Shown: positions 1-64,000 of the stretch, one piece after another
Numbering within the stretch: position 1 is the stretch's first letter
Layout of the letters: each line of letters starts with the position of its first letter
Assembly: GCF_011044995.1 (NCBI RefSeq)
Contig: NZ_JAAKZW010000005.1
Location: 1 to 64,000 of the forward strand
DNA length: 64,000 nt
Source: Streptomyces mesophilus
GTDB taxonomy: Bacteria; Actinomycetota; Actinomycetes; Streptomycetales; Streptomycetaceae
Direction of reading: 5' to 3'
Made by a program: the position numbers and the translations under genes
The notes under the pieces: model-generated
Databases searched by the model: none
Told to the model about the DNA's origin: nothing
Seen by the model: only the letters and a program-made list of their open reading frames with translations

Positions 1-54
1 GTGTCAGGCGGGCGCACCCGACCCCCTTCCGTCCCGGCCGCGCCCGCCTGACAC
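1..54. terminator. Long perfect inverted repeat, probable terminator
   Basis: Bases 1-14 (GTGTCAGGCGGGCG) are perfectly complementary to bases 41-54, with a 26-nt loop. It ends 9 nt before the ATG of the next gene and most likely terminates a gene lying left of the window. No T-tract follows, as is usual in Streptomyces. Confidence 0.6.
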
Positions 55-63
55 GATCTCGTT

Positions 64-2064
64 ATGACACACGGGGAAACGCACGCGGAAATACGGGACG
101 AGGAAGCCGAGTTGGCGGCCGCCGCAGAGGCCGGACAGGACGGTGCGTACCGCGCCTACGCCACGTTCCTCGGCAAGAACGGCCGGATGGACCAGGCCCT
201 TCCCTGGTGGGCCCGAGCGGCCGCGGACGGGGACGCGGATGCGGCGCGTACGCTCGCGATCTGTCACAAGGACCGCTGGGAGTTCGCCGAAGCCGAGCGC
301 TGGTACCGCAGCGCGGCCGACCGCGACGGCGGCTGCGCCTTCGGGCTCGGCACGCTCCTGAAGGAGGCCGGCGACCCGGACGGGGCACAGGAGTGGTACG
401 CGCGGGGAGCCGCACTCGGCAATGTCCAGTGCCTCACCAACGGTGCCGTGCTCAAAGCCGCCCGCCACGGTGCCTTCGCCGAAGCACAGGCGCAGCTGGC
501 CGAGGCGGCCGAACTCGGGGACCACAAGGCGGCATCGACCCGTCAGGTCATCGAGAACTTCGTCGACGACCTGGAGCTCTGGGAGGACAGGCTCGCGCGG
601 GCGGAGGCGGACGGGGACGCCGAGGCCGCGTTCGAGGCGCTGAGTCCGCTGCGCGACCCGGAGTACGCGGGCATGTTCACGTACTACCCGAGCACGATCC
701 GCGTGGCGGAGGCCCTCTACGCGCGAGCCGCGGCGGTCGGCTCCCACAAGGCCCTGATCGAGCAGGCCATCCTGGTCGCCCGCGACAGCGACCGGTTCGA
801 GGAAGCCCACGCCCTGGCCGTACGAGCGCATGAGCTCGGCTACTCGGGTGCGGCCTACGTCCTTGGTGTCTGGGCGTTCGAGCGCGGTGACCAGCGTGTG
901 GCCGAGCAGTGGTTCGAGACGGCGGCCGCGGCGCCCGACGGTCACGACTACGCCCGCTACTACCTCGGTCTCATCGGCATCATGCAGCGGCGGCTCGACG
1001 AGGCCGAGCGGTGGCTGCGTCTCACCGGCACCTCCGAGGACGAGGACGATCCGTACGACGGACTGCCCAAGATGTTCGTCGACCAGCTCGAGGAGATCGC
1101 GGCGATCCGCGCCGACCCCGCCCGGCTGCCCGACCCCGAACTCACCGCGCGCCTGCCCGAGTTGCGTGCGGCCGCGGAGGCCGGCGGTCCCGAGGAGTGC
1201 TTCGCGTACGCCGATGCGCTCGAGCGCCTCTACCGGCTGCCCGACGCGGCCGACTGGTACCGCAGATCCGGCACTCCGCGCGCGCTGCTCGACCTCGGCC
1301 GCATGCTGCAGGACTGCCAGGCCGACGAGACCCTGCTCGTGCCGTACTTCGAGCCCGCCGCCGAGGCCGGGGACGCGAGGGCGGCGTACAGCATCGCCGG
1401 GATCCACACCCGCGCGAAGGACGACCGGGCCGCCGGCATCTGGACGCTGAAGGCCGCGCAGCTCGGGCATGCGAGGGCCGCCTGGGGCGTCGGCTGGACC
1501 TCCGAAGAGCGGGGCGGGGACCCACAGTTCGCGGAGCGCTGGTACGTGCGCGCCGCCGAGGGCGGACTGGCGCGCCCCGCATTCCTGGCCGGTCGCAGCA
1601 TGGTGCGCTGGGGACGGTACGCCGAGGCCGAGCAGTGGCTCCAGATGGCGTGGGAGAACGACATCCCCGAGGCGGCGTACCACCTCGGCAGGGCGCTGCG
1701 CCGGCTCGGGCGCACCGCGCAGGCCGAGCAGTGGCTGCGCCGTGCAGTGGAGCGCTCCGGTGACTTCGACCGACCGCGGGGACCACTCGCCTCGCGCCCG
1801 GATCCGCGTCCCGAGCTGGCCGAGCTCCTCGTCGAGGCGGAGCGCGACGAGGAGGCCGCGCCACTCGTCGCGGACATCCTCGCCGAGTACCCGGGCCATC
1901 TTTACGGCCACCGCCTCGCCGGCCGGCTGGCCCGGCGCCGCGGCGATCTCACCACGGCCGAGCAGCACTTCGCGCAGATCGAGGAGCGGGACTCCGACCC
2001 CGGTACGCGAATGAGCCTGCGGGAGATCCGTGAGCTGCTTGCTCAGGTCACGCACGAACACTGA
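64..2064 (+). CDS. Sel1/TPR-like repeat protein
   Basis: A 666-residue protein built almost entirely of helical repeats of Sel1/TPR type. Units such as AEAERWYRSAA, AQEWYARGAALG, AEQWLQMAWE and AEQWLRRAVE recur about every 36 residues over the whole length. There is no signal peptide or membrane segment, so it should be cytoplasmic. Such solenoids are protein-interaction scaffolds and no catalytic domain is visible, so the partner is unknown. The ATG at 64 is the first start after the inverted repeat at 1-54. No convincing Shine-Dalgarno precedes it, so the message could be nearly leaderless or the start could differ slightly. It is monocistronic here; the next gene is on the other strand. 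Confidence 0.85.
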   Translation: MTHGETHAEIRDEEAELAAAAEAGQDGAYRAYATFLGKNGRMDQALPWWARAAADGDADAARTLAICHKDRWEFAEAERWYRSAADRDGGCAFGLGTLLKEAGDPDGAQEWYARGAALGNVQCLTNGAVLKAARHGAFAEAQAQLAEAAELGDHKAASTRQVIENFVDDLELWEDRLARAEADGDAEAAFEALSPLRDPEYAGMFTYYPSTIRVAEALYARAAAVGSHKALIEQAILVARDSDRFEEAHALAVRAHELGYSGAAYVLGVWAFERGDQRVAEQWFETAAAAPDGHDYARYYLGLIGIMQRRLDEAERWLRLTGTSEDEDDPYDGLPKMFVDQLEEIAAIRADPARLPDPELTARLPELRAAAEAGGPEECFAYADALERLYRLPDAADWYRRSGTPRALLDLGRMLQDCQADETLLVPYFEPAAEAGDARAAYSIAGIHTRAKDDRAAGIWTLKAAQLGHARAAWGVGWTSEERGGDPQFAERWYVRAAEGGLARPAFLAGRSMVRWGRYAEAEQWLQMAWENDIPEAAYHLGRALRRLGRTAQAEQWLRRAVERSGDFDRPRGPLASRPDPRPELAELLVEAERDEEAAPLVADILAEYPGHLYGHRLAGRLARRRGDLTTAEQHFAQIEERDSDPGTRMSLREIRELLAQVTHEH

Positions 2065-2206
2065 GCGGCGAGCAGCCGGGTGAAGTGGCCGGTGCCGGGC
2101 AGGCGTTGATGAGCGCGAGGTCAGCCCGGTACCGGTGCACGCCGCCGGACCGGCTCAGTTCTGCGCGGGCTCCGTGCCGGCGCAGGCGGCAGTCCGCCGC
2201 CCGCGG

Positions 2207-2722
2207 TCAGCCGCCGGGCGCGATACGAAGCACCGCGACGGTGGCCCCCGTCTTGAGGACCTCCAGGCTCATGACCTTGTTGATGGTCGCGACGGTCCCC
2301 CGGTCGCACTTCAGGCTGACACCGCCACCGCCGTGCGAGGACGTGCCGCCGCCTCCTGAGCACCCGGAGATGCTGTAGCCCGATCCTGTCAACGGCGCGG
2401 TGAGCTCGACCGATTCGCCGGTGATCGCTTTCACTGTCATCGGACCGAGTCCGTAGGTGTCGGGGACGGCCAGGACGTCTCCCACGGCGACCTCGACCTC
2501 GCATGTTCCGTCCGCGCAAGGTCCGGTCGGTGATGGCTTGGGCTCGGCCGGAGGGCTCGGTGGAGTGGTGGGCGGCGATGCGTCGGACCCGGACCGGCTG
2601 GAGGCGCCGTTCGCGTCCGAGGAGCCGGAGGAGCCCGAGGAACCCGAGGAGCATGCCTGGGCTCCGGCGAGCACGGCCACAACAGCCAGCGCGGCAACGG
2701 CAGATGACTTCGTACGCACCAT
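2207..2722 (-). CDS. Putative secreted lipoprotein, function unknown
   Basis: About 171 residues from the ATG at 2722 (MVRTKSSAV). An N-terminal hydrophobic segment ends in AGAQAC, a weak lipobox, followed by a Ser/Gly-rich linker and a Pro/Thr-rich stretch typical of surface-anchored Streptomyces proteins. The C-terminal part (about residues 70-170) is a small Cys-containing domain (GPCADGTCEVEVAVGD, then CSGGGG, then SLKCDRG) that I do not recognise. The reading frame is open 30 codons further upstream, but that part is low in hydrophobicity and precedes the signal sequence, so the start at 2722 is preferred. No neighbour suggests a role. Confidence 0.7.
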   Translation of the reverse strand: MVRTKSSAVAALAVVAVLAGAQACSSGSSGSSGSSDANGASSRSGSDASPPTTPPSPPAEPKPSPTGPCADGTCEVEVAVGDVLAVPDTYGLGPMTVKAITGESVELTAPLTGSGYSISGCSGGGGTSSHGGGGVSLKCDRGTVATINKVMSLEVLKTGATVAVLRIAPGG

Positions 2723-2804
2723 GGTCACGCCGGAATCCTGCTCCGGGCCGGCGGAGTCCATGCCGGACAAGTCCATGCCGGCCGGTTCGCCTCCGTCGTG
2801 CGGC

Positions 2805-2848
2805 GCGGTCACCGCGGGGCAGGGACCGGCTCGTCCCGCGGTGACCGC
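2805..2848 (-). terminator. Terminator of the GH16 gene
   Basis: A perfect 14-bp stem (2805-2818 with 2835-2848; GCGGTCACCGCGGG on the left arm) with a 16-nt loop, 10 nt beyond the GH16 stop codon at 2859. Confidence 0.75.
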
Positions 2849-2858
2849 GTCGTGCGGC

Positions 2859-4325
2859 TCAGCCGATCGGGACGGTCACCCGTGACTGATTGCCGATGCC
2901 CAGCGTGCTGGGGCCGTTGCCGATCGCGTTCCACACCTCGACGCGCACCCTGCCGTTCGTCATGGTGCCGTGCGCACCGGTCGAGGACTTGAGGCCGCGG
3001 GCCTGCGTGTAGTGCTCGTAGCCGGTCACGGGATCGGTGGCGAAATAGTGATACGTCTCCGTGCGCTCCCAGCTTCCGTCGCCCGTACGGTCGTAACTCA
3101 CCCGCACCTGCTGCCCGTTGGCGACCGTGGTGCCGGCGTCGACGAAGAGATCGAACTGGGTCGAGCCGCCGGTGTACGCGCCGTTGACTCCGCTCGCCGT
3201 GAAGACCTGCGGGTTGTACGGCGTACCGTCCCGGTTCACCCCGCCCGCGGACGGGAGTGCCGCCGTGGCGGCGGACGACTGAGCGGCGCCGAGGCCGCCA
3301 CCGGTCCGCAGGTGCAGTGCGGTCGGATCACCCGGGTCGGGATCGGGGTCCGTGCCGCCGCCGCGTGTCCACACCGCGACGTAGTCCACCAGCATCGGGC
3401 GGCCGGAGACGGTCTCGGGGACCGGGGTGCCGTGGCCCGCGACGCCGTTGGGGAAGGCGCCGCCCATCGCCACGTTGAGCAGGATGAAGTAGCCGGCGTG
3501 GCTGGTCATGTTGTTCCACGCCTCGGCTCCGACCCGGTTCTCGTCGACGCTGAGGTAAAGCTGTCCGTCGACGTACCAGCGCAGCACGTTGGGACTCACG
3601 CTGCGGTCCCATTCGAAGCGGTACGTATGGAACGCGGACTGGCAGCTCGCGCCCGGGCAGGCCCGGCTGGCGCCGATGCCCTGGGTTTCGTTGCAGGGGC
3701 CGCCCGGGTTCACGCCACAGTGCAGCACGCCCCAGACGGAGTTGATCCCGTTGACGTTCTCCATGATGTCGAACTCGCCTATGGCCGGCCAGTTCCAGTA
3801 GTTGCCCCGGTACGGCGCCCCGAGCGCCCAGAACGCCGGCCAGTAGCCGAGGGCCTGGGTGCCGGTGACGTTCGGCATCTGAATGCGGCCCTCGATGGCG
3901 AGCGTGCCGCCCGCGGGCGCCTTGAAGTCCGCGCGGCGGGTCTCGATACGGCCCGAGGTCCAGTTGCCGGCCCCGTCCTTGAGCGGGGTGATGCGCAGGT
4001 TGCCGCCGCCGTCGAGGCTCAGATTGGCGGGGTTCGCGGTGTAGTTCTGGATCTCTCCGGTGCCCCAGTTCGCAGGCCCGCCGGGGTAGTTGTGGCCGGT
4101 GTCGATCTGCCAGTTCGTGGACGAGGGCAGGGCGTTGTTCGCCCCGGTGAAGTCGTCGCTCCATTGCAGTGTCCAGCCGGGCGCGGGCGGCGGTACGTCG
4201 CCGCGCGCGTCGGCCGGCATCAGCACGGTGAGGAGTCCGACCGCCGCGCAGGCCGCGATCAGCGCGGCTCGCCATCTGCTCGAGGCCCCGGTGCGGGCAG
4301 CGGACGTCGTACGGCTCGTTCTCAT
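2859..4325 (-). CDS. Secreted GH16 beta-glucanase with C-terminal glucan-binding-like module
   Basis: A 488-residue secreted hydrolase. The ATG at 4325 has GGAGG 6 nt upstream. Residues 1-43 form a signal peptide. The GH16 domain spans about 45-320 and carries the signature EFDIME (E184 nucleophile, D186, E189 acid/base), so it should cleave beta-1,3 or mixed beta-1,3/1,4 glucans. After a short Asp/Pro linker (near GGGTDPDPDPGD) a C-terminal domain of about 140 residues follows; it resembles the glucan-binding modules attached to actinobacterial laminarinases (CBM56-like), an assignment made from memory. A CebR-like operator lies 34 bp upstream, so induction by cello- or laminari-oligosaccharides is likely. 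The gene is monocistronic. Confidence 0.93.
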   Translation of the reverse strand: MRTSRTTSAARTGASSRWRAALIAACAAVGLLTVLMPADARGDVPPPAPGWTLQWSDDFTGANNALPSSTNWQIDTGHNYPGGPANWGTGEIQNYTANPANLSLDGGGNLRITPLKDGAGNWTSGRIETRRADFKAPAGGTLAIEGRIQMPNVTGTQALGYWPAFWALGAPYRGNYWNWPAIGEFDIMENVNGINSVWGVLHCGVNPGGPCNETQGIGASRACPGASCQSAFHTYRFEWDRSVSPNVLRWYVDGQLYLSVDENRVGAEAWNNMTSHAGYFILLNVAMGGAFPNGVAGHGTPVPETVSGRPMLVDYVAVWTRGGGTDPDPDPGDPTALHLRTGGGLGAAQSSAATAALPSAGGVNRDGTPYNPQVFTASGVNGAYTGGSTQFDLFVDAGTTVANGQQVRVSYDRTGDGSWERTETYHYFATDPVTGYEHYTQARGLKSSTGAHGTMTNGRVRVEVWNAIGNGPSTLGIGNQSRVTVPIG

Positions 4326-4358
4326 GGCGCCTCCGTGAGGGCGTGAACCGGTGGGGGG

Positions 4359-4372
4359 TGAGAGCGCTCCCA
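4359..4372. promoter_or_regulatory. CebR-like (LacI family) operator
   Basis: TGAGAGCGCTCCCA differs by one base from the Streptomyces CebR box TGGGAGCGCTCCCA. It lies 34 bp upstream of the GH16 start codon, a typical repressor position. Confidence 0.7.
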
Positions 4373-4451
4373 CAGTTCTTTTATTCACGGAATGCGGCGC
4401 CGTCTATGGCATGACTCGGCCAACTTTTGAAGGCGGGCCGAGCAACACGGG

Positions 4452-4483
4452 ACAGGTGTGACGCGGGCGTGCGTCACACCTGT
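4452..4483. terminator. Terminator-like hairpin without an obvious gene
   Basis: ACAGGTGTGACGC (4452-4464) pairs perfectly with 4471-4483 around a 6-nt loop. Both flanking genes are transcribed away from it, so a terminator here would serve an unannotated transcript or limit upstream read-through. Confidence 0.55.
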
Positions 4484-4746
4484 GGTTCACGAAGGCGCGG
4501 CGGTCAGGGGCAGGAGTGGGCGTGCCGAGAGTCACCCCGCGCCGCTCGGAGTGTGAGCCCACGCATATGACCCAGCGCACATGCTAAGGACGCTAGTAGT
4601 GCCGCCGGTGCGCCGTGGAGCCTTGTGAGGGCTTCGGGCTGGGGGCCGTGGGGGTCCTCTGCTGACCGAGGTAGTACGTCACATCTTTGCGTCGGCCGTC
4701 CGGGCGGGGCTACGACTGGCTGACGTTCCCGGACAGCCGGGAGCAA

Positions 4747-4764
4747 CCGGGCGGATTCGCCCGG
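4747..4764 (+). promoter_or_regulatory. Leader hairpin upstream of the transglycosylase gene
   Basis: CCGGGCG-GATT-CGCCCGG, a perfect 7-bp stem with a GATT loop, ending 35 nt before the ATG at 4800. It could affect the 5' leader or be a chance GC palindrome. No c-di-AMP (ydaO-type) riboswitch core was found. Confidence 0.35.
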
Positions 4765-4799
4765 CACCATGACGTACCGCATTGGAGCGCACACCCCCT

Positions 4800-5297
4800 A
4801 TGACCCCCACGCAGACCCGAACCCGCATCGCACGACTGCGCAAGATCACGTTCACCGGCATAGCCACCGCGGGCACCGCGGCCGCCGCTCTCGCCTTGGC
4901 CCCCTCCCCCGCCCAGGCCGCCGAGCCCGCGGGGAGCGCTCCGTCGGCGCAGCGCGCGGCGGACGACAAGACCTACCCCGAAAACCTCGACGGCTGGATC
5001 CGCGAGTCCCTCGACATCATGAAGGCCGAGGGCATCCCCGGCAGCTACGAGGGACTGCACCGCAACATCATCCGCGAGTCCGGCGGTGACCCGAGCGCCC
5101 AGAACAACTGGGACATCAACGCCCAGAACGGCACCCCCTCCAAGGGACTGCTCCAGGTCATCCAGCCCACGTTCGACGCCTACCACGTCGAGGGCACCCC
5201 CGAGGACCTGACCGACCCGGTCGCCAACATCACCGCGGCCGCCAACTACGCCGCGGACCGCTACGGCTCCATCGACAACGTCGACTCCGCGTACTGA
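4800..5297 (+). CDS. Secreted transglycosylase SLT-domain protein
   Basis: A 165-residue exported protein. A basic N-terminus and hydrophobic core lead to a cleavage site near PAQAAEP (about residue 42). The rest is a goose-type/SLT lysozyme-like domain with the catalytic glutamate in RESGGDP, then the conserved NNWDINAQ and SKGLLQVIQPTF segments. It should cut peptidoglycan glycan strands outside the membrane. GGAG lies upstream of the ATG at 4800; an in-frame TTG at 4782 is less likely. No LysM or other anchoring domain is present. The next gene is a cell-wall LCP ligase 55 bp downstream, consistent with a wall-remodelling pair. The stop codon lies inside a short tandem duplication. Confidence 0.88.
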   Translation: MTPTQTRTRIARLRKITFTGIATAGTAAAALALAPSPAQAAEPAGSAPSAQRAADDKTYPENLDGWIRESLDIMKAEGIPGSYEGLHRNIIRESGGDPSAQNNWDINAQNGTPSKGLLQVIQPTFDAYHVEGTPEDLTDPVANITAAANYAADRYGSIDNVDSAY

Positions 5298-5338
5298 GAC
5301 CCGGCAGGCGAATCCGCGTACTGAGAACCCGGCAGACG
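5286..5338. repeat. Tandem duplication across the stop codon of the SLT gene
   Basis: TCCGCGTACTGAGACCCGG at 5286-5304 recurs, with one inserted A, from 5313 (whole unit about 26 bp). The second copy carries a non-functional replica of the gene's last codons and stop, which indicates a recent slippage or duplication event. Confidence 0.8.
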
Positions 5339-5352
5339 ATAGAGGGCAGCGC

Positions 5353-6483
5353 ATGCCGCACCAGAACGAACACCCCGCGCAGCCGGCCGGCGCCCCACCG
5401 GCCCCCGGTTACGGACCTCCACGGCTCGGCCGCTCCCGCCACAAGGCACGCAAGACGGGTCTGCGGTACGTGGCCTGGGGCACCCTGGCTCTCCTGCTCG
5501 CCACCGGCGGCGGCGTCGCCTACGCCTGGCAGCACCTCGACGGCAACATCAAGTCCACCGACCTGAACGCCGCGCTGGGGCAGGACCGGCCCGACGCGCA
5601 GCGCGGCGGTGCGCAGAACATCCTGCTGCTCGGATCGGACTCCCGGGCGGGCACCCACGGCAAGTACGGCCAGGGAGTCAGCGGGGCACGGGCCGACACG
5701 GCGATGGTGCTGCACGTCGACAAGAGCCACCAGAAGGCCTCCGTCGTCAGCATTCCGCGCGACACGATGGTCGAACGCCCCGCGTGTACGAAGCCCGGCG
5801 GCGACGAGACGCCCGGCGCACAGCAGGCGATGTTCAACTCGTCCTACGCGGTGGGCGGACCGGCCTGCACCGTCAAGACCGTCGAGAAGATGTCGGGCCT
5901 GCGCATGGACCACTACCTCGAAGTCGACTTCAAGGGGTTCCAGAAGCTCATCGACGAGCTCGGCGGCGTGGACATCACAACCCGCAAGGCCATCGACGAC
6001 CCCAACAGCGGTCTCTCGCTCACCGCCGGCAAGCACCGCCTCAACGGCGAGCAGGCACTCGCGCTCGTACGCACCCGGCATGGCGTGGGCGACGGCAGCG
6101 ACCTGGGGCGCATCCAGCTCCAGCAGGCGTTCGTCAAGGCCCTGATCCACCGCGCGCACACCGTCGATCCGCTGGGCAGCCCGGCCAAGTCCTACGCGCT
6201 CGCCGACACCGCCACCAAGAGCATCAGCGCGGACTCCGACCTGGCCTCGGCGGACAAGTTGCTCGGTCTGGCCAAGGATCTCAAGGACATCAGCCCCGAG
6301 CGCACCCGGATGGTCACCCTGCCCGTCACCTACGACGCACAGGACGCCGGCCGCGTACTGCCGCTCGACAAGGCCTCGCACCAGGTGTGGACGGCCTTGC
6401 GCCAGGACCGGCCCGTCCCGGAGTCCGCGACCTCGGCGTCCGTGGGCGACAAGGCCGATACGCCGGTGAAGGCGGGCAGTTGA
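5353..6483 (+). CDS. LytR-CpsA-Psr (LCP) family glycopolymer transferase
   Basis: A 376-residue membrane protein. A Pro-rich cytoplasmic tail (1-35) is followed by one transmembrane helix (about 38-60, YVAWGTLALLLATGGGVAYAW) and an extracellular LCP domain (about 85-345). Family motifs are clear: NILLLGSDSR, ARADTAMVLHV, SIPRDTMV, VDFKGFQKLIDELGGVDI, LNGEQALALVRTRH and DLGRIQLQQAFV. LCP enzymes transfer lipid-linked secondary wall polymers (teichoic acid or arabinogalactan type) to peptidoglycan. The ATG at 5353 follows GAGGGCAGCGC. The gene lies 55 bp after the transglycosylase gene on the same strand and may be co-transcribed with it. A hairpin follows the stop. Confidence 0.93.
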   Translation: MPHQNEHPAQPAGAPPAPGYGPPRLGRSRHKARKTGLRYVAWGTLALLLATGGGVAYAWQHLDGNIKSTDLNAALGQDRPDAQRGGAQNILLLGSDSRAGTHGKYGQGVSGARADTAMVLHVDKSHQKASVVSIPRDTMVERPACTKPGGDETPGAQQAMFNSSYAVGGPACTVKTVEKMSGLRMDHYLEVDFKGFQKLIDELGGVDITTRKAIDDPNSGLSLTAGKHRLNGEQALALVRTRHGVGDGSDLGRIQLQQAFVKALIHRAHTVDPLGSPAKSYALADTATKSISADSDLASADKLLGLAKDLKDISPERTRMVTLPVTYDAQDAGRVLPLDKASHQVWTALRQDRPVPESATSASVGDKADTPVKAGS

Positions 6484-6493
6484 GGGCGCCGTA

Positions 6494-6512
6494 CGCCACC
6501 CACGCGGTGGCG
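6494..6512 (+). terminator. Hairpin after the LCP gene
   Basis: CGCCACC (6494-6500) pairs with GGTGGCG (6506-6512) around a 5-nt loop, 10 nt after the LCP stop codon. Confidence 0.5.
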
Positions 6513-6651
6513 TGCTCGCAGTCGGGGCACCCGTAGTCGGCGTGCCCGTAGCTCAAGTAATGCTCTGAGATGGCGGGATGAGGGTTGGACCCTTGGCCGG
6601 CAGGTGACACTGCCGGCAGGTGCAGCGGGCCGAATCGGGGGGCGGGTCTGG

Positions 6652-7254
6652 ATGCGGTGGGGGTTCCGGAGGTTCAGCAGGGGTTCGGGCGCGGCGCGGG
6701 ATCTGGGCGTCTATGACGTCGCGTTCCTGGCGGGCGGGCCTCAGCGGGTGGCGGACAGCGCGATCATCGCGCTGAACAGGCGCGGCCTCGTCGTGGTGCT
6801 CGCCTCACGGGTACGTGCGGTGGATGGCGAGCACCCCGAGCATGCCGTCGAGCGTGCTGTGCTCGTCTTCTGCCGGCGCAGCAAGGTCATCAACGCCGTA
6901 CGTGCTGCCGTGCAACGCTCCCCGGAAGTCGAGGAGATCGGGCGTCGGCTGGCCGCACGGGGTCTGGTGGCGGGCTCGCGGCGGAGGGTGACGCGTGCGG
7001 GCAGGCGCCACCTGCAGGCGGCCCGGGACGACGCGAGCGTGCCGCAGTACGTCCTTGGCGGGGCCACGATTTCCCGGGACGGGACGGTGCGACACCGGGG
7101 TGGCCACGCGCAGACGCTGCCGGCCGGTCTCGGCCGGACGCTGAGGCGCATGGGCAAGGCCCTGGACAACGACTCCGATCCGGGCTCGGATGCGGGCACA
7201 TACGCCGGGAGCGGTTCGAGTTGCGGTGGCGGCGGAGGTGGTGGGGGCGATTGA
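6652..7254 (+). CDS. TIGR04222-type protein, Gly-rich C-terminus
   Basis: About 200 residues if started at the ATG at 6652, which has a purine-rich GGGGGGCGGG upstream; the frame is open to 6604. The segment DLGVYDVAFLAGGPQRVADSAI matches in style the actinobacterial TIGR04222 family, which typically begins DLYEVAYLAGGP and ends in a Gly/Cys-rich tail. This protein ends SSCGGGGGGGGD. It lacks the transmembrane helices often found N-terminal to this domain. The biochemical role of the family is unknown. It is flanked by a terminator-like hairpin on the left and converges with the DUF3500 gene on the right. Quoted family features are from memory. Confidence 0.75.
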   Translation: MRWGFRRFSRGSGAARDLGVYDVAFLAGGPQRVADSAIIALNRRGLVVVLASRVRAVDGEHPEHAVERAVLVFCRRSKVINAVRAAVQRSPEVEEIGRRLAARGLVAGSRRRVTRAGRRHLQAARDDASVPQYVLGGATISRDGTVRHRGGHAQTLPAGLGRTLRRMGKALDNDSDPGSDAGTYAGSGSSCGGGGGGGGD

Positions 7255-7317
7255 GGCCTCACCCGCCGGCCAGGTGCACAACTCCGCATGCTCCAGGGGG
7301 CGTTCGCGCCGAGCCGG

Positions 7318-8292
7318 TCAGCCGTCGGTGTGCTGATCCGTGTAGTGCGTCCGCAGAAGATCGATGCCCCAGTCGTGGCGTAGGTGCCGCCACACGGAGT
7401 GGGCGTGGTTGCCGTTGTCCTGGGTGTTGTCGTACTCGATGAGGAAATCGGGCGATCGTACGCAGTAGTAGTGCTGTTCGCCGGGGGCCGTGCCGCCGGC
7501 CCAGGCGAAGGAGAGCGCCTCCAGGCCGCGCGCTTGGACCTCGGACCAGCGGGCCTGTGCGTAGGCGGCAGGAGCCCGGTCGAAGTAGCGGCGCACCAGG
7601 TGTTCGAGGAGCTGTTGCTGCGGGTCCGTCATCGCGCCGTACGACAGGCCGGCCGGCAGCACGCCGGGGTCGGCGAACGGGTCGTCGCGGGTGAGGATGT
7701 CGTCCGGCGGCGTGGCCGAGAAGACCGCTTCGGTGCGCCGGGCGCGGTCCAGGCCGGTGACGAGATCGCGGGCCAGATCCTCTTCCGGGCCCAGCAACCG
7801 CCGCCCTGCGTGCGGGCCGTCGGCGATGCGCGCCGGCTCCGAGCCGATGAAGTGGGGCGTCACCCGGATACCGCCCGCCGCGACCAGCACATGAACGGCG
7901 AGGTGGTGGCCGTTCATCCGCCAGCCCCATGGGCCGTCACCGTCGGGATCGCCCAGCAGCCGCAGCCAGTACCGGTCCGGGCCCGTCGCCCCGACCAGGA
8001 CACGGCGATGACGTTCCACCTCGATCGCGCCGAGGGCCAGCTCCGCGCCCAGCGCGCCGTGCGCGGCGGCGAGCACCGCATCGACCGCCTCGCGCTGTAC
8101 GCCGTCGAGCCCCTCGGTGGACAACCCCGGCCGTGAGCCGGGCAGATACGTCCACTCCCGCAGCTCCGGGGCATCAAGCCGGCTCGGCGCCGCCCGCAAC
8201 TCGCGTACCTGCTCCGGCTCCAGGACCTTCAGGAGCGTATGTACCGCGGCGCGCAAGCTCGCCGTCGGCGCCTCCGCCTCCATCCCACCCAT
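7318..8292 (-). CDS. DUF3500 family protein
   Basis: A 324-residue cytoplasmic protein with the layout of DUF3500 proteins: an N-terminal helical part, a central GPWGWRMNGHHLAVHV segment, PHFIGSEPARI, and a C-terminal block containing FAWAGG, GEQHYYCVRSPDFLIEYDN and HAHSVWRHLRHDWG. The many conserved His, Asp and Glu residues suggest metal binding or hydrolysis, but I know of no assigned reaction. The ATG at 8292 is preceded by GAGGAGG. It is monocistronic and divergent from the large secreted protein gene. Confidence 0.85.
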   Translation of the reverse strand: MGGMEAEAPTASLRAAVHTLLKVLEPEQVRELRAAPSRLDAPELREWTYLPGSRPGLSTEGLDGVQREAVDAVLAAAHGALGAELALGAIEVERHRRVLVGATGPDRYWLRLLGDPDGDGPWGWRMNGHHLAVHVLVAAGGIRVTPHFIGSEPARIADGPHAGRRLLGPEEDLARDLVTGLDRARRTEAVFSATPPDDILTRDDPFADPGVLPAGLSYGAMTDPQQQLLEHLVRRYFDRAPAAYAQARWSEVQARGLEALSFAWAGGTAPGEQHYYCVRSPDFLIEYDNTQDNGNHAHSVWRHLRHDWGIDLLRTHYTDQHTDG

Positions 8293-8561
8293 GTTTCCTC
8301 CTCACCGACGAGCGCCCCCGGCGGAACACCGCCCTTGCCCGGCCATCTCTGATGCGTCCCGGGTTCGCAAGCTACCTCGTCACCCTGCATGCCGTCCGCC
8401 TCCCACCGGCCCGAACACTACGCAGAGGCGATCTTGCGTCGAGGCCGCGCGGCTTCCGTCCCAATTTCCTCGTTTTTCCTCGTTCGTATGTACGGAATAT
8501 CAAGCATCCATCACTCTTATGCAGCTCATGCCAATTACCCAGTACGAAAGGGGATTTACCA

Positions 8562-10919
8562 GTGAAATCAATACATGCGCATGCTTTATGCAGCGCGCGA
8601 GCACCACGGCGAGCGGAGCCGCGAAGATCCCACCGGGTGGGCCCGCACGGGCCGGCCCGGCGCCTGCGGATCCGCGCGACAGGGATCGCGCTCGGCGCAC
8701 TGGTCGCCCTGCTGGTGGCGCCTTCGTCCGCCCAGGCCGAGCCGACGTTCTCCGTGAAGATGGACTTCGGCGCAGCGACCACGACGCCGGTCACCGGGAA
8801 CGTCCTCGACTACGGGCAGGCGTTCGGGGCACGGACCGGGGCCGGCCAAGGCACCGGTCTGGAGTACGGCTGGGTCGGCATGACGGGCACGACACCACTC
8901 AGCCTTGTCGGCAACGGCCGCGACCGGGGCACCGCGGAGACCGACCGGCTGCGCGCCACCCTGATGCACATGCAACTCCCGGCGTCCTCGACGGGCGTGA
9001 AGACCCCGGGCCGCTGGGAGATAGCCGTGCCCAACGGCACGTACCGCGTCTCGGTCACGACCGGTGACGCCACCTCGGTGGACAGCACACACGCGCTCCA
9101 GATCGAGAACCAGAACGCGGTCGACACCTTCGTACCGACCACGTCGACGCGCTACCGCACCGCGACCGTGTCGGCGAACGTCGCCGACGGGCGGCTCACC
9201 GTCAGTCCCGCCACCGGTACCAACACCAAGATCACCCACCTGACGGTGGACCCCGTGGCCGACGCGTCCCAGCACCCCGAGGTGCGCGCCATGACTCCGG
9301 CCAACACCGCCACCGACGTCTCGCCCACCGGCAGCATCGTCGCCGACCTGCGGCTGATCGGATCCGGTGTCGACGCGGCCTCACTCGCCTCGTCCACCGT
9401 GACGCTCAAGGAGTCCGTCTCCGGCGCGGCCGTCGCCACCCGGGTCATCACCTCCGGCGGCGGCGACGTCATCAACGTCTCGCCCACCGCGGGCCTCAAG
9501 GCCAACACCCGCTACGTCGTCGAAGTCACCAGCGGCGCCAAGGACCTCACGGGGCGCACGTTCACACCGTGGCGTTCGGTGTTCACCACCGGAGCGGCCG
9601 GCGGCGGGGGCGATATCGCCTTCGCCAAGGTCGCCAGCGGTGCGAGCGGGCGCAGCTTCACCTCCGTCGTCAAGGGGCCGGACGGCAAGCTCTACGCCTC
9701 CACGCTGGACGGCTACATCGTGCGCTGGACCATCGCCGCCGACGGCACCCTCACCGGCGCGCAGACCATCAGCACCGTCCGCACGGACGCCACTGCGCGC
9801 GCCCTGCCCGGTGCCCCCAACCGGACGATCATCGGCCTGGCCTTCGATCCGGCGTCCACCGCCGCCGCGCCGATCCTGTGGGTCAGCTCCAACACCATGT
9901 ACGCGGGCGGCACTCCGAGCGAGCCCGACTTCTCCAGTAGCGTCGCAAAGCTCACGGGGCCCGCGCTCGGCACGTACACCGAGGTCGTCTCGAAGCTGCC
10001 GCGGTCGGTCAAGGACCACGAGACCAACTCCCTGGCCTTCGGCCCCGATGGCGCGCTGTACATCAGCCAGGGCGCCAACAACGCCATGGGCGCCCCCGAC
10101 GGTGCCTGGGGCAACCGCCCCGAACGGCTGCTGAGCGCCGCGGTGCTGCGTCTGGACCCCGCGAAGCTGCCGCAGACACTGCCGTTGAACGTGCAGACCG
10201 AGGGCGGCGGCACCTACGACCCCTTCACCGCGACCGCCCCGCTCACGCTGTACGCGACCGGGGTCCGCAACGCCTATGACCTCGTCTGGCACAGCAACGG
10301 ACACCTCTACACCCCGACCAACGGCTCCGCGGCCGGCGGCAATGCCCCCGCCTCGCCGGTGTCCCTGCCCGCCGCCTGCAACCGGCGGATCGACTCCGCG
10401 ACGTCCGGCCCGTACACAGGACCCGCCGTCCCCGCGCTCACCAACAACCCGAACGCCGAGACGGACTACATCTTCGACGTCAAGAAGAACCGCTACTACG
10501 GACACCCCAACCCGAGCCGCTGCGAATGGGTGCTCGCCGCCGGCAATCCCACCTCGGGCAGCGACCCCTTCCAGGCGGCCGCCTACCCCGTGGGCACGCA
10601 GCCCGACCGCAACCTCGACCTCGCCGGCATCTACGACGCGGGGCTGCACGCCTCCGCCAACGGCGTGGTGGAGTACCGCTCGGGCGCCTTCGGCGGAGCC
10701 CTGCGCGGCAAGCTGCTCGTCGTGCGCTACTCGAGCGGGCAGGACATCGCGGTGTTCGGCGTCGACGCCCAGGGCCGGCCGGCCCCACCGCTCACCGGCA
10801 CCGCGGGCATGACCGGCTTCCAGCAACCGCTCGACGTCACGGAGGACACCGCCACCGGGAACCTGTACGTCACCGAACTGGGCGCCAACCGCATCACCCT
10901 GCTCCGTCCCGCGAGCTGA
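8562..10919 (+). CDS. Large secreted protein: malectin-like, Ig-like and sorbosone-dehydrogenase-type beta-propeller
   Basis: About 785 residues from the GTG at 8562, with AAAGGGGA at 8547-8554. A basic N-terminus and hydrophobic stretch end at SSAQAEP (signal peptide of about 60 residues). Then come a malectin/carbohydrate-binding-like domain (about 63-240; GRWEIAVPNGTYRVSVTTG), a bacterial Ig-like Big_5 domain (about 245-345; MTPANTATDVSP) and a glucose/sorbosone-dehydrogenase-type beta-propeller (about 355-780; DGKLYASTLDGYIVRW, SLAFGPDGALYISQGANN, ELGANRITLL). A sugar-binding or oxidising role is inferred, and no cofactor site is evident. The 5' region is unusually AT-rich. The frame is open far upstream, but that part overlaps the DUF3500 gene antisense. 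Confidence 0.85.
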   Translation: MKSIHAHALCSARAPRRAEPRRSHRVGPHGPARRLRIRATGIALGALVALLVAPSSAQAEPTFSVKMDFGAATTTPVTGNVLDYGQAFGARTGAGQGTGLEYGWVGMTGTTPLSLVGNGRDRGTAETDRLRATLMHMQLPASSTGVKTPGRWEIAVPNGTYRVSVTTGDATSVDSTHALQIENQNAVDTFVPTTSTRYRTATVSANVADGRLTVSPATGTNTKITHLTVDPVADASQHPEVRAMTPANTATDVSPTGSIVADLRLIGSGVDAASLASSTVTLKESVSGAAVATRVITSGGGDVINVSPTAGLKANTRYVVEVTSGAKDLTGRTFTPWRSVFTTGAAGGGGDIAFAKVASGASGRSFTSVVKGPDGKLYASTLDGYIVRWTIAADGTLTGAQTISTVRTDATARALPGAPNRTIIGLAFDPASTAAAPILWVSSNTMYAGGTPSEPDFSSSVAKLTGPALGTYTEVVSKLPRSVKDHETNSLAFGPDGALYISQGANNAMGAPDGAWGNRPERLLSAAVLRLDPAKLPQTLPLNVQTEGGGTYDPFTATAPLTLYATGVRNAYDLVWHSNGHLYTPTNGSAAGGNAPASPVSLPAACNRRIDSATSGPYTGPAVPALTNNPNAETDYIFDVKKNRYYGHPNPSRCEWVLAAGNPTSGSDPFQAAAYPVGTQPDRNLDLAGIYDAGLHASANGVVEYRSGAFGGALRGKLLVVRYSSGQDIAVFGVDAQGRPAPPLTGTAGMTGFQQPLDVTEDTATGNLYVTELGANRITLLRPAS

Positions 10920-10938
10920 CTTCTCGCGTGAACACGAG

Positions 10939-10971
10939 GGGGCGACCGACACGACTGCCGTCGGTCGCCCC
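10939..10971. terminator. Bidirectional terminator
   Basis: GGGGCGACCGAC (10939-10950) pairs perfectly with 10960-10971 around a 9-nt loop, between two convergent genes that end at 10919 and 10993. Confidence 0.85.
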
Positions 10972-10992
10972 TGACGAAGCCCTACGGCACGG

Positions 10993-13900
10993 TCAGTTGG
11001 AGAACCGGTGCGTGCCGGAGCCCACGGCGAAGACGGCGCAGCCGTCCTCCACGCGGAGGAACTTCGCAGAGCCGTGCGCGACTTGGTCCGCCTCGGCCGA
11101 CTCGCCGGTGGGGACCCACACTTCAGCGGTCGTGTTGGCGGGCACCGCGACGGTGAGCCGGAAACCTCCGTCGTCCACCTTCCACTGCGTGGTGATCGGC
11201 CCGTGCACGGAGTCGTAACGGCCTTGTGCCTCGGTGATCCCGCCACCGGGCCGCGGCCGGACCCGGATCTTGCGGAAGCCCGGTTCGGCCGGGGCGATGC
11301 CCGCGATGTTCGCGTACATCCACTCCCCCACCGCGCCGTACGCGTAGTGGTTGAAAGAGTTCATCCCGGGGTCCTGGAAGCTGCCGTCCTCCTTGAGGGA
11401 GTCCCAGTGCTCCCACATCGTCGTGGCTCCCTTGTCGATCTGGTAGCCCCAGCTGGGGAACGAACGCTGGACGAGCAGCCGGTAGGCGACATCGGTGTGC
11501 CCGGTCTCGGTGAGCACCGGCAACAGGCGAGGGGTGCCGAGGAATCCGGTCGACAGGTGCCACCCCTTGGACCTGATGAGTTCGACCAGTCGATCGGCGG
11601 CCGGAGCGCGGTCGGCCTCGGCGAGGAGGTTCATGGAGAGGGCCAGGACGTACGCGGTCTGCGTGTCGCCCTTCACCTTGCCGCCGGCCGAGACGTACGC
11701 CGCCCGGAAGGCGTCGCGCACGCCGGCGAAGAGTGCCGTGTACGGCGCCGGGTCCTTGCCGAGGGCCTTCGCCGCCTGGGACACCAGGTCGGCCGAGTGC
11801 GCGAAGTACGCCGTGGCGATGACGTCCTTGGGCGTTTCGTCCTTGACGTTGAGCCAGTCGCCGTAGCCCTCCGCGGGGCGCAGGAACCCGCTGCTGTGCG
11901 CCTCCAGATAGCCGAGCCACTTCACCATGGAGGGCCATGCGCGCTCCAGGACCCCCAGGTCGCCGTACGCCTGGTACAGCGCCCACGGGACGGTCACCCC
12001 CGCGTCGCCCCAGCCCGCCACGCCTCGCCCGACCGTGCCGACGAACGGCGCCACGTCGGTGAACGCGCCGTCGCCGTCCTGCCCGTCGCGCAGGTCGTCG
12101 AGCCACTTGGTGAGAAACCGCGCCGACTCCATGGTGTACGCCGCCGTCGGCGCGAACACGTTGATGTCGCCGGTCCAGCCGAGCCGCTCGTCGCGCGCGG
12201 GGGTGTCGGTGGGCACGGAGACGAAGTTGCCGCGCTGACCCCAGGTGATGTTGCTGTGCAGCTGGTTGAGCATCGGTACATTCGTCGAAAAGTCCATGGT
12301 GAACGGGGCGTCGGTGTGGATGACCCGCCCTTTGACGGCGCTCAGCGGCGGCCGGCCGGGATAGCCGGTCACCTCGACGTAGCGGAAGCCGTGGAAGGTG
12401 AAGCGCGGCTCGTACGTCTCCGTCCCCGCGCCCTTGAGGGTGTACGTGTCCGTTGCCCGCGCGCTGCGCAGGTTGGCGGTGTAGAGGGTGCCGTCGGGGT
12501 TGAGCACCTCCGCGTGGCGCAGCGTGATGACCGTGCCCGCCTCGCCCTTCACCTGTAGGCGCACGGCACCGACCATGTTCTGGCCGAGGTCGAAGACGAA
12601 GACGCCAGGCCCCGGCTCGGTCACCTTCTGTGCGGGCAGTTCGTGCTTCACGCGCGTGGCCCCGTCGACCGCCGCCACCAGCGCGGCCTTCACCTCGCCG
12701 AAGGCGTCGGCGGGCACCCAGCCGGAGTCGTCGAAGCCGGGGCGCGTCCAGCCCTCGGTCTCCCGGCGGGCGTCGTACTCCTCACCCGTCAGGAGGTCCG
12801 CCATGGTGACGGGCCCGAGCGCGGCCCGCCAGTCGGTCCCGGACAGGACGCGGTCGGTGCTGCCGTCGGTGTACGTGACCTCCAACTGGGCCAGGAAGGC
12901 CGGGCGTTCACCGTACTGATGCGGTCCGAACATGCCGACGTTGCCCGCGTACCAGCCGGTGGCGAGTGTGGCGCCGATGGCGTTCGTGCCGGACCTGACC
13001 AGCCCGGTCACGTCGTACGTCTGGTACTGCACCCGCTTGTTGTAATCCGTCCAGCCGGGCGCGAGGCGGTCCTCGCCGACCCGACGGCCGTTGATCTGCG
13101 CCTCGTACAGGCCGAGGGCGGTGGCATAGAGCCGTGCCCGCGCGACCGTCCGGCGCCCCAGGCGGAACTCCTGGCGCAGCTGCGCGGCCGGGGACACGGC
13201 CACCGCCACCTTTCCCCACGGCCCCGATCCCCAGGGTGCGAGCTCCTTGGCGGCCTGCCACGCACTGTCGTCGTACGCGGCCGAACGCCAGTCACCCGAG
13301 GGCTCCTTGTCGGCGGCCTTCCACTCGCCGCCGGTGGCGAAGGTGCGCACACCGTCCGCGGTGGTCAGCTCAAGGAGGCCGAGAAGGCCCGCGGGGCTCA
13401 CGGTGGCGTTCGTGGCCGCGACGGCGATGAGCGCGGCGCCGGGGCCAAGTTGGGAGGTCACGTCGATGAGGGCGGGACGGCGCCAGCTGTCGGCCGGGCC
13501 GTGAGCGTCGACGTGGCCGACCTGCTCGCCGTTCACGTACACCGTGTAGCCGTCATCGGCCGATATGACGAGGCGGGCGCGGGTCACTCCTGCGGGAATG
13601 TCCAGAGGGCCGCGGAAGTACCTGGTTCCCGCGGGGGCTTCGGCGGCCGGGTCGCCTTCGGGGAACCAGATCCACGAGGCGCCATCGAGCGCAGGTGCGC
13701 CGACGAGCGCTTCGGGGGCGGCGATCCACCTGGCCGTCCAGTCGTCAGGGGACATGAGACCGGTTTCCCACCAGGAAGGCTCGCTCCACTCGGAGGCCCT
13801 TCCCTTGTCGTCCCAGACACGCACCGTCCAGTGGTACCGCGTACGCGACTTGAGCGCCGGGCCGGCGTAGGAGACCAGGACGGAATCACGCGAGGCGACC

Positions 13901-14196
13901 TTCCCGCTGTCCCACACGTCGGGCTCCGAGAGCCGGCCTGGCGAGCTCGCCACCCGTATCTGATAGGCACCCTGCGTCCACCCCTTCGCGGCGGACGCCA
14001 GCGGCCAACTGAACCTGGGGCGAGCCGCGTCGAGACCCAGAGGGTTGCTCACGTACTCGACGGACGGGACGGTGACGCCGGCGGCCTTCGCGTCGGCGGC
14101 CCCCCTCGCCTGCGCTGCGCCCGGCACGGCGGAGGCGAGGGCCGTTCCCAGGGCGGCCGTCGTGGTCGTGCTGAGCAGTCGTCGTCTGCTGATCAA
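10993..14196 (-). CDS. Secreted GH78 alpha-L-rhamnosidase
   Basis: A 1067-residue glycosidase with the GH78 multi-domain layout. The N-terminal signal (MISRRRLLSTTTTAALG) is Tat-like. A fibronectin-like domain (VEYVSNPLGLDAARPRFSW, RYHWTVRVWDDKG) is followed by beta-sandwich lectin-like modules and an (alpha/alpha)6 catalytic barrel (about 600-960). The barrel carries PTDTPARDERLGWTGD, FLTKWLDDLRDGQ, ATTMWEHWDS and NSFNHYAYGAVGEWMY, where the family's catalytic acids lie. It should release terminal L-rhamnose from plant or bacterial glycosides outside the cell. An inverted repeat and a perfect LacI-type palindrome lie upstream, so sugar-induced control is likely. It is divergent from the metallophosphoesterase gene. 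Confidence 0.93.
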   Translation of the reverse strand: MISRRRLLSTTTTAALGTALASAVPGAAQARGAADAKAAGVTVPSVEYVSNPLGLDAARPRFSWPLASAAKGWTQGAYQIRVASSPGRLSEPDVWDSGKVASRDSVLVSYAGPALKSRTRYHWTVRVWDDKGRASEWSEPSWWETGLMSPDDWTARWIAAPEALVGAPALDGASWIWFPEGDPAAEAPAGTRYFRGPLDIPAGVTRARLVISADDGYTVYVNGEQVGHVDAHGPADSWRRPALIDVTSQLGPGAALIAVAATNATVSPAGLLGLLELTTADGVRTFATGGEWKAADKEPSGDWRSAAYDDSAWQAAKELAPWGSGPWGKVAVAVSPAAQLRQEFRLGRRTVARARLYATALGLYEAQINGRRVGEDRLAPGWTDYNKRVQYQTYDVTGLVRSGTNAIGATLATGWYAGNVGMFGPHQYGERPAFLAQLEVTYTDGSTDRVLSGTDWRAALGPVTMADLLTGEEYDARRETEGWTRPGFDDSGWVPADAFGEVKAALVAAVDGATRVKHELPAQKVTEPGPGVFVFDLGQNMVGAVRLQVKGEAGTVITLRHAEVLNPDGTLYTANLRSARATDTYTLKGAGTETYEPRFTFHGFRYVEVTGYPGRPPLSAVKGRVIHTDAPFTMDFSTNVPMLNQLHSNITWGQRGNFVSVPTDTPARDERLGWTGDINVFAPTAAYTMESARFLTKWLDDLRDGQDGDGAFTDVAPFVGTVGRGVAGWGDAGVTVPWALYQAYGDLGVLERAWPSMVKWLGYLEAHSSGFLRPAEGYGDWLNVKDETPKDVIATAYFAHSADLVSQAAKALGKDPAPYTALFAGVRDAFRAAYVSAGGKVKGDTQTAYVLALSMNLLAEADRAPAADRLVELIRSKGWHLSTGFLGTPRLLPVLTETGHTDVAYRLLVQRSFPSWGYQIDKGATTMWEHWDSLKEDGSFQDPGMNSFNHYAYGAVGEWMYANIAGIAPAEPGFRKIRVRPRPGGGITEAQGRYDSVHGPITTQWKVDDGGFRLTVAVPANTTAEVWVPTGESAEADQVAHGSAKFLRVEDGCAVFAVGSGTHRFSN

Positions 14197-14212
14197 TGTC
14201 GGCTCCTATGCG

Positions 14213-14225
14213 ATGCACAGTGCAT
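14213..14225. promoter_or_regulatory. 13-bp inverted repeat in the rhamnosidase leader
   Basis: ATGCAC-A-GTGCAT, perfect, 17 bp upstream of the GH78 start. It could be an operator or form a small leader hairpin. Confidence 0.4.
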
Positions 14226-14335
14226 GAATCGTTCCAGTCCTGACATGGCAGCGGAACGGCTGCGCCGCGTGGTCCATGCAGACCTGGGCTCGGGGTGTTG
14301 GTAGCTCGACTCAAACGCCGTCACGAACGCCGTCA

Positions 14336-14347
14336 TGAAACGTTTCA
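14336..14347. promoter_or_regulatory. LacI-family operator palindrome
   Basis: TGAAACGTTTCA is a perfect 12-bp palindrome with the central CG typical of LacI/GalR-family operators. It lies 140 bp upstream of the GH78 gene and about 190 bp upstream of the metallophosphoesterase start, in their shared promoter region. The regulator is not in the window. Confidence 0.65.
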
Positions 14348-14533
14348 GCCACGGTGAGCGATCCTAAGTGGAGCGTCAGGGACACCTCAAGAGGCTTGCA
14401 GGGGTGTATTGGTGCGGTGCGACAGCACAGCGGGGTGCGGTGTGCCCGAGCGTGGGCAGGCGCATCCGTGCGTGGCACACGAACGGCTACAGTTCCCGCG
14501 ACGGCAGCCCGGTTGCTCGAAAAAAGGGGAAGC

Positions 14534-15757
14534 GTGACCGAGACCAGCGACGAAACCCGATCCGCCGGAGCCGCGGCGGACGCGGCTCAGCCGAGCCGGC
14601 TGCATCGCCTGATGCGCTACCTCCCCCTGATCGCGCCCGTCCTGCTGTGGGCCGTGCCCTGCTGGCTGCTCCTGCACGCCGGCCAGAACTGGCCACTGCC
14701 CCTCACACTGGCCGGCACCTGCCTGTTCGCGCTCGGTCTCATCGGCATGCCGCTCGCCATGGTCCGCGGCCACGGCCGGCGGCAGCAGGACGCGGCGGCG
14801 ATCGTCGGGGACACCCTCCTCGGCAGCATCTGGGTCCTGTTCACCTGGTCCGTTCTGCTCGGTGTCCTGCTGCGGCCCGCCCTGACCGTGGCCGGTGTCG
14901 GCGACGGCCAGGACCGGGCCCGGACCGTCACCTGGGCAGTCCTCGGCGTAGCCGCCGTGCTGCTCGCCTGGGGGTACGCCGAAGCCCGCCGGGTGCCGCG
15001 GGTGCGCCGGCTCGACGTGCAACTCCCCCGCCTCGGCGCCGGATTGGACGGCACCCGCGTCGTCCTCATCACCGACACCCACTACGGCCCGCTCGATCGC
15101 GCCCGCTGGTCCGCGCGGGTCTGCGACACGGTGAACACCCTGGAGGCGGACCTCGTCTGCCACACCGGTGACATCGCCGACGGCACGGCCGAGCGCCGCC
15201 GCGCCCAGGCCACCCCGCTCGGCACCGTGCGGGCCACCCGGGCCCGCGTCTACGTCACCGGCAACCACGAGTACTACAGCGAGGCCCAGGGCTGGGTCGA
15301 CCTGATGGGCGAGCTGGGCTGGGAGCCCCTGCGCAACCGCCATCTGCTGCTCGAACGAGGCGGTGACACCCTCGTGGTCGCCGGCGTGGACGATGTCACC
15401 GCCGAGTCCTCGGGCCTGGCCGGCCACCGCGCCCACCTCGCCGGAGCGCTCGACGGCACCGACCCCGATCACCCTGTTCTGCTCCTGGCCCACCAGCCCA
15501 AGTTCATCGACCGGGCCGCCGCCGAGGGCGTGGATCTGCAACTGTCAGGCCACACCCACGGCGGCCAGATCTGGCCCTTCCACCACCTGGTCCGCCTCGA
15601 CCAGCCCGCCGTCGCGGGCCTGAGCCGCCACGGCACCCGAACCCTCCTCTACACCAGCCGCGGCACCGGCTTCTGGGGCCCACCCTTCCGTATCTTCGCG
15701 CCCAGCGAGATCACCCTGCTCGTGCTCCGCTCCGGGCAGGGGTCGCCCTCGTCGTAG
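14534..15757 (+). CDS. Membrane-bound calcineurin-like metallophosphoesterase
   Basis: 407 residues from the GTG at 14534, preceded by AAAAAGGGGAAG. Four N-terminal transmembrane helices (about 30-160) are followed by a metallophosphoesterase domain with the whole metal-site set: DTHYG, HTGDIADG, GNHEYY, LLAHQPKF and SGHTHGGQ. It belongs to the YkuE-like group of membrane phosphoesterases; the substrate could be a phospholipid or a nucleotide. The frame is open a further 60 codons upstream, but that stretch lacks membrane or conserved features and covers the promoter region, so the GTG is chosen. It stands alone, 137 bp before the acyltransferase gene. Confidence 0.88.
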   Translation: MTETSDETRSAGAAADAAQPSRLHRLMRYLPLIAPVLLWAVPCWLLLHAGQNWPLPLTLAGTCLFALGLIGMPLAMVRGHGRRQQDAAAIVGDTLLGSIWVLFTWSVLLGVLLRPALTVAGVGDGQDRARTVTWAVLGVAAVLLAWGYAEARRVPRVRRLDVQLPRLGAGLDGTRVVLITDTHYGPLDRARWSARVCDTVNTLEADLVCHTGDIADGTAERRRAQATPLGTVRATRARVYVTGNHEYYSEAQGWVDLMGELGWEPLRNRHLLLERGGDTLVVAGVDDVTAESSGLAGHRAHLAGALDGTDPDHPVLLLAHQPKFIDRAAAEGVDLQLSGHTHGGQIWPFHHLVRLDQPAVAGLSRHGTRTLLYTSRGTGFWGPPFRIFAPSEITLLVLRSGQGSPSS

Positions 15758-15894
15758 CCGCCGCAGCGCTGAGACCCTCGTGGGTACGGAAGGTCCAGGC
15801 GGCGCCCGGAGCGGCGAAGTGCGCACCGTACGTGCCGGACGCCAGACCAAGATGAGTACCTGCACTCAGGCCCCAGCGGCTCCCGACGCCGACG

Positions 15895-16599
15895 ATGGAG
15901 ATCATTCGTCGTCGGCCTCAGGAGAGCACGTTGCTCAGTCGCCTCGCCCAGGTTCTCGTTCCGGCTTTCGGTCGCCTCACGGTGAGCGCCGACCCCGGGG
16001 CCGAGTTCGCACGTGGCAGTCTCATCGTCGCGAATCACACCTCGTTGGCCGACCCGGCTGTCGTGCTCGCCGCGCTGGAGCGTCTTGGGGTCCGGCCCGT
16101 GGTGATGGCCGCAGCGGGCCTGTGGCGCATTCCGTTCCTCGGTACGACGCTGGCTCGCGAGGGCCACATCCCGGTTCATCGCGGAGACCGCCGTGCGGCA
16201 CAGGCCCTCGACCTCGCCGCCGCCGCGCTCGAGGAGGGCAAGCTGGTGCTCATCTACGGTGAGGGCCGCCTGCCCGTACGCCGGGACGCCGGCGAGCAGG
16301 CACCCCTCGCCTTCCGCAGCGGCGTGACCCGGCTCGTCGAACGTACGGGCGCACCGATCGTGCCGATCGGGCAGGCCGGGGCACGGCGGGTCACCTCAGG
16401 GAGCCTGACCAAGCAGCTGGCGGGCCTGGCCACAGCGCCCCTGCGTCGTCCGGAGCTGCATGTGCACGTCGGGGCTCCGCTCACCGTGACCGGGCACGGC
16501 CACCGCACCATGCGTACGGGACAAGCGCACGACGCGGTCACCGCCGCGTGGCGTACGGCGGCGGGCCGGCTCGGCGAGCCGGCCGCGCTCGCCGCGTGA
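15895..16599 (+). CDS. 1-acylglycerol-3-phosphate O-acyltransferase-like (PlsC family)
   Basis: A 234-residue acyltransferase. The catalytic NHTSLADP block (NHX4D, about residues 47-54) is followed by a GLWRIPFLGTTLAREGHIPVHR segment and the YGEGRLP block that corresponds to the family's EGTRS-type motif. PlsC enzymes acylate lysophosphatidic acid at the membrane surface; related members acylate other lipids or natural products. No clear transmembrane helix is present. The start at 15895 has no strong ribosome site. It ends convergently with the sucrase/ferredoxin-like gene. Confidence 0.85.
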   Translation: MEIIRRRPQESTLLSRLAQVLVPAFGRLTVSADPGAEFARGSLIVANHTSLADPAVVLAALERLGVRPVVMAAAGLWRIPFLGTTLAREGHIPVHRGDRRAAQALDLAAAALEEGKLVLIYGEGRLPVRRDAGEQAPLAFRSGVTRLVERTGAPIVPIGQAGARRVTSGSLTKQLAGLATAPLRRPELHVHVGAPLTVTGHGHRTMRTGQAHDAVTAAWRTAAGRLGEPAALAA

Positions 16600-16648
16600 G
16601 GGGAGGGCTCGGCAGTCCAGCGCCTACGGGGCGGTCCGCACGCCCAGT

Positions 16649-17560
16649 TCACCGTCGGTCGGCGACGATCGACTGGGCTTCGTAGACGACAGTCGAGCTC
16701 AAGGACAGACCGTTGCAGGTCAATTGGCGAGCGGGCGTCCGGTGGGAGCGTACGTCGACGTCATACGCGGGTGAGCGCGGCGTACGGGCCGTCAGGCGGA
16801 CGAGCCAGCCGTCGTTGTCGCGGGTCGTGTCCTCGACCGCGTAGTGGTGCCGACCGGCCGGGCCGAAGCGTGCGAGGAGAGCCGCGACGGCGGTCTGCTG
16901 GGGCGGGAAGAGGTTCGTGTAGCCGCGCAGGTGATCGGCGTGTACGCGGTCGGACAGGTGCTCCTCGACGGCGGTGACGGCTGACGCGGCATCGAGGTTG
17001 CCGTAGTAGACGCCGTCGGGCGCGACGAGGACGTTGGCGGCGAATCGGTCGCCTCCGACGTGCGTGCACTCCCACACCAGGTCCGGCCAGCGCTTGCTCA
17101 ACGCCCGTGACACCGGCCGTCCGCGCACGGCACAGCAGGCGTCGTGCAGGCCGTGGGCGCAGACCAGCACGACGGGCCGAGCTCCCCGGTCGCCGGGGGC
17201 ATCGAGGGCGACGGCGATGCCCGCGAGGTCCTCGTCACGCGTCCAGGTGCCCCAGGTCTGCCGGTGCGCGCCGTCGCTCTCGTAGCGCAGGACAGCCCAG
17301 CGCCGCGTCCCATCGGACGTGCGCCGTCCGTGCCGTCTGATCAGGAGGATGCGGGCCCGGACCGCCTGGGCCGCGGAGAACACGAGCCGCTTTGTGTCGG
17401 GCTCGAGTGCGAGGCCGTCGAAGCCGTTGGGCGGCCAGCCGCCCGGGTACTCGATGAGGATCCAGGTCGTCCCGTACGGCGCCGTACCGGCCAGGGGGTC
17501 GTTCCGCAGCCGGGCGGCGTCGGCGCAGAAGAACCGGGGCGCCGGATTCGCCGCCCCCAC
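16649..17560 (-). CDS. Sucrase/ferredoxin-like protein (thioredoxin-like 2Fe-2S fold)
   Basis: A 303-residue protein of the Suc_Fer-like family, named for a sucrase annotation but structurally related to thioredoxin-like ferredoxins. Diagnostic blocks are CAHGLHDACCAVRGRPV (about 135-151) and WECTHVGGDRFAANV (about 160-175); the cysteines in these blocks are the likely [2Fe-2S] ligands. The C-terminal part carries GYTNLFPPQQTAVAALLARFG. Enzymatic sucrase activity is doubtful; an electron-carrier role is the better inference. The GTG at 17560 begins one base after the stop codon of the JmjC gene (TGA-C-GTG), so translation is probably coupled. It is the last gene of a three-gene leftward operon. 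Confidence 0.85.
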   Translation of the reverse strand: MGAANPAPRFFCADAARLRNDPLAGTAPYGTTWILIEYPGGWPPNGFDGLALEPDTKRLVFSAAQAVRARILLIRRHGRRTSDGTRRWAVLRYESDGAHRQTWGTWTRDEDLAGIAVALDAPGDRGARPVVLVCAHGLHDACCAVRGRPVSRALSKRWPDLVWECTHVGGDRFAANVLVAPDGVYYGNLDAASAVTAVEEHLSDRVHADHLRGYTNLFPPQQTAVAALLARFGPAGRHHYAVEDTTRDNDGWLVRLTARTPRSPAYDVDVRSHRTPARQLTCNGLSLSSTVVYEAQSIVADRR

Positions 17561-17561
17561 G

Positions 17562-18767
17562 TCAGGACCCGCCGGGCACCGCTACGCCCGCACGCAGGAG
17601 CCGCTCTACGAGCTCGGGGCCCAACTCGTGTGCGGCGTGGTCCCGGCCGTCGAGCAGGCGGGTCACCGCGGGCAGGTCCTGTTCGGACAAGTCGAGCCAG
17701 CCCGCCCGTGTGTGCAGGCGCCGTCCCTCCAGCCGTGCCTCGAGGGACGCCCGCAACCGCACCTGCGTATCGGGTGCGAGGCCCTCGACGGCCGCGAGTT
17801 GGGCCAGCGGTCCCAGCGGCGCCGGCCGTGCCTGGCCGCGCCGGGTCCGGTGGAACAGGGGCGTGGGATCCGTCTTCGTCAGGGCGGCGACGAGACGTTG
17901 ACGGATCAGGGCGAGTTCTTCGCCCGGCCCGTCGGTGCCGAGTGGCAGGGAGGCGCGCATCTCCGGGTCGTCCCGCAGCAACGCCAGTGCGGACTGGGCG
18001 AGTTGCTCGGCCAGGGTGTGACGTGTCCAGGTGTGGACGCCGAGCGTCAGGTGGATCGAGACGGCGCCCTGCGCCTCGGCCGCGTGCAGCCAGCCCCGCG
18101 GCAGGTAGAGGACGTCGCCCGGCGCGAGGACGGTGTCCAGGTGGGGCTCGTCCTTCGCGGCCCGGGCGACCGCGTCACGGTGATCGGTCCACGGCTGGTC
18201 GCGCAGCGGGTCGGGGTGGACCGGCTTGTGGATCATCCAGCGCTTGGTGCCCGCGATCTGGAGGACGAAGACGTCGTGCACGTCGTAGTGGTCGTCGAAT
18301 CCACGGTTCTGCGGGGGCGTGACGTAGGCGTTGGCCTGCACCGGGTGTCCGAGTTCCGCACCGAGGCGGGCGACGAAGTCCGTCACCGGCTCCCACGTGC
18401 GGTGCAGGGCCTGCAGGACGAGCGTCGCGCCGTCGGCGAAGCTGCGCCACAGGGCGGTGTCGTCGAGTTGGTCCCCGATCGACGCGCCGACTCCTGCCGG
18501 GGCGGTGAACGACGCTTCGGGGAGCGTGGCGCCGTCCTTGGCCACGCGCAGGAACGGCGTGCGCAGACCGCGCCGGGAGATCAGTTCGTCGACGGCGTCG
18601 GCGGAGAAGAGGTCGGTGAAGTCGTCGGCGCCGCGCGTGAGCAGCGGGGTGCGCGCCCAGTACTTCTGGGCGAATTCCTCGCGGGTCAGGTTGGTCAGGC
18701 GCGCGTGCAGGACGCCGACGCCCGGCTGGGCGTCGGCGTCCCTGAGCTCATGGGGAGGGGTGCTCAA
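17562..18767 (-). CDS. JmjC-domain 2-oxoglutarate/Fe(II) oxygenase (ROX-like)
   Basis: About 401 residues if started at the TTG at 18767, which overlaps the stop of the upstream repeat-peptide gene by 4 nt (TTGA). No ATG or GTG is available in frame before the conserved domain. The jelly-roll cupin core carries the iron triad: H160 and D162 in FDDHYDVHDVFVLQ, and H228 in GDVLYLPRGWLHAAEA; KRWMIHKP follows the first motif. A winged-helix-like C-terminal domain (about 260-400) completes the ribosomal-oxygenase (YcfD/MINA-type) layout. Relatives hydroxylate Arg or His side chains in proteins. The position between a repetitive peptide gene and a ferredoxin-like gene suggests the 87-residue protein as substrate; this is inference. 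Confidence 0.85.
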   Translation of the reverse strand: MSTPPHELRDADAQPGVGVLHARLTNLTREEFAQKYWARTPLLTRGADDFTDLFSADAVDELISRRGLRTPFLRVAKDGATLPEASFTAPAGVGASIGDQLDDTALWRSFADGATLVLQALHRTWEPVTDFVARLGAELGHPVQANAYVTPPQNRGFDDHYDVHDVFVLQIAGTKRWMIHKPVHPDPLRDQPWTDHRDAVARAAKDEPHLDTVLAPGDVLYLPRGWLHAAEAQGAVSIHLTLGVHTWTRHTLAEQLAQSALALLRDDPEMRASLPLGTDGPGEELALIRQRLVAALTKTDPTPLFHRTRRGQARPAPLGPLAQLAAVEGLAPDTQVRLRASLEARLEGRRLHTRAGWLDLSEQDLPAVTRLLDGRDHAAHELGPELVERLLRAGVAVPGGS

Positions 18768-19027
18768 ACGCCACTGCCGGACTCGTCGGCCCCGCCATCG
18801 GCTCCGCCGTCGTGGACACCCGGCGTGCCCGCAGCGCCACCGTCGGCCGGACCTTCCGCGCCGCCGTCCGCTCCCCCGTCGTGGACGCCCGGTGTCCCTG
18901 CGGCGCCACCGTCCGCCGGACCCTCCGCCCCACCATCGGCACCCCCGTCGTGGACGCCCGGCGTGCCCGCGGCGCCACCGTCCGCCGGGCCTTCGGTCTG
19001 GTTCGGGTCCTGCTCGGGGTTCGTCAT
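18764..19027 (-). CDS. 87-residue protein with three perfect 23-residue repeats
   Basis: Starts at the ATG at 19027 with an excellent CCAGGAGGAGAC site. A 12-residue head (MTNPEQDPNQTE) is followed by three tandem 23-residue repeats, each beginning GPADGGAAGTPG, continuing VHDGG and ending ADGGAE (last copy ADGGAD), then the tail ESGSGV. Composition is almost only Gly, Ala, Asp and Pro, with one His, one Val and one Thr per repeat; it has no Cys, no hydrophobic core and no signal peptide. The repeats are amino-acid identical except for the final residue, although their DNA differs at many synonymous sites, so the sequence is under selection. It resembles a modified-peptide precursor or intrinsically disordered substrate more than an enzyme. 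It overlaps the JmjC gene by 4 nt. Confidence 0.88.
   Translation of the reverse strand: MTNPEQDPNQTEGPADGGAAGTPGVHDGGADGGAEGPADGGAAGTPGVHDGGADGGAEGPADGGAAGTPGVHDGGADGGADESGSGV
18785..18991 (-). repeat. Three 69-bp tandem coding repeats
   Basis: Units at 18991-18923, 18922-18854 and 18853-18785. Pairwise they differ at about 8-11 synonymous codon positions, and only the last codon of the third unit changes the amino acid (Glu to Asp). Confidence 0.9.
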
Positions 19028-19250
19028 GTCTCCTCCTGGAAGTCGACGGTCGGGACGGGACGGGAGCCTTGTGAACCCCCGTGTCCCCACTTCCCAACGT
19101 CACCCATGCGGTCCCGGCCAGCAACCGGAGCGGTATCGACACTGCGACGCTTTTGTTCCGTATGTGCTGATTGTGCTGGCACTCGCCGGTTACTAGATCC
19201 ATATGGCCTCGGCGACCGAGGCGACACCCCACAAGCGGAAGGACATGCCC

Positions 19251-19811
19251 ATGCCTGCGGATCTCGGAAACCGCCGTGCGCTGGTCATCACGACCAACTA
19301 CGGCGTCGAACAGGACGAGCTCGTCAAACCGGTGGAGCACCTGCGCGGCCTGGGCGCGCAGGTCGACATCGCAGCGACCGAGAAGGACAGCATCGTCACG
19401 CTGGTGGGCGACCGCGACCCGGGCCAGACCGTGCCCGCGACGCACAGCCTGTCCGAGGTGCGGGCCGACGACTACGACCTGCTCCTGATCCCCGGCGGCA
19501 CGATCAACGCGGACACCCTGCGCCTCGAGGACACGGCCTTGGACGCCGTACGCAGTTTTGCCTCCTCCGGACGTCCGGTGGCGGCGATCTGCCACGGCCC
19601 GTGGGTCGCGGTCGAAGCGGACGTGCTGCGGGGCAAGACGCTGACCTCGTACCCGTCCACGGCCACCGATGTCCGCAATGCCGGGGGCACCTGGGTCGAC
19701 AAGGAGGTGCAGGTCTGCGGTGCGAACGGCTGGACGCTGATCACCTCGCGCAAGCCCGACGACCTCCCGGCGTTCCTCGACGCCATCAATGGGGCGCTCA
19801 CGCCCAGCTGA
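19251..19811 (+). CDS. DJ-1/PfpI family protein
   Basis: A 186-residue type-1 glutamine-amidotransferase-like protein. It has the DJ-1/PfpI layout: RRALVITTNYGVEQDELVKPVEHLRGLG, then YDLLLIPGGTINADTLR, then the nucleophile elbow AICHGPW (Cys about 105), then LTSYPSTATDVRNAGGTWVD. PfpI-group proteins act as deglycases, chaperones or peptidases in stress responses; the exact activity is not visible. Of two adjacent ATGs the second (19251) is better spaced from GGAAGGA. It is divergent from the repeat-peptide operon. Confidence 0.9.
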   Translation: MPADLGNRRALVITTNYGVEQDELVKPVEHLRGLGAQVDIAATEKDSIVTLVGDRDPGQTVPATHSLSEVRADDYDLLLIPGGTINADTLRLEDTALDAVRSFASSGRPVAAICHGPWVAVEADVLRGKTLTSYPSTATDVRNAGGTWVDKEVQVCGANGWTLITSRKPDDLPAFLDAINGALTPS

Positions 19812-19874
19812 GGCGGTGGCAGCGGCCCATTCCGACGCCCTCAGCCCCACCTGGGGCCCGCCCGCGCCCCACGC

Positions 19875-20807
19875 TCATGCCCGCTGATCCTTCAGGTCGC
19901 GCAGTGCGGCGCGGGCGGGCCCCAGTGCTCGTCCCTTGCGGGCCAGGCCGGCCCACGGGTCGGTGCGGGCCTGGTCGACGACGTTGTCGATGGTCCAGCG
20001 CCGCGCCGTGAGGTCGGGGTCGTCAAGCTGGTCCCAGGCGATCGGGGTGGCCACGGGGGCGCCCGGCTTCGCCCGCACCGTGTACGGGGTGACGGCGGTC
20101 TGCGCGTACGCGTTGCGCTGCACGTCGAGGTAGAGCCGGGCGCCGCGGTCCTCCTTGCGCATGGCGGTGGTGAGCCGGTCGGGGTGGGCCGCGGCCAGGG
20201 TCTCGGCGGCCTCCTTGGCGAAGTCATGGACGTCGTCGAAGGTGTGCCGGCCCTTGAGGACGGCCACGACATGCAGTCCGCGCGAGCCGGTGGTCATCGC
20301 CCCGCAGGCGAGGCCGATGCGGTCGAGGAGGTCGCGCACCTGCCGGGCGGCCGAGCGGACCGCCTCGAAATCGTCGTCCCCGGCGGGGTCGAGGTCGAAC
20401 ACCACGCGATCCGGATGCCGGATGCCCGAGGCCCTCGACTGCCAGCGGTGCAGGGTGATGGCCGCCTGGTCGGCGAGGTAGACCAGGGTCGCCGTGTCGT
20501 CGCAGACCGGGTGCACGACGCTGCCGCCCTCCTTGGGCACCTTCACGCGGCGGATCCACTCCGGGAAGTACGCGGGCACGTTCTTCTGCATGATGCGGGC
20601 ACCGTCGAGTCCGTCGGGGAGACGCTCCAGCATGAGCGGACGCCCCCGCAGATGCGGAAGCATGAAAGGGGCGATCTCCCGGTGGTACGCGACGAGATCA
20701 CCCTTCGTGATCGGGTCGCCGGTGTCGCCGGCGGGCAGCAGTGTCTTGTCCTGCCGGTGCAAGGTCAGCGTGCGGCGGCCGACCCGCAGCGACTGGGTCT
20801 CGGACAT
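19875..20807 (-). CDS. LigD-type primase/polymerase domain protein
   Basis: A 310-residue stand-alone polymerase domain of the LigD/AEP family. Characteristic blocks are ITKGDLVAYHREIAPFMLPHLRGRPLMLERLPDG, VHPVCDDTATLVYLADQAAI, the catalytic acidic pair in RVVFDLDPAGD, TTGSRGLHVVAVL and RTDPWAGL near the end. In non-homologous end joining this domain fills gaps at breaks, preferring ribonucleotides. The ATG at 20807 has GAGGAG 8 nt upstream. It is the last gene of a leftward repair operon, separated from the preceding gene by about 95 bp that contain short repeats. No Ku gene is in the window. Confidence 0.92.
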   Translation of the reverse strand: MSETQSLRVGRRTLTLHRQDKTLLPAGDTGDPITKGDLVAYHREIAPFMLPHLRGRPLMLERLPDGLDGARIMQKNVPAYFPEWIRRVKVPKEGGSVVHPVCDDTATLVYLADQAAITLHRWQSRASGIRHPDRVVFDLDPAGDDDFEAVRSAARQVRDLLDRIGLACGAMTTGSRGLHVVAVLKGRHTFDDVHDFAKEAAETLAAAHPDRLTTAMRKEDRGARLYLDVQRNAYAQTAVTPYTVRAKPGAPVATPIAWDQLDDPDLTARRWTIDNVVDQARTDPWAGLARKGRALGPARAALRDLKDQRA

Positions 20808-20819
20808 CGAACGGCTCCT

Positions 20820-20905
20820 CTTCTTCGTCGGCCGGTCCGCGCTCTTCGTCGGCGGTCCGGGCTCTTCGTCATCGCTCTTGGTCATCGGTCCGCGCTCTTC
20901 GTCAG
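20820..20905. repeat. Short imperfect repeats in the repair operon
   Basis: The motif GGTCCGCGCTCTTCGTC occurs three times with small changes (GGTCCGGGCTCTTCGTC in the middle) between the polymerase and HhH genes. On the transcript it reads as repeated GA-rich segments. Confidence 0.6.
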
Positions 20906-21549
20906 CGTGCCCGCGCCAGGCAGTCGTCCGCCACACGCCGGTCCAGGGCGGCGCGCACGAGCGCCGCGGCCAGTTCCGCGCGGGAGGCGTCCTTCGCCAG
21001 GCGGGTGAGCGCGGCGGGCTCCTGCGGCAGCCCGAGACGCTCGGCACCCTCGAGGGCTTTCCTGTCCAGGAACGGCGCATACTCGGTCCAGACGTCCTGG
21101 ACCTCACGCAGGAAGATGTCGGCACCGGTCGCACCGAGTCCCGGCGTGCGGCGCAACAGCGCGCGCAGCTCGGCCACATCGCCGTCCGCCTGCTTGCGCA
21201 GCGTGCGCAGGTCGCCGCCGAAGTCGTCCAGCAACAGGCGGGCGCCGTCGCCGAGTTGCGTGGCCGTACGTTCGTCGTAGCGGCGATAACCACCCTCTCC
21301 CAGCGCGTCGACGCGCTGCTGCCAGGTCGCGTCCGCCATACGGCGCGGATCACGCAGGCCCGCTTTGTACAAGGCGCGCGACGTGGAGACCGCGACGGAG
21401 GCTTGGATCCGGGCACTGAGCAGGATCGCGAGTACGAGGGTGCGGTACAGGGGCTGCGGCGTGTCCCGCAGCCGGATGCCGGCTTCGGCGGCGTAGGTGC
21501 GGCCGTGCTCACGCAACAGGGTCCGCATCACGTCCTTCTGCTCGGTCAT
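20902..21549 (-). CDS. HhH-GPD base-excision DNA glycosylase/endonuclease III-like protein
   Basis: 215 residues from the ATG at 21549. The fold is that of helix-hairpin-helix DNA glycosylases: LYRTLVLAILLSARIQASVAVSTSRALYKAGLRDPRRMADATWQ at the N-terminal half and LLRRTPGLGATGADIFLREVQDVW, where the HhH motif PGLGATGADIFLRE carries the Asp that lies near the usual catalytic position. There is no Cys cluster, so the iron-sulfur loop of endonuclease III is absent. The start overlaps the stop of the ATP ligase gene by 4 nt (ATGA), so it is translationally coupled into the NHEJ operon. It may remove damaged bases at breaks. Confidence 0.82.
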   Translation of the reverse strand: MTEQKDVMRTLLREHGRTYAAEAGIRLRDTPQPLYRTLVLAILLSARIQASVAVSTSRALYKAGLRDPRRMADATWQQRVDALGEGGYRRYDERTATQLGDGARLLLDDFGGDLRTLRKQADGDVAELRALLRRTPGLGATGADIFLREVQDVWTEYAPFLDRKALEGAERLGLPQEPAALTRLAKDASRAELAAALVRAALDRRVADDCLARAR

Positions 21550-22556
21550 GTCCTGGCCCGCTCCTTGATCACGTCGGTCGGCTTCTTGTCGTCGCGCAGC
21601 CCTTGGTAGCGGGGGTGGCGCAGCATGCCGTCGCGCGTCCATTCGGAGAAGGCGATCTGGGCCACCAGGTGCGGCCGCGTCCAGTGGGCGGCGGGCGGGG
21701 CGGGGCGTCCCTCGAAGGGTGAGGTGTCCGCCTTCAGTTCGTCGAGCCTGCCTCTGAGCGCGGTCAGGGTTTTCTGGTCGAAGCCCGTGCCGACTTTGCC
21801 CGCGTAGCGCAGCCGGCCGTCCTCGTAGTAGCCGATCAGCAGGGCGCCGATGCCCTTCCTGCTGCCTGCCGGTTCGGTGAATCCGCCGACCACGAACTCC
21901 TGGCCCTGAGCGCATTTCAGCTTGAGCCAGTCGTCGGAGCGCCGCGCCTGGTACATGCTGTCCGCCCGCTTCGCGATGAGCCCTTCCCAGCCCCGCTTGC
22001 AGGCGTCGGCGAGCAGCTCGGGTCCGCCCGCGTTGCGGTGTGTGGTCAGACGCAGGGGCGCTCGGAACGTCAGCGCGTTGCGCAGGAGGGACTTGCGGGT
22101 GCGCAGCGGAAGACGCCGCAGGTCGGTGCCGTCGAGGCGCAGCAGGTCGAAGGCGTAGTACGTCACGGCGACCTTGCTGCGTGCCACGTCGGCGGGGCGG
22201 CTGAGGCCCATGCGTTGCTGGAGCCGTCCGAAATCCGTGCGGCCGTGTGCGTACGCGACGATCTCCCCGTCGATCGTGAAGTCCGCGCAGTCCTGTGCGG
22301 ACAGGGCGTCGACGATCTCCGGATAGGTGGCGTCGAGCTTGCGGCCGGAGCGGGAGCGCAGCGTCACCGTGCCGCCCTCGCGTACGGCGAGGACCCGGAT
22401 GCCGTCGAGCTTCCGCTCGAAGATCCAGCCGTCGGGGAAGTCACGGCGGTCGCTGAGCGTCGCCAGCATGGGAGTTGCCGCCAGTTCGACGCCGGGTGCG
22501 GCCGGGGAGAGGCGGCTTTCCAGCGCGGACGGCACGGTGTCGAGCAGACCGGTCAT
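21546..22556 (-). CDS. ATP-dependent DNA ligase (LigC / LigD ligase-domain type)
   Basis: A 336-residue ATP ligase. Motif I is ERKLDGIR with adenylated Lys49; TIDGEIVAY (motif III), KRGWEGLIAKRADS (motif IV) and WLKLKC (motif V) follow, and the OB-fold domain ends near TRPHLVAQIAFSEWTRDGMLRHPRYQGLRDDK. It seals strand breaks and represents the ligase module that is fused to polymerase and phosphoesterase in LigD of Pseudomonas or Mycobacterium. It overlaps both neighbours by 4 nt (22553-22556 and 21546-21549), so PE, ligase and HhH are made as a coupled set. Confidence 0.93.
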   Translation of the reverse strand: MTGLLDTVPSALESRLSPAAPGVELAATPMLATLSDRRDFPDGWIFERKLDGIRVLAVREGGTVTLRSRSGRKLDATYPEIVDALSAQDCADFTIDGEIVAYAHGRTDFGRLQQRMGLSRPADVARSKVAVTYYAFDLLRLDGTDLRRLPLRTRKSLLRNALTFRAPLRLTTHRNAGGPELLADACKRGWEGLIAKRADSMYQARRSDDWLKLKCAQGQEFVVGGFTEPAGSRKGIGALLIGYYEDGRLRYAGKVGTGFDQKTLTALRGRLDELKADTSPFEGRPAPPAAHWTRPHLVAQIAFSEWTRDGMLRHPRYQGLRDDKKPTDVIKERART

Positions 22557-23194
22557 CCCCGCTCCCCTCCTTCCGCCTCCTCGACCTGGCGCAGGGTGCG
22601 TCCGCTGCGGGCGGACCGTGCGCGCCGCGGGTCGGGGGTGCCGGCGCCGCTGGGTCCGGATTTCGTGCGTACGAGCAGCCAGGTCGGTTTCGCGGAATCG
22701 GCGCCGGACTTCTCCTCGCGGCTGTTGATGCGGGTGAGGGCGTACTGGCCGTGCAGTTTGTCGCCGTGCAGTTCGAAGGTGGCGTGCCCGTCGTCCAGGG
22801 CGCGTCCGAAGGGGACCGGGCGGCCGTGTTCGTCGTGGGCGGCGGGCCGGTACGTGCCGGTGTCCCAGACGATCACGGTGCCGCCGCCGTACTCGCCTTC
22901 CGGGATCACGCCTTCGAAGTCCCGGTAGGACAAGGGGTGGTCCTCGGTCGGGATGGCGAGCCTCTTGTCCCGCGGGTCGCCGGAGGGCCCCTTGGGGACG
23001 GACCAGGATCTGAGCACGCCGTCGACCTCAAGCCGGAAGTCGAAGTGCAGGGTGCTCGCGTCGTGGATCTGGACGACGAAGACGGGCTGGTCGTCCGCGT
23101 CACCGGCCCCGTCTTCGTTCTGGCCGTGCGGCTCTTTCGTACGGTCGAAGTTCCGCTTGTCGTGATAGGCCCGCAGGCCGTCCTTCTCGCTCAT
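22553..23194 (-). CDS. LigD-type 3'-phosphoesterase domain protein
   Basis: A 213-residue stand-alone 3'-phosphoesterase (PE) module. Core blocks: VVQIHDASTLHFDFRLEVDGVLRSWSVPKGPS (with His44, His50 and Asp52 as metal or catalytic ligands), EDHPLSYRDFEGVIPEGEYGGGTVIVWDTG, and LHGDKLHGQYALTRI. The family trims 3' ribonucleotides and phosphates at broken ends so that they can be ligated. The ATG at 23194 has AAGGAGG upstream. It is the first gene of the four-gene repair operon and overlaps the ligase gene by 4 nt. Confidence 0.93.
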   Translation of the reverse strand: MSEKDGLRAYHDKRNFDRTKEPHGQNEDGAGDADDQPVFVVQIHDASTLHFDFRLEVDGVLRSWSVPKGPSGDPRDKRLAIPTEDHPLSYRDFEGVIPEGEYGGGTVIVWDTGTYRPAAHDEHGRPVPFGRALDDGHATFELHGDKLHGQYALTRINSREEKSGADSAKPTWLLVRTKSGPSGAGTPDPRRARSARSGRTLRQVEEAEGGERG

Positions 23195-23200
23195 GGCGAC

Positions 23201-23258
23201 CTCCTTCGGTACGGAGCGCGGATGCCGGTCTCCTTCGCTACGGATCGCGGATGCCGGT
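23201..23258. repeat. Two 29-bp tandem repeats at the repair-operon ribosome site
   Basis: Units starting CTCCTTCGGTACGG (23201) and CTCCTTCGCTACGG (23230) differ at two positions. Each contains a copy of the GAAGGAG Shine-Dalgarno sequence on the minus strand, and only the one at 23201 is correctly spaced. Confidence 0.8.
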
Positions 23259-23311
23259 CTCCCTGGGCATCACCGCTGCGGACCGGTACGCGTGCGCCGG
23301 GCAGCCCCGCA

Positions 23312-24301
23312 TCACGAGCTGGTGCGCGGCCCGGGCTCCTGCTGGTTGGCCTCACGCACCGCCCGGTCGTTGCGCGCGCTGCCCCAGGCCCTGATCCGCC
23401 GCGCGATCGGGTTGCGGGGCTCCCCGGCCTCGGCGCCCTGGCGCAGGGGCCCTCGGCCCGACGCGGACGGCAGCAGCCGCGCGGCGACGCCGTTGAGGCG
23501 GGTCGTCAGGCCGGGCGCCACCCCGTGCGCGAGTTGGGCCGCCTTGGCCGGTGCGGTGAGCACCAGCCGGGCCCGTCGCCGGATCACCGCGTCGACGATT
23601 CTGCGGGCCGCCCGATCCGCGTCCATCGACAGCAGCGGGGCGCCCGCGGCGGTGCTGAACCAGCCGAACTCGGCGCTCGTGTCCCCGCCGAACTCCGCCT
23701 GCCGATGCGAGCCGGTCCGCATCAGCCCCGGATGGACCGCGGTGACGCTGACGCCGGACGCCGCCGCCTCCGCGTGCAGCCCTTCGGCGAGTGCGCCGAC
23801 CGCGGCCTTGGCGCATGAGTACGGCAGCAGGTGCGGCACGCCGAGCAGTCCGCCCACCGAGCCGATCAGGCCGAGGCGTCCGCGGTTCGCGCGCAGATAC
23901 GGCATCGCTTCGAGCGAGGTGTGCAGGGCGCCGTAGAACATCGTGTCCATGGCGTCGGTGAACTCCGCCGGGCCGATCGCCTCGACGGGCGCGACCTGGA
24001 TGACACCGGCGTTGGCGATCACGATGTCGAGGCCGTGGCGCTCATGGGCCTCGCGCATCATCGCGGCGACGGCGGCCCGGTCGCGTACATCGCACACGGC
24101 CACATGGACGGTCGCACCTGTCTCCACACGTACCTGTGCAGCCGCGCGGTCCAGCTCTTCGGCGTCGCGGGCGGCGATGGTCACGGTGCAGCCTCGATCG
24201 GCCAGCTCCCGTGCCATGAACAGCCCGAGCCCTCGGGAGCCTCCGGTGATCAGAGCCCCCACCGTTCTGGTCCGGTTCGGAAGGCGGGTGCGTCGGGTCA
24301 T
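23312..24301 (-). CDS. Short-chain dehydrogenase/reductase
   Basis: 329 residues from the ATG at 24301, with AAAGG upstream. Rossmann motifs: ALITGGSRGLGLFMARELA (cofactor glycine loop), VCDVRD, IVIANAGVIQ, GLIGSVGGLLG, and the catalytic YSCAK. A C-terminal extension of about 80 residues carries basic patches (RRIRAWGSARNDRAVRE). It oxidises or reduces an unknown alcohol/ketone with NAD(P). It sits 117 bp upstream of the repair operon on the same strand and could be co-transcribed with it. Confidence 0.9.
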   Translation of the reverse strand: MTRRTRLPNRTRTVGALITGGSRGLGLFMARELADRGCTVTIAARDAEELDRAAAQVRVETGATVHVAVCDVRDRAAVAAMMREAHERHGLDIVIANAGVIQVAPVEAIGPAEFTDAMDTMFYGALHTSLEAMPYLRANRGRLGLIGSVGGLLGVPHLLPYSCAKAAVGALAEGLHAEAAASGVSVTAVHPGLMRTGSHRQAEFGGDTSAEFGWFSTAAGAPLLSMDADRAARRIVDAVIRRRARLVLTAPAKAAQLAHGVAPGLTTRLNGVAARLLPSASGRGPLRQGAEAGEPRNPIARRIRAWGSARNDRAVREANQQEPGPRTSS

Positions 24302-24542
24302 GTCATCGCCTTTCAGAGGGTGCTTGCGAGCCGAAGCGGCAGGTCGGGACGCGCCCCATGTGCCCACAAGCAGCCGTCCGTAACATCCCGCGGTGCCATC
24401 AGCGGGGTCGGATGCCGGCCGCCACACGTCACGCAGGAAGTGGGCGCAGGGGGCCATCCGACCCTACGAACAAACACACTCCTCCGCACGCGGAGATCAC
24501 CTGCCCGATGGCCGTCCCCCGTCAGAGGTATTGACCACTTGA

Positions 24543-24556
24543 TTGGTCTGGACCAA
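24543..24556. promoter_or_regulatory. DasR-responsive element (dre)
   Basis: TTGGTCTGGACCAA matches the dre consensus TGGTCTAGACCA with one central change, 42 bp before the GH18 start, overlapping the region after a TTGACC hexamer at 24532. DasR represses chitin and GlcNAc genes until GlcNAc-phosphates accumulate. Confidence 0.85.
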
Positions 24557-24598
24557 GCTGTGCGCCACTTCCCTCATCAGGTCCCCCTGGAGGCAGTT

Positions 24599-26398
24599 GT
24601 GGAACGCCACAGACCCCTGTCCGCCCTGCTGGCGACGGTGCTCGCCGCGTGCGGTCTGCTCGTATCAGCCCCCGCCGCCGACGCGGCCGACGTCGAGCTC
24701 GCACGCAACGGCGGCTTCGAGGCCGGGCTGAGCGAATGGAATTGCAGCGCGGGCAGCGGGGCGGTGATCTCCGCGCCCGTGCACAGCGGGAGCAAGGCCC
24801 TCCAGGCGACCCCGGCCGGCAGCGACAACGCCAAGTGCTCCCAGACCGTCACCGTGCAGCCCAACTCCGCGTACACACTGAGCGGTTGGGTGCGCGGCAG
24901 CTACGTCTACCTGGGGGCGTCCGGCACCGGCACCACCGACGTCTCCACCTGGACCCAGTCCGCACCCGACTGGCAGAAGCTGACCACCTCCTTCCGCACC
25001 GGCGCCTCCACCACGTCCGTGACCCTCTACACCCACGGCTGGTACGGGACCGCCGCCTACCAGGCCGACGATCTCTCGCTCGTCGGGCCCGGCGGCGACC
25101 CGGTGCAGGCGCCTGCGGCGCCGACCGGTCTCAAGGCAGGCTCCCCCACCAGCACGACCGTCCCGCTGTCCTGGTCCGCGGTCCCGGGCGCGACCCGCTA
25201 CACCGTCTACAAGGGCGGCACCCAGGTGACGACGGTGAGCGGCACCTCTGCCACCGTCTCCGGGCTCACCCCCGCCACCGCGTACACCTTCCAGGTCACC
25301 GCGGGCAACAGCGCCGGCGACTCCCCCAAGTCCGCCTCCGTCACCGCGACGACCACCAGCGGCGGCGGCGAACCCGGCGGCGACCTTCCCGCCCACGCCC
25401 TCGTGGGCTACCTCCACGCGAGCTTCGCCAACGGATCCGGCTATACGCGGATGGCCGACGTGCCCGACTCATGGGACGTCATCAACCTGGCCTTCGGAGA
25501 GCCGACTTCGGTCACCTCGGGCGACATCCGCTTCAAGCTCTGCCCGGCGACCGAATGCCCGAACGTCGAGTCCGAAGCCGAGTTCAAGGCCGCGATCGAC
25601 GCCAAGCAGGCCGCGGGCAAGAAGGTCCTGATCTCGATCGGCGGGCAGAACGGCCAGGTGCAGCTGGGCACGACTGCGGCACGGGACGCCTTCGTCTCCT
25701 CGGTTTCGAACATCATCGACACCTACGGGCTCGACGGCCTGGACATCGACTTCGAGGGGCACTCGCTCTCCCTCCAGAACGGCGACACCGACTTCCGCAG
25801 TCCCACAAGTCCCGTGATCGTGAACCTGATTCAGGCCATCAAGACGCTCAAGGCCAAGTACGGCGCGAAGTTCGTGCTCACCATGGCGCCGGAGACCTTC
25901 TTCGTCCAGCTGGGCTACCAGTTCTACGGATCGGGCCCCTGGGGCGGCCAGGACCCGCGGGCCGGCGCGTACCTGCCGGTGATCCACGCGCTGCGTGACG
26001 ACCTCACGCTGCTGCACGTCCAGGACTACAACTCGGGCCCGATCATGGGTCTGGACAACCAGTACCACTCCATGGGCGGCGCCGACTTCCACATCGCGAT
26101 GACCGACATGCTGCTCACCGGCTTCCCCGTGGCCGGCAACGCCGACCGCGTCTTCCCCGCGCTGCGACCCGACCAGGTGGCCATCGGACTGCCCGCCTCG
26201 ACCAACGCGGGCAACGGGCACACCTCCCCGGCCGAGGTGAACAAGGCCCTGGACTGCCTGACGAAGAAGACGAACTGCGGCTCCTACCAGACCCACGGCA
26301 CCTGGCCGGCCTTGCGCGGCCTGATGACCTGGTCCATCAACTGGGACCGCTTCAACGGATGGGAGTTCAGCCGGAACTTCGACGCCTACCGCTGGTGA
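24599..26398 (+). CDS. Secreted GH18 chitinase with CBM and FnIII domains
   Basis: 599 residues from the GTG at 24599 (CTGGAGG upstream). Signal peptide to about residue 29 (APAADAAD), a carbohydrate-binding beta-sandwich (about 30-165; ELARNGGFEAGLSEW), one fibronectin III domain (about 172-255; APTGLKAGSPTSTTVPLSW) and a GH18 barrel (about 265-599). The catalytic motif is DGLDIDFEG with Glu near residue 386, preceded by KVLISIGGQNG and followed by MAPETFFVQ and MTWSINWDRFNG. It hydrolyses chitin with substrate-assisted retention. A DasR box in the promoter predicts induction by chitin oligomers. An upstream open frame lies over the promoter and the SDR gene and is not part of the protein. 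Confidence 0.95.
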   Translation: MERHRPLSALLATVLAACGLLVSAPAADAADVELARNGGFEAGLSEWNCSAGSGAVISAPVHSGSKALQATPAGSDNAKCSQTVTVQPNSAYTLSGWVRGSYVYLGASGTGTTDVSTWTQSAPDWQKLTTSFRTGASTTSVTLYTHGWYGTAAYQADDLSLVGPGGDPVQAPAAPTGLKAGSPTSTTVPLSWSAVPGATRYTVYKGGTQVTTVSGTSATVSGLTPATAYTFQVTAGNSAGDSPKSASVTATTTSGGGEPGGDLPAHALVGYLHASFANGSGYTRMADVPDSWDVINLAFGEPTSVTSGDIRFKLCPATECPNVESEAEFKAAIDAKQAAGKKVLISIGGQNGQVQLGTTAARDAFVSSVSNIIDTYGLDGLDIDFEGHSLSLQNGDTDFRSPTSPVIVNLIQAIKTLKAKYGAKFVLTMAPETFFVQLGYQFYGSGPWGGQDPRAGAYLPVIHALRDDLTLLHVQDYNSGPIMGLDNQYHSMGGADFHIAMTDMLLTGFPVAGNADRVFPALRPDQVAIGLPASTNAGNGHTSPAEVNKALDCLTKKTNCGSYQTHGTWPALRGLMTWSINWDRFNGWEFSRNFDAYRW

Positions 26399-26449
26399 CG
26401 CGCCACGAACACACCTCGCTCACCGAGTGAAGGTTAACGATCTGAAGTG

Positions 26450-26470
26450 TGCACAAGTTGTGCACTTGTG
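26450..26470. promoter_or_regulatory. Two overlapping perfect inverted repeats (operator candidate)
   Basis: TGCACAAGTTGTGCA (26450-26464) is a perfect palindrome about a central G. CACAAG (26452-26457) also pairs with CTTGTG (26465-26470). They lie 60-80 bp upstream of the ATG at 26529. A dimeric repressor site or competing hairpins are both possible. Confidence 0.6.
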
Positions 26471-26528
26471 GCCAAAGGTTGACTGCGCGAGTATCTGCCC
26501 AACCACCCACCTCCCGAAGGGCGTTGGC

Positions 26529-27179
26529 ATGACACAGGCGGAAACCTCCCCTCCCCTCTGGCTTCAGGGGCGTGACGCGGTCATCGCCGCGGCCGCCCCA
26601 GGCGACTGGCGCGAGGAGGCTCCCGACTATCACTACTCGCACAGCGTGATGCCGGGGCAGCGCACCAAGCACCACGAGTCCGGATCACTCGACGCGATCG
26701 TCGAAAGCATCGTGCAGGTCTTCGAGATGGAGGTGTCGCACAAGGAGGATCCGGCCACCTGGGTCTCGATGGTCACCGAGAAGTTCCGTACGCGCGTCAA
26801 CGGCGGCCCCTGGGCCGACGCGGCGGACATCGTCGACAAGGGCAGCTACAACATCCTCATCGGTGACAGCGTCTTCTACGGCCAGGAGACCTTCGAGTCC
26901 TCCCACGAGGTGTTCCACACGGCGTTCCCCGAGGGCTTCTTCTGGGAGGTCCTCGAGGTCGTCTCACCGCCGCCGGTCGTCACCTTCAAGTGGCGGCACT
27001 GGGGCAGCTTCACCGGCGAGTACAAGGGCTTCGCGCCGACCGGCGAGAAGATCGAGATGTACGGGGTGAGCATCGCCAAGGTCAGCGACGACCTGCGCCT
27101 GCTCGAAGTCGAGCACTACTACGACCCGAACGCGTTCCTCGGGTCGATGACGGGCGGCTGCCCGGTCGCCCACGGCTGA
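26529..27179 (+). CDS. Homologue of plant pathogen-related protein (NTF2/SnoaL-like)
   Basis: 216 residues from the ATG at 26529. It aligns by eye over its length with cereal 'pathogen-related protein' (PRPX type). Shared blocks are GSLDAIVESIVQVFEMEVSHK, KGSYN, ESSHEVFHTAFPEGFFWEVLEV, VVTFKWRHWGSFTGEYKGFAPTGE and EVEHYYDP. Those plant proteins belong to the NTF2/SnoaL-like fold and are induced by infection, with no known reaction. There is no signal peptide, so the bacterial protein is cytoplasmic. Overlapping palindromes in its promoter indicate dedicated regulation. The frame is open further upstream through the palindromes, but conservation begins later. The comparison is from memory. Confidence 0.8.
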   Translation: MTQAETSPPLWLQGRDAVIAAAAPGDWREEAPDYHYSHSVMPGQRTKHHESGSLDAIVESIVQVFEMEVSHKEDPATWVSMVTEKFRTRVNGGPWADAADIVDKGSYNILIGDSVFYGQETFESSHEVFHTAFPEGFFWEVLEVVSPPPVVTFKWRHWGSFTGEYKGFAPTGEKIEMYGVSIAKVSDDLRLLEVEHYYDPNAFLGSMTGGCPVAHG

Positions 27180-27223
27180 GCGCCGACGGCACGGAAGGCG
27201 CTCAACCGTAGATGATGGTGAAG

Positions 27224-27246
27224 GCCGGAGGCCCGTACCCTCCGGC
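27224..27246. terminator. Bidirectional terminator
   Basis: GCCGGAGG (27224-27231) pairs with CCTCCGGC (27239-27246), with a further GATGG/CCATC pair outside, between convergent genes. Confidence 0.75.
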
Positions 27247-27287
27247 TCGTCCATCACCCGGCCGCACCATGCCCGCCGAGGAAGGCG

Positions 27288-28439
27288 TCACTTCCCGGGA
27301 CCGCGGAACCGGCCGAGCGCCTTGGTGAACGTACTCAGGGGTGAAGAGTCCGGTTTGCCCGGCTCGGCGGGCGACGCAAGGGGCAGCCCCTTGCCGTCGG
27401 TCGCCTCGGACAGGGCGGCCTGGAGCGCCTCGGCCGCCTCGTGGTACCGGTCACGGGACTGCGTCATGGCCTCGAGCGCTTCGGCGTAGTGGTGAACCAT
27501 GCGCCGGGCATGGGCCAGTTCCTCATCGGGTGAAAGGAGGTGCCACCCTCGACGCAGCCGGAGCAGTGCGGCTTCGGCGTCGGGAGCGAGCGGGCGCGGC
27601 AGTCCGGCGAACTCCACGATTTTGGCGACGAGTTCGGTCGGCTCGGAGCCGTCCAGGAACACCGAGTGGAGCGTGAAGTGCTCCGCCTCATATGCGGCAG
27701 GGGGCTCGGCGGCCGGCAGCACGACGGCGCCACCGCGCGGCATGCGCACGCCACGCTCCTTGCGCAGGGCGAAGTCGGCGATCTGCGCCTGCTGGGGTGT
27801 GGCACGGTGCTCGATCACCTGGTGGCGCAGGCTCGGCGGCAGGAACCCCGTGAGCGGCCGTTGGCCCGGCCCGTCCGGGGTCATCGCTTCGTGCACCACG
27901 AGCTGGATGTACCAGCTCTCCTTGGCGCATTCCTTGAGCCGGGCGCGCAGCTCGTCGTCGTCGGCCGGCAGATGGTTGGTCCTGCCGAGCCGGATGTCCG
28001 GCACCACGTCGTGATCCCACTCGGCACGGCCCCCGTCCGGCCAGAACATCGTGGCAGGCGACGGCCACCCCAGGTCCCAGCGCCGGTCCGCCTCTGCCGC
28101 CAGGATCCAGGTCACGGCGTCCTGGCTCTGGCGGCGCACCTTGCCCTCGTATGTCGTGAGCTGGGCACGGACAGTGACGTCGTCCGCGACGCGCCAGCGT
28201 GCCTCGAACACGCGGCGGGCCGAGGCGCCGGGGTCGGCAGCCGCGTCCCGCGGATAGAGCACGCTGGAACGCGCCGCGTCCTCGGGCTCGAGTTCCAAGA
28301 AGCCGTCAAGCACCCCGGCAGCCTTGAGCGCTATCAGGTTGCGACGGGCGTCCAGCTCGGGATCGGGGCCGAGGTGACGCCCGCGTGCCAGCCATGCGGT
28401 ATCGGGAGTGACGGTCGAGGAAGTCTTTTTCTTGGCCAT
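27288..28439 (-). CDS. Conserved hypothetical cytoplasmic protein
   Basis: 383 residues from the ATG at 28439 (MAKKKTSSTV). I do not recognise a named domain. It has a basic Lys-rich start, a central part with many Trp, Asp and Arg residues (WDLGWPSPATMFWPDGG; AKESWYIQLVVHEAMTPDG) and a C-terminal helical stretch (about 310-350; DEELAHARRMVHHYAEALEAM) that could form a coiled coil. There is no signal peptide or membrane helix. Codon use is typical of its neighbours, so the gene is real. It is monocistronic: a terminator lies beyond its 3' end and the GH19 gene lies upstream on the same strand. Confidence 0.75.
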   Translation of the reverse strand: MAKKKTSSTVTPDTAWLARGRHLGPDPELDARRNLIALKAAGVLDGFLELEPEDAARSSVLYPRDAAADPGASARRVFEARWRVADDVTVRAQLTTYEGKVRRQSQDAVTWILAAEADRRWDLGWPSPATMFWPDGGRAEWDHDVVPDIRLGRTNHLPADDDELRARLKECAKESWYIQLVVHEAMTPDGPGQRPLTGFLPPSLRHQVIEHRATPQQAQIADFALRKERGVRMPRGGAVVLPAAEPPAAYEAEHFTLHSVFLDGSEPTELVAKIVEFAGLPRPLAPDAEAALLRLRRGWHLLSPDEELAHARRMVHHYAEALEAMTQSRDRYHEAAEALQAALSEATDGKGLPLASPAEPGKPDSSPLSTFTKALGRFRGPGK

Positions 28440-28662
28440 GAAGTCGATCTGTGCGGGGGCAGGGACTGGCACCAGTATGGGCGGCGCCGCCCCGGCGACA
28501 CAGGGCAGGGTGGCGGTGACCGGCCGGGAACCGGTCAGGTACGGTGCCGCCCCACCTGCGCCGACGGACCGCACGGCTCGGCGGCGCGGACCGCGGGAAC
28601 GGTCCGCGCCGCGCGGCGTGTCGATGGTGCTCCCGCCTTCCGGTTCCGGCGGGGCAGGAGGG

Positions 28663-29394
28663 TCAGCAGCTCAGGTCGCCGCCGGGTTCGACGCCGAGCA
28701 GCTGCGTGAACTGCTGGTACTTGTCGATGCGGCTCTGGACCTGCGCGGGGTTGCCTCCGTTGCACTCCAGGGTGCCGTTGATCGCCCGGATGGTCTCGCC
28801 GAACCCGGCGCCGTTGGTCATGGCGGCGTGCGGCGTCATGGTGCCCGGACCGCTCTGGGTGTTCCAGTACCAAAGGCCGGTCTTCCAGGCCACGGCGGAA
28901 TCGTTCTGCACCAGGTCGGGATTGTTGAGCAGGTCGATGCCCAACGCGTCCCCGGCGGCCTTGTAGTTGAAGTTCCAGCTCAGCTGGATCGGGCCACGGC
29001 CGTAGTACTTGTCATGGCCGGCCGGACAGCCGTAGGGCTGCGTGGTGTCGCAGTAGTGCGGGTAGTTGGCGGTGTTCTGCTCGACGACGTGCACCAGGCC
29101 ACCGGTCTCGTGGCTGACGTTCGCGAGGAAGGCGGCGGCCTCCTGCTTCTTCACCGTGTCGCTGCCGGTGTTGGAGAAGCCGGGGTAGGCCGCGAGCGCG
29201 TCGGTGAGCCCGCTGTAGGTGTAGAAGCTGTTCCGGTTCGGGAACATCTGGCCGAACTGCGCTTCGCTCACGATGAATTCGGCAGCGGCCTTGTTGTCGT
29301 CGGTCTTCTCCGCCGAGGCCGTGGGGGCCAGGGTCAGGGTGCCCAGGAGGGCGGCCGCGGCCGTCGTGGCCAGGGCGAGTATGCGGCGGTTCAC
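28663..29394 (-). CDS. Secreted GH19 chitinase, catalytic domain only
   Basis: 243 residues from the GTG at 29394, with AAGGAG 7 nt upstream. The signal peptide ends at APTASAEK (about residue 29). The rest is one class IV-like GH19 domain: the catalytic acid lies in AFLANVSHETGGL (Glu96), then QYGCP-type and KYYGRGPIQLSWNFNYKAAG blocks, DLVQNDSAVAWKTGLWYWN, and the C-terminal RIDKYQQFTQLLGV. No chitin-binding domain is attached, unlike Streptomyces ChiC. It follows the LPMO gene on the same strand after 125 bp that hold a strong hairpin, so it may be partly attenuated read-through or separately expressed. Confidence 0.95.
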   Translation of the reverse strand: MNRRILALATTAAAALLGTLTLAPTASAEKTDDNKAAAEFIVSEAQFGQMFPNRNSFYTYSGLTDALAAYPGFSNTGSDTVKKQEAAAFLANVSHETGGLVHVVEQNTANYPHYCDTTQPYGCPAGHDKYYGRGPIQLSWNFNYKAAGDALGIDLLNNPDLVQNDSAVAWKTGLWYWNTQSGPGTMTPHAAMTNGAGFGETIRAINGTLECNGGNPAQVQSRIDKYQQFTQLLGVEPGGDLSC

Positions 29395-29472
29395 ATCGAC
29401 TCCTTGGGAGGCGAGGGTGTGGGGGACGGCGCGCCCCTCGACATACGTGGGGGGGAGGGGCGCGCCGGAGGT

Positions 29473-29507
29473 GGGGCCGCCCTGCCGGCAGGCAAGGGGG
29501 CGGCCCC
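29473..29507 (-). terminator. Hairpin between LPMO and GH19 genes
   Basis: GGGGCCGCC (29473-29481) pairs perfectly with 29499-29507, starting 13 nt past the LPMO stop. It could terminate, attenuate or stabilise the LPMO message. Confidence 0.7.
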
Positions 29508-29519
29508 GAGGGTGGTGCG

Positions 29520-30038
29520 TCAGCCGCCGACGTTGACGTCGATGCAGGCGTAGAAGGCGTTGTCCGTGTCGGCGACGTTCCAGACGGCGAGCACCTTCTG
29601 CTTGCCGCTCAACGAGCCGAAGTCGACCTGGTGGTTCACGATCTCGCCGGGCTGGGCGCCCCCGTCGTCGAACTGCGCGATGCGCTGTCCGCCGGCGAAG
29701 TACTCCCAGGTCGCCGTGGAGTGACGGGCGCTGAGCTTCCACGAGAACGTGGTGCTCTTGGCGACCGGAGTGACGGTCCACCCCTTGCTGTCGTCGTCCA
29801 GCTCGGCGAAGCGGCTGTTGCCGCCGCTGCAGCTGGTCAGGCCCTTCGGGCCCTCGACGCTCTGCGGTTCGTAGGTGATGTCACCGCACGAGAGGGTCCC
29901 GGCGGCACACTGCGCCTGCCGGCTGGGCGGATTCGAGACGTACCCGTGGGCGCTGGCGGAACTCGCGGGGAGGCTGATGGCGAGAGCCGGGGCGAGTGCG
30001 GCACCGATCAGGGCAGCCGTCTTCCTTCGGATGTACAT
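29520..30038 (-). CDS. AA10 lytic polysaccharide monooxygenase (chitin-active type)
   Basis: A 172-residue copper monooxygenase. The signal peptide is cleaved before His31 (SASA/HGYVSNPPSRQAQC), which provides the N-terminal histidine brace, and the second copper ligand is His106 in SARHSTATWEYF. Four or more cysteines and the AVWNVADTDNAFYACIDV C-terminus match the short chitin-binding CHB-type LPMOs. It oxidatively nicks crystalline chitin, which the GH18 and GH19 enzymes next to it can then digest. A DasR-like box lies about 170 bp upstream. It is divergent from the beta-lactamase-like gene. Confidence 0.95.
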   Translation of the reverse strand: MYIRRKTAALIGAALAPALAISLPASSASAHGYVSNPPSRQAQCAAGTLSCGDITYEPQSVEGPKGLTSCSGGNSRFAELDDDSKGWTVTPVAKSTTFSWKLSARHSTATWEYFAGGQRIAQFDDGGAQPGEIVNHQVDFGSLSGKQKVLAVWNVADTDNAFYACIDVNVGG

Positions 30039-30208
30039 GGTGTCTCCTTCACATCAGGCCGGCCCGGGAACGCGCGGCTGTGGGGAGCCACGCGCAGCGG
30101 CACGGCCTCTCATGGGTGGGGCCAGGAGGCGCGAAGGTGCGCTTCACCGGGACGCACGAGAGCAGCCCGAAGTACGGGCCAACTCCCCATGCGGAACGGT
30201 GAGTTCTG

Positions 30209-30222
30209 TTGGACTAGACCAT
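30209..30222. promoter_or_regulatory. DasR-like box
   Basis: TTGGACTAGACCAT keeps the right half of the dre (TAGACCA) intact, with one mismatch in the left half. It lies between the LPMO gene and the divergent beta-lactamase-like gene. Confidence 0.65.
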
Positions 30223-30318
30223 AGTCGCGGGCGTTGTGGGCATGTCAAGGCCTCGTCATGGCGCCCTCGTGTCCAGAGATACGATCAGCAGGAACCACCC
30301 CTCTGGAGAGACGCCCTC

Positions 30319-31257
30319 ATGCCGCACAACCCCAGCCGTCGCATCGCTCTCGCCGCTCTCGCCGCTCTGGCGGCCGCGGCCGCGGCACCCCTGGCCGGAT
30401 GCAACGACAACGAGGACCGTCGTCCCAGCAGACCCCGCGCCCAGCGCACCACAAAGGCTCCGGTCCCGGTTCCCGTACGGGAATTCGGTGCACTGGAGCG
30501 GGAGTACGACGCAAGGCTCGGCGTGTACGCCCTGGACACCGCGAACGGGCGGGAGGTGGCCTACCGGGCGGATGAACGATTCGCGTACTGCTCCACCTGC
30601 AAGGCCTTCCTCGCGGCAGCGGTACTCGACAAGCGAGGGGTCGACGGAATCGACGGCGAGGTCACGGTGCGCGCCTCGGACGTCGAAGGATGGTCACCGG
30701 TGACCGGGAAGCACATCGGGGCCCGCATGGCACTGCGCTCCCTGTGCGACGCCGCTGTGCGCTACAGCGACAACGGGGCGGCCAATGTTCTCTTCCGCGA
30801 ACTGGGCGGCCCGCGCGGCCTGCAGAGCGCGCTGCGCGCCATCGGCGACGACGTCACCCGCTGCGACCGCTACGAGGTCGAGTTGAGCCAGGCGGTGCCG
30901 GGCGACGAACGGGACACCAGCACTCCTCGCGCGATGGCGCGGTCCCTGAGGGAGTTCGCCCTCGGTGACGTACTGGCCGATGACGAGCGTGCCCTGCTGA
31001 CCGGCTGGCTCGTGCGCAACACCACCGGCGCCAAGCTGATCCGGGCCGGCGCTCCGGACGGCTGGCGCATCGGCGACAAGACGGGCAACGGCTCGTACGG
31101 AACCCGCAACGACATCGCCCTCGCCTGGCCGCCGCAGAGCGGCAAGCCGGTCGTGCTCGCCGTGATGTCCCGCCGCAACGGCGACAACGCGGACGCGCCA
31201 CACGACGACGCGTTGATCGCCCGCGCCTCCACTGCGGTCTTCGGCGCCCTGGCCTAG
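30319..31257 (+). CDS. Class A beta-lactamase-like serine hydrolase lipoprotein
   Basis: 312 residues from the ATG at 30319, with GGAGAG upstream. The lipobox PLAGC (Cys28) predicts membrane anchoring outside the cell. All class A landmarks are present: S92-T-C-K95 (SxxK), S150-D-N152, the Glu188 region corresponding to the omega-loop general base (YEVELSQAVPGD), and K254-T-G256. It therefore probably hydrolyses beta-lactams, although many Streptomyces paralogues are only weakly active. The position next to a DasR-like box may link it to wall or chitin turnover. The frame is open far upstream, but that region contains the promoter and the LPMO 5' end. Confidence 0.92.
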   Translation: MPHNPSRRIALAALAALAAAAAAPLAGCNDNEDRRPSRPRAQRTTKAPVPVPVREFGALEREYDARLGVYALDTANGREVAYRADERFAYCSTCKAFLAAAVLDKRGVDGIDGEVTVRASDVEGWSPVTGKHIGARMALRSLCDAAVRYSDNGAANVLFRELGGPRGLQSALRAIGDDVTRCDRYEVELSQAVPGDERDTSTPRAMARSLREFALGDVLADDERALLTGWLVRNTTGAKLIRAGAPDGWRIGDKTGNGSYGTRNDIALAWPPQSGKPVVLAVMSRRNGDNADAPHDDALIARASTAVFGALA

Positions 31258-31334
31258 GACCCGCACCTCCCCGACGCCGCAGTCGCTTGCGTCCGATGGC
31301 TCATGCCCGGGCGAAGACAGGGCAGCAGGATCAC

Positions 31335-31532
31335 ATGGACACCGCAAAGCTCGAACTCGCCGCCCAGCGCTACCGCGAGGCGCAGGCCGCCCTGGACGCC
31401 GCGCTCGTCGACGTGCAGACCGAAGCGGTCACCGTGCTCCGCGAAGGTGGAGACGCAGCCGAAGTCGCCCGGATCACCGGCTGGAACCGGCGGCAGCTGA
31501 GGAAAGTGCGCGCCCGAAGGGGTGACCGATGA
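31335..31532 (+). CDS. Small helical protein with HTH-like end
   Basis: 65 residues from the ATG at 31335. An N-terminal amphipathic helix (LELAAQRYREAQAALDAALVD) is followed by VLREGGDAAEVARITGWNRRQLRKVRA, which resembles a helix-turn-helix of small actinobacterial DNA-binding proteins. Codons are strongly GC3-biased. Similar small proteins are widespread in Streptomyces, often as accessory regulators, with no assigned role. The ribosome site (GGCAGCAGGA) is acceptable. Confidence 0.7.
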   Translation: MDTAKLELAAQRYREAQAALDAALVDVQTEAVTVLREGGDAAEVARITGWNRRQLRKVRARRGDR

Positions 31533-31575
31533 CAGCCAGGATTGCGAGCAGAGGGCTCTCGGGCACCCGCGGGGT

Positions 31576-32241
31576 CTACGCGACCTGGCTCCCTCTCACC
31601 GGCCCGCTGTGCTGCGAGGGTGGCGCCGGCTGCTCCGCGCCGACCCACCTGAACAGCACCACGGAACAGAGCGCGGCCCACGCGCACCACGTGGAGATGA
31701 ACTCCAGCCGCCACACCGTCGCGCACAGCGCCGCGCCGACACCGGCCAGGCAGCCGAGCATTCTCAGCCCCTTTTCGCCGGACACCACCAGCGCCCCGAT
31801 CGTTCCCAGCAGATAGCCGGCGAGCAGCACAGGCGCATACGGCAGACCGATCGCGTATCCCATGGTGTGACCGCGGATCTCGGCCGCGACGGGCTTCGTG
31901 ACCAGGACGTACGCGAGGACAGCGGACGTGACCACCGCAGCGGCCACCGGCATCAACAGACGCCGACGCTCCCAGCGGGGAACGACGCACAGCACTCCGA
32001 AGGAGACCCACAGCGGCAGCAACGGCAGCGCGATCACGGCCCAGACGAGGGTGGCCGGACCGGTGCCGCCGCCCGCGTTCCAGACGACCGCCTCGACCAG
32101 CTGATGCGCTCCGAGAAGCAGCGGAAGCGCGGCCAGCGGCAGCGCACGGCGACGAACGCGGGCAGCGCGTGTCACGCAGGCGACCCCGACCGCGCTGATC
32201 GCCGCGCCCGCCACCAGGTCGGCCGATGCACTCCAGCACAT
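31576..32241 (-). CDS. DUF6629-type integral membrane protein
   Basis: A 221-residue polytopic protein that starts MCWSASADLVAG, the hallmark N-terminus of this actinobacterial family. About seven hydrophobic helices are visible (for example ALPLAALPLLLGAHQLVEAVVW, TLVWAVIALPLLPLWVSFGVLCVV, LLAGYLLGTIGALVV). Conserved His and Glu residues (GAHQLVEAVVW) lie in a membrane segment. Function is unknown. It is monocistronic and converges with the small HTH-like gene. Confidence 0.8.
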   Translation of the reverse strand: MCWSASADLVAGAAISAVGVACVTRAARVRRRALPLAALPLLLGAHQLVEAVVWNAGGGTGPATLVWAVIALPLLPLWVSFGVLCVVPRWERRRLLMPVAAAVVTSAVLAYVLVTKPVAAEIRGHTMGYAIGLPYAPVLLAGYLLGTIGALVVSGEKGLRMLGCLAGVGAALCATVWRLEFISTWCAWAALCSVVLFRWVGAEQPAPPSQHSGPVRGSQVA

Positions 32242-32302
32242 GCTGAAACGCTAAGTCGGCGCCTCGGAGACCGCGTCCGAAGGCCGGCGGGGGCGGCCGC
32301 CG

Positions 32303-32328
32303 GTGGACGCGAGCGGGTGCGCGTCCAC
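32303..32328 (-). terminator. Terminator after the PAP2 gene
   Basis: GTGGACGCG (32303-32311) pairs with CGCGTCCAC (32320-32328) around an 8-nt loop, 40 nt beyond the PAP2 stop. Confidence 0.7.
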
Positions 32329-32368
32329 GTGGGGTCAGGACACCTGTTGCACCGGTTCCGCGATGACG

Positions 32369-33166
32369 TCATCCGGGATCGGGATTGCGCCGTTCGATGT
32401 ACTGCGGCAGCTGCCAGGGGAAGGAGCCGAACCAGGCGTAGCTGAACGCGAAGCCGATGCCGAGGCAGATCAGGCCGCCCAGGGCGTCGGTCCAGAAGTG
32501 GTTGGCGGTCGAGATGATCACCAGCAGGGTGGCGACCGGATAGAGGATGCCCAGCGCCTTCGCCCAGGGGTGCCGGGCGAAGCACGCGATCATCGTGGCG
32601 CACCAGGTGGACCAGCCGATGTGCATGGAGGGCATGGCGGCATAGGGGTTCGAGACCGAGGCGGCGCTGCCCTGGCTCATGGAGCCCCAGGTGTGGTGCA
32701 CGGCGACCGTGTCGATGAATCCGGCGTCCTCCATGAGGCGGGGCGGGGCCAGCGGAAAGAAATAGAAGCCGATCAGGGCGATGCCGGTGGTCGCGAACAG
32801 AGCGAGGCGGCCGCTGATGTAGCGGCCGGGGTGACAGCGGTAGAGCCAGACCAGGACGCCGATCGTGACGATGAAGTGCAAGGTCGCGTAGTAGTAGTTC
32901 ATGCCCACGATCAGCCAAGTGACCTTGTTCACCGCATGGTTGATGGCGTGCTCGACACCGATGCCGATGCGGCGTTCGGTGTCCCACACCCAGTCGGCGT
33001 GCCGCAGCGCCAGGGCCTTCTCCTGGGGCACGGCGTTGCGGACCAGGGAGTACAGCCAGTAGCTCACGGCGATCAGCACGATCTCGAACCAGAGCATGGG
33101 TTTGCGCGGGGTGCGCGCCCGCGCCAGGAGGCTGGGCTTCTTGGCCGTAGGGCGGACGGTGGTCAC
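32369..33166 (-). CDS. PAP2-family membrane phosphatase / phosphotransferase
   Basis: 265 residues with about six transmembrane helices. Motifs of the PAP2_3 (inositolphosphotransferase/Aur1-like) branch are present: FFPLAPPRLM, AMPSMHIGWS (with the phosphatase His) and STANHFWTDALGG. Such proteins dephosphorylate or transfer lipid phosphates at the membrane. The GTG at 33166 is only 4 nt downstream of the ThrE stop codon, so the two form an operon, with ThrE first. Confidence 0.88.
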   Translation of the reverse strand: MTTVRPTAKKPSLLARARTPRKPMLWFEIVLIAVSYWLYSLVRNAVPQEKALALRHADWVWDTERRIGIGVEHAINHAVNKVTWLIVGMNYYYATLHFIVTIGVLVWLYRCHPGRYISGRLALFATTGIALIGFYFFPLAPPRLMEDAGFIDTVAVHHTWGSMSQGSAASVSNPYAAMPSMHIGWSTWCATMIACFARHPWAKALGILYPVATLLVIISTANHFWTDALGGLICLGIGFAFSYAWFGSFPWQLPQYIERRNPDPG

Positions 33167-33170
33167 GGTT

Positions 33171-34739
33171 CTAGCCTCGCGGCGCGGACTCGGGCGGCAA
33201 CTCGGACGGATCCGGCTCCGGCGGCGCAGCCGGCGTCCCGTCGGAACCTTCCGCGCCGGGCGGGGTGGGCGGGTCGGACGGGTCGGCCGCGGACGAGGCG
33301 GGTGAGCGGGCCAGGCCAGGCTCGGCGGGGACCGGGACCACGCGCCGGTTCAGCGCGTTGGCACCCACCAGGACGCCGAGGGCCACGGCCACCACGGTGA
33401 GCAGGGCTTCGACGGTCGTGTCGAGGCCGCTGTTCTCGTGGTCCACAAGGAGCTGCCCGACTCCGGTGAGACCGAGGCGCCCGGGCACCAGCATCCAGAA
33501 GGCGGGCAGAAAGACCACCTGGGCCGGCGGGGCGTGCGGATTGCGCTCGATCAGACGCGTCAGCAGCGGCAGCGTCACCCCGCCCGCGAACGCGCCGAAC
33601 AGCGGCCCCGCCACCGTGGTGCCCACGTCCTGGCCGACCTTGGCCACACACAGGACGAGCAGCAGCCACGGCAGCGTACGCAGCGAGGCCGAGAAGCTGA
33701 GGACGAAGCCGAGACCGAGCAGACCGACACCCGCCCACGCCGCCCAGGCTCCGAGGGCGTCCACCGAGGTGTCCTTGGCCAGCGGGTGCTCGGTGACCAG
33801 CTGGGAGCCGACGGCGATGCCGAAGGCGAGCAGGATCAGGACGTTGAGGCCGTACACGAGGCGGCTGGCGCCGGACACGATGGAACCGGTGGCCAGTTCG
33901 ATGGTGCCCATGGTCAGCGCGGTGCCCGGCAGGAACGCCACAAGGGGCGGGATGAGCAACTTGGTCGGGTCCTCGCCGAGCAACGGTCCGCTGTAGCGGT
34001 ACGCGACGGCGGTGACGAGCAGCGCGGCGAGCACCGGTAGCGCCAGGTTCACCAGCCGGCCGGCCCGATCCGCGTATTCGCGCAGCATGCCGACTCCGAG
34101 GCCGAGCACGGCGTACCCGGCGAGTGCCATGGAGTTGGGCAGGGTCAGCAGGCCGAGCCCCATGGTCATGACGACATAGCCCAGGACTCGCGTCCAGAAC
34201 CCGAAGCGCGGCCGCATCGCCTCGATCTCCGCGAGGCGCCCGGTGCCGGCCTCGGGGGCCACGGGGTGGGCGTAGACCTCGTCGATGAAGCGGTAGAGCT
34301 GGTCGATCTGGTCGAGGCGCAGATCAGGGCCCTGGACGGGGGCGAAGTCGATGACCGCGTCCGGGGCCTTTCCGGCGCGTACGAACACCCCGGTCGGCAC
34401 CACGAAGGTGTGCACGGTGTCGAAGCCGTAGCGGGCGCCCAGCCGGTTGATGGTCTCCTGGACGGCGTCGACGGACTCGCCCGCCCGGACCAGGGTCGCT
34501 CCGACGACCCGCAGGAAGGCGATCAACTCCTGGGGCGGTGGCGGGGGCTCGCTCGGCTCGGGCAGGTCGGGACTGCCGGGCAGCAGGGTGCGCAGCTTGC
34601 GCAGCCGGTGCCGGGCGACGGGGGCGGACGCGTGCCGTGGGGCGGCGCGCCGGGGGCGGCCGGGGCGCCCGCGGCGGACCTCGGCCGGGGGAAGTCCCCC
34701 GTCGTCGGCGCCCTGCGCGGGCCGCGGCGCGTCGGCCAT
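33171..34739 (-). CDS. Threonine/serine exporter family protein (ThrE)
   Basis: About 522 residues from the ATG at 34739 (an in-frame GTG lies two codons upstream). After a charged N-terminus, the soluble ThrE_1 segment (about 125-260; LRVVGATLVRAGESVDAVQETI, AVIDFAPVQGPDLRLDQIDQLYRFIDEVY) precedes about ten membrane helices, with the second ThrE domain in the C-terminal half (VAKVGQDVGTTVAGPLFGAFAGG). The protein ends in a long Pro/Ser/Asp-rich tail. Family members export threonine and serine by proton antiport. It is followed immediately by the PAP2 gene. Confidence 0.9.
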   Translation of the reverse strand: MADAPRPAQGADDGGLPPAEVRRGRPGRPRRAAPRHASAPVARHRLRKLRTLLPGSPDLPEPSEPPPPPQELIAFLRVVGATLVRAGESVDAVQETINRLGARYGFDTVHTFVVPTGVFVRAGKAPDAVIDFAPVQGPDLRLDQIDQLYRFIDEVYAHPVAPEAGTGRLAEIEAMRPRFGFWTRVLGYVVMTMGLGLLTLPNSMALAGYAVLGLGVGMLREYADRAGRLVNLALPVLAALLVTAVAYRYSGPLLGEDPTKLLIPPLVAFLPGTALTMGTIELATGSIVSGASRLVYGLNVLILLAFGIAVGSQLVTEHPLAKDTSVDALGAWAAWAGVGLLGLGFVLSFSASLRTLPWLLLVLCVAKVGQDVGTTVAGPLFGAFAGGVTLPLLTRLIERNPHAPPAQVVFLPAFWMLVPGRLGLTGVGQLLVDHENSGLDTTVEALLTVVAVALGVLVGANALNRRVVPVPAEPGLARSPASSAADPSDPPTPPGAEGSDGTPAAPPEPDPSELPPESAPRG

Positions 34740-34875
34740 GGCCACATCCTGCGCGGTCGGCGCACACCTGGCCGGGCGCTCGCGCGCAAACGGGTGAGCC
34801 GCCCGCGTGCCGGTTCCTGATCCGGACGGCGCAGTTCAACGCGCTCGCGGACCAAGGGGTGCCTTGACTGGGGGC

Positions 34876-36066
34876 GTGGAAACAGATCAGCGCACCTCCG
34901 CCGCCGCCGCGTACCGGAACCTGATCATGGCGACGGTGGGGTTCACTCTCACGTTCTGGGCCTGGGATCTGATCGCTCCGCTGGCGTCGGGCTACCGGGA
35001 CCGTCTGAACCTGAGTTCCTTCCAGCAGTCGCTGCTCGTGGCGATTCCCGTGCTCGTGGGTTCCGTGGGGCGGATCCCGGCGGGTGCGCTGACCGACCGG
35101 TACGGCGCCAGGCTGATGTTTCCGCTGGTGTCCGCCCTCACCATCGTTCCCGTGCTGCTGCTGATCCCCGTCAAGGACAGCTACGGCCTGCTGCTCGTCG
35201 TCGCTCTGCTGCTTGGACTCGGGGGTACGACGTTCGCGATCGGTGTCCCCCTGGTCAGCTCCTGGTTCCCGCCCGGACGCAGAGGCTTCGCCCTCGGCGT
35301 GTTCGGCATGGGCACCGGGGGCGTGGCGCTCTCGGGGTACTTCACACCCCGTATCGCCGCCCACGGCGAGAACCTGCCCTTCCTGGTCGTCGCCCTCGGC
35401 CTGGCCGTATTCGCGGTGCTGGGGGTGCTGTTCATCAGTGACCACCCCGACCGCCAGGTCCCCACCTCCTCGCTGGCTTCCCGGCTGCAGCAGGCGGGCA
35501 GGCTGCGGGTCACCTGGGAGCTGTCGGCGCTGTACGCCATCGGCTTCGGCGGCGTCGTGGCGTTCGGCGTCTACCTGCCGACCTATCTCAAGACCTGGTA
35601 CGACCTCTCCCCCACCGACGCCGGCACCAAAGCCGCCGGGTTCGCCCTGGTCACGGTCATTTTCCGGCCGATCGGCGGGCGCCTTTCGGACCGCTTCCAT
35701 CCGGCCGTGGTCACCGCGGTCGCCTTGGCCGTCGTCGCCCTGTTCGCCGTGGTGCAGGCCTTCGACCCGCCGCTGGCGCCGCTGGCCACCATCGCGCTGC
35801 TTGCCATGGCCGCGGGCCTTGGCGCGGCGGGCGGCAGCGTCTTCGCCCTGGTCGCGCAGGTCACCCCACAGCCCCAGGTGGGGAGCGTGACCGGCATCGT
35901 CGGCGCGATGGGCGGCCTGGGCGGCTTCGTGCCGCCGCTGCTGATGGGCGCCATCTACAGCGTCAAGGACTCGTACTCCATCGGCTTCATGCTCCTGTCC
36001 GACCTCGCGCTCGCGGGCTGCGTGTACGCGTACGGCCGCATGCGCACCCTGCGCACCACAGCATGA
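34876..36066 (+). CDS. MFS transporter, nitrate/nitrite (NarK) type
   Basis: 396 residues from the GTG at 34876 (ACTGGGGGC upstream). Twelve membrane helices; the first carries FTLTFWAWDLIAPLA, and the next RIPAGALTDRYGARLMFPLVSALTIVP, the signature between helices 2 and 3. GMGTGGVALSGYFTP and GSVTGIVGAMGGLGGFVPPLLMG are the glycine-rich nitrate-signature-like segments typical of NarK proteins. It probably imports nitrate or exports nitrite across the membrane. No nitrate reductase genes are adjacent, so the substrate is inferred from sequence only. Confidence 0.87.
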   Translation: METDQRTSAAAAYRNLIMATVGFTLTFWAWDLIAPLASGYRDRLNLSSFQQSLLVAIPVLVGSVGRIPAGALTDRYGARLMFPLVSALTIVPVLLLIPVKDSYGLLLVVALLLGLGGTTFAIGVPLVSSWFPPGRRGFALGVFGMGTGGVALSGYFTPRIAAHGENLPFLVVALGLAVFAVLGVLFISDHPDRQVPTSSLASRLQQAGRLRVTWELSALYAIGFGGVVAFGVYLPTYLKTWYDLSPTDAGTKAAGFALVTVIFRPIGGRLSDRFHPAVVTAVALAVVALFAVVQAFDPPLAPLATIALLAMAAGLGAAGGSVFALVAQVTPQPQVGSVTGIVGAMGGLGGFVPPLLMGAIYSVKDSYSIGFMLLSDLALAGCVYAYGRMRTLRTTA

Positions 36067-36111
36067 GAGTCGGTGACCTCGGCCAGAGCGGGCACGGCAT
36101 CCGGCGGCGGG

Positions 36112-36984
36112 TCAGTGAGCGGAACGGTTCCGTTGGGACCGGTGACTCATCGCGAGCACTCTGTCCATCAGGCGCCCGGGAAGGAAGCGGGCCAGAGGGA
36201 TGGTGAAGGCGGCGTCCATGCCGAGGGTGTATCGCGTGCGTGGCCGGGCCGTCGTGGCCACGTGGGCGATTTTCGCCCCGGCCTTCGCCGCGGGCAGGGC
36301 GCGCTTGAGGAAAGCGGTGTTCGAGGCGACGGTCGATGCGACGAGATCGCCGTAAAGGCGCTGGTGCTCGGTGCTCATTTTGCCGGCGAGTTCGAGCGAG
36401 ATGTCTCCGCTTCGGGCGGCCATCTCGGTCTTGACGCCACCTGGTTGAACCACCACCACCTGGACGCCCTGTGCCGTGACCTCTCGCCGCAGGGAGTCGC
36501 TCGCGGCTTCGAGCGCGAATTTTGTTCCCGCGTACGCGCCGAAGATCGGGAGTGCGGCGACTCCGCCCACTGAGCTGATGTTGACGATCCTGCCGCGGCT
36601 CTGCCGCAGGAACGGCAGGAGTTGTTGGATGACGGCGATATGCCCGAACAGATTGACTTCGAACTGTTCGCGCCAGAGCTCGAGTGGCAGTACCTCGACG
36701 GGAGCGTTGATCTCGATTCCGGCGTTGTTGATCAGGGCGCGCAGCGCGCGCCGCTCGGGGTCGTGGGCGATGCGCTCCGCGAGGGCGTCGATGTGGTCGG
36801 GGACGGTGATGTCCAAGGTGACCGGTTCGACGCCCGCGGCCCGGATGGCCTCGGCCTCACGGTCGGTACGCACGCCTGCGAGCACGTGATATCCCATCGA
36901 GGCCAGCTCGAGCGCTGTCGCGGCCCCGATACCTGTGGCAGCGCCGGAGACGACGATCAGTTCTTGCTTGTGGGGCTGCGGCAT
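36112..36984 (-). CDS. Short-chain dehydrogenase/reductase
   Basis: A 290-residue classical SDR: VVSGAATGIGAATALELASMG (cofactor loop), TLDITVPDHID, LINNAGIEINAPVE, GRIVNISSVGG (Ser) and YAGTKFALEA (Tyr and Lys). The C-terminus carries FTIPLARFLPGRLMDRVLAMS, a hydrophobic segment seen in retinol/steroid dehydrogenase-like SDRs. The substrate is unknown. The ATG at 36984 has AAAGGG upstream. It converges with the NarK-type gene. Confidence 0.9.
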   Translation of the reverse strand: MPQPHKQELIVVSGAATGIGAATALELASMGYHVLAGVRTDREAEAIRAAGVEPVTLDITVPDHIDALAERIAHDPERRALRALINNAGIEINAPVEVLPLELWREQFEVNLFGHIAVIQQLLPFLRQSRGRIVNISSVGGVAALPIFGAYAGTKFALEAASDSLRREVTAQGVQVVVVQPGGVKTEMAARSGDISLELAGKMSTEHQRLYGDLVASTVASNTAFLKRALPAAKAGAKIAHVATTARPRTRYTLGMDAAFTIPLARFLPGRLMDRVLAMSHRSQRNRSAH

Positions 36985-37081
36985 GTCAGGGGGTCCCTTT
37001 CAGAAGGCGCGCACACCCACAGCTTGCAGGAGCGAGGAACCGATCGCCTTCGCTGCGGGATCCCGGCCGGGGAGGTCGGCG

Positions 37082-37561
37082 TCAGGACTCCGTGGAGGCA
37101 GCGCCCTCCGTGGACGCCGCGGCTCTCCTGCGGTACGTCAGGACGCCGAGCACGCCGAGCAGGAGCGCGAGCACCGTGGCCACGCCCAGGGCCGTGTGTT
37201 CGGTGAAGATCTTGCCGAGGAGTTTGAGGGCGCCGATGCCGGCGCTCGCGTAGAGCAGCGCCCAGGCGGCTCCGCCGAGGAAGAGGGCGGGGAGGTAGTG
37301 CCGGAGCGGCATCCGCATGGTGCCGGCGAGGAAGTTGGCGGCGGTCTGGAAGCCGATGGTCAAAAACGAGACGGCGACCACCGGTGCGCCCCACCGCTGG
37401 ATCGCCCGTTCGGCGCGCTGGAACCGGGCCGAGGCCAGCCGCTCGGCGAAGCGGCCGCGCCGGGCTCCCGCTCCGGCAAGGCGGCCCACGGCGAAGGTCC
37501 CGCCGGCGCGGAACAGTACGAGGACGTACAGACCTGCGGCAGTGAGCAGGATCTCCCCCAC
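37082..37561 (-). CDS. DedA/VTT-like small membrane protein
   Basis: A 159-residue protein of the DedA (SNARE-associated Golgi, VTT) family, starting with GTG. A first helix is followed by a cytoplasmic loop (GRLAGAGARRGRFAERLAS), then the re-entrant/second helix containing VVAVSFLTIGFQTAANFLAGTMRMPLRHYLPALFLGGAAWALLY, the hallmark segment. It lacks the full N-terminal third of long DedA proteins. Family members act as phospholipid scramblases or flippases and support membrane homeostasis. It is 97 bp downstream of the SDR on the same strand and may share its transcript. Confidence 0.82.
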   Translation of the reverse strand: MGEILLTAAGLYVLVLFRAGGTFAVGRLAGAGARRGRFAERLASARFQRAERAIQRWGAPVVAVSFLTIGFQTAANFLAGTMRMPLRHYLPALFLGGAAWALLYASAGIGALKLLGKIFTEHTALGVATVLALLLGVLGVLTYRRRAAASTEGAASTES

Positions 37562-37842
37562 GGTGGCCCGCCCTCGCTTCCGTCTGTCGTCGCTCGTCGT
37601 CGCTGTCCAGGACCGTCAGCTTAGGCGAACGCCTGTGCCACAGGACGCCTGGCCTGCACCGCAGCGCCCGGGCCGCGCGCACGCGGCGAGGACCAGGGTA
37701 CGGATCCGAGAGCTCGCCCGGCCGGCAGGCGTGCGCAAGTACGGTGCACGTCAAGGGATTTCGGCGGTGACGGCCCTGGCCTGGGCGTCGGGTGCGACGA
37801 CGAGGCCGCCGCCGCCCATCCGTACACACCCGCGTTTCTCCC

Positions 37843-37876
37843 GCTGAACCGGCTGAACCGGCTGAACCGGCTGAAA
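37843..37876. repeat. 9-bp tandem repeat
   Basis: GCTGAACCG occurs three times in tandem (37843-37869), followed by a degenerate fourth copy (GCTGAAACT). Confidence 0.9.
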
Positions 37877-38000
37877 CTCGGCGGTTCCCTGCACGACTGG
37901 TGACCCACCTGTGCCGCCCGTGAGCGAAGCCGCCACCCCTCACCGCTCGCCACCTTCCGCGCACGCTCCCCCGGCGGGTGCCTGCGTCTCACTTGTGTAT

Positions 38001-38048
38001 GTACTTGCAGATGTACGTGCAGGCGTTCTTGCAGGCGTACTTGCAGAT
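38001..38048. repeat. Four 12-bp imperfect tandem repeats
   Basis: GTACTTGCAGAT, GTACGTGCAGGC, GTTCTTGCAGGC and GTACTTGCAGAT lie head to tail, 20 bp before the dehydrogenase ATG. Being a multiple of three they keep an open frame in phase with that gene. Confidence 0.9.
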
Positions 38049-38067
38049 GTACGAACACGGGCCCACC

Positions 38068-39342
38068 ATGACTGCGGCACGCCCTTCAAGTCCCCCCGCT
38101 CATACGGGAGTTCCGTTGCCCACGACGCATGCCCAGACCCGCCTGCGCCCGGCCGTCCGCGGCTACTTCACCAGCACCCGCCACGAACAGTTACGCGAGG
38201 ACGTGCGCGGTTTCGCCGAAGAAGAGATACGGCCGCGGATCGCGGAGATGGAGAGCGCACGTACCGTCCAGCACGAGCTGTCCCGCCGGATCGCGCGCCA
38301 AGGCTGGATCGGCGCGACCATCCCGGCCTCGTACGGCGGGATGGGTGCCGGACACCTCGCCAAGACGATCATCATCGAGGAGCTGTCGCGGGTCAGTGGC
38401 GCGATGGGCGCGATGGCGCAGGCCTCCCAGCTCGGGGTCGCGAAGATCCTGCACTTCGGCAACGAGGCGCAGAAGACGACGTGGCTGCCCGCCATCGCCG
38501 CGGGTGGGTGCCTGCCGACGATCGCGGTGACCGAACCCGAATCCGGTGGGCACGTCCTCGGTATGGCCGCCAGTGCCGTACGCGACGGCGACAGCTATGT
38601 GCTCACCGGCCGCAAGGTGTTCGTCGGCAACAGCCATGTCGGCGACCTGCATGGCGTCGTCGCCCGCACGGGACCCGGCTCCGGTGGACTCACCGCGTTC
38701 CTGGTCGAGGCCGACCGGCCCGGCTGCACCGCCGTCGCCGAACAACCCACCCTGGGACTGCACGGGTTCAGCTTCGGCGAACTCGTCTTCGACCACTGCC
38801 GTATCCCCGCCGGGAACCGGCTCGGCGCGGAGGGCGACGGGCTCGCCGTCGCCTACTCCTCCAGCGTCCTGTACGGGCGGGCGAATCTGACGGCCGTATC
38901 CCTGGGGATCCATCAGGCACTCGTCGAGGAGACCAGCCGGTTCGCCGCCGAGCGGGAACGTTTCGGCAAGCCGCTCCACCACCTGGCGAACGTCAAGATC
39001 AAGCTCGGGCAGATGCAGTCCCGCCTGATGACCGCACGCCTCGCCGCCTACCACGCCGCCCACCTGCTCGACCAAGGGCAGCCGTGTGACGCCGAGTTGA
39101 TGAACGCGAAGGTGGTGAACGTGGAATCCGCGCTGGACACGGCGCGCAACGCCATGGAGATCCATGCCGCCGCGGGGCTGTTCACGGACCGGCCGATCGA
39201 GCGCTACCTCCGCGACGCCCACCACATCTACGCACCGGCAGGCACCACCGACATCCAGCACCTGCGTCTGGCGGAGTTCGCGCTCGGCACGGCCCGAAGC
39301 GACTGGTCCACACAGCTCGCCCCGCACACCACCATCCACTGA
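38068..39342 (+). CDS. Acyl-CoA dehydrogenase family protein
   Basis: About 424 residues from the ATG at 38068. Domain order is standard: N-terminal helical domain (EQLREDVRGFAEEEIRPRI), middle beta domain with the FAD/substrate segment (AVTEPESGGHVLG; LTGRKVFVGNS), and C-terminal helical domain (ERFGKPLHHLANVKIKLGQMQ; RYLRDAHHIYAPAGTTDIQHLRLAEFALG). It should introduce an alpha-beta double bond into an acyl thioester using FAD. In the C-terminal domain AMEIHAAAGLFTDRPIERYLRD marks the loop that usually lies by the catalytic base. The ribosome site is weak and the frame is open upstream through the 12-bp repeats, so the start is less certain than the gene. Confidence 0.88.
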   Translation: MTAARPSSPPAHTGVPLPTTHAQTRLRPAVRGYFTSTRHEQLREDVRGFAEEEIRPRIAEMESARTVQHELSRRIARQGWIGATIPASYGGMGAGHLAKTIIIEELSRVSGAMGAMAQASQLGVAKILHFGNEAQKTTWLPAIAAGGCLPTIAVTEPESGGHVLGMAASAVRDGDSYVLTGRKVFVGNSHVGDLHGVVARTGPGSGGLTAFLVEADRPGCTAVAEQPTLGLHGFSFGELVFDHCRIPAGNRLGAEGDGLAVAYSSSVLYGRANLTAVSLGIHQALVEETSRFAAERERFGKPLHHLANVKIKLGQMQSRLMTARLAAYHAAHLLDQGQPCDAELMNAKVVNVESALDTARNAMEIHAAAGLFTDRPIERYLRDAHHIYAPAGTTDIQHLRLAEFALGTARSDWSTQLAPHTTIH

Positions 39343-39346
39343 CACT

Positions 39347-40327
39347 TCACGCCCCGAGCAGCGCCCGCCCCCGCCCTGTAAGGCGGTGGTGGACCTGCTG
39401 TCCGGAGCGGGAGCTCTCGACGAGGCCCGCCTCTCTGAGGATCTTCAGGTGGCCGCTCACCGAGGAGTCGGGCATCGAGAGGCGGGCGGCGAGGGCGCCG
39501 GTGGTCGTGGTGTTCTCCAAGGCGGTCAGGACGCGGGCCCGGTTCGCGCCCAGGAGCGGGGCGAGGTGCGGCGCCGGCGGCGGCGCGCTCTCGCGGTGCG
39601 GAAGCGGATAGACCACCACCGGCGGCAGTCGCGGGTCGACGATCGCGACCGGAGTGGTGTGGCAGAAGTACGAGGGGATGAGGCGCAGTCCGCGTCCCCG
39701 CAGGCGCAGGACGTGGTCGTGCGGGTAGGGCGCGCTGAGGACCGGGTCCCGCCAGGTGAAGGCGGGCAGCGAGGCGAGCAGCGCCCCCAGGCCGCCGTCG
39801 AGGGCGTCGAGGCGCAGGGCGCGCTCGGCGGCGACGGCGCTGTGCACGTCGCTCCAGTCGGGGATGATCAGACGGGTGTGGAAGTCCCGTACGGCGTCGG
39901 CCACTTGACCGAGCAGACCCCGGTCGCCCGCGGCCAGGCGCCGGGTCCAGGCGGGCAGGTTCCGGTGATGGGCGGCCACCCGCAGCTCACCCGCGAGGCG
40001 CGCCGCCGAGGTGGCGCGCAGGGCGTCGAGGCCGGCCGCGAGTCCGTCCTCGGACTCGACGGGCGTGAGGAAGTCCGGCCAGTACGGGGCGTCGGGTGGC
40101 GCCAGGTCGGCGAGCAGTCGGCAGGTGCGGCGCAGGTCGGTACCGGTCCGGTGCCGGGCGCGCCGGCGCCAAGGCCGCAGCCGCACAGGGACGCGGGGCT
40201 CCGGCGAGGTCAGCACATGGAGGGCGAGGATCGCCTCCCAGATCGGGTCGGGTGACTTCGCGAACTGCACATGAAGGAAGTCCCTGTCGCTGAAGTGGAT
40301 GCGCAGCGTTCCTGCCACACCGGTCAT
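39347..40327 (-). CDS. ArsR-family transcriptional regulator (DUF5937-type)
   Basis: 326 residues from the ATG at 40327. The N-terminal three quarters look like the DUF5937 domain found in actinobacterial ArsR-like regulators (LRIHFSDRDFLHVQFAKSPDPIWEAILALHVL). The C-terminal 70 residues form a winged HTH (LLGANRARVLTALENTTTTGALAARLSMPDSSVSGHLKILREAGLVE). It lacks the metal-binding Cys motif of classical ArsR. It probably represses or activates a neighbouring gene; it is divergent from the secreted protein at 40534. No clear ribosome site precedes the ATG, so a GTG three codons later is possible. Confidence 0.85.
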   Translation of the reverse strand: MTGVAGTLRIHFSDRDFLHVQFAKSPDPIWEAILALHVLTSPEPRVPVRLRPWRRRARHRTGTDLRRTCRLLADLAPPDAPYWPDFLTPVESEDGLAAGLDALRATSAARLAGELRVAAHHRNLPAWTRRLAAGDRGLLGQVADAVRDFHTRLIIPDWSDVHSAVAAERALRLDALDGGLGALLASLPAFTWRDPVLSAPYPHDHVLRLRGRGLRLIPSYFCHTTPVAIVDPRLPPVVVYPLPHRESAPPPAPHLAPLLGANRARVLTALENTTTTGALAARLSMPDSSVSGHLKILREAGLVESSRSGQQVHHRLTGRGRALLGA

Positions 40328-40533
40328 TAGCGGGGCCGAACGCCCTTCCCGCAAGGCCCCGTGCGGCTCTTGTACCCAGGGGCACCTGGAGTTTTCGACT
40401 GTGCCGGGAAACCCTCGCGGTGCAACGGCATCCGGTGGCCCTACGCTGCGGTGCCCGCGGCGCCCCGTACGCCCCTTCGCGCGCCGCGCGTTCACCTCCT
40501 GGATCACGTGCACGATCAAGGGAAGGAACCCGG

Positions 40534-41787
40534 ATGCGACCCCACATCGCCGTCCGCCACACCCGCCGTCGCCCGATACGTCTGCTCGGCGTGCTCGCCG
40601 CCCTGGCCGCCCTGTCGGGGCAGGCCTGGCCGGCGGGTGCGGCCGAGCCCCCACGCGGCCAGGCGCCGATCACCTGGAGCCCCGACCTGTCCGTGATCGA
40701 CACGGATGATGTCGATGTACGGTACGGATCAGGGCAGTTGAGAGTCGCGGACCGTCCGTCGGGTCCGGCGTCCGTACGTACGCGCGCGGCCGCCCAGGGC
40801 AGCCTGGTCCTGGCCGAGAAGCGCCTGGACCGCAGTGTGGACCGTGTCCGCGCCCGGCTCGATGCCGAAGTGCCGCGCGGCGCCGAGGTCGCCCTCGACA
40901 TACGCGGCCGGTCCGCCGGACGCGGCTGGAGTGAATGGCACACCGCACCCGCCGGCGGCAGCGCGGTCCGGCTCCCGTACGCGGTCGACACCGTGCAGGT
41001 CCGGCTGACGCTGCGCGGCGCCGAAACGGCCGTACGCAAAGTCCAGTTGACCGCCGACACAGCACCCGAGCGGAGCCGGGGCACCGCGGCCTCCCCGGTG
41101 AAGTACCGCCTGTTCGCCACCCGGGAGGGACTGGTCGGCGGCACCACGGCCAACGGCCATGTGATCCAGCCCAACGACCATTTCGTGGCACTGCCCTCGC
41201 GCCGCGGCCTGTCGCCCAGGGGCACGTGGGACTACTCGGTCCAGGTCTGCGGCCCCGCCCGCTGCGAGACCGCACCCGTCTGGGATGTCGGCCCCTGGAA
41301 CACCAAGGACGACTACTGGAACCCGTCCGGCGAACGGGAGATGTGGCGTGATCTGCCGCAGGGCACCCCCGAAGCCCAGGCCGCCTACCAGAGCGGCTAC
41401 AACGGCGGGCTCGATGAGTTCGGCCGCCGCGTCGCCAACCCGGCCGGCATCGACCTGGCCGACGGCACCTTCTACAACGTGGGCCTGAACGACAACGGCT
41501 GGGTCGACGTGACCTTCCTGTGGACCGGCGACCAGACCGGCTCGACCTTCCCGACCTGGGGCACCGACGTCGCCGTACGCCAGGCGTCGACCACCTCGTC
41601 CGCCGTCGTCGCCCGGCTGCCCGGACCGACCCAGGTGCGCGTCGGCTGCCAGGAGCGCGGCGGGAGCGTGACGTACGAAGGCCACACCAACGACGCCTGG
41701 TCCTACCTGCCGGACTACGACGGCTATGTCTCCAACATCTTCATCGACGTCGCCGAGGCCTGGCTGCCCGGCGTGCCCGAGTGCTGA
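40534..41787 (+). CDS. Secreted protein with C-terminal module shared with the next gene
   Basis: 417 residues from the ATG at 40534, with AAGGGAAGGAAC upstream. The signal peptide ends near AWPAGAAEP (about 35). The central part (about 60-340) is beta-rich and unrecognised; WSEWHTAP and RKVQLTADTAPE resemble the N-terminal segments attached to some peptidoglycan amidases, but the catalytic domain is absent. The last 75 residues (TDVAVRQASTTSSAVVARL to VPEC) match the C-terminus of the following M23 peptidase (about half identical), including GYVSNIFID and the terminal Cys. That module is probably SH3-like and wall-binding. 37 bp separate the genes, so they form an operon. Confidence 0.8.
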   Translation: MRPHIAVRHTRRRPIRLLGVLAALAALSGQAWPAGAAEPPRGQAPITWSPDLSVIDTDDVDVRYGSGQLRVADRPSGPASVRTRAAAQGSLVLAEKRLDRSVDRVRARLDAEVPRGAEVALDIRGRSAGRGWSEWHTAPAGGSAVRLPYAVDTVQVRLTLRGAETAVRKVQLTADTAPERSRGTAASPVKYRLFATREGLVGGTTANGHVIQPNDHFVALPSRRGLSPRGTWDYSVQVCGPARCETAPVWDVGPWNTKDDYWNPSGEREMWRDLPQGTPEAQAAYQSGYNGGLDEFGRRVANPAGIDLADGTFYNVGLNDNGWVDVTFLWTGDQTGSTFPTWGTDVAVRQASTTSSAVVARLPGPTQVRVGCQERGGSVTYEGHTNDAWSYLPDYDGYVSNIFIDVAEAWLPGVPEC

Positions 41788-41824
41788 ACTCCCCCATCCC
41801 CCGGACCACTTCGAGGAGACCCCC

Positions 41825-42616
41825 ATGTCCCCCAGACAGCGGCTGCTCGTGCTCGCCGCCCTGCTGCTCGCGCTGCTCGGCCTGACCACACCGGCCCAGG
41901 CCGGCGAGTCCGGTGCCGCGGCCGCGCCCAACTTCAAGGCTCCCTATCCGTGCGGCCAGCAGTGGACGTACAGCCATCACAGCGCCGAAGTGCGCCGGGC
42001 GTTGGACTTCATACGCTCGGACGGCGGCTCGACGGCGGGCACCCCGACACTCGCCTCGGCGGCCGGCACCGCCTACCGCTACTACCAGGCGGGCGGCGCC
42101 GGGAACTACATCGTCATCGATCACGGCTCGGGCTGGAAGACGTACTACTTCCACCTCGCTTCGTTCTCCGTCGCGAACGGCGCCGGGGTGGCCCAGGGCC
42201 AGGAGATCGGCATCACCGGCTCCACCGGCAACTCCTCGGGTGCGCACATCCATTACGAGCAGCTGCTCAACGGAGTCGGCCAGGACATCCGGATCAACGG
42301 ATCTCCGCTGGCGTATCCCGGTTCGTACCACCAGTACTACCTGACCAGTGACAACTGCGGCGGTGGCAGCAGCAACTTCCGCACCTGGGGCTCGGACGTC
42401 GCCGTGCGCGCGGACGCCTATCTCAGCTCGCCGCTCGTCACCCGGCTCGGCGGCCCGACGGCCGTGTACGTCGAGTGCCAGAAGCAGGGCGACACCGTCA
42501 ACGCCGAGGGCTACAGCAACAACTGGTGGAGCAAGCTGCGGGACCAGGGCGGCTTCGTCTCCAACATCTACATCGACCATCCGGACGCCAAGCTGCCCGG
42601 CGTACCGGACTGCTGA
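41825..42616 (+). CDS. Secreted M23 metallopeptidase with C-terminal SH3-like module
   Basis: 263 residues from the ATG at 41825 (GAGGAGACCCCC upstream). Signal peptide to about residue 27 (PAQAGES). The LytM-type M23 domain (about 35-180) has its zinc ligands in HSAEVRRALDF (H...D) and GAHIHYEQ (HxH). It cuts peptide cross-links or links in peptidoglycan. The C-terminal 75 residues repeat the module of the preceding protein (SDVAVRADAYLSSPLVTRL; GFVSNIYID; VPDC). A strong terminator follows the gene. Confidence 0.9.
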   Translation: MSPRQRLLVLAALLLALLGLTTPAQAGESGAAAAPNFKAPYPCGQQWTYSHHSAEVRRALDFIRSDGGSTAGTPTLASAAGTAYRYYQAGGAGNYIVIDHGSGWKTYYFHLASFSVANGAGVAQGQEIGITGSTGNSSGAHIHYEQLLNGVGQDIRINGSPLAYPGSYHQYYLTSDNCGGGSSNFRTWGSDVAVRADAYLSSPLVTRLGGPTAVYVECQKQGDTVNAEGYSNNWWSKLRDQGGFVSNIYIDHPDAKLPGVPDC

Positions 42617-42633
42617 GGCAAGCCCGAGAGCGG

Positions 42634-42675
42634 GCGCGGTGACCGCGGTGGTGTCCACCGCCGCGGTCACCGCGC
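42634..42675. terminator. Strong terminator
   Basis: GCGCGGTGACCGCGG (42634-42648) pairs perfectly with 42661-42675, with an inner GGTGG/CCACC pair. It ends the M23 transcript. Confidence 0.85.
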
Positions 42676-42907
42676 CCCGGTGCCCCGTCCGAAGGACACT
42701 GCCGCTGTCCTCCCGGCAGGCACACCGCCACGTACAACAGACGCCTCACGCGCCTGATCGTCCGCATGGAATGGACTCCCTCCCTCGCCGGTCCGTCGGC
42801 CTCCCCGGCCGAGCCAAGCTTCCGTACCCCGAGAGGAGCGCCCTCACCAGGACCAAAGTCCCGCGGCCGAGGACTTCCGGCCCGCGCGACTCCCCTCGGC
42901 CGTCCCT

Positions 42908-43792
42908 TCACTCCTCGACGAACAAACCGCGGCGCAGGCGCGCCAGGGTCTTCGAGATGAGCCGGGACACATGCATCTGGGAGATACCCAGGGCCGCGCC
43001 GATCTCGGACTGGGTCATCTCCTGGCCGAAGCGCATCTCGATGATGCGGCGTTCGCGGTCGTCGAGTTCGGCGAGGAGAGGAGCCAGGGCGTGGAGGTGT
43101 TCGAAGGTTTCGAAGGACGGGTCCGACGCGCCGATGATGTCGGCGAGGGGACGGCCGGCCTCTCTGCCGCCGTCGCCGGCGTCCTCCGGGGTGTCGAGGG
43201 ATTCGGCCACGTAACCGTTGGCGGCCACGATGCCTTCCACCGCGTCTTCTTCCGAGACGCCCAGGTCCTCGGCGAGTTCCCTGACCGTGGGGTCGCGGCC
43301 GAGTTCGGCCGCCATGCGCTCCCGGGACTTCGTCAGGTCGATACGGAGTTCCTGGAGCCTGCGCGGTACGTGCACGGCCCAGCTGGTGTCGCGGAAGTAG
43401 CGTTTGATCTCGCCGAGGATCCACGGGACGGCGAACGAGATGAACTCGACACCCCGGTGCACATCGAACCGGTCGATGGCCTTGATCAAGGCCACGGTCC
43501 CGACCTGGACGATGTCCTCGAGCTGCCCGTTGCCGTGGTTGCGGTAACGGCCCGCGACGTAGTGCACCAGGGAGATGTTCATCTCGATCAAGGTGTTGCG
43601 CGTGTACAGATGCTCGGGCGAGCCGGCCTCGAGCTGATTCAGCTGCTCGAAGAACAGCTTCGTCAGTTCCCGCGCGTCCCTCGGCGCGACCTGGTCGGCC
43701 CGGTCGATCCCCGGCGGCAGCCCGATACCTACCGCACGCGCTGCCGGGGCCGGTTCGACGGTTCGGTGCAGGTCGAGCAGCCCACCGCTCAT
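42908..43792 (-). CDS. RNA polymerase sigma factor, SigB/SigF stress family
   Basis: 294 residues from the ATG at 43792, with AGGAGGAAC upstream. Region 2 ([42 protein letters not shown]), the aromatic [23 protein letters not shown] segment, region 3 ([32 protein letters not shown]) and region 4 HTH ([29 protein letters not shown]) are all intact. It belongs to the SigB/SigF/SigG/SigH-like group that governs stress and sporulation in Streptomyces. No anti-sigma or anti-anti-sigma gene is adjacent. A receiver-PP2C phosphatase of the type that acts on such switches lies about 2.4 kb away. Confidence 0.93.
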
Positions 43793-44135
43793 CGCCTTGT
43801 TCCTCCTTCCCTTCTCTGTCGGTGCGGACGCCTCAACTGACGACAACGGCGGGACCAACTGCCTCACACCTCCCCGCGGCCGGCGCCGTGCACCGGCGGC
43901 TCAGCTGCCTCTGATCGATCCGACGGGTGGCTCTCCCCATGCCCTCTCCTCACTCGCGACCCGATTCCTACGCCGGGAGAGTCGTTCCGCAGCCGCAAGG
44001 CCCCATACCGGGACCTTCCTCACCTACCGCACAAGCCGAAAGTCCCTCATTTTCGAGGCGGAAGACCCGGAACCGATGGCGCGGACCGGAATTCACGGCT
44101 CCGGATTGTCAGTGGTGGGCGCGAAGATAGGGACC
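43793..44135. other. 343-bp divergent promoter region
   Basis: It lies between the sigma factor gene and the NAD ligase gene. I see no operator palindrome or gene. The frame in phase with the ligase is open through it, but shows no ligase similarity before 44136. Confidence 0.5.
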
Positions 44136-46193
44136 ATGACGACGACTTCTGCCGTACTCGTTGACGCCGCCGCCTACGCCGAAGCGGTCGAGACCGCGAC
44201 GAAGGCCGCCGCCGCGTACTACGCGGGCGGCGACAGCGCCCTGGACGACGACAACTACGACCGCCTGGTCCGGGGCATCGAGGCGTACGAGAAGGAGCAT
44301 CCGGACGAGGTGCTCCCCGGCTCACCGACCGGAAAGGTCGCGGGCGGCGCCGCGCTCGGGGATGTGCCGCACACGGTGCCGATGCTGTCGCTCGACAACG
44401 TCTTCTCGGCCGAGCAGCTCAGCGGCTGGGCCGCATCCCTGGAGCGCCGCATCGGGCGCCCTGTCGAGCAGTGGAGCGTGGAACCCAAGCTCGACGGGCT
44501 CGCGATCGCCGCGCGCTATGCCGACGGCCGGCTGACCCGCCTGATCACCCGTGGCGACGGCACCGCGGGCGAGGACGTCTCGCACGGCATCGACAGCATC
44601 GAGGGCCTGCCGGCGCAGCTCACGCAGCCGTACACGATGGAGCTGCGCGGCGAAGTCCTCATGACGACCGCCCAGTTCGAAGAGGCCAACGAGGTGCGCA
44701 CCGCGCATGGCGGCGAGCCCTTCGCCAACGCCCGCAGCGCTTCGGCAGGCAGCCTGCGCGCCAAGGACCGCCCGTACAAGGTCCGCATGCTGTTCTTCGG
44801 CTATGGCGCGATTCCCACGCCGGACACGGACGAGGCGCTTGCCGAGGAGCTCCGTACGCTCCCCCACAGCGAGCTCATGGCCCGTGTCTCCGCCCTCGGT
44901 GTGCACACGGCCGACGACACCGAGGTGCCGGGCCGCGCGGTCTCCACGGTCGAGCAGGTGCAGCAGCGTGTCGAGGAGATCGGTGCTCTCCGTGCCGAGC
45001 TGCCCTTCGGCATCGACGGCATCGTCATCAAGGCCGACCTCGCGGCCGACCAGCAGGACGCGGGATTCGGTACGCGTGCGCCACGCTGGGCGATCGCCTA
45101 CAAGCTGCCGGCCGTCGAGAAGATCACCCGGCTCGTCGGCGTCGAGTGGAACGTGGGGCGCACCGGCGTCATCGCGCCCCGCGCCGAGCTCGAACCGGTC
45201 GAGATCGACGGCTCCACCGTCACATACGCCACGTTGCACAACCCGGCCGACATCACCCGCCGCGATCTGCGCATCGGCGACCAGGTCATGGTCTACAAGG
45301 CGGGCGACATCATCCCGCGCATCGAGGCCCCGGTCGCCCATCTGCGGACCGGTGAGGAGCGGCCCATCGAGTTCCCCGAGGTGTGCCCGCAGTGCGGTTC
45401 GGGCATCGACACCAGCGAGCAGCGCTGGCGCTGCGAACGCGGCCGCAACTGTCATCTGGTCGCCTCACTGAGTTACGCGGCCGGGCGCGACCAGTTCGAC
45501 ATCGAGGGCCTGGGCGCCTCGCGCATCGTGCAGCTCGTCGACGCGGAGCTCGTCGCCGATCTCGCGGACCTGTTCACGCTCAACCGCGACCAGCTGCTCG
45601 GGCTCGACCGGATGGGCCAGACCAGCACCGACAACCTCCTCGCGGCGATCGAGCGGGCCAAGGCGCAGCCGTTGTCGCGCGTCCTGTGCGCGCTCGGGGT
45701 GCGCGGCACCGGCCGGTCCATGTCCCGGCGTATCGCCCGGCACTTCGCCACGATGGACGCGATCCGCGGCGCCGACGAAGAGGCGATCCAGGGCGTCGAG
45801 GGCATCGGTCCGGAGAAGTCACCGGTGATCGTCGCCGAGCTCACGGAACTCGCCCCGGTGATCGACAAGCTGGTGAACGCCGGGGTGAACATGACCGAGC
45901 CCGGCGCGACACCGCCCGACGCAGCCGCCGCATCCGAAGCCGGCCCTCTGGACGGCATGACCGTCGTCGTCACCGGAGCGATGACCGGCGCGCTGGAATC
46001 CCTCAGCCGCAACCAGATGAACGAGCTCGTGGAGCGCGCCGGCGGCAAGTCCTCCTCCAGCGTCTCCAAGCGCACCACGCTGGTGGTGGCCGGCGAGGGC
46101 GCGGGCTCCAAGCGGACCAAGGCGGAGGAGCTCGGCATCCCGCTTGCCACGCCTGCCGAGTTCGCGGACATGGTGGGGCATCTGCTGGACTGA
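44136..46193 (+). CDS. ligA: NAD-dependent DNA ligase (LigA family)
   Basis: 685 residues from the ATG at 44136. Domains in order: Ia/adenylation with motif [11 protein letters not shown] (Lys118 adenylated), [22 protein letters not shown]; an OB fold ([19 protein letters not shown]); a four-Cys zinc finger (CPQCG ... RCERGRNC, about 417-440); HhH repeats ([17 protein letters not shown]); and a C-terminal BRCT domain (about 595-680; [12 protein letters not shown]). It joins nicks using NAD. The sequence is less canonical than main replicative LigA proteins ([19 protein letters not shown] start), so it may be the second LigA-type copy known in many Streptomyces. Confidence 0.93.
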
Positions 46194-46212
46194 CCGGCGC
46201 CGGGCCGGGAGT

Positions 46213-47355
46213 TCAGGGGGATTCGGGGGGACGCCGACGTACGGCGAGCAAGGCGATGTCGTCGTCGGTGTCCCTGCTGTAGTGCTGCAGCAGGGCGTCG
46301 CGCAAGGTGTCCGGGGTGCAGGCGGTGTGGGTGGCGCGCTCGCGCAGGTCTTCCAGGGAGTCGGCGAGGTCGACGCGGGGCCGCTCGATGAGGCCGTCGG
46401 TGACCATCAGGAGCACCTGTCCGGGCTCGAGGCGGGCCAGGCTGGCGGGTTTGTGGTCCAGATTCAAGCCCAACAGCGGTCCTTGGACGGGCAGATATTC
46501 CGCTTGTCCGTCGGGCGAGACGACGAGGGGCGGGAGGTGACCGGCGTTGGCGATGTCCATGGCGCCGGTGAGCGGATCGAGGATGACCAGGCACATGGTC
46601 GCGGTGATCTCGGGGTGGAAGTGCGCGAGAAGGCGGTCCATCAACTGGAGGATGTGGTGCGGCTCGTGGCCTTCGAGGGCGTAGCCGCGCAGGACGTGAC
46701 GCAGTTCCACCATGACCGTGGCCGCGGCCAGGGAGTGCCCGGCCACGTCGCCCACGGCCAGCAGTACCCCGCGCTCGACGGTGAAGGCCGCGTAGAAGTC
46801 CCCGCCCAACTCCGAGCGGTCCATCGCCGGCACATAGCCGACGGCGAGGTCGACGCCCTCCAAGGCGGCCAGCTTCCGCGGCGGGGGCAGGAACGCGTGC
46901 TGCAGTTCGAAGGCGAACCGGCGTTCATCCCGCGCGGCTTTCGCCTCACGCGCCGCGAGCAGCACCATGGAGACCGTGGCCAGCAGCTCCTCCGGTGCGA
47001 CCGGGGAGGCGAGATAGGCGCTGCCTCCCGCTTCAAGGCCTTGGACGCGGTCGCGTGTGTCGTTGGCTTCCGCCGAGACATGCACGACCGGGATACGGGG
47101 CAGTTTGGGGTCGGCGGCCATCTGCCGGGCCAGTTCGAAGCCGCTCACCTCGGGCAGCCGTACGTCGATGATCGCCATCTCCGGCACCGGATCGGATCGG
47201 TGTAAGACCCTCAACGCCTCGGGGCCCGAAGCCGCCTCCACCACTCCGTAGCCGGCCCGGCGCAGCACACTGCCGACGGCAAACCGGTTCGGCTCATGGT
47301 CATCAACCACCAGGATCGTGGCCTCTGGGCCCGTACCGGGTTCCGTTTCTGTCAC
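46213..47355 (-). CDS. Response-regulator receiver fused to PP2C-type (SpoIIE) phosphatase
   Basis: 380 residues from the GTG at 47355. A receiver domain (about 14-135) has LVVDDHEPNR, the phospho-acceptor in AIIDVRLPEVSGFELARQM and the VSAEANDTRD switch. It is followed by a SpoIIE/PP2C phosphatase (about 160-375): DRSELGGDFYAAF, LLAVGDVAGHSLAAATVM, NAGHLPPLVV, LLMVTDGLIERPRVDL and DDIALLAV carry the metal-binding aspartates. Such proteins dephosphorylate anti-anti-sigma factors in response to a kinase signal. No cognate kinase or anti-sigma gene is adjacent; the SigB-like gene 2.4 kb away is a possible final target. Confidence 0.92.
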   Translation of the reverse strand: MTETEPGTGPEATILVVDDHEPNRFAVGSVLRRAGYGVVEAASGPEALRVLHRSDPVPEMAIIDVRLPEVSGFELARQMAADPKLPRIPVVHVSAEANDTRDRVQGLEAGGSAYLASPVAPEELLATVSMVLLAAREAKAARDERRFAFELQHAFLPPPRKLAALEGVDLAVGYVPAMDRSELGGDFYAAFTVERGVLLAVGDVAGHSLAAATVMVELRHVLRGYALEGHEPHHILQLMDRLLAHFHPEITATMCLVILDPLTGAMDIANAGHLPPLVVSPDGQAEYLPVQGPLLGLNLDHKPASLARLEPGQVLLMVTDGLIERPRVDLADSLEDLRERATHTACTPDTLRDALLQHYSRDTDDDIALLAVRRRPPESP

Positions 47356-47796
47356 GCGCGGAAAATACGGTGCCACCACGAGCGCACACAAGACCTTCAC
47401 CACTCGTGTGGGTGACGTCGCCGCAGTGGCGGGCCGGCGCGAGGGCTCCGACGCTGGTCAGTCGCGTCGCACCATACCTCTGCGAAGACGAGCCCCTGAT
47501 CGCACCGGACGGCACGCAAGGGCCCGCTTCGGGTCGCTCTCAACTCCCGCCAAGGGGCGACCACTTCCAGCTCCACCGACTGAGCTGGCAGCCAGTCGCT
47601 TGCCACATGGCGCCTGCCCTGAAGGGGAGTTGCGGCATGTACGCCTGCGGCGTGCAGCCGACGTACTTGGCCGGCCACTGGTCCATCGTGACACCGGTCG
47701 GCCACAATGGTCCCCTTCTCGCCACAATTGGAGCGCACTGTTCCGGACTTTCCGGGCGGCCGGGTCGGACGGCTGCCGTGATGCCAAGATTGACCT
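47356..47796. other. 441-bp divergent intergenic region
   Basis: It lies between the receiver-phosphatase gene (leftward) and the kinase gene (rightward). A plus-strand ATG at 47638 has AAGGGGAG spaced 7 nt upstream and opens MYACGVQPTYLAGHWS, but the frame runs into the kinase gene. The minus strand also has an open frame rich in Trp. Neither is called as a gene. Confidence 0.5.
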
Positions 47797-48810
47797 GTGC
47801 ACCAGTCCCTGGACCTCCCCGTAGCCGACGCTCTCGCCGCCGTCTCGGTCACCGTGGACGACGTCGTGGAGTGCACACCCCTGACGGGTGGCACGTACAA
47901 CGCACTGTTGCGGGTGGTTCTGCGGGACGGGCGACGCTGGATCGTGAAGTGTCCGCCGTCCGGCGACGGTGCGTCCGCGCTCGCGTACGAGCACGACCTG
48001 CTGCGAGCCGAGAGCGTCTACTACCGGGCCGCGGCCGGCACACCCCAGGTCCCGGTGCCACGGTTGGTGCACGCGGCGCTCGACGGTGACCCGCCGATGG
48101 TGCCCTGCCTCGTCATGACGGAGTGCCCCGGCAGCCCTTGGCACCAGGTCGACGCGCAGCTGGAGCCTTCCGAAAGGACCCGGTTGCGCGGGGAGTTGGG
48201 CGGCATCGTCGCCCGGCTGCATGCCACGACCGGGGACGCGTTCGGTTACCCGGCCCTACCGTTCGGACCTGCTGCGGCGACCTGGCGCGAAGCCTTCACC
48301 GACATGACGCGGGCGGTCCTGGACGACGCCCAGCGCTATGACGCGCAGCTCCCGAGGCCCGTGGCGGACCTGCGCAAGGTGTTCGCGTCGGCGGCCGGCG
48401 TCCTGGACGAGGTCACCCGGCCCGCGCTCGTGCACTTCGACCTCTGGCAGGGAAATCTGCTGATCGACGGCGAGCCGGGTGCGCGCACCATCAGTGGAGT
48501 CATCGACGGGGAGCGCATGTTCTGGGGCGACCCGGTCGCCGAGTTCGTCTCGCTCTCCCTGTTCGACGACATCGAGCGGGACACGGATTTCCTGACCGGC
48601 TACGCACAGGCCGGCGGGCAGGCGGAGTTCACCGACTCCGTACGGCTGCGCCTGAATCTGTACCGCTGCTACCTGTATCTGATCATGCTGGTCGAGACGG
48701 TTCCGCGCGGCTACTCGCGCGAGCAGCGGGCCTGGACTTGGCGGCATGCAGGGAGCAGCCTCACCAAGGCAGTTGGGGCGGTGGAGGAGGCCGCGAAGAG
48801 CAGCCCGTAA
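47797..48810 (+). CDS. APH-family phosphotransferase
   Basis: A 337-residue aminoglycoside-phosphotransferase-fold kinase starting with GTG. Nucleotide-binding N-lobe (LTGGTYNALLRVVLRDGRRWIVKCPP), Brenner catalytic loop LVHFDLWQGNLLID (HxDxxxxN) and metal-binding GVIDGERMFWGDP. Proteins of this family phosphorylate aminoglycosides, macrolides, choline or fructosamine; the acceptor cannot be read from sequence. The next gene fragments downstream are decayed, so it is functionally alone. Confidence 0.88.
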   Translation: MHQSLDLPVADALAAVSVTVDDVVECTPLTGGTYNALLRVVLRDGRRWIVKCPPSGDGASALAYEHDLLRAESVYYRAAAGTPQVPVPRLVHAALDGDPPMVPCLVMTECPGSPWHQVDAQLEPSERTRLRGELGGIVARLHATTGDAFGYPALPFGPAAATWREAFTDMTRAVLDDAQRYDAQLPRPVADLRKVFASAAGVLDEVTRPALVHFDLWQGNLLIDGEPGARTISGVIDGERMFWGDPVAEFVSLSLFDDIERDTDFLTGYAQAGGQAEFTDSVRLRLNLYRCYLYLIMLVETVPRGYSREQRAWTWRHAGSSLTKAVGAVEEAAKSSP

Positions 48811-48825
48811 TCGCACTGGCGCGGG

Positions 48826-49095
48826 TACTGGGCGGCGGTCGACGTCCCGTTCGCGAGCACGCCCCTTCCCCGTACCCACGTCTTCGTGGCCGCTACCGCG
48901 GCAAGGTCGCCGTCCATCCCGCCTCACCCCGCCAACTCCACCGTGCCGGAGCTGGTCACAGGGAGCGAACGCGTCGATCTCGCCGAGGCAATCACCGAAC
49001 TCGGGCAACGACACAACGCCCAGGTCATCCGCGTGGACAGCGGCGACTCCCTCACCCGCGCCCGCTGCCTGACGGTGCCGGCTGCCACCCATTGA
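48826..49095 (+). pseudogene. Remnant of a RibD-family reductase gene
   Basis: A short open stretch contains VTGSERVDLAEAITELGQRHNAQVIRVDSGDSL, which closely matches the segment of RibD/pyrimidine-reductase family proteins that normally reads like DRVDL..AL.EL..RYG...VRVDSGG.LNG. The expected N-terminal nucleotide-binding half and the C-terminal LLRAGLVDEV block are absent; after DSL the frame leaves the family pattern and stops at TGA (49093-49095). There is no ribosome site. It is therefore an internal fragment. The family comparison is from memory. Confidence 0.5.
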
Positions 49096-49143
49096 CGATT
49101 CGCTGACTCTCTCCCTACGGTTGGTCCTCATACACGAACGTTG

Positions 49144-49154
49144 TTCACATAGAA
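49144..49154. promoter_or_regulatory. IclR-like palindrome
   Basis: TTC-ACATA-GAA in a locally AT-rich stretch (49128-49165). IclR-family operators often have this TTC-N5-GAA form. It precedes the decayed dehydratase fragment and the glucarate dehydratase gene. Confidence 0.35.
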
Positions 49155-49187
49155 AAACATCATGTCTTCGCAGAGCACCAACCGCCC

Positions 49188-49390
49188 GTGGCCGTCCGCC
49201 TCATCGACGGCAGCCGGCACGGCGTGCTCTCGTTCCCGCTGACCGCCTTCGACGAGCAAGGCGCTTCGGACCTGGAGGCCCTCCGAGCGCATCATGACCT
49301 CCAGTTGGCCGCGCCGAACACGGTCCGCTACTCGTGCGGCACCGGCGAATGCCTCTCCGTTACGCCGACGTCGTGGCCGCCTCCCGGTGA
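49188..49390 (+). pseudogene. Truncated, frameshifted 5-dehydro-4-deoxyglucarate dehydratase gene
   Basis: Codons from about 49212 give GVLSFPLTAFDEQGASDLEALRAHHDLQL and then CGTGECLS, the N-terminal beta-strand, helix and substrate loop of the DHDPS-superfamily 5-dehydro-4-deoxyglucarate dehydratase (normally GVLSFPVTPFD... and CGTGEF). At about 49355 the similarity jumps to another frame (RYADVVAASR, like the EEYADVVxAAV that follows) and ends at TGA 49388-49390. Less than a quarter of the enzyme remains and the catalytic Lys is gone. It sits directly before glucarate dehydratase, whose product this enzyme would consume. Confidence 0.7.
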
Positions 49391-49464
49391 TCGCGGGGCC
49401 CCGGGCCCACGACAGCCCGCACAGACACCGCTGGATCATCCCGTACGCATCGAAAGGCGACCGC

Positions 49465-50787
49465 ATGACCGGGCACCGCACCTCCGCAGCCGATACGACA
49501 GCCGATACGACGATCGCCGACGTCCGTCTGACGCCGATCCTGATCGCCGATCCGCCTCTGCTCAACGTGCAGGGCGTGCACCAGCCCTACGTCCCCCGCC
49601 TCATCGTCGAGGTGGAGACCGAGGGCGGAATCGTCGGCGTCGGCGAGACGCTGGGCGACACCACCTATCTGGAGATCGCCCGGCAGCTCGCCCCGGCCCT
49701 GGTGGGACGCCGTACCAGCGAGACCAACCTGCTGCCCGCGATAGCCGCCTGCGTCGCGGACGTCGACGCGGGCGCGCTCAGCTCGCCCACCGACACGGCA
49801 GGATTCCGCGGCACGCCGAACGCCGGCAAGCTGCGGCTCAGCGTGATCTCGGCCTTCGAGGTGGCCATGCTCGACGCCCTCGGCAAGGCGACCGAACTGC
49901 CCGTACATGCGCTGCTCGGCGGCAAGGTGCGCGACAGCGTGGAGTACAGCGGCTACCTCTTCTACCGCTGGGCCGAGCACCCGCAGGACGACGCTCCGCG
50001 CGACGACTGGGGCGCCGCGCTCGACCCGGCCGGCATCGTCGAGCAGGCGCGGCGCTTCCACCGCGACCACGGGTTCACGTCGTTCAAACTCAAGGGCGGT
50101 GTGTTCCCGCCCGACGAGGAGGCCGCCGCGATCCGCGCCCTGGCCGAGGCGTTCCCCGACAGTCCGCTGCGGCTCGACCCCAACGGCGGCTGGAGCGTCG
50201 GCACCAGCCTGAAGGTCGCCGCCGAACTCACCGGCGTACTGGAGTACTTGGAGGACCCCACCACCTCGACGCCCGGTATGGCGCAGGTCCACGAGGGCAG
50301 CGGTATGCCGCTCGCCACGAACATGTGCGTCACGCGGCTCGGCGAGATCCCGGAGGCCTTCACCAAGGACGCCGTGCAGGTCGTGCTCTCCGACCACCAC
50401 TACTGGGGCGGCCTGCGCGCCACCAAGGAACTCGCCGCGATCTGCTCCGCGTTCGGCGTCGGTGTCTCCATGCACTCCAACACCCACCTGGGCATCAGCC
50501 TCGCCGCCATGACCCAGGTCGCCGCGACCGTGCCCCACCTCGACTACGCCTGCGACACGCACCGCCCTTGGCAGACCGACGACGTCATCACCGTGCCGCA
50601 CGTCTTCCGCGAGGGCCGTATCGAGGTCACCGACACCCCGGGCCTCGGCGTCGAACTCGACCGTGACGCCCTCGCCGTACTGCATGAGCGCTGGCTGGCC
50701 ATGCCCGGAATGCGCGACCGCGATGACGAGGCCGGGATGCGCCTCGTCGATCCGCGGTGGACCCCGCACTCCTCGCCGCGCTGGTGA
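49465..50787 (+). CDS. Glucarate dehydratase-type enolase-superfamily enzyme
   Basis: 440 residues from the ATG at 49465, with GAAAGGCGACC upstream. The enolase-superfamily capping domain (VRLTPILIADPPLLNVQGVHQPYVPRLIVEVET) is followed by a barrel with FTSFKLKGG (KxK base), RLDPNGGW, EDPTTS and the catalytic SMHSNTHLGI histidine region. This arrangement and HQPYVPR are those of D-glucarate dehydratase, which makes 5-dehydro-4-deoxy-D-glucarate. The next enzyme of the pathway is present only as the fragment at 49188, so the product must be processed by a gene elsewhere. Confidence 0.9.
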   Translation: MTGHRTSAADTTADTTIADVRLTPILIADPPLLNVQGVHQPYVPRLIVEVETEGGIVGVGETLGDTTYLEIARQLAPALVGRRTSETNLLPAIAACVADVDAGALSSPTDTAGFRGTPNAGKLRLSVISAFEVAMLDALGKATELPVHALLGGKVRDSVEYSGYLFYRWAEHPQDDAPRDDWGAALDPAGIVEQARRFHRDHGFTSFKLKGGVFPPDEEAAAIRALAEAFPDSPLRLDPNGGWSVGTSLKVAAELTGVLEYLEDPTTSTPGMAQVHEGSGMPLATNMCVTRLGEIPEAFTKDAVQVVLSDHHYWGGLRATKELAAICSAFGVGVSMHSNTHLGISLAAMTQVAATVPHLDYACDTHRPWQTDDVITVPHVFREGRIEVTDTPGLGVELDRDALAVLHERWLAMPGMRDRDDEAGMRLVDPRWTPHSSPRW

Positions 50788-50878
50788 CCTGGCTCAGGCC
50801 GTCTTCGGCGGACAGGCAGGCGTTGCCGCCGTCCGCGGCCGGCGCGGTGGCACGCGCGCAGCCGCTCCCCCGGCAACC

Positions 50879-51625
50879 TCACATGCGCGCTCTCAGCACG
50901 TCGACCTCGCAGCCCGGCGCGAACGGGTCGAAGCCGTGCTCGATCAGCCAGCGGATCGCGAGCAGGCTGCGCAGCGACCACCACGCTTGGATCACGTCGA
51001 GGTCGACGTCCCGTCCGTAACCGTCGACCAGGTCGCCGAGGTGCTCCTCGTGTCCGAGCGCCAGGGTGGCGAGGTCGTACAGGGCGTCACCCTGGCCGGC
51101 CTCGGACCAGTCGATGATGCCGGTGATCTCGTCGCGGTCGACGAACACATGGGCGACCTGCAGGTCGCCGTGGGTGAACGCCGGGGTCCATGGGCGAAGT
51201 GCGGCTTCGGCGACCTGAAGGTTGCGGGTGACCAGGTCGGCGGGCAGGACGTCGTTCGTGACGAGCCATGCGCATTCGTCCGCCAGCGCCGCTCTCCACT
51301 CGTCGACGCCTCGGCCGGCCCGGCCTGTCCATCGGGGCAACGGCCCGTCGTGCAGGGCCCGGAGGGCCGCGCCCGCAGCGGCCCACGCCGCGGGCGATGA
51401 GGCCGACGGCTCGCCGAGGCGGGCGAGCGCTGCTCCGGGGAGCGCCGCGATCGCGAGCACCGGCGGCTTGTGCCACAGGACTTCGGGGGTCGGGACCGGT
51501 GCCAGGGCCAGCGCTTCGACCTCGACGTCCCTACGCGCCTGATCGGCGTCCACCTTCAGGAATACGTCGCCGACCCGCAGGGTCGCGCGCTCGGAATGCG
51601 CGACGACGACCTTGACCTCATCCAT
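50879..51625 (-). CDS. APH-family phosphotransferase
   Basis: 248 residues from the ATG at 51625 (four codons into the open frame). N-lobe RATLRVGDVFLKVDAD, hinge PVLAIAALPGAALARLGE, catalytic loop FTHGDLQVAHVFVD (HGDxxxxHxF, with His in place of the usual Asn) and metal site GIIDWSEAGQGDALYDLA. The HGDLQ...H variant is common in actinobacterial members whose substrates are unknown. It ends convergently with the glucarate dehydratase gene and is unrelated to the other APH-like gene at 47797. Confidence 0.88.
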   Translation of the reverse strand: MDEVKVVVAHSERATLRVGDVFLKVDADQARRDVEVEALALAPVPTPEVLWHKPPVLAIAALPGAALARLGEPSASSPAAWAAAGAALRALHDGPLPRWTGRAGRGVDEWRAALADECAWLVTNDVLPADLVTRNLQVAEAALRPWTPAFTHGDLQVAHVFVDRDEITGIIDWSEAGQGDALYDLATLALGHEEHLGDLVDGYGRDVDLDVIQAWWSLRSLLAIRWLIEHGFDPFAPGCEVDVLRARM

Positions 51626-51755
51626 GGCGACCAGCATCCCGGACGACCGTCCACGGCACCGGGATTATTGGCCTGAGCCCGACTACCGTTCCCCGACTAC
51701 CGTTCGCAGAACCAGAATTGTCGACCCGATCAACGTGCGGCCGGCCTCGATGTCA

Positions 51756-52175
51756 TCACCTGGGCGACGTCGGCCGTGAACGCTCGGTCTGCCGAGTCGC
51801 GTCAGCGTGCGGGACGCCGGCGCTCTGCCCGTGCAGGTCGACCTCGGTGACGTTGCCCGGATCGCCGGCGCAGACGGCGTAGATGGTGTGGCCGGTGCCC
51901 GGGGTGATGACCGTGGTGCCGGTCAGGGTGTGGCCGCCCGGCTTCGCAGGGGCGAGGTCCACGGGCTCGATGGGCGTGTGCGCAGTGGTGCCGTCGCCGA
52001 CGAGCTGTCCTTCCGCTCGACCGCCCATGGACGGATCGGAGCATCCGGTCAGGGTGATGATCACCGTTTCCCCGGGGCGCGCGGTGGTGGGCGACACGGT
52101 CACGGAAGCAGAGGGGGTGGGGGTGCAGGCGACCGTGCCCGCGAGCGCGGCGGTCAGAACCAGGGGGATCAGCAC
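51756..52175 (-). CDS. Putative lipoprotein with Ig-like motif
   Basis: 139 residues from the GTG at 52175 (GGAGACCTGCC upstream). The signal ends in LAGTVAC, a lipobox-like sequence. The mature part starts SVTVSPTTARPGETVIITLTGCSDPS, a beta-sandwich pattern also seen in the protein at 53808 (SADVTPSTVSPGGTVTVNVECAF). It probably sits on the outer face of the membrane. It follows the 97-residue secreted protein gene by 12 bp, so the two are an operon. Function is unknown. Confidence 0.7.
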   Translation of the reverse strand: MLIPLVLTAALAGTVACTPTPSASVTVSPTTARPGETVIITLTGCSDPSMGGRAEGQLVGDGTTAHTPIEPVDLAPAKPGGHTLTGTTVITPGTGHTIYAVCAGDPGNVTEVDLHGQSAGVPHADATRQTERSRPTSPR

Positions 52176-52187
52176 GGCAGGTCTCCG

Positions 52188-52481
52188 TCAGAGGCAGGGG
52201 TTCACGGGGTTGCGGGGCGCTTTGAGGGCAGGGAGCGAGGTCGCCTGTTCAGGCACGAGTCCGATGGGTTTTCCGGTGACGCGTTCGGCGCCGCGGTGGG
52301 CGATCCTGCCGACGATGTTCGCGGCGGGTTGGATCTCCTCACGCGGACTGATGTGCGTGGACGTCGCCTCGTGCGTCGGGGCGGGCGGAGGCGTGGCGAA
52401 CGCGGGAAGCGTGGGCAGGGTGGTAGCGGCCAGGGCGCCGGCCACGATGATCAGGGCTCGGATGCGCACGCGGGCGGGCAT
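52188..52481 (-). CDS. Small secreted protein, function unknown
   Basis: 97 residues from the ATG at 52481. Signal peptide of about 30 residues (LIIVAGALAATTLPTLPAFA/TPPP). The mature chain is Pro-rich at first and ends with a single Cys (NPVNPCL). No domain is recognised. It lies 12 bp before the lipoprotein gene, after the terminator at 52516-52563, and so begins its own short operon. Confidence 0.65.
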   Translation of the reverse strand: MPARVRIRALIIVAGALAATTLPTLPAFATPPPAPTHEATSTHISPREEIQPAANIVGRIAHRGAERVTGKPIGLVPEQATSLPALKAPRNPVNPCL

Positions 52482-52515
52482 GAGCGGAACGGCCTTTCAG
52501 ACTGGTTCGCGGGGC

Positions 52516-52563
52516 TGGTGCAGGGCCCGCCGGTACATCTCCGGACCGGCGGGCCCTGCACCA
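52516..52563 (-). terminator. Very strong 19-bp terminator
   Basis: TGGTGCAGGGCCCGCCGGT (52516-52534) pairs perfectly with 52545-52563 around a 10-nt loop, about 37 nt beyond the stop of the two-domain secreted protein gene. Confidence 0.9.
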
Positions 52564-52574
52564 CGGTGAAAGCC

Positions 52575-52602
52575 GACGTCAGACGTCAGACGTCAGACGT
52601 CA
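52575..52602. repeat. 7-bp tandem repeat spanning a stop codon
   Basis: GACGTCA occurs four times in tandem. The last copy contains the TGA stop (52600-52602, minus strand) of the secreted protein gene; adding or losing a unit lies 3' of the stop unless it spreads into the coding end. Confidence 0.9.
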
Positions 52603-53538
52603 GACCGCGGGGTTGAGCTGGACCTGGCCGGGGTCGGTCGTCGGGGCGACCGGGGCCGGGGCCGGGGCCGGCTTCTTGTCCGGCTTCGGCGCGGTGTCGA
52701 CGTCCGGCTTCGGCTGCTGCTCGTTGTCCGGGACGGGCTGCGGCTTCGGCTGCTGGTCGTTGTCCGGGACCGGCTGCGGGTCGATCGGGTCCGGCTCGGG
52801 GGTGGGCTCCGGCTTCGGCTCGGGAGCCGGCTGCGGTGCACCGGAGTTGTCGACCCAGGAGGTCAGCCGGCCGTCGGGGGACAGCACGACGTGCAGACCG
52901 TTGTTCTCGCCCGAAGCGGCGCGGCCGTTGGCGTCGAGGGTGCCGATGCTCGCCGCGCCGGGGCCACTGGAGACGACGGCCTGCCAGTGGTTGGCGGACA
53001 GCTTGTACACCCGGGCCATGGAGCCGTCAGCGAGCGTGTCGTTGCGGACGTGCTCACGCTTTTCCGGGTTCGGCTTCGGCTTGGGCTTCGGGTTGGGCTT
53101 GGCACGGTCGACCCAGGAGCTGACCTGTCCGGTCTTGGTGAGCTTGACGTGCAGGCCGTTCAGGTTCGCGTCGGCGGTCTTGCCGAAGGCGTTGACCGTG
53201 GCGATCTTCTTGCCGTTGAACAGGATGTCGGCCTGGAAGCAGTTCTTGCCCAGCCTGTACACCTTGGCGGTGTGGCCCTTGGAGGCGAGCTTGACCGTCT
53301 TGGTGAAGACACGCTTGCCGTGGGCGGCGGCCTCGACGCCGGCGGTGGCCTCCGCGTCGGTGGGGGCGGCGGTGAAGACCTGCGTGCCGTCCGTCTCGGT
53401 GATGACGGTTCCGGCCGCGGTCGCGGTGTCGGCCTGGTCGGCCATGGCACCGGTCGCGGTGTAAGCGCCGAATCCGATGGCCGTCGCGGCGGTGGCGGCA
53501 ATGATGCTGGTGCGCAGGGTGCGGGTGGTCATACGCAT
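52600..53538 (-). CDS. Secreted two-repeat protein with Pro-rich tail
   Basis: 312 residues. A signal peptide (about 1-33, FGAYTATGAMA) is followed by two homologous domains of about 65 residues. The first contains AKVYRLGKNCFQADILFNGKKIATVNAFGK and NLNGLHVKLTKTGQVSSWVD; the second contains ARVYKLSANHWQAVVSSG and ENNGLHVVLSPDGRLTSWVD. Basic K/P and acidic P/E/D linkers separate them, and the last 80 residues are a Pro-rich repetitive tail (PQPVPDNDQQPK and variants). I recognise no named family. It probably acts at the cell surface. An inverted repeat covers the ribosome site (AAAGGGGCCCTTT). Confidence 0.78.
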   Translation of the reverse strand: MRMTTRTLRTSIIAATAATAIGFGAYTATGAMADQADTATAAGTVITETDGTQVFTAAPTDAEATAGVEAAAHGKRVFTKTVKLASKGHTAKVYRLGKNCFQADILFNGKKIATVNAFGKTADANLNGLHVKLTKTGQVSSWVDRAKPNPKPKPKPNPEKREHVRNDTLADGSMARVYKLSANHWQAVVSSGPGAASIGTLDANGRAASGENNGLHVVLSPDGRLTSWVDNSGAPQPAPEPKPEPTPEPDPIDPQPVPDNDQQPKPQPVPDNEQQPKPDVDTAPKPDKKPAPAPAPVAPTTDPGQVQLNPAV

Positions 53539-53718
53539 GGTGAAAAGGGGCCCTTTCGGGTCGCGGTTTCAGGATGTGATGGCCGCCCGGTTCCAGTTCC
53601 CCTCCGGCGACATCTACGAAGCTACGCACCCGATATGAAAGCCACCCATAAGGGATGTAACAGGTAAAAGGCTCCTGTATCTCAGTTCTCTTACATGATC
53701 GCTACTCGCGCGTAGCAA

Positions 53719-53755
53719 AGCGCCCTGCCCGGCGCATGCCGCCCGGCAGGGCGCT
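53719..53755 (-). terminator. Terminator
   Basis: AGCGCCCTGCC (53719-53729) pairs with GGCAGGGCGCT (53745-53755), 53 nt beyond the stop of the 182-residue surface protein gene at 53808. Confidence 0.8.
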
Positions 53756-53807
53756 GGTCACAGACCTCGGGTCGGCGCCGTAAGACGACCTCCGTCCCGT
53801 GGAAGGC

Positions 53808-54356
53808 TCAGCCTTCGGCCGCCCGACGGCGGATCACCCAGTACGTGGCGCCTAGCGAACCGGCGACCAGGAGACCACCCGTGATCATCGCGGTGCCCGA
53901 TCCCCCGAAGCTGCCGCCGAGGCCGCCGTGGACGCCGTGGGGAGTGGCGTTGCGCGACACGGTGAAGGACGCCGACCACTGACCGCCGCCGGGGCAGCTC
54001 CCGTCGACGCCCCACTGTGAGGTGGCACCGACCCCGTTGGGACCGGATCCGGTGAAGTTGGAAGCGGGGGCGATGCGGGCCGTGCCTTGGTACTGACCGC
54101 CCGAACCAGGCGCGCCGCCGGAGCCGACGAGGTGCAGCGTGGCCGTGCCCGAGGCGAACGCCTGGCTGTTGGCGGTGATCGTGGACGGCGACTGGCTGGT
54201 CTGCGTGAACGCGCACTCGACGTTGACGGTGACCGTGCCACCGGGCGAGACGGTGCTGGGCGTGACGTCCGCGGACTCGGCCCAGGCGGCGGGGGCCGCC
54301 GCGAGCACGGCCGCGGCAGTAAGGGCGGATGCGGCGAGGACGCGGGCGGTGCGCAT
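53808..54356 (-). CDS. Membrane-anchored surface protein
   Basis: 182 residues from the ATG at 54356 (CGAGGAGTCCC upstream). Signal peptide (about 1-26, APAAWAES), one beta-rich ectodomain beginning SADVTPSTVSPGGTVTVNVECAF, with two Cys residues, then a C-terminal membrane helix (GTAMITGGLLVAGSLGATYWVI) and a short RRR anchor. The pattern is that of many actinobacterial cell-surface proteins without sortase motif. The domain start resembles that of the lipoprotein at 51756. Function is unknown. Confidence 0.75.
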   Translation of the reverse strand: MRTARVLAASALTAAAVLAAAPAAWAESADVTPSTVSPGGTVTVNVECAFTQTSQSPSTITANSQAFASGTATLHLVGSGGAPGSGGQYQGTARIAPASNFTGSGPNGVGATSQWGVDGSCPGGGQWSASFTVSRNATPHGVHGGLGGSFGGSGTAMITGGLLVAGSLGATYWVIRRRAAEG

Positions 54357-54593
54357 GACGGGACTCCTCGGATACCGGGGCGGGCGCTTCGTTGCGCCTA
54401 TGCCGTCATGCAAGTCGTCAGCCAGGGAGCTCGCCTTCGGCAGGGCCCCATTCGCAGTACGTGTGCCTCCGCACGGGTGAGGGGCCGAGCACGGGTGAGC
54501 GGCCCCACGCGGTATGAACCTCGACCCTCACGGTCCAAGCCGACACCTGATCGACATCGACCACCTCCCGCGGAGCGGACGTCGCTCGCCGGC

Positions 54594-55277
54594 TCAGCGC
54601 GACCTGAGCGTCACCGGCACGTTGGGGCAGCCCTGCGCCACCTCGGTGAGCTTCACCGCCTCCAGGAAGTCAACGGTCAAGCCCCAGCGCAGCTTTGTGA
54701 GCACCCAGTCCGTGATGTACGCGCAGCGGGAGGCCTCATAGGGCGGCAGCCAGCCGGCCGGATCCCGGCCCGCCTTCTCTCTGTGCGTCTCTGCCGTGAC
54801 CGCGGTCAGAGTCGCCTGCGCGGCGAGGTCGTTCGCGTAGGCCTCCCGCTTGGCCGCATCCCACGTGTACGCACCTGACGCCCAGGCCTCCTCGAGCGGC
54901 ACGACGTGCTCGACGACAAGCCGGCGGGCCGGATCGCCCGTCACCGGCCGGTCGTCGTACCACGAGTACCACTGCCCGGATGCGATCACGCACCCCTCAT
55001 CGACCCGCACGGGGCCGACCGCCTCCGCCCTGAGGACCTCGGCGCGGGTGTCGCATCCGTCGAAATCGGCGTCCGCCCAGCGCCCGAACGCGCTCCGCTC
55101 GAAGCCGGTCCCGTGTGCGGACATCACTCCCAGCAGCTGCACCGCCTTGCGGAGTTGCACACGCGGCACCGGATCCGCCGCCACCTCCGCCGTCGGGCCC
55201 GCGGTCGCCGGGAACCACACACCCGCCAGAGCCAGCAGCGCGAGAGCCGTACACCACAACCGGAAAGTTCTGATCAT
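54594..55277 (-). CDS. Secreted HNH nuclease (DUF1524-like)
   Basis: 227 residues from the ATG at 55277. Signal peptide to about residue 26 (ATAGPTAEV). The nuclease core carries RRLVVEHVVPLEEAWASGA (the EHVVP variant of DHVVP), NDLAAQATLTAVTAETHREKAGRDPAGWLPP and CAYITDWVLTK: the H...N...H arrangement of DUF1524/HNH extracellular nucleases. It probably degrades DNA outside the cell. It is divergent from the vanK leader and is not part of the resistance cluster. Confidence 0.88.
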   Translation of the reverse strand: MIRTFRLWCTALALLALAGVWFPATAGPTAEVAADPVPRVQLRKAVQLLGVMSAHGTGFERSAFGRWADADFDGCDTRAEVLRAEAVGPVRVDEGCVIASGQWYSWYDDRPVTGDPARRLVVEHVVPLEEAWASGAYTWDAAKREAYANDLAAQATLTAVTAETHREKAGRDPAGWLPPYEASRCAYITDWVLTKLRWGLTVDFLEAVKLTEVAQGCPNVPVTLRSR

Positions 55278-55421
55278 CCGCCCCGTCTATCCGACCCGCC
55301 CACCCCGGCACCACGGACGACACGGCCGCGTACGCCAAATCGACGCGCCATGCGCCCACCCGGACGACACCACCCACAGGCCTCGCGCGGCCTGACGGCC
55401 TCATCGGGCGCGGCATCGGCG

Positions 55422-55451
55422 CATATCGTCGGCGTATCGAAATCCGCATAC
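55422..55451 (+). promoter_or_regulatory. VanR-type box upstream of vanK
   Basis: A 30-bp element beginning CATATCGTCGGCGTATCG and ending CGCATAC. It is nearly identical to those at 58306-58335 (vanH) and 58224-58253 (murF, inverted), and lies exactly 34 nt before an ATG, as in the other two. Assigned to VanR by context. Confidence 0.75.
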
Positions 55452-55485
55452 CCTCCGGCAACATCACGCTGCTTTGACTGGGGGC

Positions 55486-55575
55486 ATGTCGTACAGCGAA
55501 CCAGCACGCACCGCGCCCCGGACTCCGCCGAACGCGCCCACGGAACACGCCGAAGCGAAGGCGAGGGCCCTGTGA
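55486..55575 (+). CDS. 29-codon leader ORF of vanK
   Basis: Begins MSYSEPARTAPR, similar to the VanH N-terminus MTSTEPVRTAVR at the same positions. It has 29 codons, then TGA at 55573-55575, which overlaps the GTG start of vanK as GTGA. It starts exactly 34 nt after the VanR-type box. It may be translated as a coupling leader, or the ATG may be a passenger inside a duplicated promoter. Translation is unproven. Confidence 0.5.
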   Translation: MSYSEPARTAPRTPPNAPTEHAEAKARAL

Positions 55576-56735
55576 GCCGGACTGCTCATCAGCGGGAGGT
55601 GGCGGGTGCGGGGCTGAGCGTGTGGGCGATCACGGCCGCCGAGTACGCGGCGTTCGTGCGGGCGCAGCCGTCGGTCAGCTTTCTGCAGACGCCGGCGTGG
55701 GGCCGGGTCAAGACCGAGTGGCGCAGCGAGTATCTCGGGTGGTTCGACGGAGGGCAGTTGGCCGGTGCCGGGCTGGTGCTGCACCGGCCGGTGCCGCGAC
55801 TAGACCGCTACACGCTCGCGTATCTGCCGCAAGGCCCGGTCATCGACTGGAGCGGTGAGATCGAGGCGTGGCTCGACCCGCTGGCGGTCTATCTGAAGGC
55901 ACATGGCGCGTTTGCTATACGTCTCGGTCCGCCGGTGCGTACCGCCGTCTGGAGCGCCGCCCAGGTCAAGGAGGGTATCGCCGACCCTCGCCGGAAGCGG
56001 CTCACGGACATGGCGAGCCTGACGGACGACCCGGTCGGGGTCCACGTGACCACGCAACTGCGCCATGCCGGCTGGCTGCCGCAGAGTCCGGAGGACGGGT
56101 TCGGGGCCGGGCAGCCGCAGTTCACGTATGAGATGCCGCTGGCCGGCCGGTCCGAGGACGATGTGCTGCGCGGTATGAACCAGCAGTGGCGTCGCAATAT
56201 CAAGAAGGCTGCCAAGGAAGGGGTCGAGGTCACGGTCGGCGACGTCACCGCCGGCGAGGACCTGAAGGCCTTTCACGACCTCTACGTGCACACGGCCGAG
56301 CGCGACCGGTTCACTCCCCGGCCGCTGCACTACTTCGCCACCATGTTCGCCGAGATGAGCGCGGAGGCGCCCGAGCGGATCAAGCTCTATCAGGCCCGGC
56401 ACCAGGGCGAACTGGTGGCGGCCACGATCCTGGTGCGCGTCGGCGGTCACGCCTGGTACCTGTACGGCGCTTCCTCGACCGCGAAACGCGAAGTGCGGGG
56501 CTCCAACGCCTGCCAGTGGGCGATGATCCGCGACGCGCTGGCGGCCGGGTGCGACCTCTACGATCTGCGCGGCATCACGCCCACCCTCGATGCCGACGAC
56601 CCGCATGTCGGGCTGATCCAGTTCAAGGTCGGTACCGGCGGCCAGGCGGTGCGGTACGCCGGGGAGTGGGATCTGCCGCTGCGGCCGATGGTGTACCGCG
56701 CCTTCGATCTGTACATGAGGCGACGCGGGCGCTGA
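55572..56735 (+). CDS. vanK: FemX/VanK peptidoglycan branching enzyme
   Basis: 387 residues from the GTG at 55572. The protein is a two-GNAT-domain aminoacyltransferase: SFLQTPAWGRVKTEWRSEYLGWF, LAYLPQGPVIDW, RGMNQQWRRNIKKAAKEGVEV, LYQARHQGELVAATILVRVGGHAWYLYGASS and YDLRGITPTLD ... FKVGTGGQAVRYAGEWDLP. VanK adds the branch glycine to lysine or DAP of precursors that end in D-Ala-D-Lac, which the housekeeping FemX cannot use. Its position with vanHAX makes the specific call better than generic FemX. An SD-like GAAGGCGAGGG precedes the GTG, and coupling to the leader ORF is likely. Confidence 0.9.
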   Translation: MSRTAHQREVAGAGLSVWAITAAEYAAFVRAQPSVSFLQTPAWGRVKTEWRSEYLGWFDGGQLAGAGLVLHRPVPRLDRYTLAYLPQGPVIDWSGEIEAWLDPLAVYLKAHGAFAIRLGPPVRTAVWSAAQVKEGIADPRRKRLTDMASLTDDPVGVHVTTQLRHAGWLPQSPEDGFGAGQPQFTYEMPLAGRSEDDVLRGMNQQWRRNIKKAAKEGVEVTVGDVTAGEDLKAFHDLYVHTAERDRFTPRPLHYFATMFAEMSAEAPERIKLYQARHQGELVAATILVRVGGHAWYLYGASSTAKREVRGSNACQWAMIRDALAAGCDLYDLRGITPTLDADDPHVGLIQFKVGTGGQAVRYAGEWDLPLRPMVYRAFDLYMRRRGR

Positions 56736-56743
56736 GCCCCAAT

Positions 56744-56776
56744 CCGCCGCCCTGCCGAACTACTCGAGGGCGGCGG
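56744..56776. terminator. Bidirectional terminator
   Basis: CCGCCGCCCT (56744-56753) pairs with AGGGCGGCGG (56767-56776), between convergent vanK and murF and partly inside the murF 3' end. Confidence 0.7.
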
Positions 56777-58103
56777 CGACTTCGTCGAGGCGGGCTCCGC
56801 GGGATGCCTTGACCAGCACCACGTCCTTGGCGGCGAGCCGGCCGCGCAGCCAGTCGACCGCGGCGTCGTTGTCGGCGAGCACCACGGCCCGCTCCCCCGC
56901 CCCGTCGGCGATCGGCCGCGCGCGCTCGCCGATCACGGCCACCACGTCGGCGCGGGAGGCGGCGTACTCCCCGATGGCCCGGTGCTCCGAGGCGCTGTCG
57001 GCGCCGAGTTCGAGCATGTCGCCGAGTACGGCGATGCGGCGCCCGCCGTCGATGGCCGCGAGGGCGTCCAAGGCGGCGCGGGTGGAGTCGGGGTTGGCGT
57101 TGTAGGAGTCGTTGAGGAGGGTTGCGCCGCAGGCGAGTTGGCGCAGTTCCATGCGCCAACGCGACAGCGAGGCGGTCGCAAGCGCCGTGGCGGCCGCGGC
57201 GAGCGGGATGCCTGCTGCCAGACCCACCGCCGCGGCGGCCGAGGCGTTCAGCGCCTGGTGGGCTCCGACGAGCGGCAGGGTCAACGGAGTCGAGGCGTGG
57301 GCGGTCCGCAGGGTGCAGGACGGCCTGCCCGAACCGTCGAGCACCGGATCGAGGATGCGTACATCGGCATGCTCTGCCCGGCCGAACGTCAGCACTGGGC
57401 CTTCGGTGAGCGCACGCATCGCGATCACCCGGGGATCGTCGGCATTGAGGACGGCGATACCGCCGGCTGCGAGCCCCCGCACCATCTCGCCTTTGGCCTG
57501 CGCGATGGCCGCGCGGGACCCGAACTCGCCCAAGTGGGCCTGCCCGACGTTCAGTACGACGCCGATGTCGGGCGCGACCAAGCCGGTGAGGTGGGCGATG
57601 TCACCGACGTGGCGAGCCCCCATCTCCAGGACGAGACAGCGGGTGTCCGCGTCCGCGCGCAGCATGGTGAGCGGCACGCCGAGCTCGTTGTTCAGCGAAC
57701 CGATGGTGGCGATGGTCGGCGCGGCACTCGAAAGCACCGCTGCGATCAGGTCCTTGGTGCCGGTCTTGCCCTGCGAACCGGTCACGCCCACCACCGTCAG
57801 ACCCGGGCGCAGCCGGGCCACGACATGGGCGGCCAGTCGCTGCAGCGCGGCCTGGACATCCTGGACGACGACCGTCGGCAGCGGAGTGGCGCGGGAGCCG
57901 AGTACGGCCACTGCGCCGGCCCGGCCCGCCGCGGCGGCGTAGTCGTGACCGTCGACGTTCTCGCCGCTGAAGGCGACGAACAGGCCGCCGGGGTCCGCCT
58001 GCCGGCTGTCGAGCGTGGCCGGCGCGGTCACCGTCACCGTGCCGTCGCCCTCCACGGTCCCGCCGACCATCTCGGCGATCTCGCGCAGGCTGAGCGGGAT
58101 CAC
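56760..58103 (-). CDS. murF: MurF-type UDP-MurNAc-tripeptide ligase in the van cluster
   Basis: 447 residues from the GTG at 58103. Mur-ligase domains are complete: N-terminal [12 protein letters not shown], ATPase [37 protein letters not shown], the [11 protein letters not shown] block specific for MurF, and a C-terminal domain with [10 protein letters not shown]. It adds D-Ala-D-X to the tripeptide precursor; here a preference for D-Ala-D-Lac is inferred from context. It is transcribed leftward from its own inverted VanR-type box and overlaps a 29-codon leader by GTGA. No good SD precedes the GTG, so coupling seems needed. A second murF beside vanHAX is known in some glycopeptide producers (from memory). 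Confidence 0.92.
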
Positions 58104-58189
58104 GCCGACGTCCCGACGGTGCGCGGGAGGCCGAGCCGGAGCGGTCCGGCCAAGAGGGCAGGGGCGATGGCTCGTTCGCTGGAAGTCAT
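58100..58189 (-). CDS. 29-codon leader ORF of murF
   Basis: Begins [10 protein letters not shown] (compare VanH MTSTEPVRTA), has 29 codons and ends with TGA at 58102-58100, overlapping the murF GTG as GTGA. Its ATG lies exactly 34 nt after the inverted VanR-type box. Length, spacing and overlap are the same as at vanK, while most of the peptide sequence after residue 5 is different. Confidence 0.5.
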
Positions 58190-58223
58190 GACTTCAGGCA
58201 AAGGGGCACGGTGTTGTCCGCGC

Positions 58224-58253
58224 GTATGAGTTTTTCGATACGCCGACGATATG
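58224..58253 (-). promoter_or_regulatory. VanR-type box for murF (inverted)
   Basis: Read on the minus strand it starts CATATCGTCGGCGTATCG and ends CTCATAC. It matches the vanK box in all but a few positions. It is back-to-back with the vanH box 52 bp away, so one region drives murF leftward and vanHAX rightward. Confidence 0.75.
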
Positions 58254-58305
58254 TGGACGCATCCCAGAGGAATCGTTCAACTCGATGCGGCTCACGCCCT
58301 ACCCG

Positions 58306-58335
58306 CATATCGTCCTCGTATCAAAAAGCGCATAC
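58306..58335 (+). promoter_or_regulatory. VanR-type box for vanHAX
   Basis: Starts CATATCGTCCTCGTATCA and ends GCGCATAC, with 34 nt to the vanH ATG. A TTGACT hexamer lies just before the ATG (also in the vanK copy), which could be a -35 element, so the transcript may start inside the annotated N-terminus. Confidence 0.75.
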
Positions 58336-58369
58336 GTTGCGGCAACACCGTGTCTCGTTGACTGTCGGC

Positions 58370-59410
58370 ATGACCTCCACCGAACCAGTCCGCACAGCGG
58401 TCCGCCGCACGCGAGCTCCGGATTCGTCGTCCACTCGCGCGCTGTCGACCACGGGAATCACCGTCTATGGATGCGGGCAGGACGAAGCCGTCCTGTTTCG
58501 GGAGTTGGCGCCTGGATTCGGCATCGTTCCCACCCTCACCGAGGCTGCTGTGTCGGAGTCCCACGCTGAACTCGCCCGCGGAAACCGGTCCATCAGCGTC
58601 GGCCACAAGACTCCCGTCAGCCGTGCGACGCTCGTCGCTCTGCACCGCGTCGGCGTGCGGCACATCTCCACACGCAGCGTCGGTACCAACCACATCGACC
58701 TCGCTTACGCGGACAGCCTCGGCATTTCCGTCGGGAACGTCTGCTACTCCCCCGACAGCGTGGCCGACTACACGCTGATGCTGATGCTGATGGCGATACG
58801 CGACGCGAAGTCCACCATCCGCCGTGGCGCCGTTCACGATTACCGGTTGAACGAGATACGCGGGAAGGAACTGCGCGATCTGACCGTCGGAGTGATCGGA
58901 ACGGGGCGTATCGGGTCGGCGGTCATGGACCGGCTGCGGGGTTTCGGCTGCCGCATACTCGCCAACTCCCATGGCCCGCACACCGCGGCCGCGTACGTGC
59001 CGCTCGATGAACTGCTCCGGCAGAGCGACATCGTGACGCTCCACACTCCGTTGACCGCACAGACACACCACCTTCTCGACCGTCGACGTATCGAGCAGAT
59101 GAAGCGCGGAGCGTTCGTCATCAACACCGGACGCGGGCCCCTGCTCGACACCGAGGCCTTGCTTTCCGGGCTGGAAAGCGGCCGGCTTGCCGGTGCTGCC
59201 CTCGATGTCCTCGAAGGCGAGGAAGGAATCTTCTACGCCGACTGCAGGGAAAAGGACATCGAGAGCAAAGCACTTCTTCGGCTTCAGGAAATGCCGAACG
59301 TCCTCATCACCCCGCACACCGCGTACTACACGGACCACGCACTCAGCGACACAGTCAAGAACTCTCTCGCCAACTGCCTTGAATTCGAAAGCAGGAACCA
59401 GCATGGATAA
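58370..59410 (+). CDS. vanH: D-lactate dehydrogenase VanH
   Basis: 346 residues from the ATG at 58370. The body begins GITVYGC at residue 29, as in enterococcal VanH. VSVGHKTP-type RSISVGHKTPVSRATL, STRSVGTNHIDLAY, the NAD loop VGVIGTGRIGSAVMDRLRGFGC, INTGRGPLLDT and LITPHTAYYTDHALSDTV mark a D-2-hydroxyacid dehydrogenase with catalytic Arg, Glu and His. It reduces pyruvate to D-lactate for VanA. The first 28-29 residues (MTSTEPVRTAVR...) have no counterpart in enterococcal VanH and match the separate leader ORFs of vanK and murF. It overlaps vanA by 8 nt. Confidence 0.95.
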   Translation: MTSTEPVRTAVRRTRAPDSSSTRALSTTGITVYGCGQDEAVLFRELAPGFGIVPTLTEAAVSESHAELARGNRSISVGHKTPVSRATLVALHRVGVRHISTRSVGTNHIDLAYADSLGISVGNVCYSPDSVADYTLMLMLMAIRDAKSTIRRGAVHDYRLNEIRGKELRDLTVGVIGTGRIGSAVMDRLRGFGCRILANSHGPHTAAAYVPLDELLRQSDIVTLHTPLTAQTHHLLDRRRIEQMKRGAFVINTGRGPLLDTEALLSGLESGRLAGAALDVLEGEEGIFYADCREKDIESKALLRLQEMPNVLITPHTAYYTDHALSDTVKNSLANCLEFESRNQHG

Positions 59411-60449
59411 GCTCAAGGTCGGCATCATTTTCGGCGGCTCTTCCGAAGAGCACCCCATCTCCGTCAAGTCGGCTCAGGAAGTCGCGAAGAACCTCGATCT
59501 CGCGAAGTACGAACCGTTCTACATCGGCATCACGAAGAGCGGCGCCTGGCTGCTGTGCGAGGGCCCCGACGCGCAGTGGGAGACCGGGGACTGCCGTCCT
59601 GCCGCACTGTCGCCGGACCGGACGGTGGGTGGGCTGCTCGTCCTCGACCAGGGAAAATACGACACGATCAGGTTGGACGTCGTCCTGCCGGTGCTGCATG
59701 GCACGCTCGGCGAGGACGGTGCGATGCAGGGGCTGCTCGAGCTTTCCGGCATTCCGTACGCGGGCTGCGATGTGCAGAGTTCCGCTCTCTGCATGGACAA
59801 GTCCCTTGCGTACACCGTGGCCCGCAGCGCGGGGATAGCCACGCCGAACTTCTGGACTGTGGCGGAAATCGCCGACATCGATCCGGACACCTTCACCTAT
59901 CCGGTGTTCGTGAAGCCGGCGCGTTCCGGTTCCTCGTTCGGGGTCAGCAAGGTGTCCGGGAAGGATGAACTGGCGAGCGCCATCGATTCCGCGCGGCAGT
60001 ACGACGCGAAGGTGCTGATCGAAGAGGCCGTGGTCGGCAGCGAAATCGGTTGCGCCATCTTGGGTGACGGCCACGGCACCGACCTGATGGCGGGCGAAGT
60101 GGATCGGATCGCCCTGTCCCACGGCTTCTTCCGGATCCATCAGGAATCGGCCCCTGAACAGGGTTCCGACAACTCGACGGCGATCGTCCCCGCCGATATT
60201 CCCGCCGCATCCCGTGCTCTCGTCCAGGAGACCGCGAAGTCCGTCTACCGCGCCCTGGGCTGCGGCGGCCTGGCCCGCGTGGACCTGTTCCTCAAGAAGG
60301 ACGGAAGCGTCGTACTCAACGAGGTCAACACCTTTCCCGGAATGACCTCGTACAGCCGCTATCCGCGGATGATGGCCGCCGCGGGCGTATCGGTTTCCGA
60401 AGTGATCGACCGGATGGTGACGTCGGCGATGGCAGGAGGCAGCAGGTGA
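59403..60449 (+). CDS. vanA: D-alanine--D-lactate ligase VanA
   Basis: A 348-residue ATP-grasp ligase. KVGIIFGGSSEEHPIS, HGTLGEDGAMQGLLELSGIPYAG, FVKPARSGSSFGVSKV, VARVDLF-type LARVDLFLKKDGSVVLNEVNTFPGMTSYSRYP are all standard. The omega-loop reads GFFRIHQE, with His246 equivalent to VanA His244, the residue that marks preference for D-lactate over D-alanine. It makes the D-Ala-D-Lac depsipeptide that lowers vancomycin affinity. The start at 59403 overlaps the vanH stop, and vanX overlaps its own stop by 4 nt. Confidence 0.97.
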   Translation: MDKLKVGIIFGGSSEEHPISVKSAQEVAKNLDLAKYEPFYIGITKSGAWLLCEGPDAQWETGDCRPAALSPDRTVGGLLVLDQGKYDTIRLDVVLPVLHGTLGEDGAMQGLLELSGIPYAGCDVQSSALCMDKSLAYTVARSAGIATPNFWTVAEIADIDPDTFTYPVFVKPARSGSSFGVSKVSGKDELASAIDSARQYDAKVLIEEAVVGSEIGCAILGDGHGTDLMAGEVDRIALSHGFFRIHQESAPEQGSDNSTAIVPADIPAASRALVQETAKSVYRALGCGGLARVDLFLKKDGSVVLNEVNTFPGMTSYSRYPRMMAAAGVSVSEVIDRMVTSAMAGGSR

Positions 60450-61054
60450 ACGACGATTTCGTATTCGTCGACGAGCATGTCCCCGGCATTCGCTGGGATG
60501 CCAAGTACGCCACCTGGGACAATTTCACCGGCAAGCCGGTGGACGGGTACCGGGCGAATCGCATCGTCGGCACCCGGGCCCTGTGCAGCGCGCTGGAAGA
60601 AGCGCAGGCGAGGGCCGAATACCTCGGCTTCGGGCTTGTGCTGTGGGACGGCTATCGGCCCCAGCGTGCCGTCGACTGCTTCCTGCGCTGGTCGGAACTG
60701 CCGGAGGACGGCCGTACGAAGCCGCGGCACTATCCGAATATCGAGCGGGCCGAGATGTTCGAGAAGGGGTACGTGGCCACCAAATCCGGGCACAGCCGCG
60801 GGAGCACGGTCGATGTGACGCTGTACCACTTGGACACCGGCGAGCTCGCCGCCATGGGCGGCGGCCATGACCTGATGGATTCCGTCTCGCATCATGGCGC
60901 CACGGGCGTCAGGCAGTTCGAAGCGCGGAACCGGCATCTCCTCCGTTCCGTCATGGAGGGGTCGGGATTCAGTGCGTACGACTGCGAGTGGTGGCACTAC
61001 ACCCTCAAGGACGAGCCATACCCCGACACGTATTTCGATGTCCCCATCGCCTGA
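60446..61054 (+). CDS. vanX: D-Ala-D-Ala dipeptidase VanX
   Basis: A 202-residue zinc dipeptidase starting with the GTG at 60446 (GCAGGAGGCAGCAG upstream). Zinc ligands His116 and Asp123 (SGHSRGSTVDVTL) and His184, with Glu181 as base (EWWHY), and Arg71 in WDGYRPQRAV fall at exactly the VanX positions. It removes D-Ala-D-Ala so that only D-Ala-D-Lac enters precursors. It is the last gene of vanHAX; a terminator follows. Confidence 0.97.
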   Translation: MNDDFVFVDEHVPGIRWDAKYATWDNFTGKPVDGYRANRIVGTRALCSALEEAQARAEYLGFGLVLWDGYRPQRAVDCFLRWSELPEDGRTKPRHYPNIERAEMFEKGYVATKSGHSRGSTVDVTLYHLDTGELAAMGGGHDLMDSVSHHGATGVRQFEARNRHLLRSVMEGSGFSAYDCEWWHYTLKDEPYPDTYFDVPIA

Positions 61055-61077
61055 GGGGACGCCCCACGGACCGTTTC

Positions 61078-61100
61078 CCCGGAGGTCACGCACCTCCGGG
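61078..61100 (+). terminator. Terminator of vanHAX
   Basis: CCCGGAGGT (61078-61086) pairs with ACCTCCGGG (61092-61100) around CACGC, 24 nt after the vanX stop. Confidence 0.8.
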
Positions 61101-61192
61101 CACGGAGCCTCACCAAGAACTCGTTTGCGGGCCCCGCGCGGCCGCTGCTACGTTCTCGGAGGCCGTGCGAGAGGAAACAGGAGGTGGTACCC

Positions 61193-61246
61193 GTGAACGC
61201 AGTGACGACATGGGTGCTCCCCTCCGGGGTCACGGTCGGGCGATAG
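61193..61246 (+). CDS. 17-residue upstream ORF with strong ribosome site
   Basis: ACAGGAGGTGGTACCC precedes a GTG that opens MNAVTTWVLPSGVTVGR and stops at TAG. It lies 45 nt before the alpha/beta hydrolase gene. It could be a leader peptide or a decayed start. The sequence has no attenuator-like codon runs. Confidence 0.4.
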   Translation: MNAVTTWVLPSGVTVGR

Positions 61247-61290
61247 GTCGTCCGGGAGCGCCGCTCTGAGCCCTCCCGAAAGGCACGACC

Positions 61291-62031
61291 GTGCACTTCA
61301 CCTCTGAACCACGCCTCGACGACGGTGTCCTCGAGCGCCCCTTCGCCCTCGGCGAGATCCCCGGCCTCCTCTGGACGCCCGCCTCTTCGTCCGCATCCGC
61401 ACCGGCGCCGCTGGTCCTCCTCGGCCACCCTCCGCTCGGGCTGCCCAGGATGTACCCCCGCCTGGCGGCGCGGGCCCGGCACGCCGCGGCCGAGGGCTTC
61501 GCCTCGGCCACCATCGAGCTCCCCGGGAGCGGTGAGCGGCCCCGTTGGGCCGCTGCCGATCAGGCCCGGGCCGACCTGCGGCGGGCGATGGAGGCCGGCG
61601 AACCTGTCGGCGACGAGATCATCGACGCCCTCATCCTCCCGCTCGTCGAAAAGTCGGTCCCGGAATGGCGGGCCGCCCTCGACGCCCTGCTCGCGTTGCC
61701 CGAGATCGGTGGCCCGGTCGTGTACTCGGGAGGAGTGATCTCCATCGGCGTACGTCTCGCGGTGGTCGAGCCGCGCATCGTGGCCGCCAGCCTGTTCGCC
61801 GGGAGTTTCATCCCGCGCGCCATCCTCGAGGAAGCCCGCCAGGTCACCATTCCGCTCCACGTCCTTCTGCAGTGGGACGACGAAGGGAACGACCGGCAGG
61901 CGGCGCTGGACCTGTTCGACGCCTTCGGCTCCAAGGAGAAGACGCTGCACGCCAACATGGGCGGGCATACGGGCGTCCCACAGTTCGCGGGAGAGGACGC
62001 GGCCCGGTTCTTCGCCCGGCACCTGAAGTAG
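61291..62031 (+). CDS. Alpha/beta-hydrolase fold protein
   Basis: 246 residues from the GTG at 61291 (GAAAGG upstream). Order: lid-less N-terminal strand with LVLLGHPPLG (oxyanion HG), AEGFASATIELPGSG, the nucleophile region PVVYSGGVISIG, RIVAASLFAGSF, the acid region LHVLLQWDDEGN and the catalytic His in MGGHTGVPQF. It resembles dienelactone-hydrolase/FrsA-like esterases. The nucleophile elbow is VYSGG instead of GxSxG, so activity should be checked. No signal peptide. It lies downstream of the van operon but has its own promoter region. Confidence 0.82.
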   Translation: MHFTSEPRLDDGVLERPFALGEIPGLLWTPASSSASAPAPLVLLGHPPLGLPRMYPRLAARARHAAAEGFASATIELPGSGERPRWAAADQARADLRRAMEAGEPVGDEIIDALILPLVEKSVPEWRAALDALLALPEIGGPVVYSGGVISIGVRLAVVEPRIVAASLFAGSFIPRAILEEARQVTIPLHVLLQWDDEGNDRQAALDLFDAFGSKEKTLHANMGGHTGVPQFAGEDAARFFARHLK

Positions 62032-62076
62032 GGCCGGGGCCGCTAAGCGGGCCACACCAGGACATCGTCGGTCGGA

Positions 62077-62106
62077 GCGTCCGGCGCCGGTCACGGCGCC
62101 GGACGC
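62077..62106. terminator. Bidirectional terminator
   Basis: GCGTCCGGCGCC (62077-62088) pairs perfectly with 62095-62106 around a 6-nt loop, between convergent genes. Confidence 0.85.
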
Positions 62107-62140
62107 AAGGCACCAGTCAGGTCTCGGAGTTCAAGCCCCG

Positions 62141-63232
62141 TCAGGCCCCGGAGTTGAGGCGGAACGTGCTCAGCACCGCCTTGTGGTCGCTCGGCCAGGT
62201 CCAGGTCGGCTCCCAGAAGGGGTCGCGGCCGGTTTCCTCGACGCGCTCGTTGCGCACGATCGTCGTCGAGGGGCCGACGACGACGCTGTCGAGGAGGCGG
62301 ATGCGGCGGTCCGGGTGGTAGTAGACGAAGTCGATACGGTCGCGTTCGTCGGCCTTCGGGGCCCAGGTCAACTCGCCCGTGTCGGCGCCCGGGTTGTCGC
62401 TCGGCCAGGTGAAGCCCGGGGTGCGTACGGGATCGGGGTGGATCTCGCGGTACGTGTCGCGGAAGCCGGCGTCCTCGATGGCCCTCGTCGTCGACCAGTC
62501 GACAACGGTGCCGTTGTGGTCGAAGAGGTTGCGGGTGCGCCGGGTCCAGTCGCGGAACGACGGCTCGTTGAAGTCACCGCCCAGGATGGCGAGTCGGCCT
62601 CGACGGCGTTCGGCCGCCGCGTCGGCGAGCATCGTCTTCGTGACCGCCGTACGGCCGGAGGCCTCGTTGAGGCGCGTGATCAGGTCGACGTCGGTGATCG
62701 GTCCGGTGGGAATCTCGTCCCAGCCGTATTCGGAGGTCTCCAAGGGCGCGGGCGTGCCGCCTCCGTAGCCGCGCGGCAGGTAGTTGACGTAGTAGCGGTA
62801 TTCGAGATGGCCCGAGTAGACGGCGATCTCGGTGCCGTCGACGGATATCACGGCCTTCGACCAGGAGGGGAAGGAGGCGCGGTCGACGATCGGGTAGCGG
62901 GAAATCACCGCCGGATCGGTCGGGTTGGCATTGTCGTAGAAGGTCAGTCCGCGCTCGGCGAGGTCGGCGAGCAGGTCGGCCACCCGCTGCGGGTTGGACT
63001 CGCTCAGCAGGACCACGTCCGGGCGTACCGCAGCAACGGTGTCGGCGATTCCGGCCCGTCCGCCGTCCACTCTGCTGCCACCGAGCCAGATGTTGAACTG
63101 CAGCACTTTCAGAGTGCGGCGCGCGGGCCGTTGAGTCACCTCGGCTGCCTCCGCCACACCGGCGCCGATAAGTCCCGCGCCGACGGTGGCACCTGCCATA
63201 CCCAGTAGTTCACGACGTCCGACCCTGCCCAT
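62141..63232 (-). CDS. Secreted endonuclease/exonuclease/phosphatase (EEP) family protein
   Basis: 363 residues with a Tat-like signal (GRRELLGMAGATVGAG, cleaved near EAAE at about 30). The EEP fold has QFNIWLGG, LLSESNPQRV (Glu metal ligand), VYSGHLEYRYYVNYLP, LGGDFNEPSFRDW, RIDFVYYH and the C-terminal catalytic SDHKAVLSTF. Secreted EEP proteins are often phospholipases (sphingomyelinase-like) or phosphodiesterases; the DFNEP and SDHK pair does not discriminate. It is monocistronic. Confidence 0.9.
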   Translation of the reverse strand: MGRVGRRELLGMAGATVGAGLIGAGVAEAAEVTQRPARRTLKVLQFNIWLGGSRVDGGRAGIADTVAAVRPDVVLLSESNPQRVADLLADLAERGLTFYDNANPTDPAVISRYPIVDRASFPSWSKAVISVDGTEIAVYSGHLEYRYYVNYLPRGYGGGTPAPLETSEYGWDEIPTGPITDVDLITRLNEASGRTAVTKTMLADAAAERRRGRLAILGGDFNEPSFRDWTRRTRNLFDHNGTVVDWSTTRAIEDAGFRDTYREIHPDPVRTPGFTWPSDNPGADTGELTWAPKADERDRIDFVYYHPDRRIRLLDSVVVGPSTTIVRNERVEETGRDPFWEPTWTWPSDHKAVLSTFRLNSGA

Positions 63233-63370
63233 GCGACCTCCATCGATTGCATACGTACGTACGGCCCGCGCAGTGAAGTCGCAGGCCGCACGTAGTGTCG
63301 AGGGCCATTCAAGACGGAAGGTGAACGCCGGGAGAAGATCCAGGAGTGCGCGGACTGCGATTGCCGGCTC

Positions 63371-63733
63371 TCAGAATCCCGGGGCGGGGAGGAAGTTCGG
63401 CCACCACGGGGGCACTCCGCTGGGGCACGCCGGTGTGGCGCCCTCCCAGAAGATCGAGATGACGCACCAGACAAGACCGATGAGCGTCACCACGAGGGCC
63501 CCGGCATGGAGACGTGGGCGGTCGCCGAGCAGGGCGCCCACCGCAACCCAGGCCAGCAGCAGGACCGACCACAACCCCGGGATGAACATCCACAGCAGGA
63601 AGCCGCTGTTGGCCGCGTTGTTCACTCCCACGTCACAGGCGTTCCAAGCCCGTCCCAGGAACATGGCGGTGACCACGGCAAGAGTCAGCCCCACCGCCAT
63701 CCCGAGCAATCCGTGCAGCCGCCGCCCCGCCAC
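63371..63733 (-). CDS. Small integral membrane protein
   Basis: 120 residues, starting with GTG, with three predicted membrane helices (LLGMAVGLTLAVVTAMFLG, LLWMFIPGLWSVLLLAWVAVGALL, ALVVTLIGLVWCVISIFW). The C-terminus is short and Pro/Trp-rich (PPWWPNFLPAPGF). Two Cys flank the periplasmic or outer loops. I do not recognise the family. Codon use is typical, so it is likely real. Confidence 0.65.
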   Translation of the reverse strand: MAGRRLHGLLGMAVGLTLAVVTAMFLGRAWNACDVGVNNAANSGFLLWMFIPGLWSVLLLAWVAVGALLGDRPRLHAGALVVTLIGLVWCVISIFWEGATPACPSGVPPWWPNFLPAPGF

Positions 63734-63848
63734 AGCCTCTCCCCCGTTCGTCCAACCGCGCCTCGGCCACGAGCGATCGGGCTCACGTTCCTGGCTACGT
63801 ATCGGATACGAAGGCTAGCGACGGGAGCCTGAGGCGTGCCGTGCCGGC

Positions 63849-64000
63849 TCACTCCCCCGCGTACAACGGCAGCAGCACCCTGAACGTCGCCCCCCGTCCC
63901 GGCGCCGTACGGACCTCGACCCGGCCGCCGTGGCCGCGTACGAGGGAGTCCACGATGGCCAGGCCCAGGCCCGCTCCCCCGCCGGTGGCGCGGGCGCGGG
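63849..64000 (-). CDS. Histidine kinase, C-terminal end (partial)
   Basis: The 3' end of a gene that runs off the right edge. Translation gives [21 protein letters not shown] (G2 ATP-lid box) and [19 protein letters not shown], then TGA at 63849-63851: the end of a HATPase_c domain of a two-component sensor kinase. The sensor domain and any response regulator lie outside the window. Nothing visible ties it to the van genes. Confidence 0.9.

Follow-up and report, generated by a model that had tools for sequence, protein, structure and literature searches.

The van cluster of Streptomyces mesophilus raises the question of why three of its genes, vanK, murF and vanH, begin with the same arrangement of box, spacer, ATG and short coding segment. 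"The window" denotes the whole stretch analysed, 64,000 nucleotides of contig NZ_JAAKZW010000005.1 (assembly GCF_011044995.1). Each of the three genes possesses a 31-bp box, 35 nt and an ATG (34 nt with the box end shifted by one base), which bears out the box and fixed spacing of a preliminary description of this DNA. As also described there, the leaders of vanK and murF are separate ORFs, of 29 codons plus TGA each, ending in GTGA with the GTG of the gene, and vanH is joined to its segment in frame, GITVYGC falling at codon 29. The three are indeed alike in their first residues, down to biased synonymous codons. The shared unit is probably a VanR-activated promoter making a leaderless mRNA, with the gene either fused to its start segment or coupled via RTGA.

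Table 1. Positions of the cassette elements and genes in the window
Feature	Position	Strand	Evidence or remark
31-bp box of vanK, putative VanR operator	55420..55450	+	PWM 52.8; same box in 293 cassettes
TTGACT hexamer, putative -10 of vanK promoter	55474..55479	+	TTGACT at 172/267 box sites
vanK leader ORF, 29 codons, ATG as putative transcription start	55486..55575	+	TGA overlaps vanK GTG
vanK (FemAB family), GTG start	55572..56735	+	PF02388 E=1.5e-53
31-bp box of murF	58225..58255	-	PWM 52.1
TTGCCT hexamer, putative -10 of murF promoter	58196..58201	-	sequence
murF leader ORF, 29 codons	58100..58189	-	stop overlaps murF GTG
murF (D-Ala-D-X adding ligase), GTG start without SD-like motif	56760..58103	-	TIGR01143 E=1.7e-122, above cut-off
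31-bp box of vanH	58304..58334	+	PWM 43.8
TTGACT hexamer, putative -10 of vanH promoter	58358..58363	+	sequence
vanH in-frame start segment, 28 codons	58370..58453	+	body at codon 29 in 35/98 VanH
vanH fused to start segment	58370..59410	+	PF02826 E=4.1e-50; NF000151 (vanH-Ac1), best NCBIfam model, E=5.9e-169, 561.9 bits, below cut-off 750
vanA (D-Ala-D-Lac ligase)	59403..60449	+	start overlaps vanH stop; NF000206 E=1e-178, above cut-off
vanX	60446..61054	+	GTGA overlap with vanA stop; NF033115 E=1.8e-118, above cut-off

Box geometry and distribution

The boxes of Table 1 are the sole sites in the window with a PWM score above 8, against a 99% point of -5.4 for the best score in 222 stretches of 400 nt drawn from the loci. 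The own genome (9.0 Mb, 505 contigs) contains four matches to the box pattern at up to three mismatches and none to a reversed control pattern. The fourth box is located upstream of a vanY-like gene on contig C80; next to it lie a regulator of the OmpR DNA-binding type, closest to vanR-O, and a kinase closest to vanS-O. The regulator L117:6424-7101 combines Response_reg and Trans_reg_C, with vanR-O as best NCBIfam model (453.9 bits, below the cut-off of 505). By eye, the box and the GGCAACA stretch behind it show the putative half-sites CATATCG, CATATCG, CATACG and GCAACA, in two pairs, 11 bp apart within each pair; the self-match is 0.357 at offset 11, 0.361 at offset 25 and highest, 0.416, at offset 18.

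Box cassettes precede vanH, vanY, vanK, murF, vanJ and VanZ-like genes in actinobacteria and, judged by sequence comparison, the cassette is old and widespread in this group. Among the matches listed, 277 of 296 distinct box sites have an ATG or GTG at 35 nt (213) or 36 nt (64); the other 19, with a start codon at neither distance, are excluded from later counts, as are singletons outside the main families from the family tables. The sites fetched from the genomes are part of all matches, and the VanH loci are the best 80 of 220 confirmed relatives. Within the genus the box is found in at least 173 of 392 sampled genomes, whereas a vanH match at E <= 1e-60 occurs in only 34 of the 392. Spacing and architecture are thus not peculiar to this strain, a possibility raised in the preliminary description; a leader of 29 codons is, among the vanK and murF leaders listed.

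In the consensus of 293 sites the start codon stands 6-7 nt behind the TTGACT-like hexamer, which carries T rather than A at position 2. Two consensus logos (223 and 70 sites) share the same box-to-hexamer distance, and the extra base of one lies between hexamer and start codon. A -10-like hexamer, by a pattern built to fit the known hexamers, is present before the leader ATG in 22 of 28 split vanK and murF genes and before the body start in 0/28.

The closest known system is vanRSJKHAX of S. coelicolor (SCO3589-3596), with the same gene set; the last 12 nt before its vanK ATG (TTGACTGGGGGC) are identical in the window. In locus L108, which carries the printed S. coelicolor sequences, vanK is fused to its start segment and lies next to vanH, whereas in the window vanK and murF are split from theirs and murF has its own cassette. 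Unlike in S. coelicolor, vanRS, vanJ and vanY are found on another contig here. Judged on titles and abstract openings, no publication was found that describes the cassette or its start segment, and the words "promoter", "operator" and "leader" are absent from the main text of a comparative study of van genes (PMC8698665).

Leaders, fusions and start segments

The 124 cassettes of vanK, murF and vanJ comprise 61 fused genes, 57 with an RTGA overlap, 5 with a two-step RTGA and 1 other (body reading frames assigned by tblastn). In 123 of them one can read on without a break from the ATG of the cassette to the gene, which, together with the fixed geometry in many actinobacteria, supports the earlier view of one cassette used three times with a conserved coupling leader. 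In all five cases (two of them vanY) with the first ORF in the third frame, a second ORF bridges the gap. Continuity by chance is not rare: deletions of 1-2 nt in 36 short leaders retain it in 65% on average. The cassette sites share ancestry, which was counted against the continuity argument.

Leader length varies widely, from 14 to 52 codons in vanK and from 12 to 58 in murF elsewhere, and no other listed leader of either gene has 29. A functional length of 29 codons was rejected on this ground, the shared length in the window looks like chance according to the sequences compared, and the proposed splicing at a fixed point does not hold for vanK or murF. Aligned to the leaders of L004 and L015, which have 34 codons, the window vanK leader lacks 15 nt (the L010 stretch in this alignment covers just its 3' part). 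In VanH the body starts most often at codon 29 (range 4-43, one of 98 not placed; best 80 of 220 relatives scanned).

The possibility that the leader peptide acts as a regulatory attenuator or functional small protein, comparable to cysteine-responsive mycobacterial leaderless ORFs, draws on a short ORF of leaderless type ahead of a resistance gene and on the precedent given in PMC9031893 and PMC9094748. Among leaders of other loci, pN/pS from codon 11 to the end is 0.88 (3 vanK), 1.04 (6 murF) and 1.43 (4 murF), a fourth group having no synonymous change. The first 20 codons of the murF body show pN 0.09-0.10 and pS 0.22-0.28 in both murF groups; those of the vanK body (pN 0.26, pS 0.24) show no stronger constraint than its leader does. 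Codons 2-10 of the murF leader are not clearly conserved either (pN 0.29 and 0.24 in the two larger groups). Leader peptides thus look near-neutral in the groups measured. Conserved regulatory codons, as expected of an attenuator, were not found, with pN/pS around 1 behind codon 10 in three groups and lengths of 12-58 codons; no single-amino-acid run was seen by eye, and the 61 fused cassettes have no separate leader at all. Because of pN/pS and variable length, a functional peptide is regarded as very unlikely.

About nine codons with biased codon choice come with the promoter. At codons 5-9, 51.9% of the codons end in A in the 293 cassettes, compared with 0.113 among 53 other ORFs preceded by a leaderless-like hexamer and 0.129 among 662 further ORFs; vanA, with 25%, also has many, which was counted against a cassette-specific bias. 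CA repeats behind the start codon raise leaderless translation according to a passage in PMC9031893. Start segments contain 2.88 CA on average (controls 1.32 and 1.39), with 2.85 expected from base composition; CA repeats as such were therefore rejected, and only A/C-richness is supported. Weak 5' structure was considered as a possible cause of the A-ending codons: the median fold energy of +1 to +36 ranges from -2.6 to -6.0 kcal/mol by family, versus -8.4 to -11.9 over the 36 nt that follow, but the vanA control has -5.3 and vanX -10.1.

SD-like motifs are found at 0 of 19 split murF starts, as opposed to 14% of 422 random RTG, 46/83 vanA and 18/87 vanX; split vanK starts have one in 6/9 cases, which counts against the model.

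Transcription start

In S. coelicolor, vanH, vanK and vanR count as documented leaderless genes, with reference to Hong 2004 (PMC3160421, Table 1; PMC4282423); the 23-mers printed before vanK and vanH match L108 exactly. The vanRSJKHAX cluster is vancomycin-induced in this species, according to PMC7947799. Against the leaderless reading, the predictor of PMC3160421 gives vanH only 0.27, and leaderless transcripts are stated to be under-represented among glycopeptide-responsive S. coelicolor genes (PMC7947799). The reverse primer of a vanHp-gusA reporter, with a reported induction of about 20-fold (PMC9779433), stops 26 nt short of the vanH ATG when placed on L108; the reporter therefore lacks the hexamer and fits poorly with the leaderless model. 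The box sites add a further difficulty, their hexamer carrying T where a -10 usually has A.

The same reporter, inducible although it stops upstream of the hexamer (PMC9779433), speaks for short 5' leaders, i.e. for transcription starting in or just behind the box, with a hexamer that is not a -10 and a fixed distance that reflects operator-to-start-codon spacing. GGAGG-like letters directly before the ATG in some cassettes point the same way, but they touch the ATG and vary among sites. A Shine-Dalgarno sequence directly touching the ATG is too close for function. With the hexamer retaining its 6-7 nt before the start codon in the consensus, and with vanK and vanH among the leaderless genes of PMC3160421, we regard short 5' leaders as improbable and retain the leaderless promoter as the preferred reading.

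Origin and proposed mechanism

A different derivation would make the leaders remnants of a vanY first gene deleted in place; the RTGA junction with vanK or vanJ would then date back to an operon of vanY with one or the other. Indeed, 8 cassettes have a leading vanY ORF that overlaps vanK, and 19 have one that overlaps vanJ (17 one-step, 2 two-step); shortened vanY ORFs (L132, 93 aa; L142, 84 aa) are found before vanJ, and L196 has a vanJ leader of 34 codons that retains the vanY 3' end PTQDPRTQQ. By eye, though, no vanY similarity is seen at the 3' ends of vanK leaders or in murF leaders; this derivation therefore explains some vanJ leaders and may or may not apply to those of the window, and as a general account we hold it to be doubtful. 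The preliminary description considered a mobile module copied from vanH. Recent copying to vanK and murF in this lineage would be in keeping with the likeness of box, spacer and first codons among the three. In a permutation test from the vanH cassette to vanK, murF and vanY, similarity of box, spacer and start segment within loci exceeds that between loci by 1.5-3.5 percentage points. Box similarity within versus between loci is 0.805 v 0.780 for vanH-vanY (30 loci), 0.828 v 0.813 for vanH-vanK (25), 0.801 v 0.775 for vanH-murF (19) and 0.798 v 0.813 for vanK-murF (11). For vanH paired with vanK, murF or vanY this within-locus excess, though small, reaches significance in box and spacer; in the start segments it does not for vanH-vanK (p 0.10), vanH-murF (0.14) and vanK-murF (0.11), while vanH-vanY has p 0.047. 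Many genera share these gene-cassette pairs. Recent copying from vanH was accordingly rejected and is hardly credible; the small excess makes the copies look old, and may be compatible with mild concerted change or shared base composition.

Not every gene copy possesses a cassette. Of 58 murF hits in the first collection, 27 lack a box in the searched stretch, and 26 of these 27 have 73-84% identity; murF therefore does not need the cassette everywhere. No box above score is found in 12 of 43 vanK-like and 7 of 110 vanH hits (the latter from the best 80 of 220); the 12 vanK-like hits comprise 8 behind a vanY ORF with a box further upstream and 4 paralogues at 51-60% identity.

In the leaderless promoter model, VanR~P would bind the 31-bp box as OmpR-type regulators do, probably together with the GGCAACA stretch that follows; position and gene set point to such direct binding. 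RNA polymerase would take the TTGACT-like hexamer as -10 and start at the A of the ATG. With a transcript beginning with AUG, the promoter would be inseparable from its own start codon, and a gene would therefore be either fused to the start segment, like vanH, or preceded by an overlapping leader ORF, like vanK and murF, where the leader stop overlaps the gene start in RTGA. The A/C-rich, codon-biased segment, with a putative role of its A-ending codons, probably helps 70S ribosomes to start on the 5' AUG, and ribosomes terminating at the leader stop may restart on the gene.

Comparable arrangements are known. That small leaderless ORFs can influence the next gene is stated in PMC9031893 and PMC4965119. 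The 5'-terminal uORFs of E. coli ptrB, rhaB and other genes (PMC4965119) likewise combine an AUG at or near the mRNA 5' end, a short ORF and an effect on the next gene, in rhaB with an ATGA overlap; those genes are SD-led, however, and the ptrB effect requires the AUG but, per the authors, not peptide translation. In mycobacteria, short leaderless ORFs that respond to cysteine (Canestrari 2020, via PMC9031893 and PMC9094748) also lie ahead of an operon in Actinobacteria; in contrast to these, the cassette leaders show no conserved codon run, and their peptide is near neutral where measured. Ordinary ATGA/GTGA 4-nt operon coupling has the same overlap, as between vanA and vanX in the window, but the first cistron is here a poorly conserved stub of 12-58 codons starting at the cassette ATG, presumably retained because a start codon comes with the promoter itself.

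More tentatively, and with somewhat more doubt than confidence, we suggest that the VanR regulon of Actinobacteria came to include at least six unrelated gene families through duplication of an indivisible unit of operator, -10, 5'-terminal AUG and start segment, the latter (+4 to about +30) acting through its biased base choice as a dedicated leaderless initiation enhancer. Both the N-terminal extensions (VanH, VanK, VanY) and the short leaders (MurF, VanK, VanJ) would then be by-products of promoter capture, and the two-step RTGA relays would indicate selection on ribosome delivery rather than on the peptide. The cassette provides a specific DNA signature for the regulon. If the model is true, it would explain the variable N-terminal extension of actinomycete VanH and the tiny ORFs before vanK, murF and vanJ, and the cassettes would form a natural, phylogenetically replicated test bed for what behind a 5' AUG makes a leaderless mRNA translate well, and for whether a leaderless ORF can hand ribosomes to a gene without Shine-Dalgarno sequence.

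The cassette in the window and its genome

The cassette proposed for three genes of the window is present in the form described: ahead of vanK, murF and vanH stands one 31-bp box, the presumed VanR operator, followed after exactly 35 nt by an ATG at all three. At vanK and murF this ATG opens a 29-codon ORF that shares GTGA with the GTG of the gene (split state), whereas vanH is joined to its segment without a frame change, the conserved body running from codon 29 (fused state). These three are the only sites of the window with a score above 8, and the whole genome (9.0 Mb in 505 contigs, the window lying on contig C451) holds four matches to the box pattern.

Genes around the cassettes of the window, as assigned with Pfam and NCBIfam models
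Feature	Position	Strand	Assignment
Protein with nuclease-type domain	54594-55277	-	GmrSD_C (PF07510, E=2.4e-07); just upstream of the vanK cassette, boxless
vanK			FemAB
murF		opposite	passes NCBI cut-off
vanH			misses the NCBI cut-offs of the vanH models, the general one by 7 bits; first of vanH-vanA-vanX
vanA			passes NCBI cut-off
vanX			passes NCBI cut-off

Another contig of the same genome, C80, groups a vanY-like gene, a regulator nearest vanR-O (score 453.9), a kinase nearest vanS-O (443.1) and a vanJ-like gene (458.9); the last three scores are all under the NCBI cut-offs, and these names are therefore given by similarity. Further matches to murF (67%) and vanK (65%) occur on contigs C102 and C155, so that the window copies are extra ones.

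Occurrence among relatives and gene families

Scanning with VanH yielded 80 named loci, mostly of actinobacteria (the best 80 of 220), to which samples of the genus, the phylum and relatives added more. A position weight matrix seeded with the window's three boxes detects the box ahead of 103 of 110 vanH, 31 of 43 vanK-like and 31 of 58 murF matches, duplicates included. The 27 boxless murF matches (26 of them at 73-84% identity), e.g. in loci L010, L011, L024 and L068 with murF beside vanH, imply that murF is not always under the cassette promoter.

The collected loci contain 296 distinct box sites above threshold, with a start codon at 35 nt in 213, at 36 nt in 64 and at neither distance in 19. 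Clustering places vanH (98), vanY (56), vanK (about 39), murF (29), VanZ-like genes (29) and vanJ (22) behind them, the newer families being named via one Pfam or NCBIfam member each. The box pattern occurs in 173 of 392 genomes of the genus sample (reversed controls gave zeros), and vanH at E <= 1e-60 in 34 of these 392. Of the phylum sample just 11 of 396 genomes possess the pattern, five of them from the same genus; the cassette is therefore widespread but patchy.

The VanZ-like membrane proteins (PF04892 in the member of locus L004) show the same box and geometry in L119, L124, L126, L129, L130 and 21 further loci, often in genus-sample genomes without a vanH match. They may form a separate branch of the regulon.

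Promoter and start segment

When 35-nt and 36-nt sites are logged apart, their consensus sequences have identical distances among the box, a GGCAACA stretch and the TTGACT-like hexamer, the proposed -10 element; the additional base of the 36-nt sites lies between hexamer and ATG, as would be predicted if transcription began a few bases past a -10 element. Streptomyces coelicolor vanK, vanH and vanR are entered as documented leaderless genes in Table 1 of PMC3160421 (citing Hong 2004) and also in PMC4282423, and the printed vanK and vanH upstream sequences occur once each among the collected loci, in L108, at cassette ATGs. Against a leaderless promoter stands the vanHp reporter for which PMC9779433 reports about 20-fold induction: located in L108, its reverse primer ends 26 nt before the vanH ATG, upstream of the hexamer, and an inducible reporter lacking the hexamer conflicts with this reading.

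The vanH start consensus is ATG ACC TAC AGC GAA CCA GCA CGA ACA GCG GCC, and the likeness of first residues noticed in the preliminary description extends to the collected loci, the vanK and murF consensus having most of vanH codons 2-7. Scored against the vanH profile, start segments exceed the 95% point of their codon-shuffled versions in 89% of vanK, 96% of murF, 62% of vanY and 69% of VanZ-like cases, and in just 14% of vanJ. The share of A-ending codons at cassette codons 5-9 is 0.519 (n=1369 scored codons), compared with 0.113 of 204 codons in 53 further ORFs (a heuristic set in which a TANNNT box precedes the ATG by 6-7 nt), 0.129 of 2606 codons in 662 other ORFs, 0.25 in vanA and 0.041 in vanX. 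CCA makes up 53% of proline codons at codons 5-9 vs 4% in gene bodies, and GAA reaches 90% vs 34%. This biased synonymous choice places part of the constraint on nucleotides, and such a constraint seems particular to the van cassette; at murF codons 2-10, however, amino-acid change is close to what an unconstrained sequence would show (the two larger groups have pN 0.29 and 0.24). According to PMC9031893, leaderless translation is enhanced by CA repeats close to the start codon; the start segments are A/C-rich, with no excess of CA over base composition.

From cassette to gene body

Body frames were set by tblastn in 124 vanK, murF and vanJ cassettes: in-frame fusion accounts for 61, 57 have a first ORF overlapping the body start by RTGA, and five reach it in two successive RTGA overlaps via a second ORF (L006 vanK, L009 murF and the vanJ of L141, L154 and L220), which has 3 codons in L009 and 27 in L006. 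The remaining one, L073, lacks RTGA but carries a GTG in frame, 7 nt ahead of the stop. A vanY, complete or shortened and identified by motif, is the first ORF in 25 of the 57 overlaps. Continuity is observed in 35 of 36 short-leader sites, vs an average of 65% retained, mostly through fusion, when 1-2 nt deletions are placed along these leaders, so that a considerable share is expected by chance; since the sites share ancestry, no p-value is attached to the excess. An SD-like motif occurs at 0 of 19 split murF, 6 of 9 vanK and 2 of 2 vanJ starts, and a -10-like hexamer of their own is absent in all 28 split vanK and murF bodies. The leader is thus the only visible ribosome entry for murF, and vanK may have it as one of two entries.

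Behind codon 10, leader pN/pS is 0.88 (three vanK), 1.04 (six murF) and 1.43 (four murF), with zero synonymous changes in a further group of two murF leaders. In the two larger murF groups, body codons 1-20 have pN 0.09-0.10 and pS 0.22-0.28; in vanK (pN 0.26, pS 0.24) constraint is not above that of the leader. By eye, the 3' halves of the vanK leaders of L004, L010, L015 and L174 and of the second ORF of L006 have letters in common, e.g. RWxPGC and ADVR, despite a pN/pS near 1 in the three measured; this likely reflects common descent.

Cassettes of the same genome are just slightly more alike than those of different genomes, so that the spread over genes looks old by sequence comparison. 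In an alignment of the window vanK leader with those of L004 and L015, which are longer, a 15-nt gap is the difference, and all end in GTGAGCCG; its split state is thus more likely an inherited condition than a defect of the Streptomyces mesophilus strain. Ahead of vanJ, vanY is seen by eye at several stages of shortening (L132, L142, L163, L196), in each with RTGA overlap. Some vanJ leaders (L132, L142, L196) are decaying vanY genes, one example of how a stub can persist after loss of its product.

Leaderless vanH and vanK, VanRS control, stop-start coupling and small leaderless ORFs are each already known. Their combination, a fixed-geometry unit from operator to codon 9 used by six gene families whose members are held in translational contact through fusion, RTGA overlap or relay, did not turn up in the literature searched.
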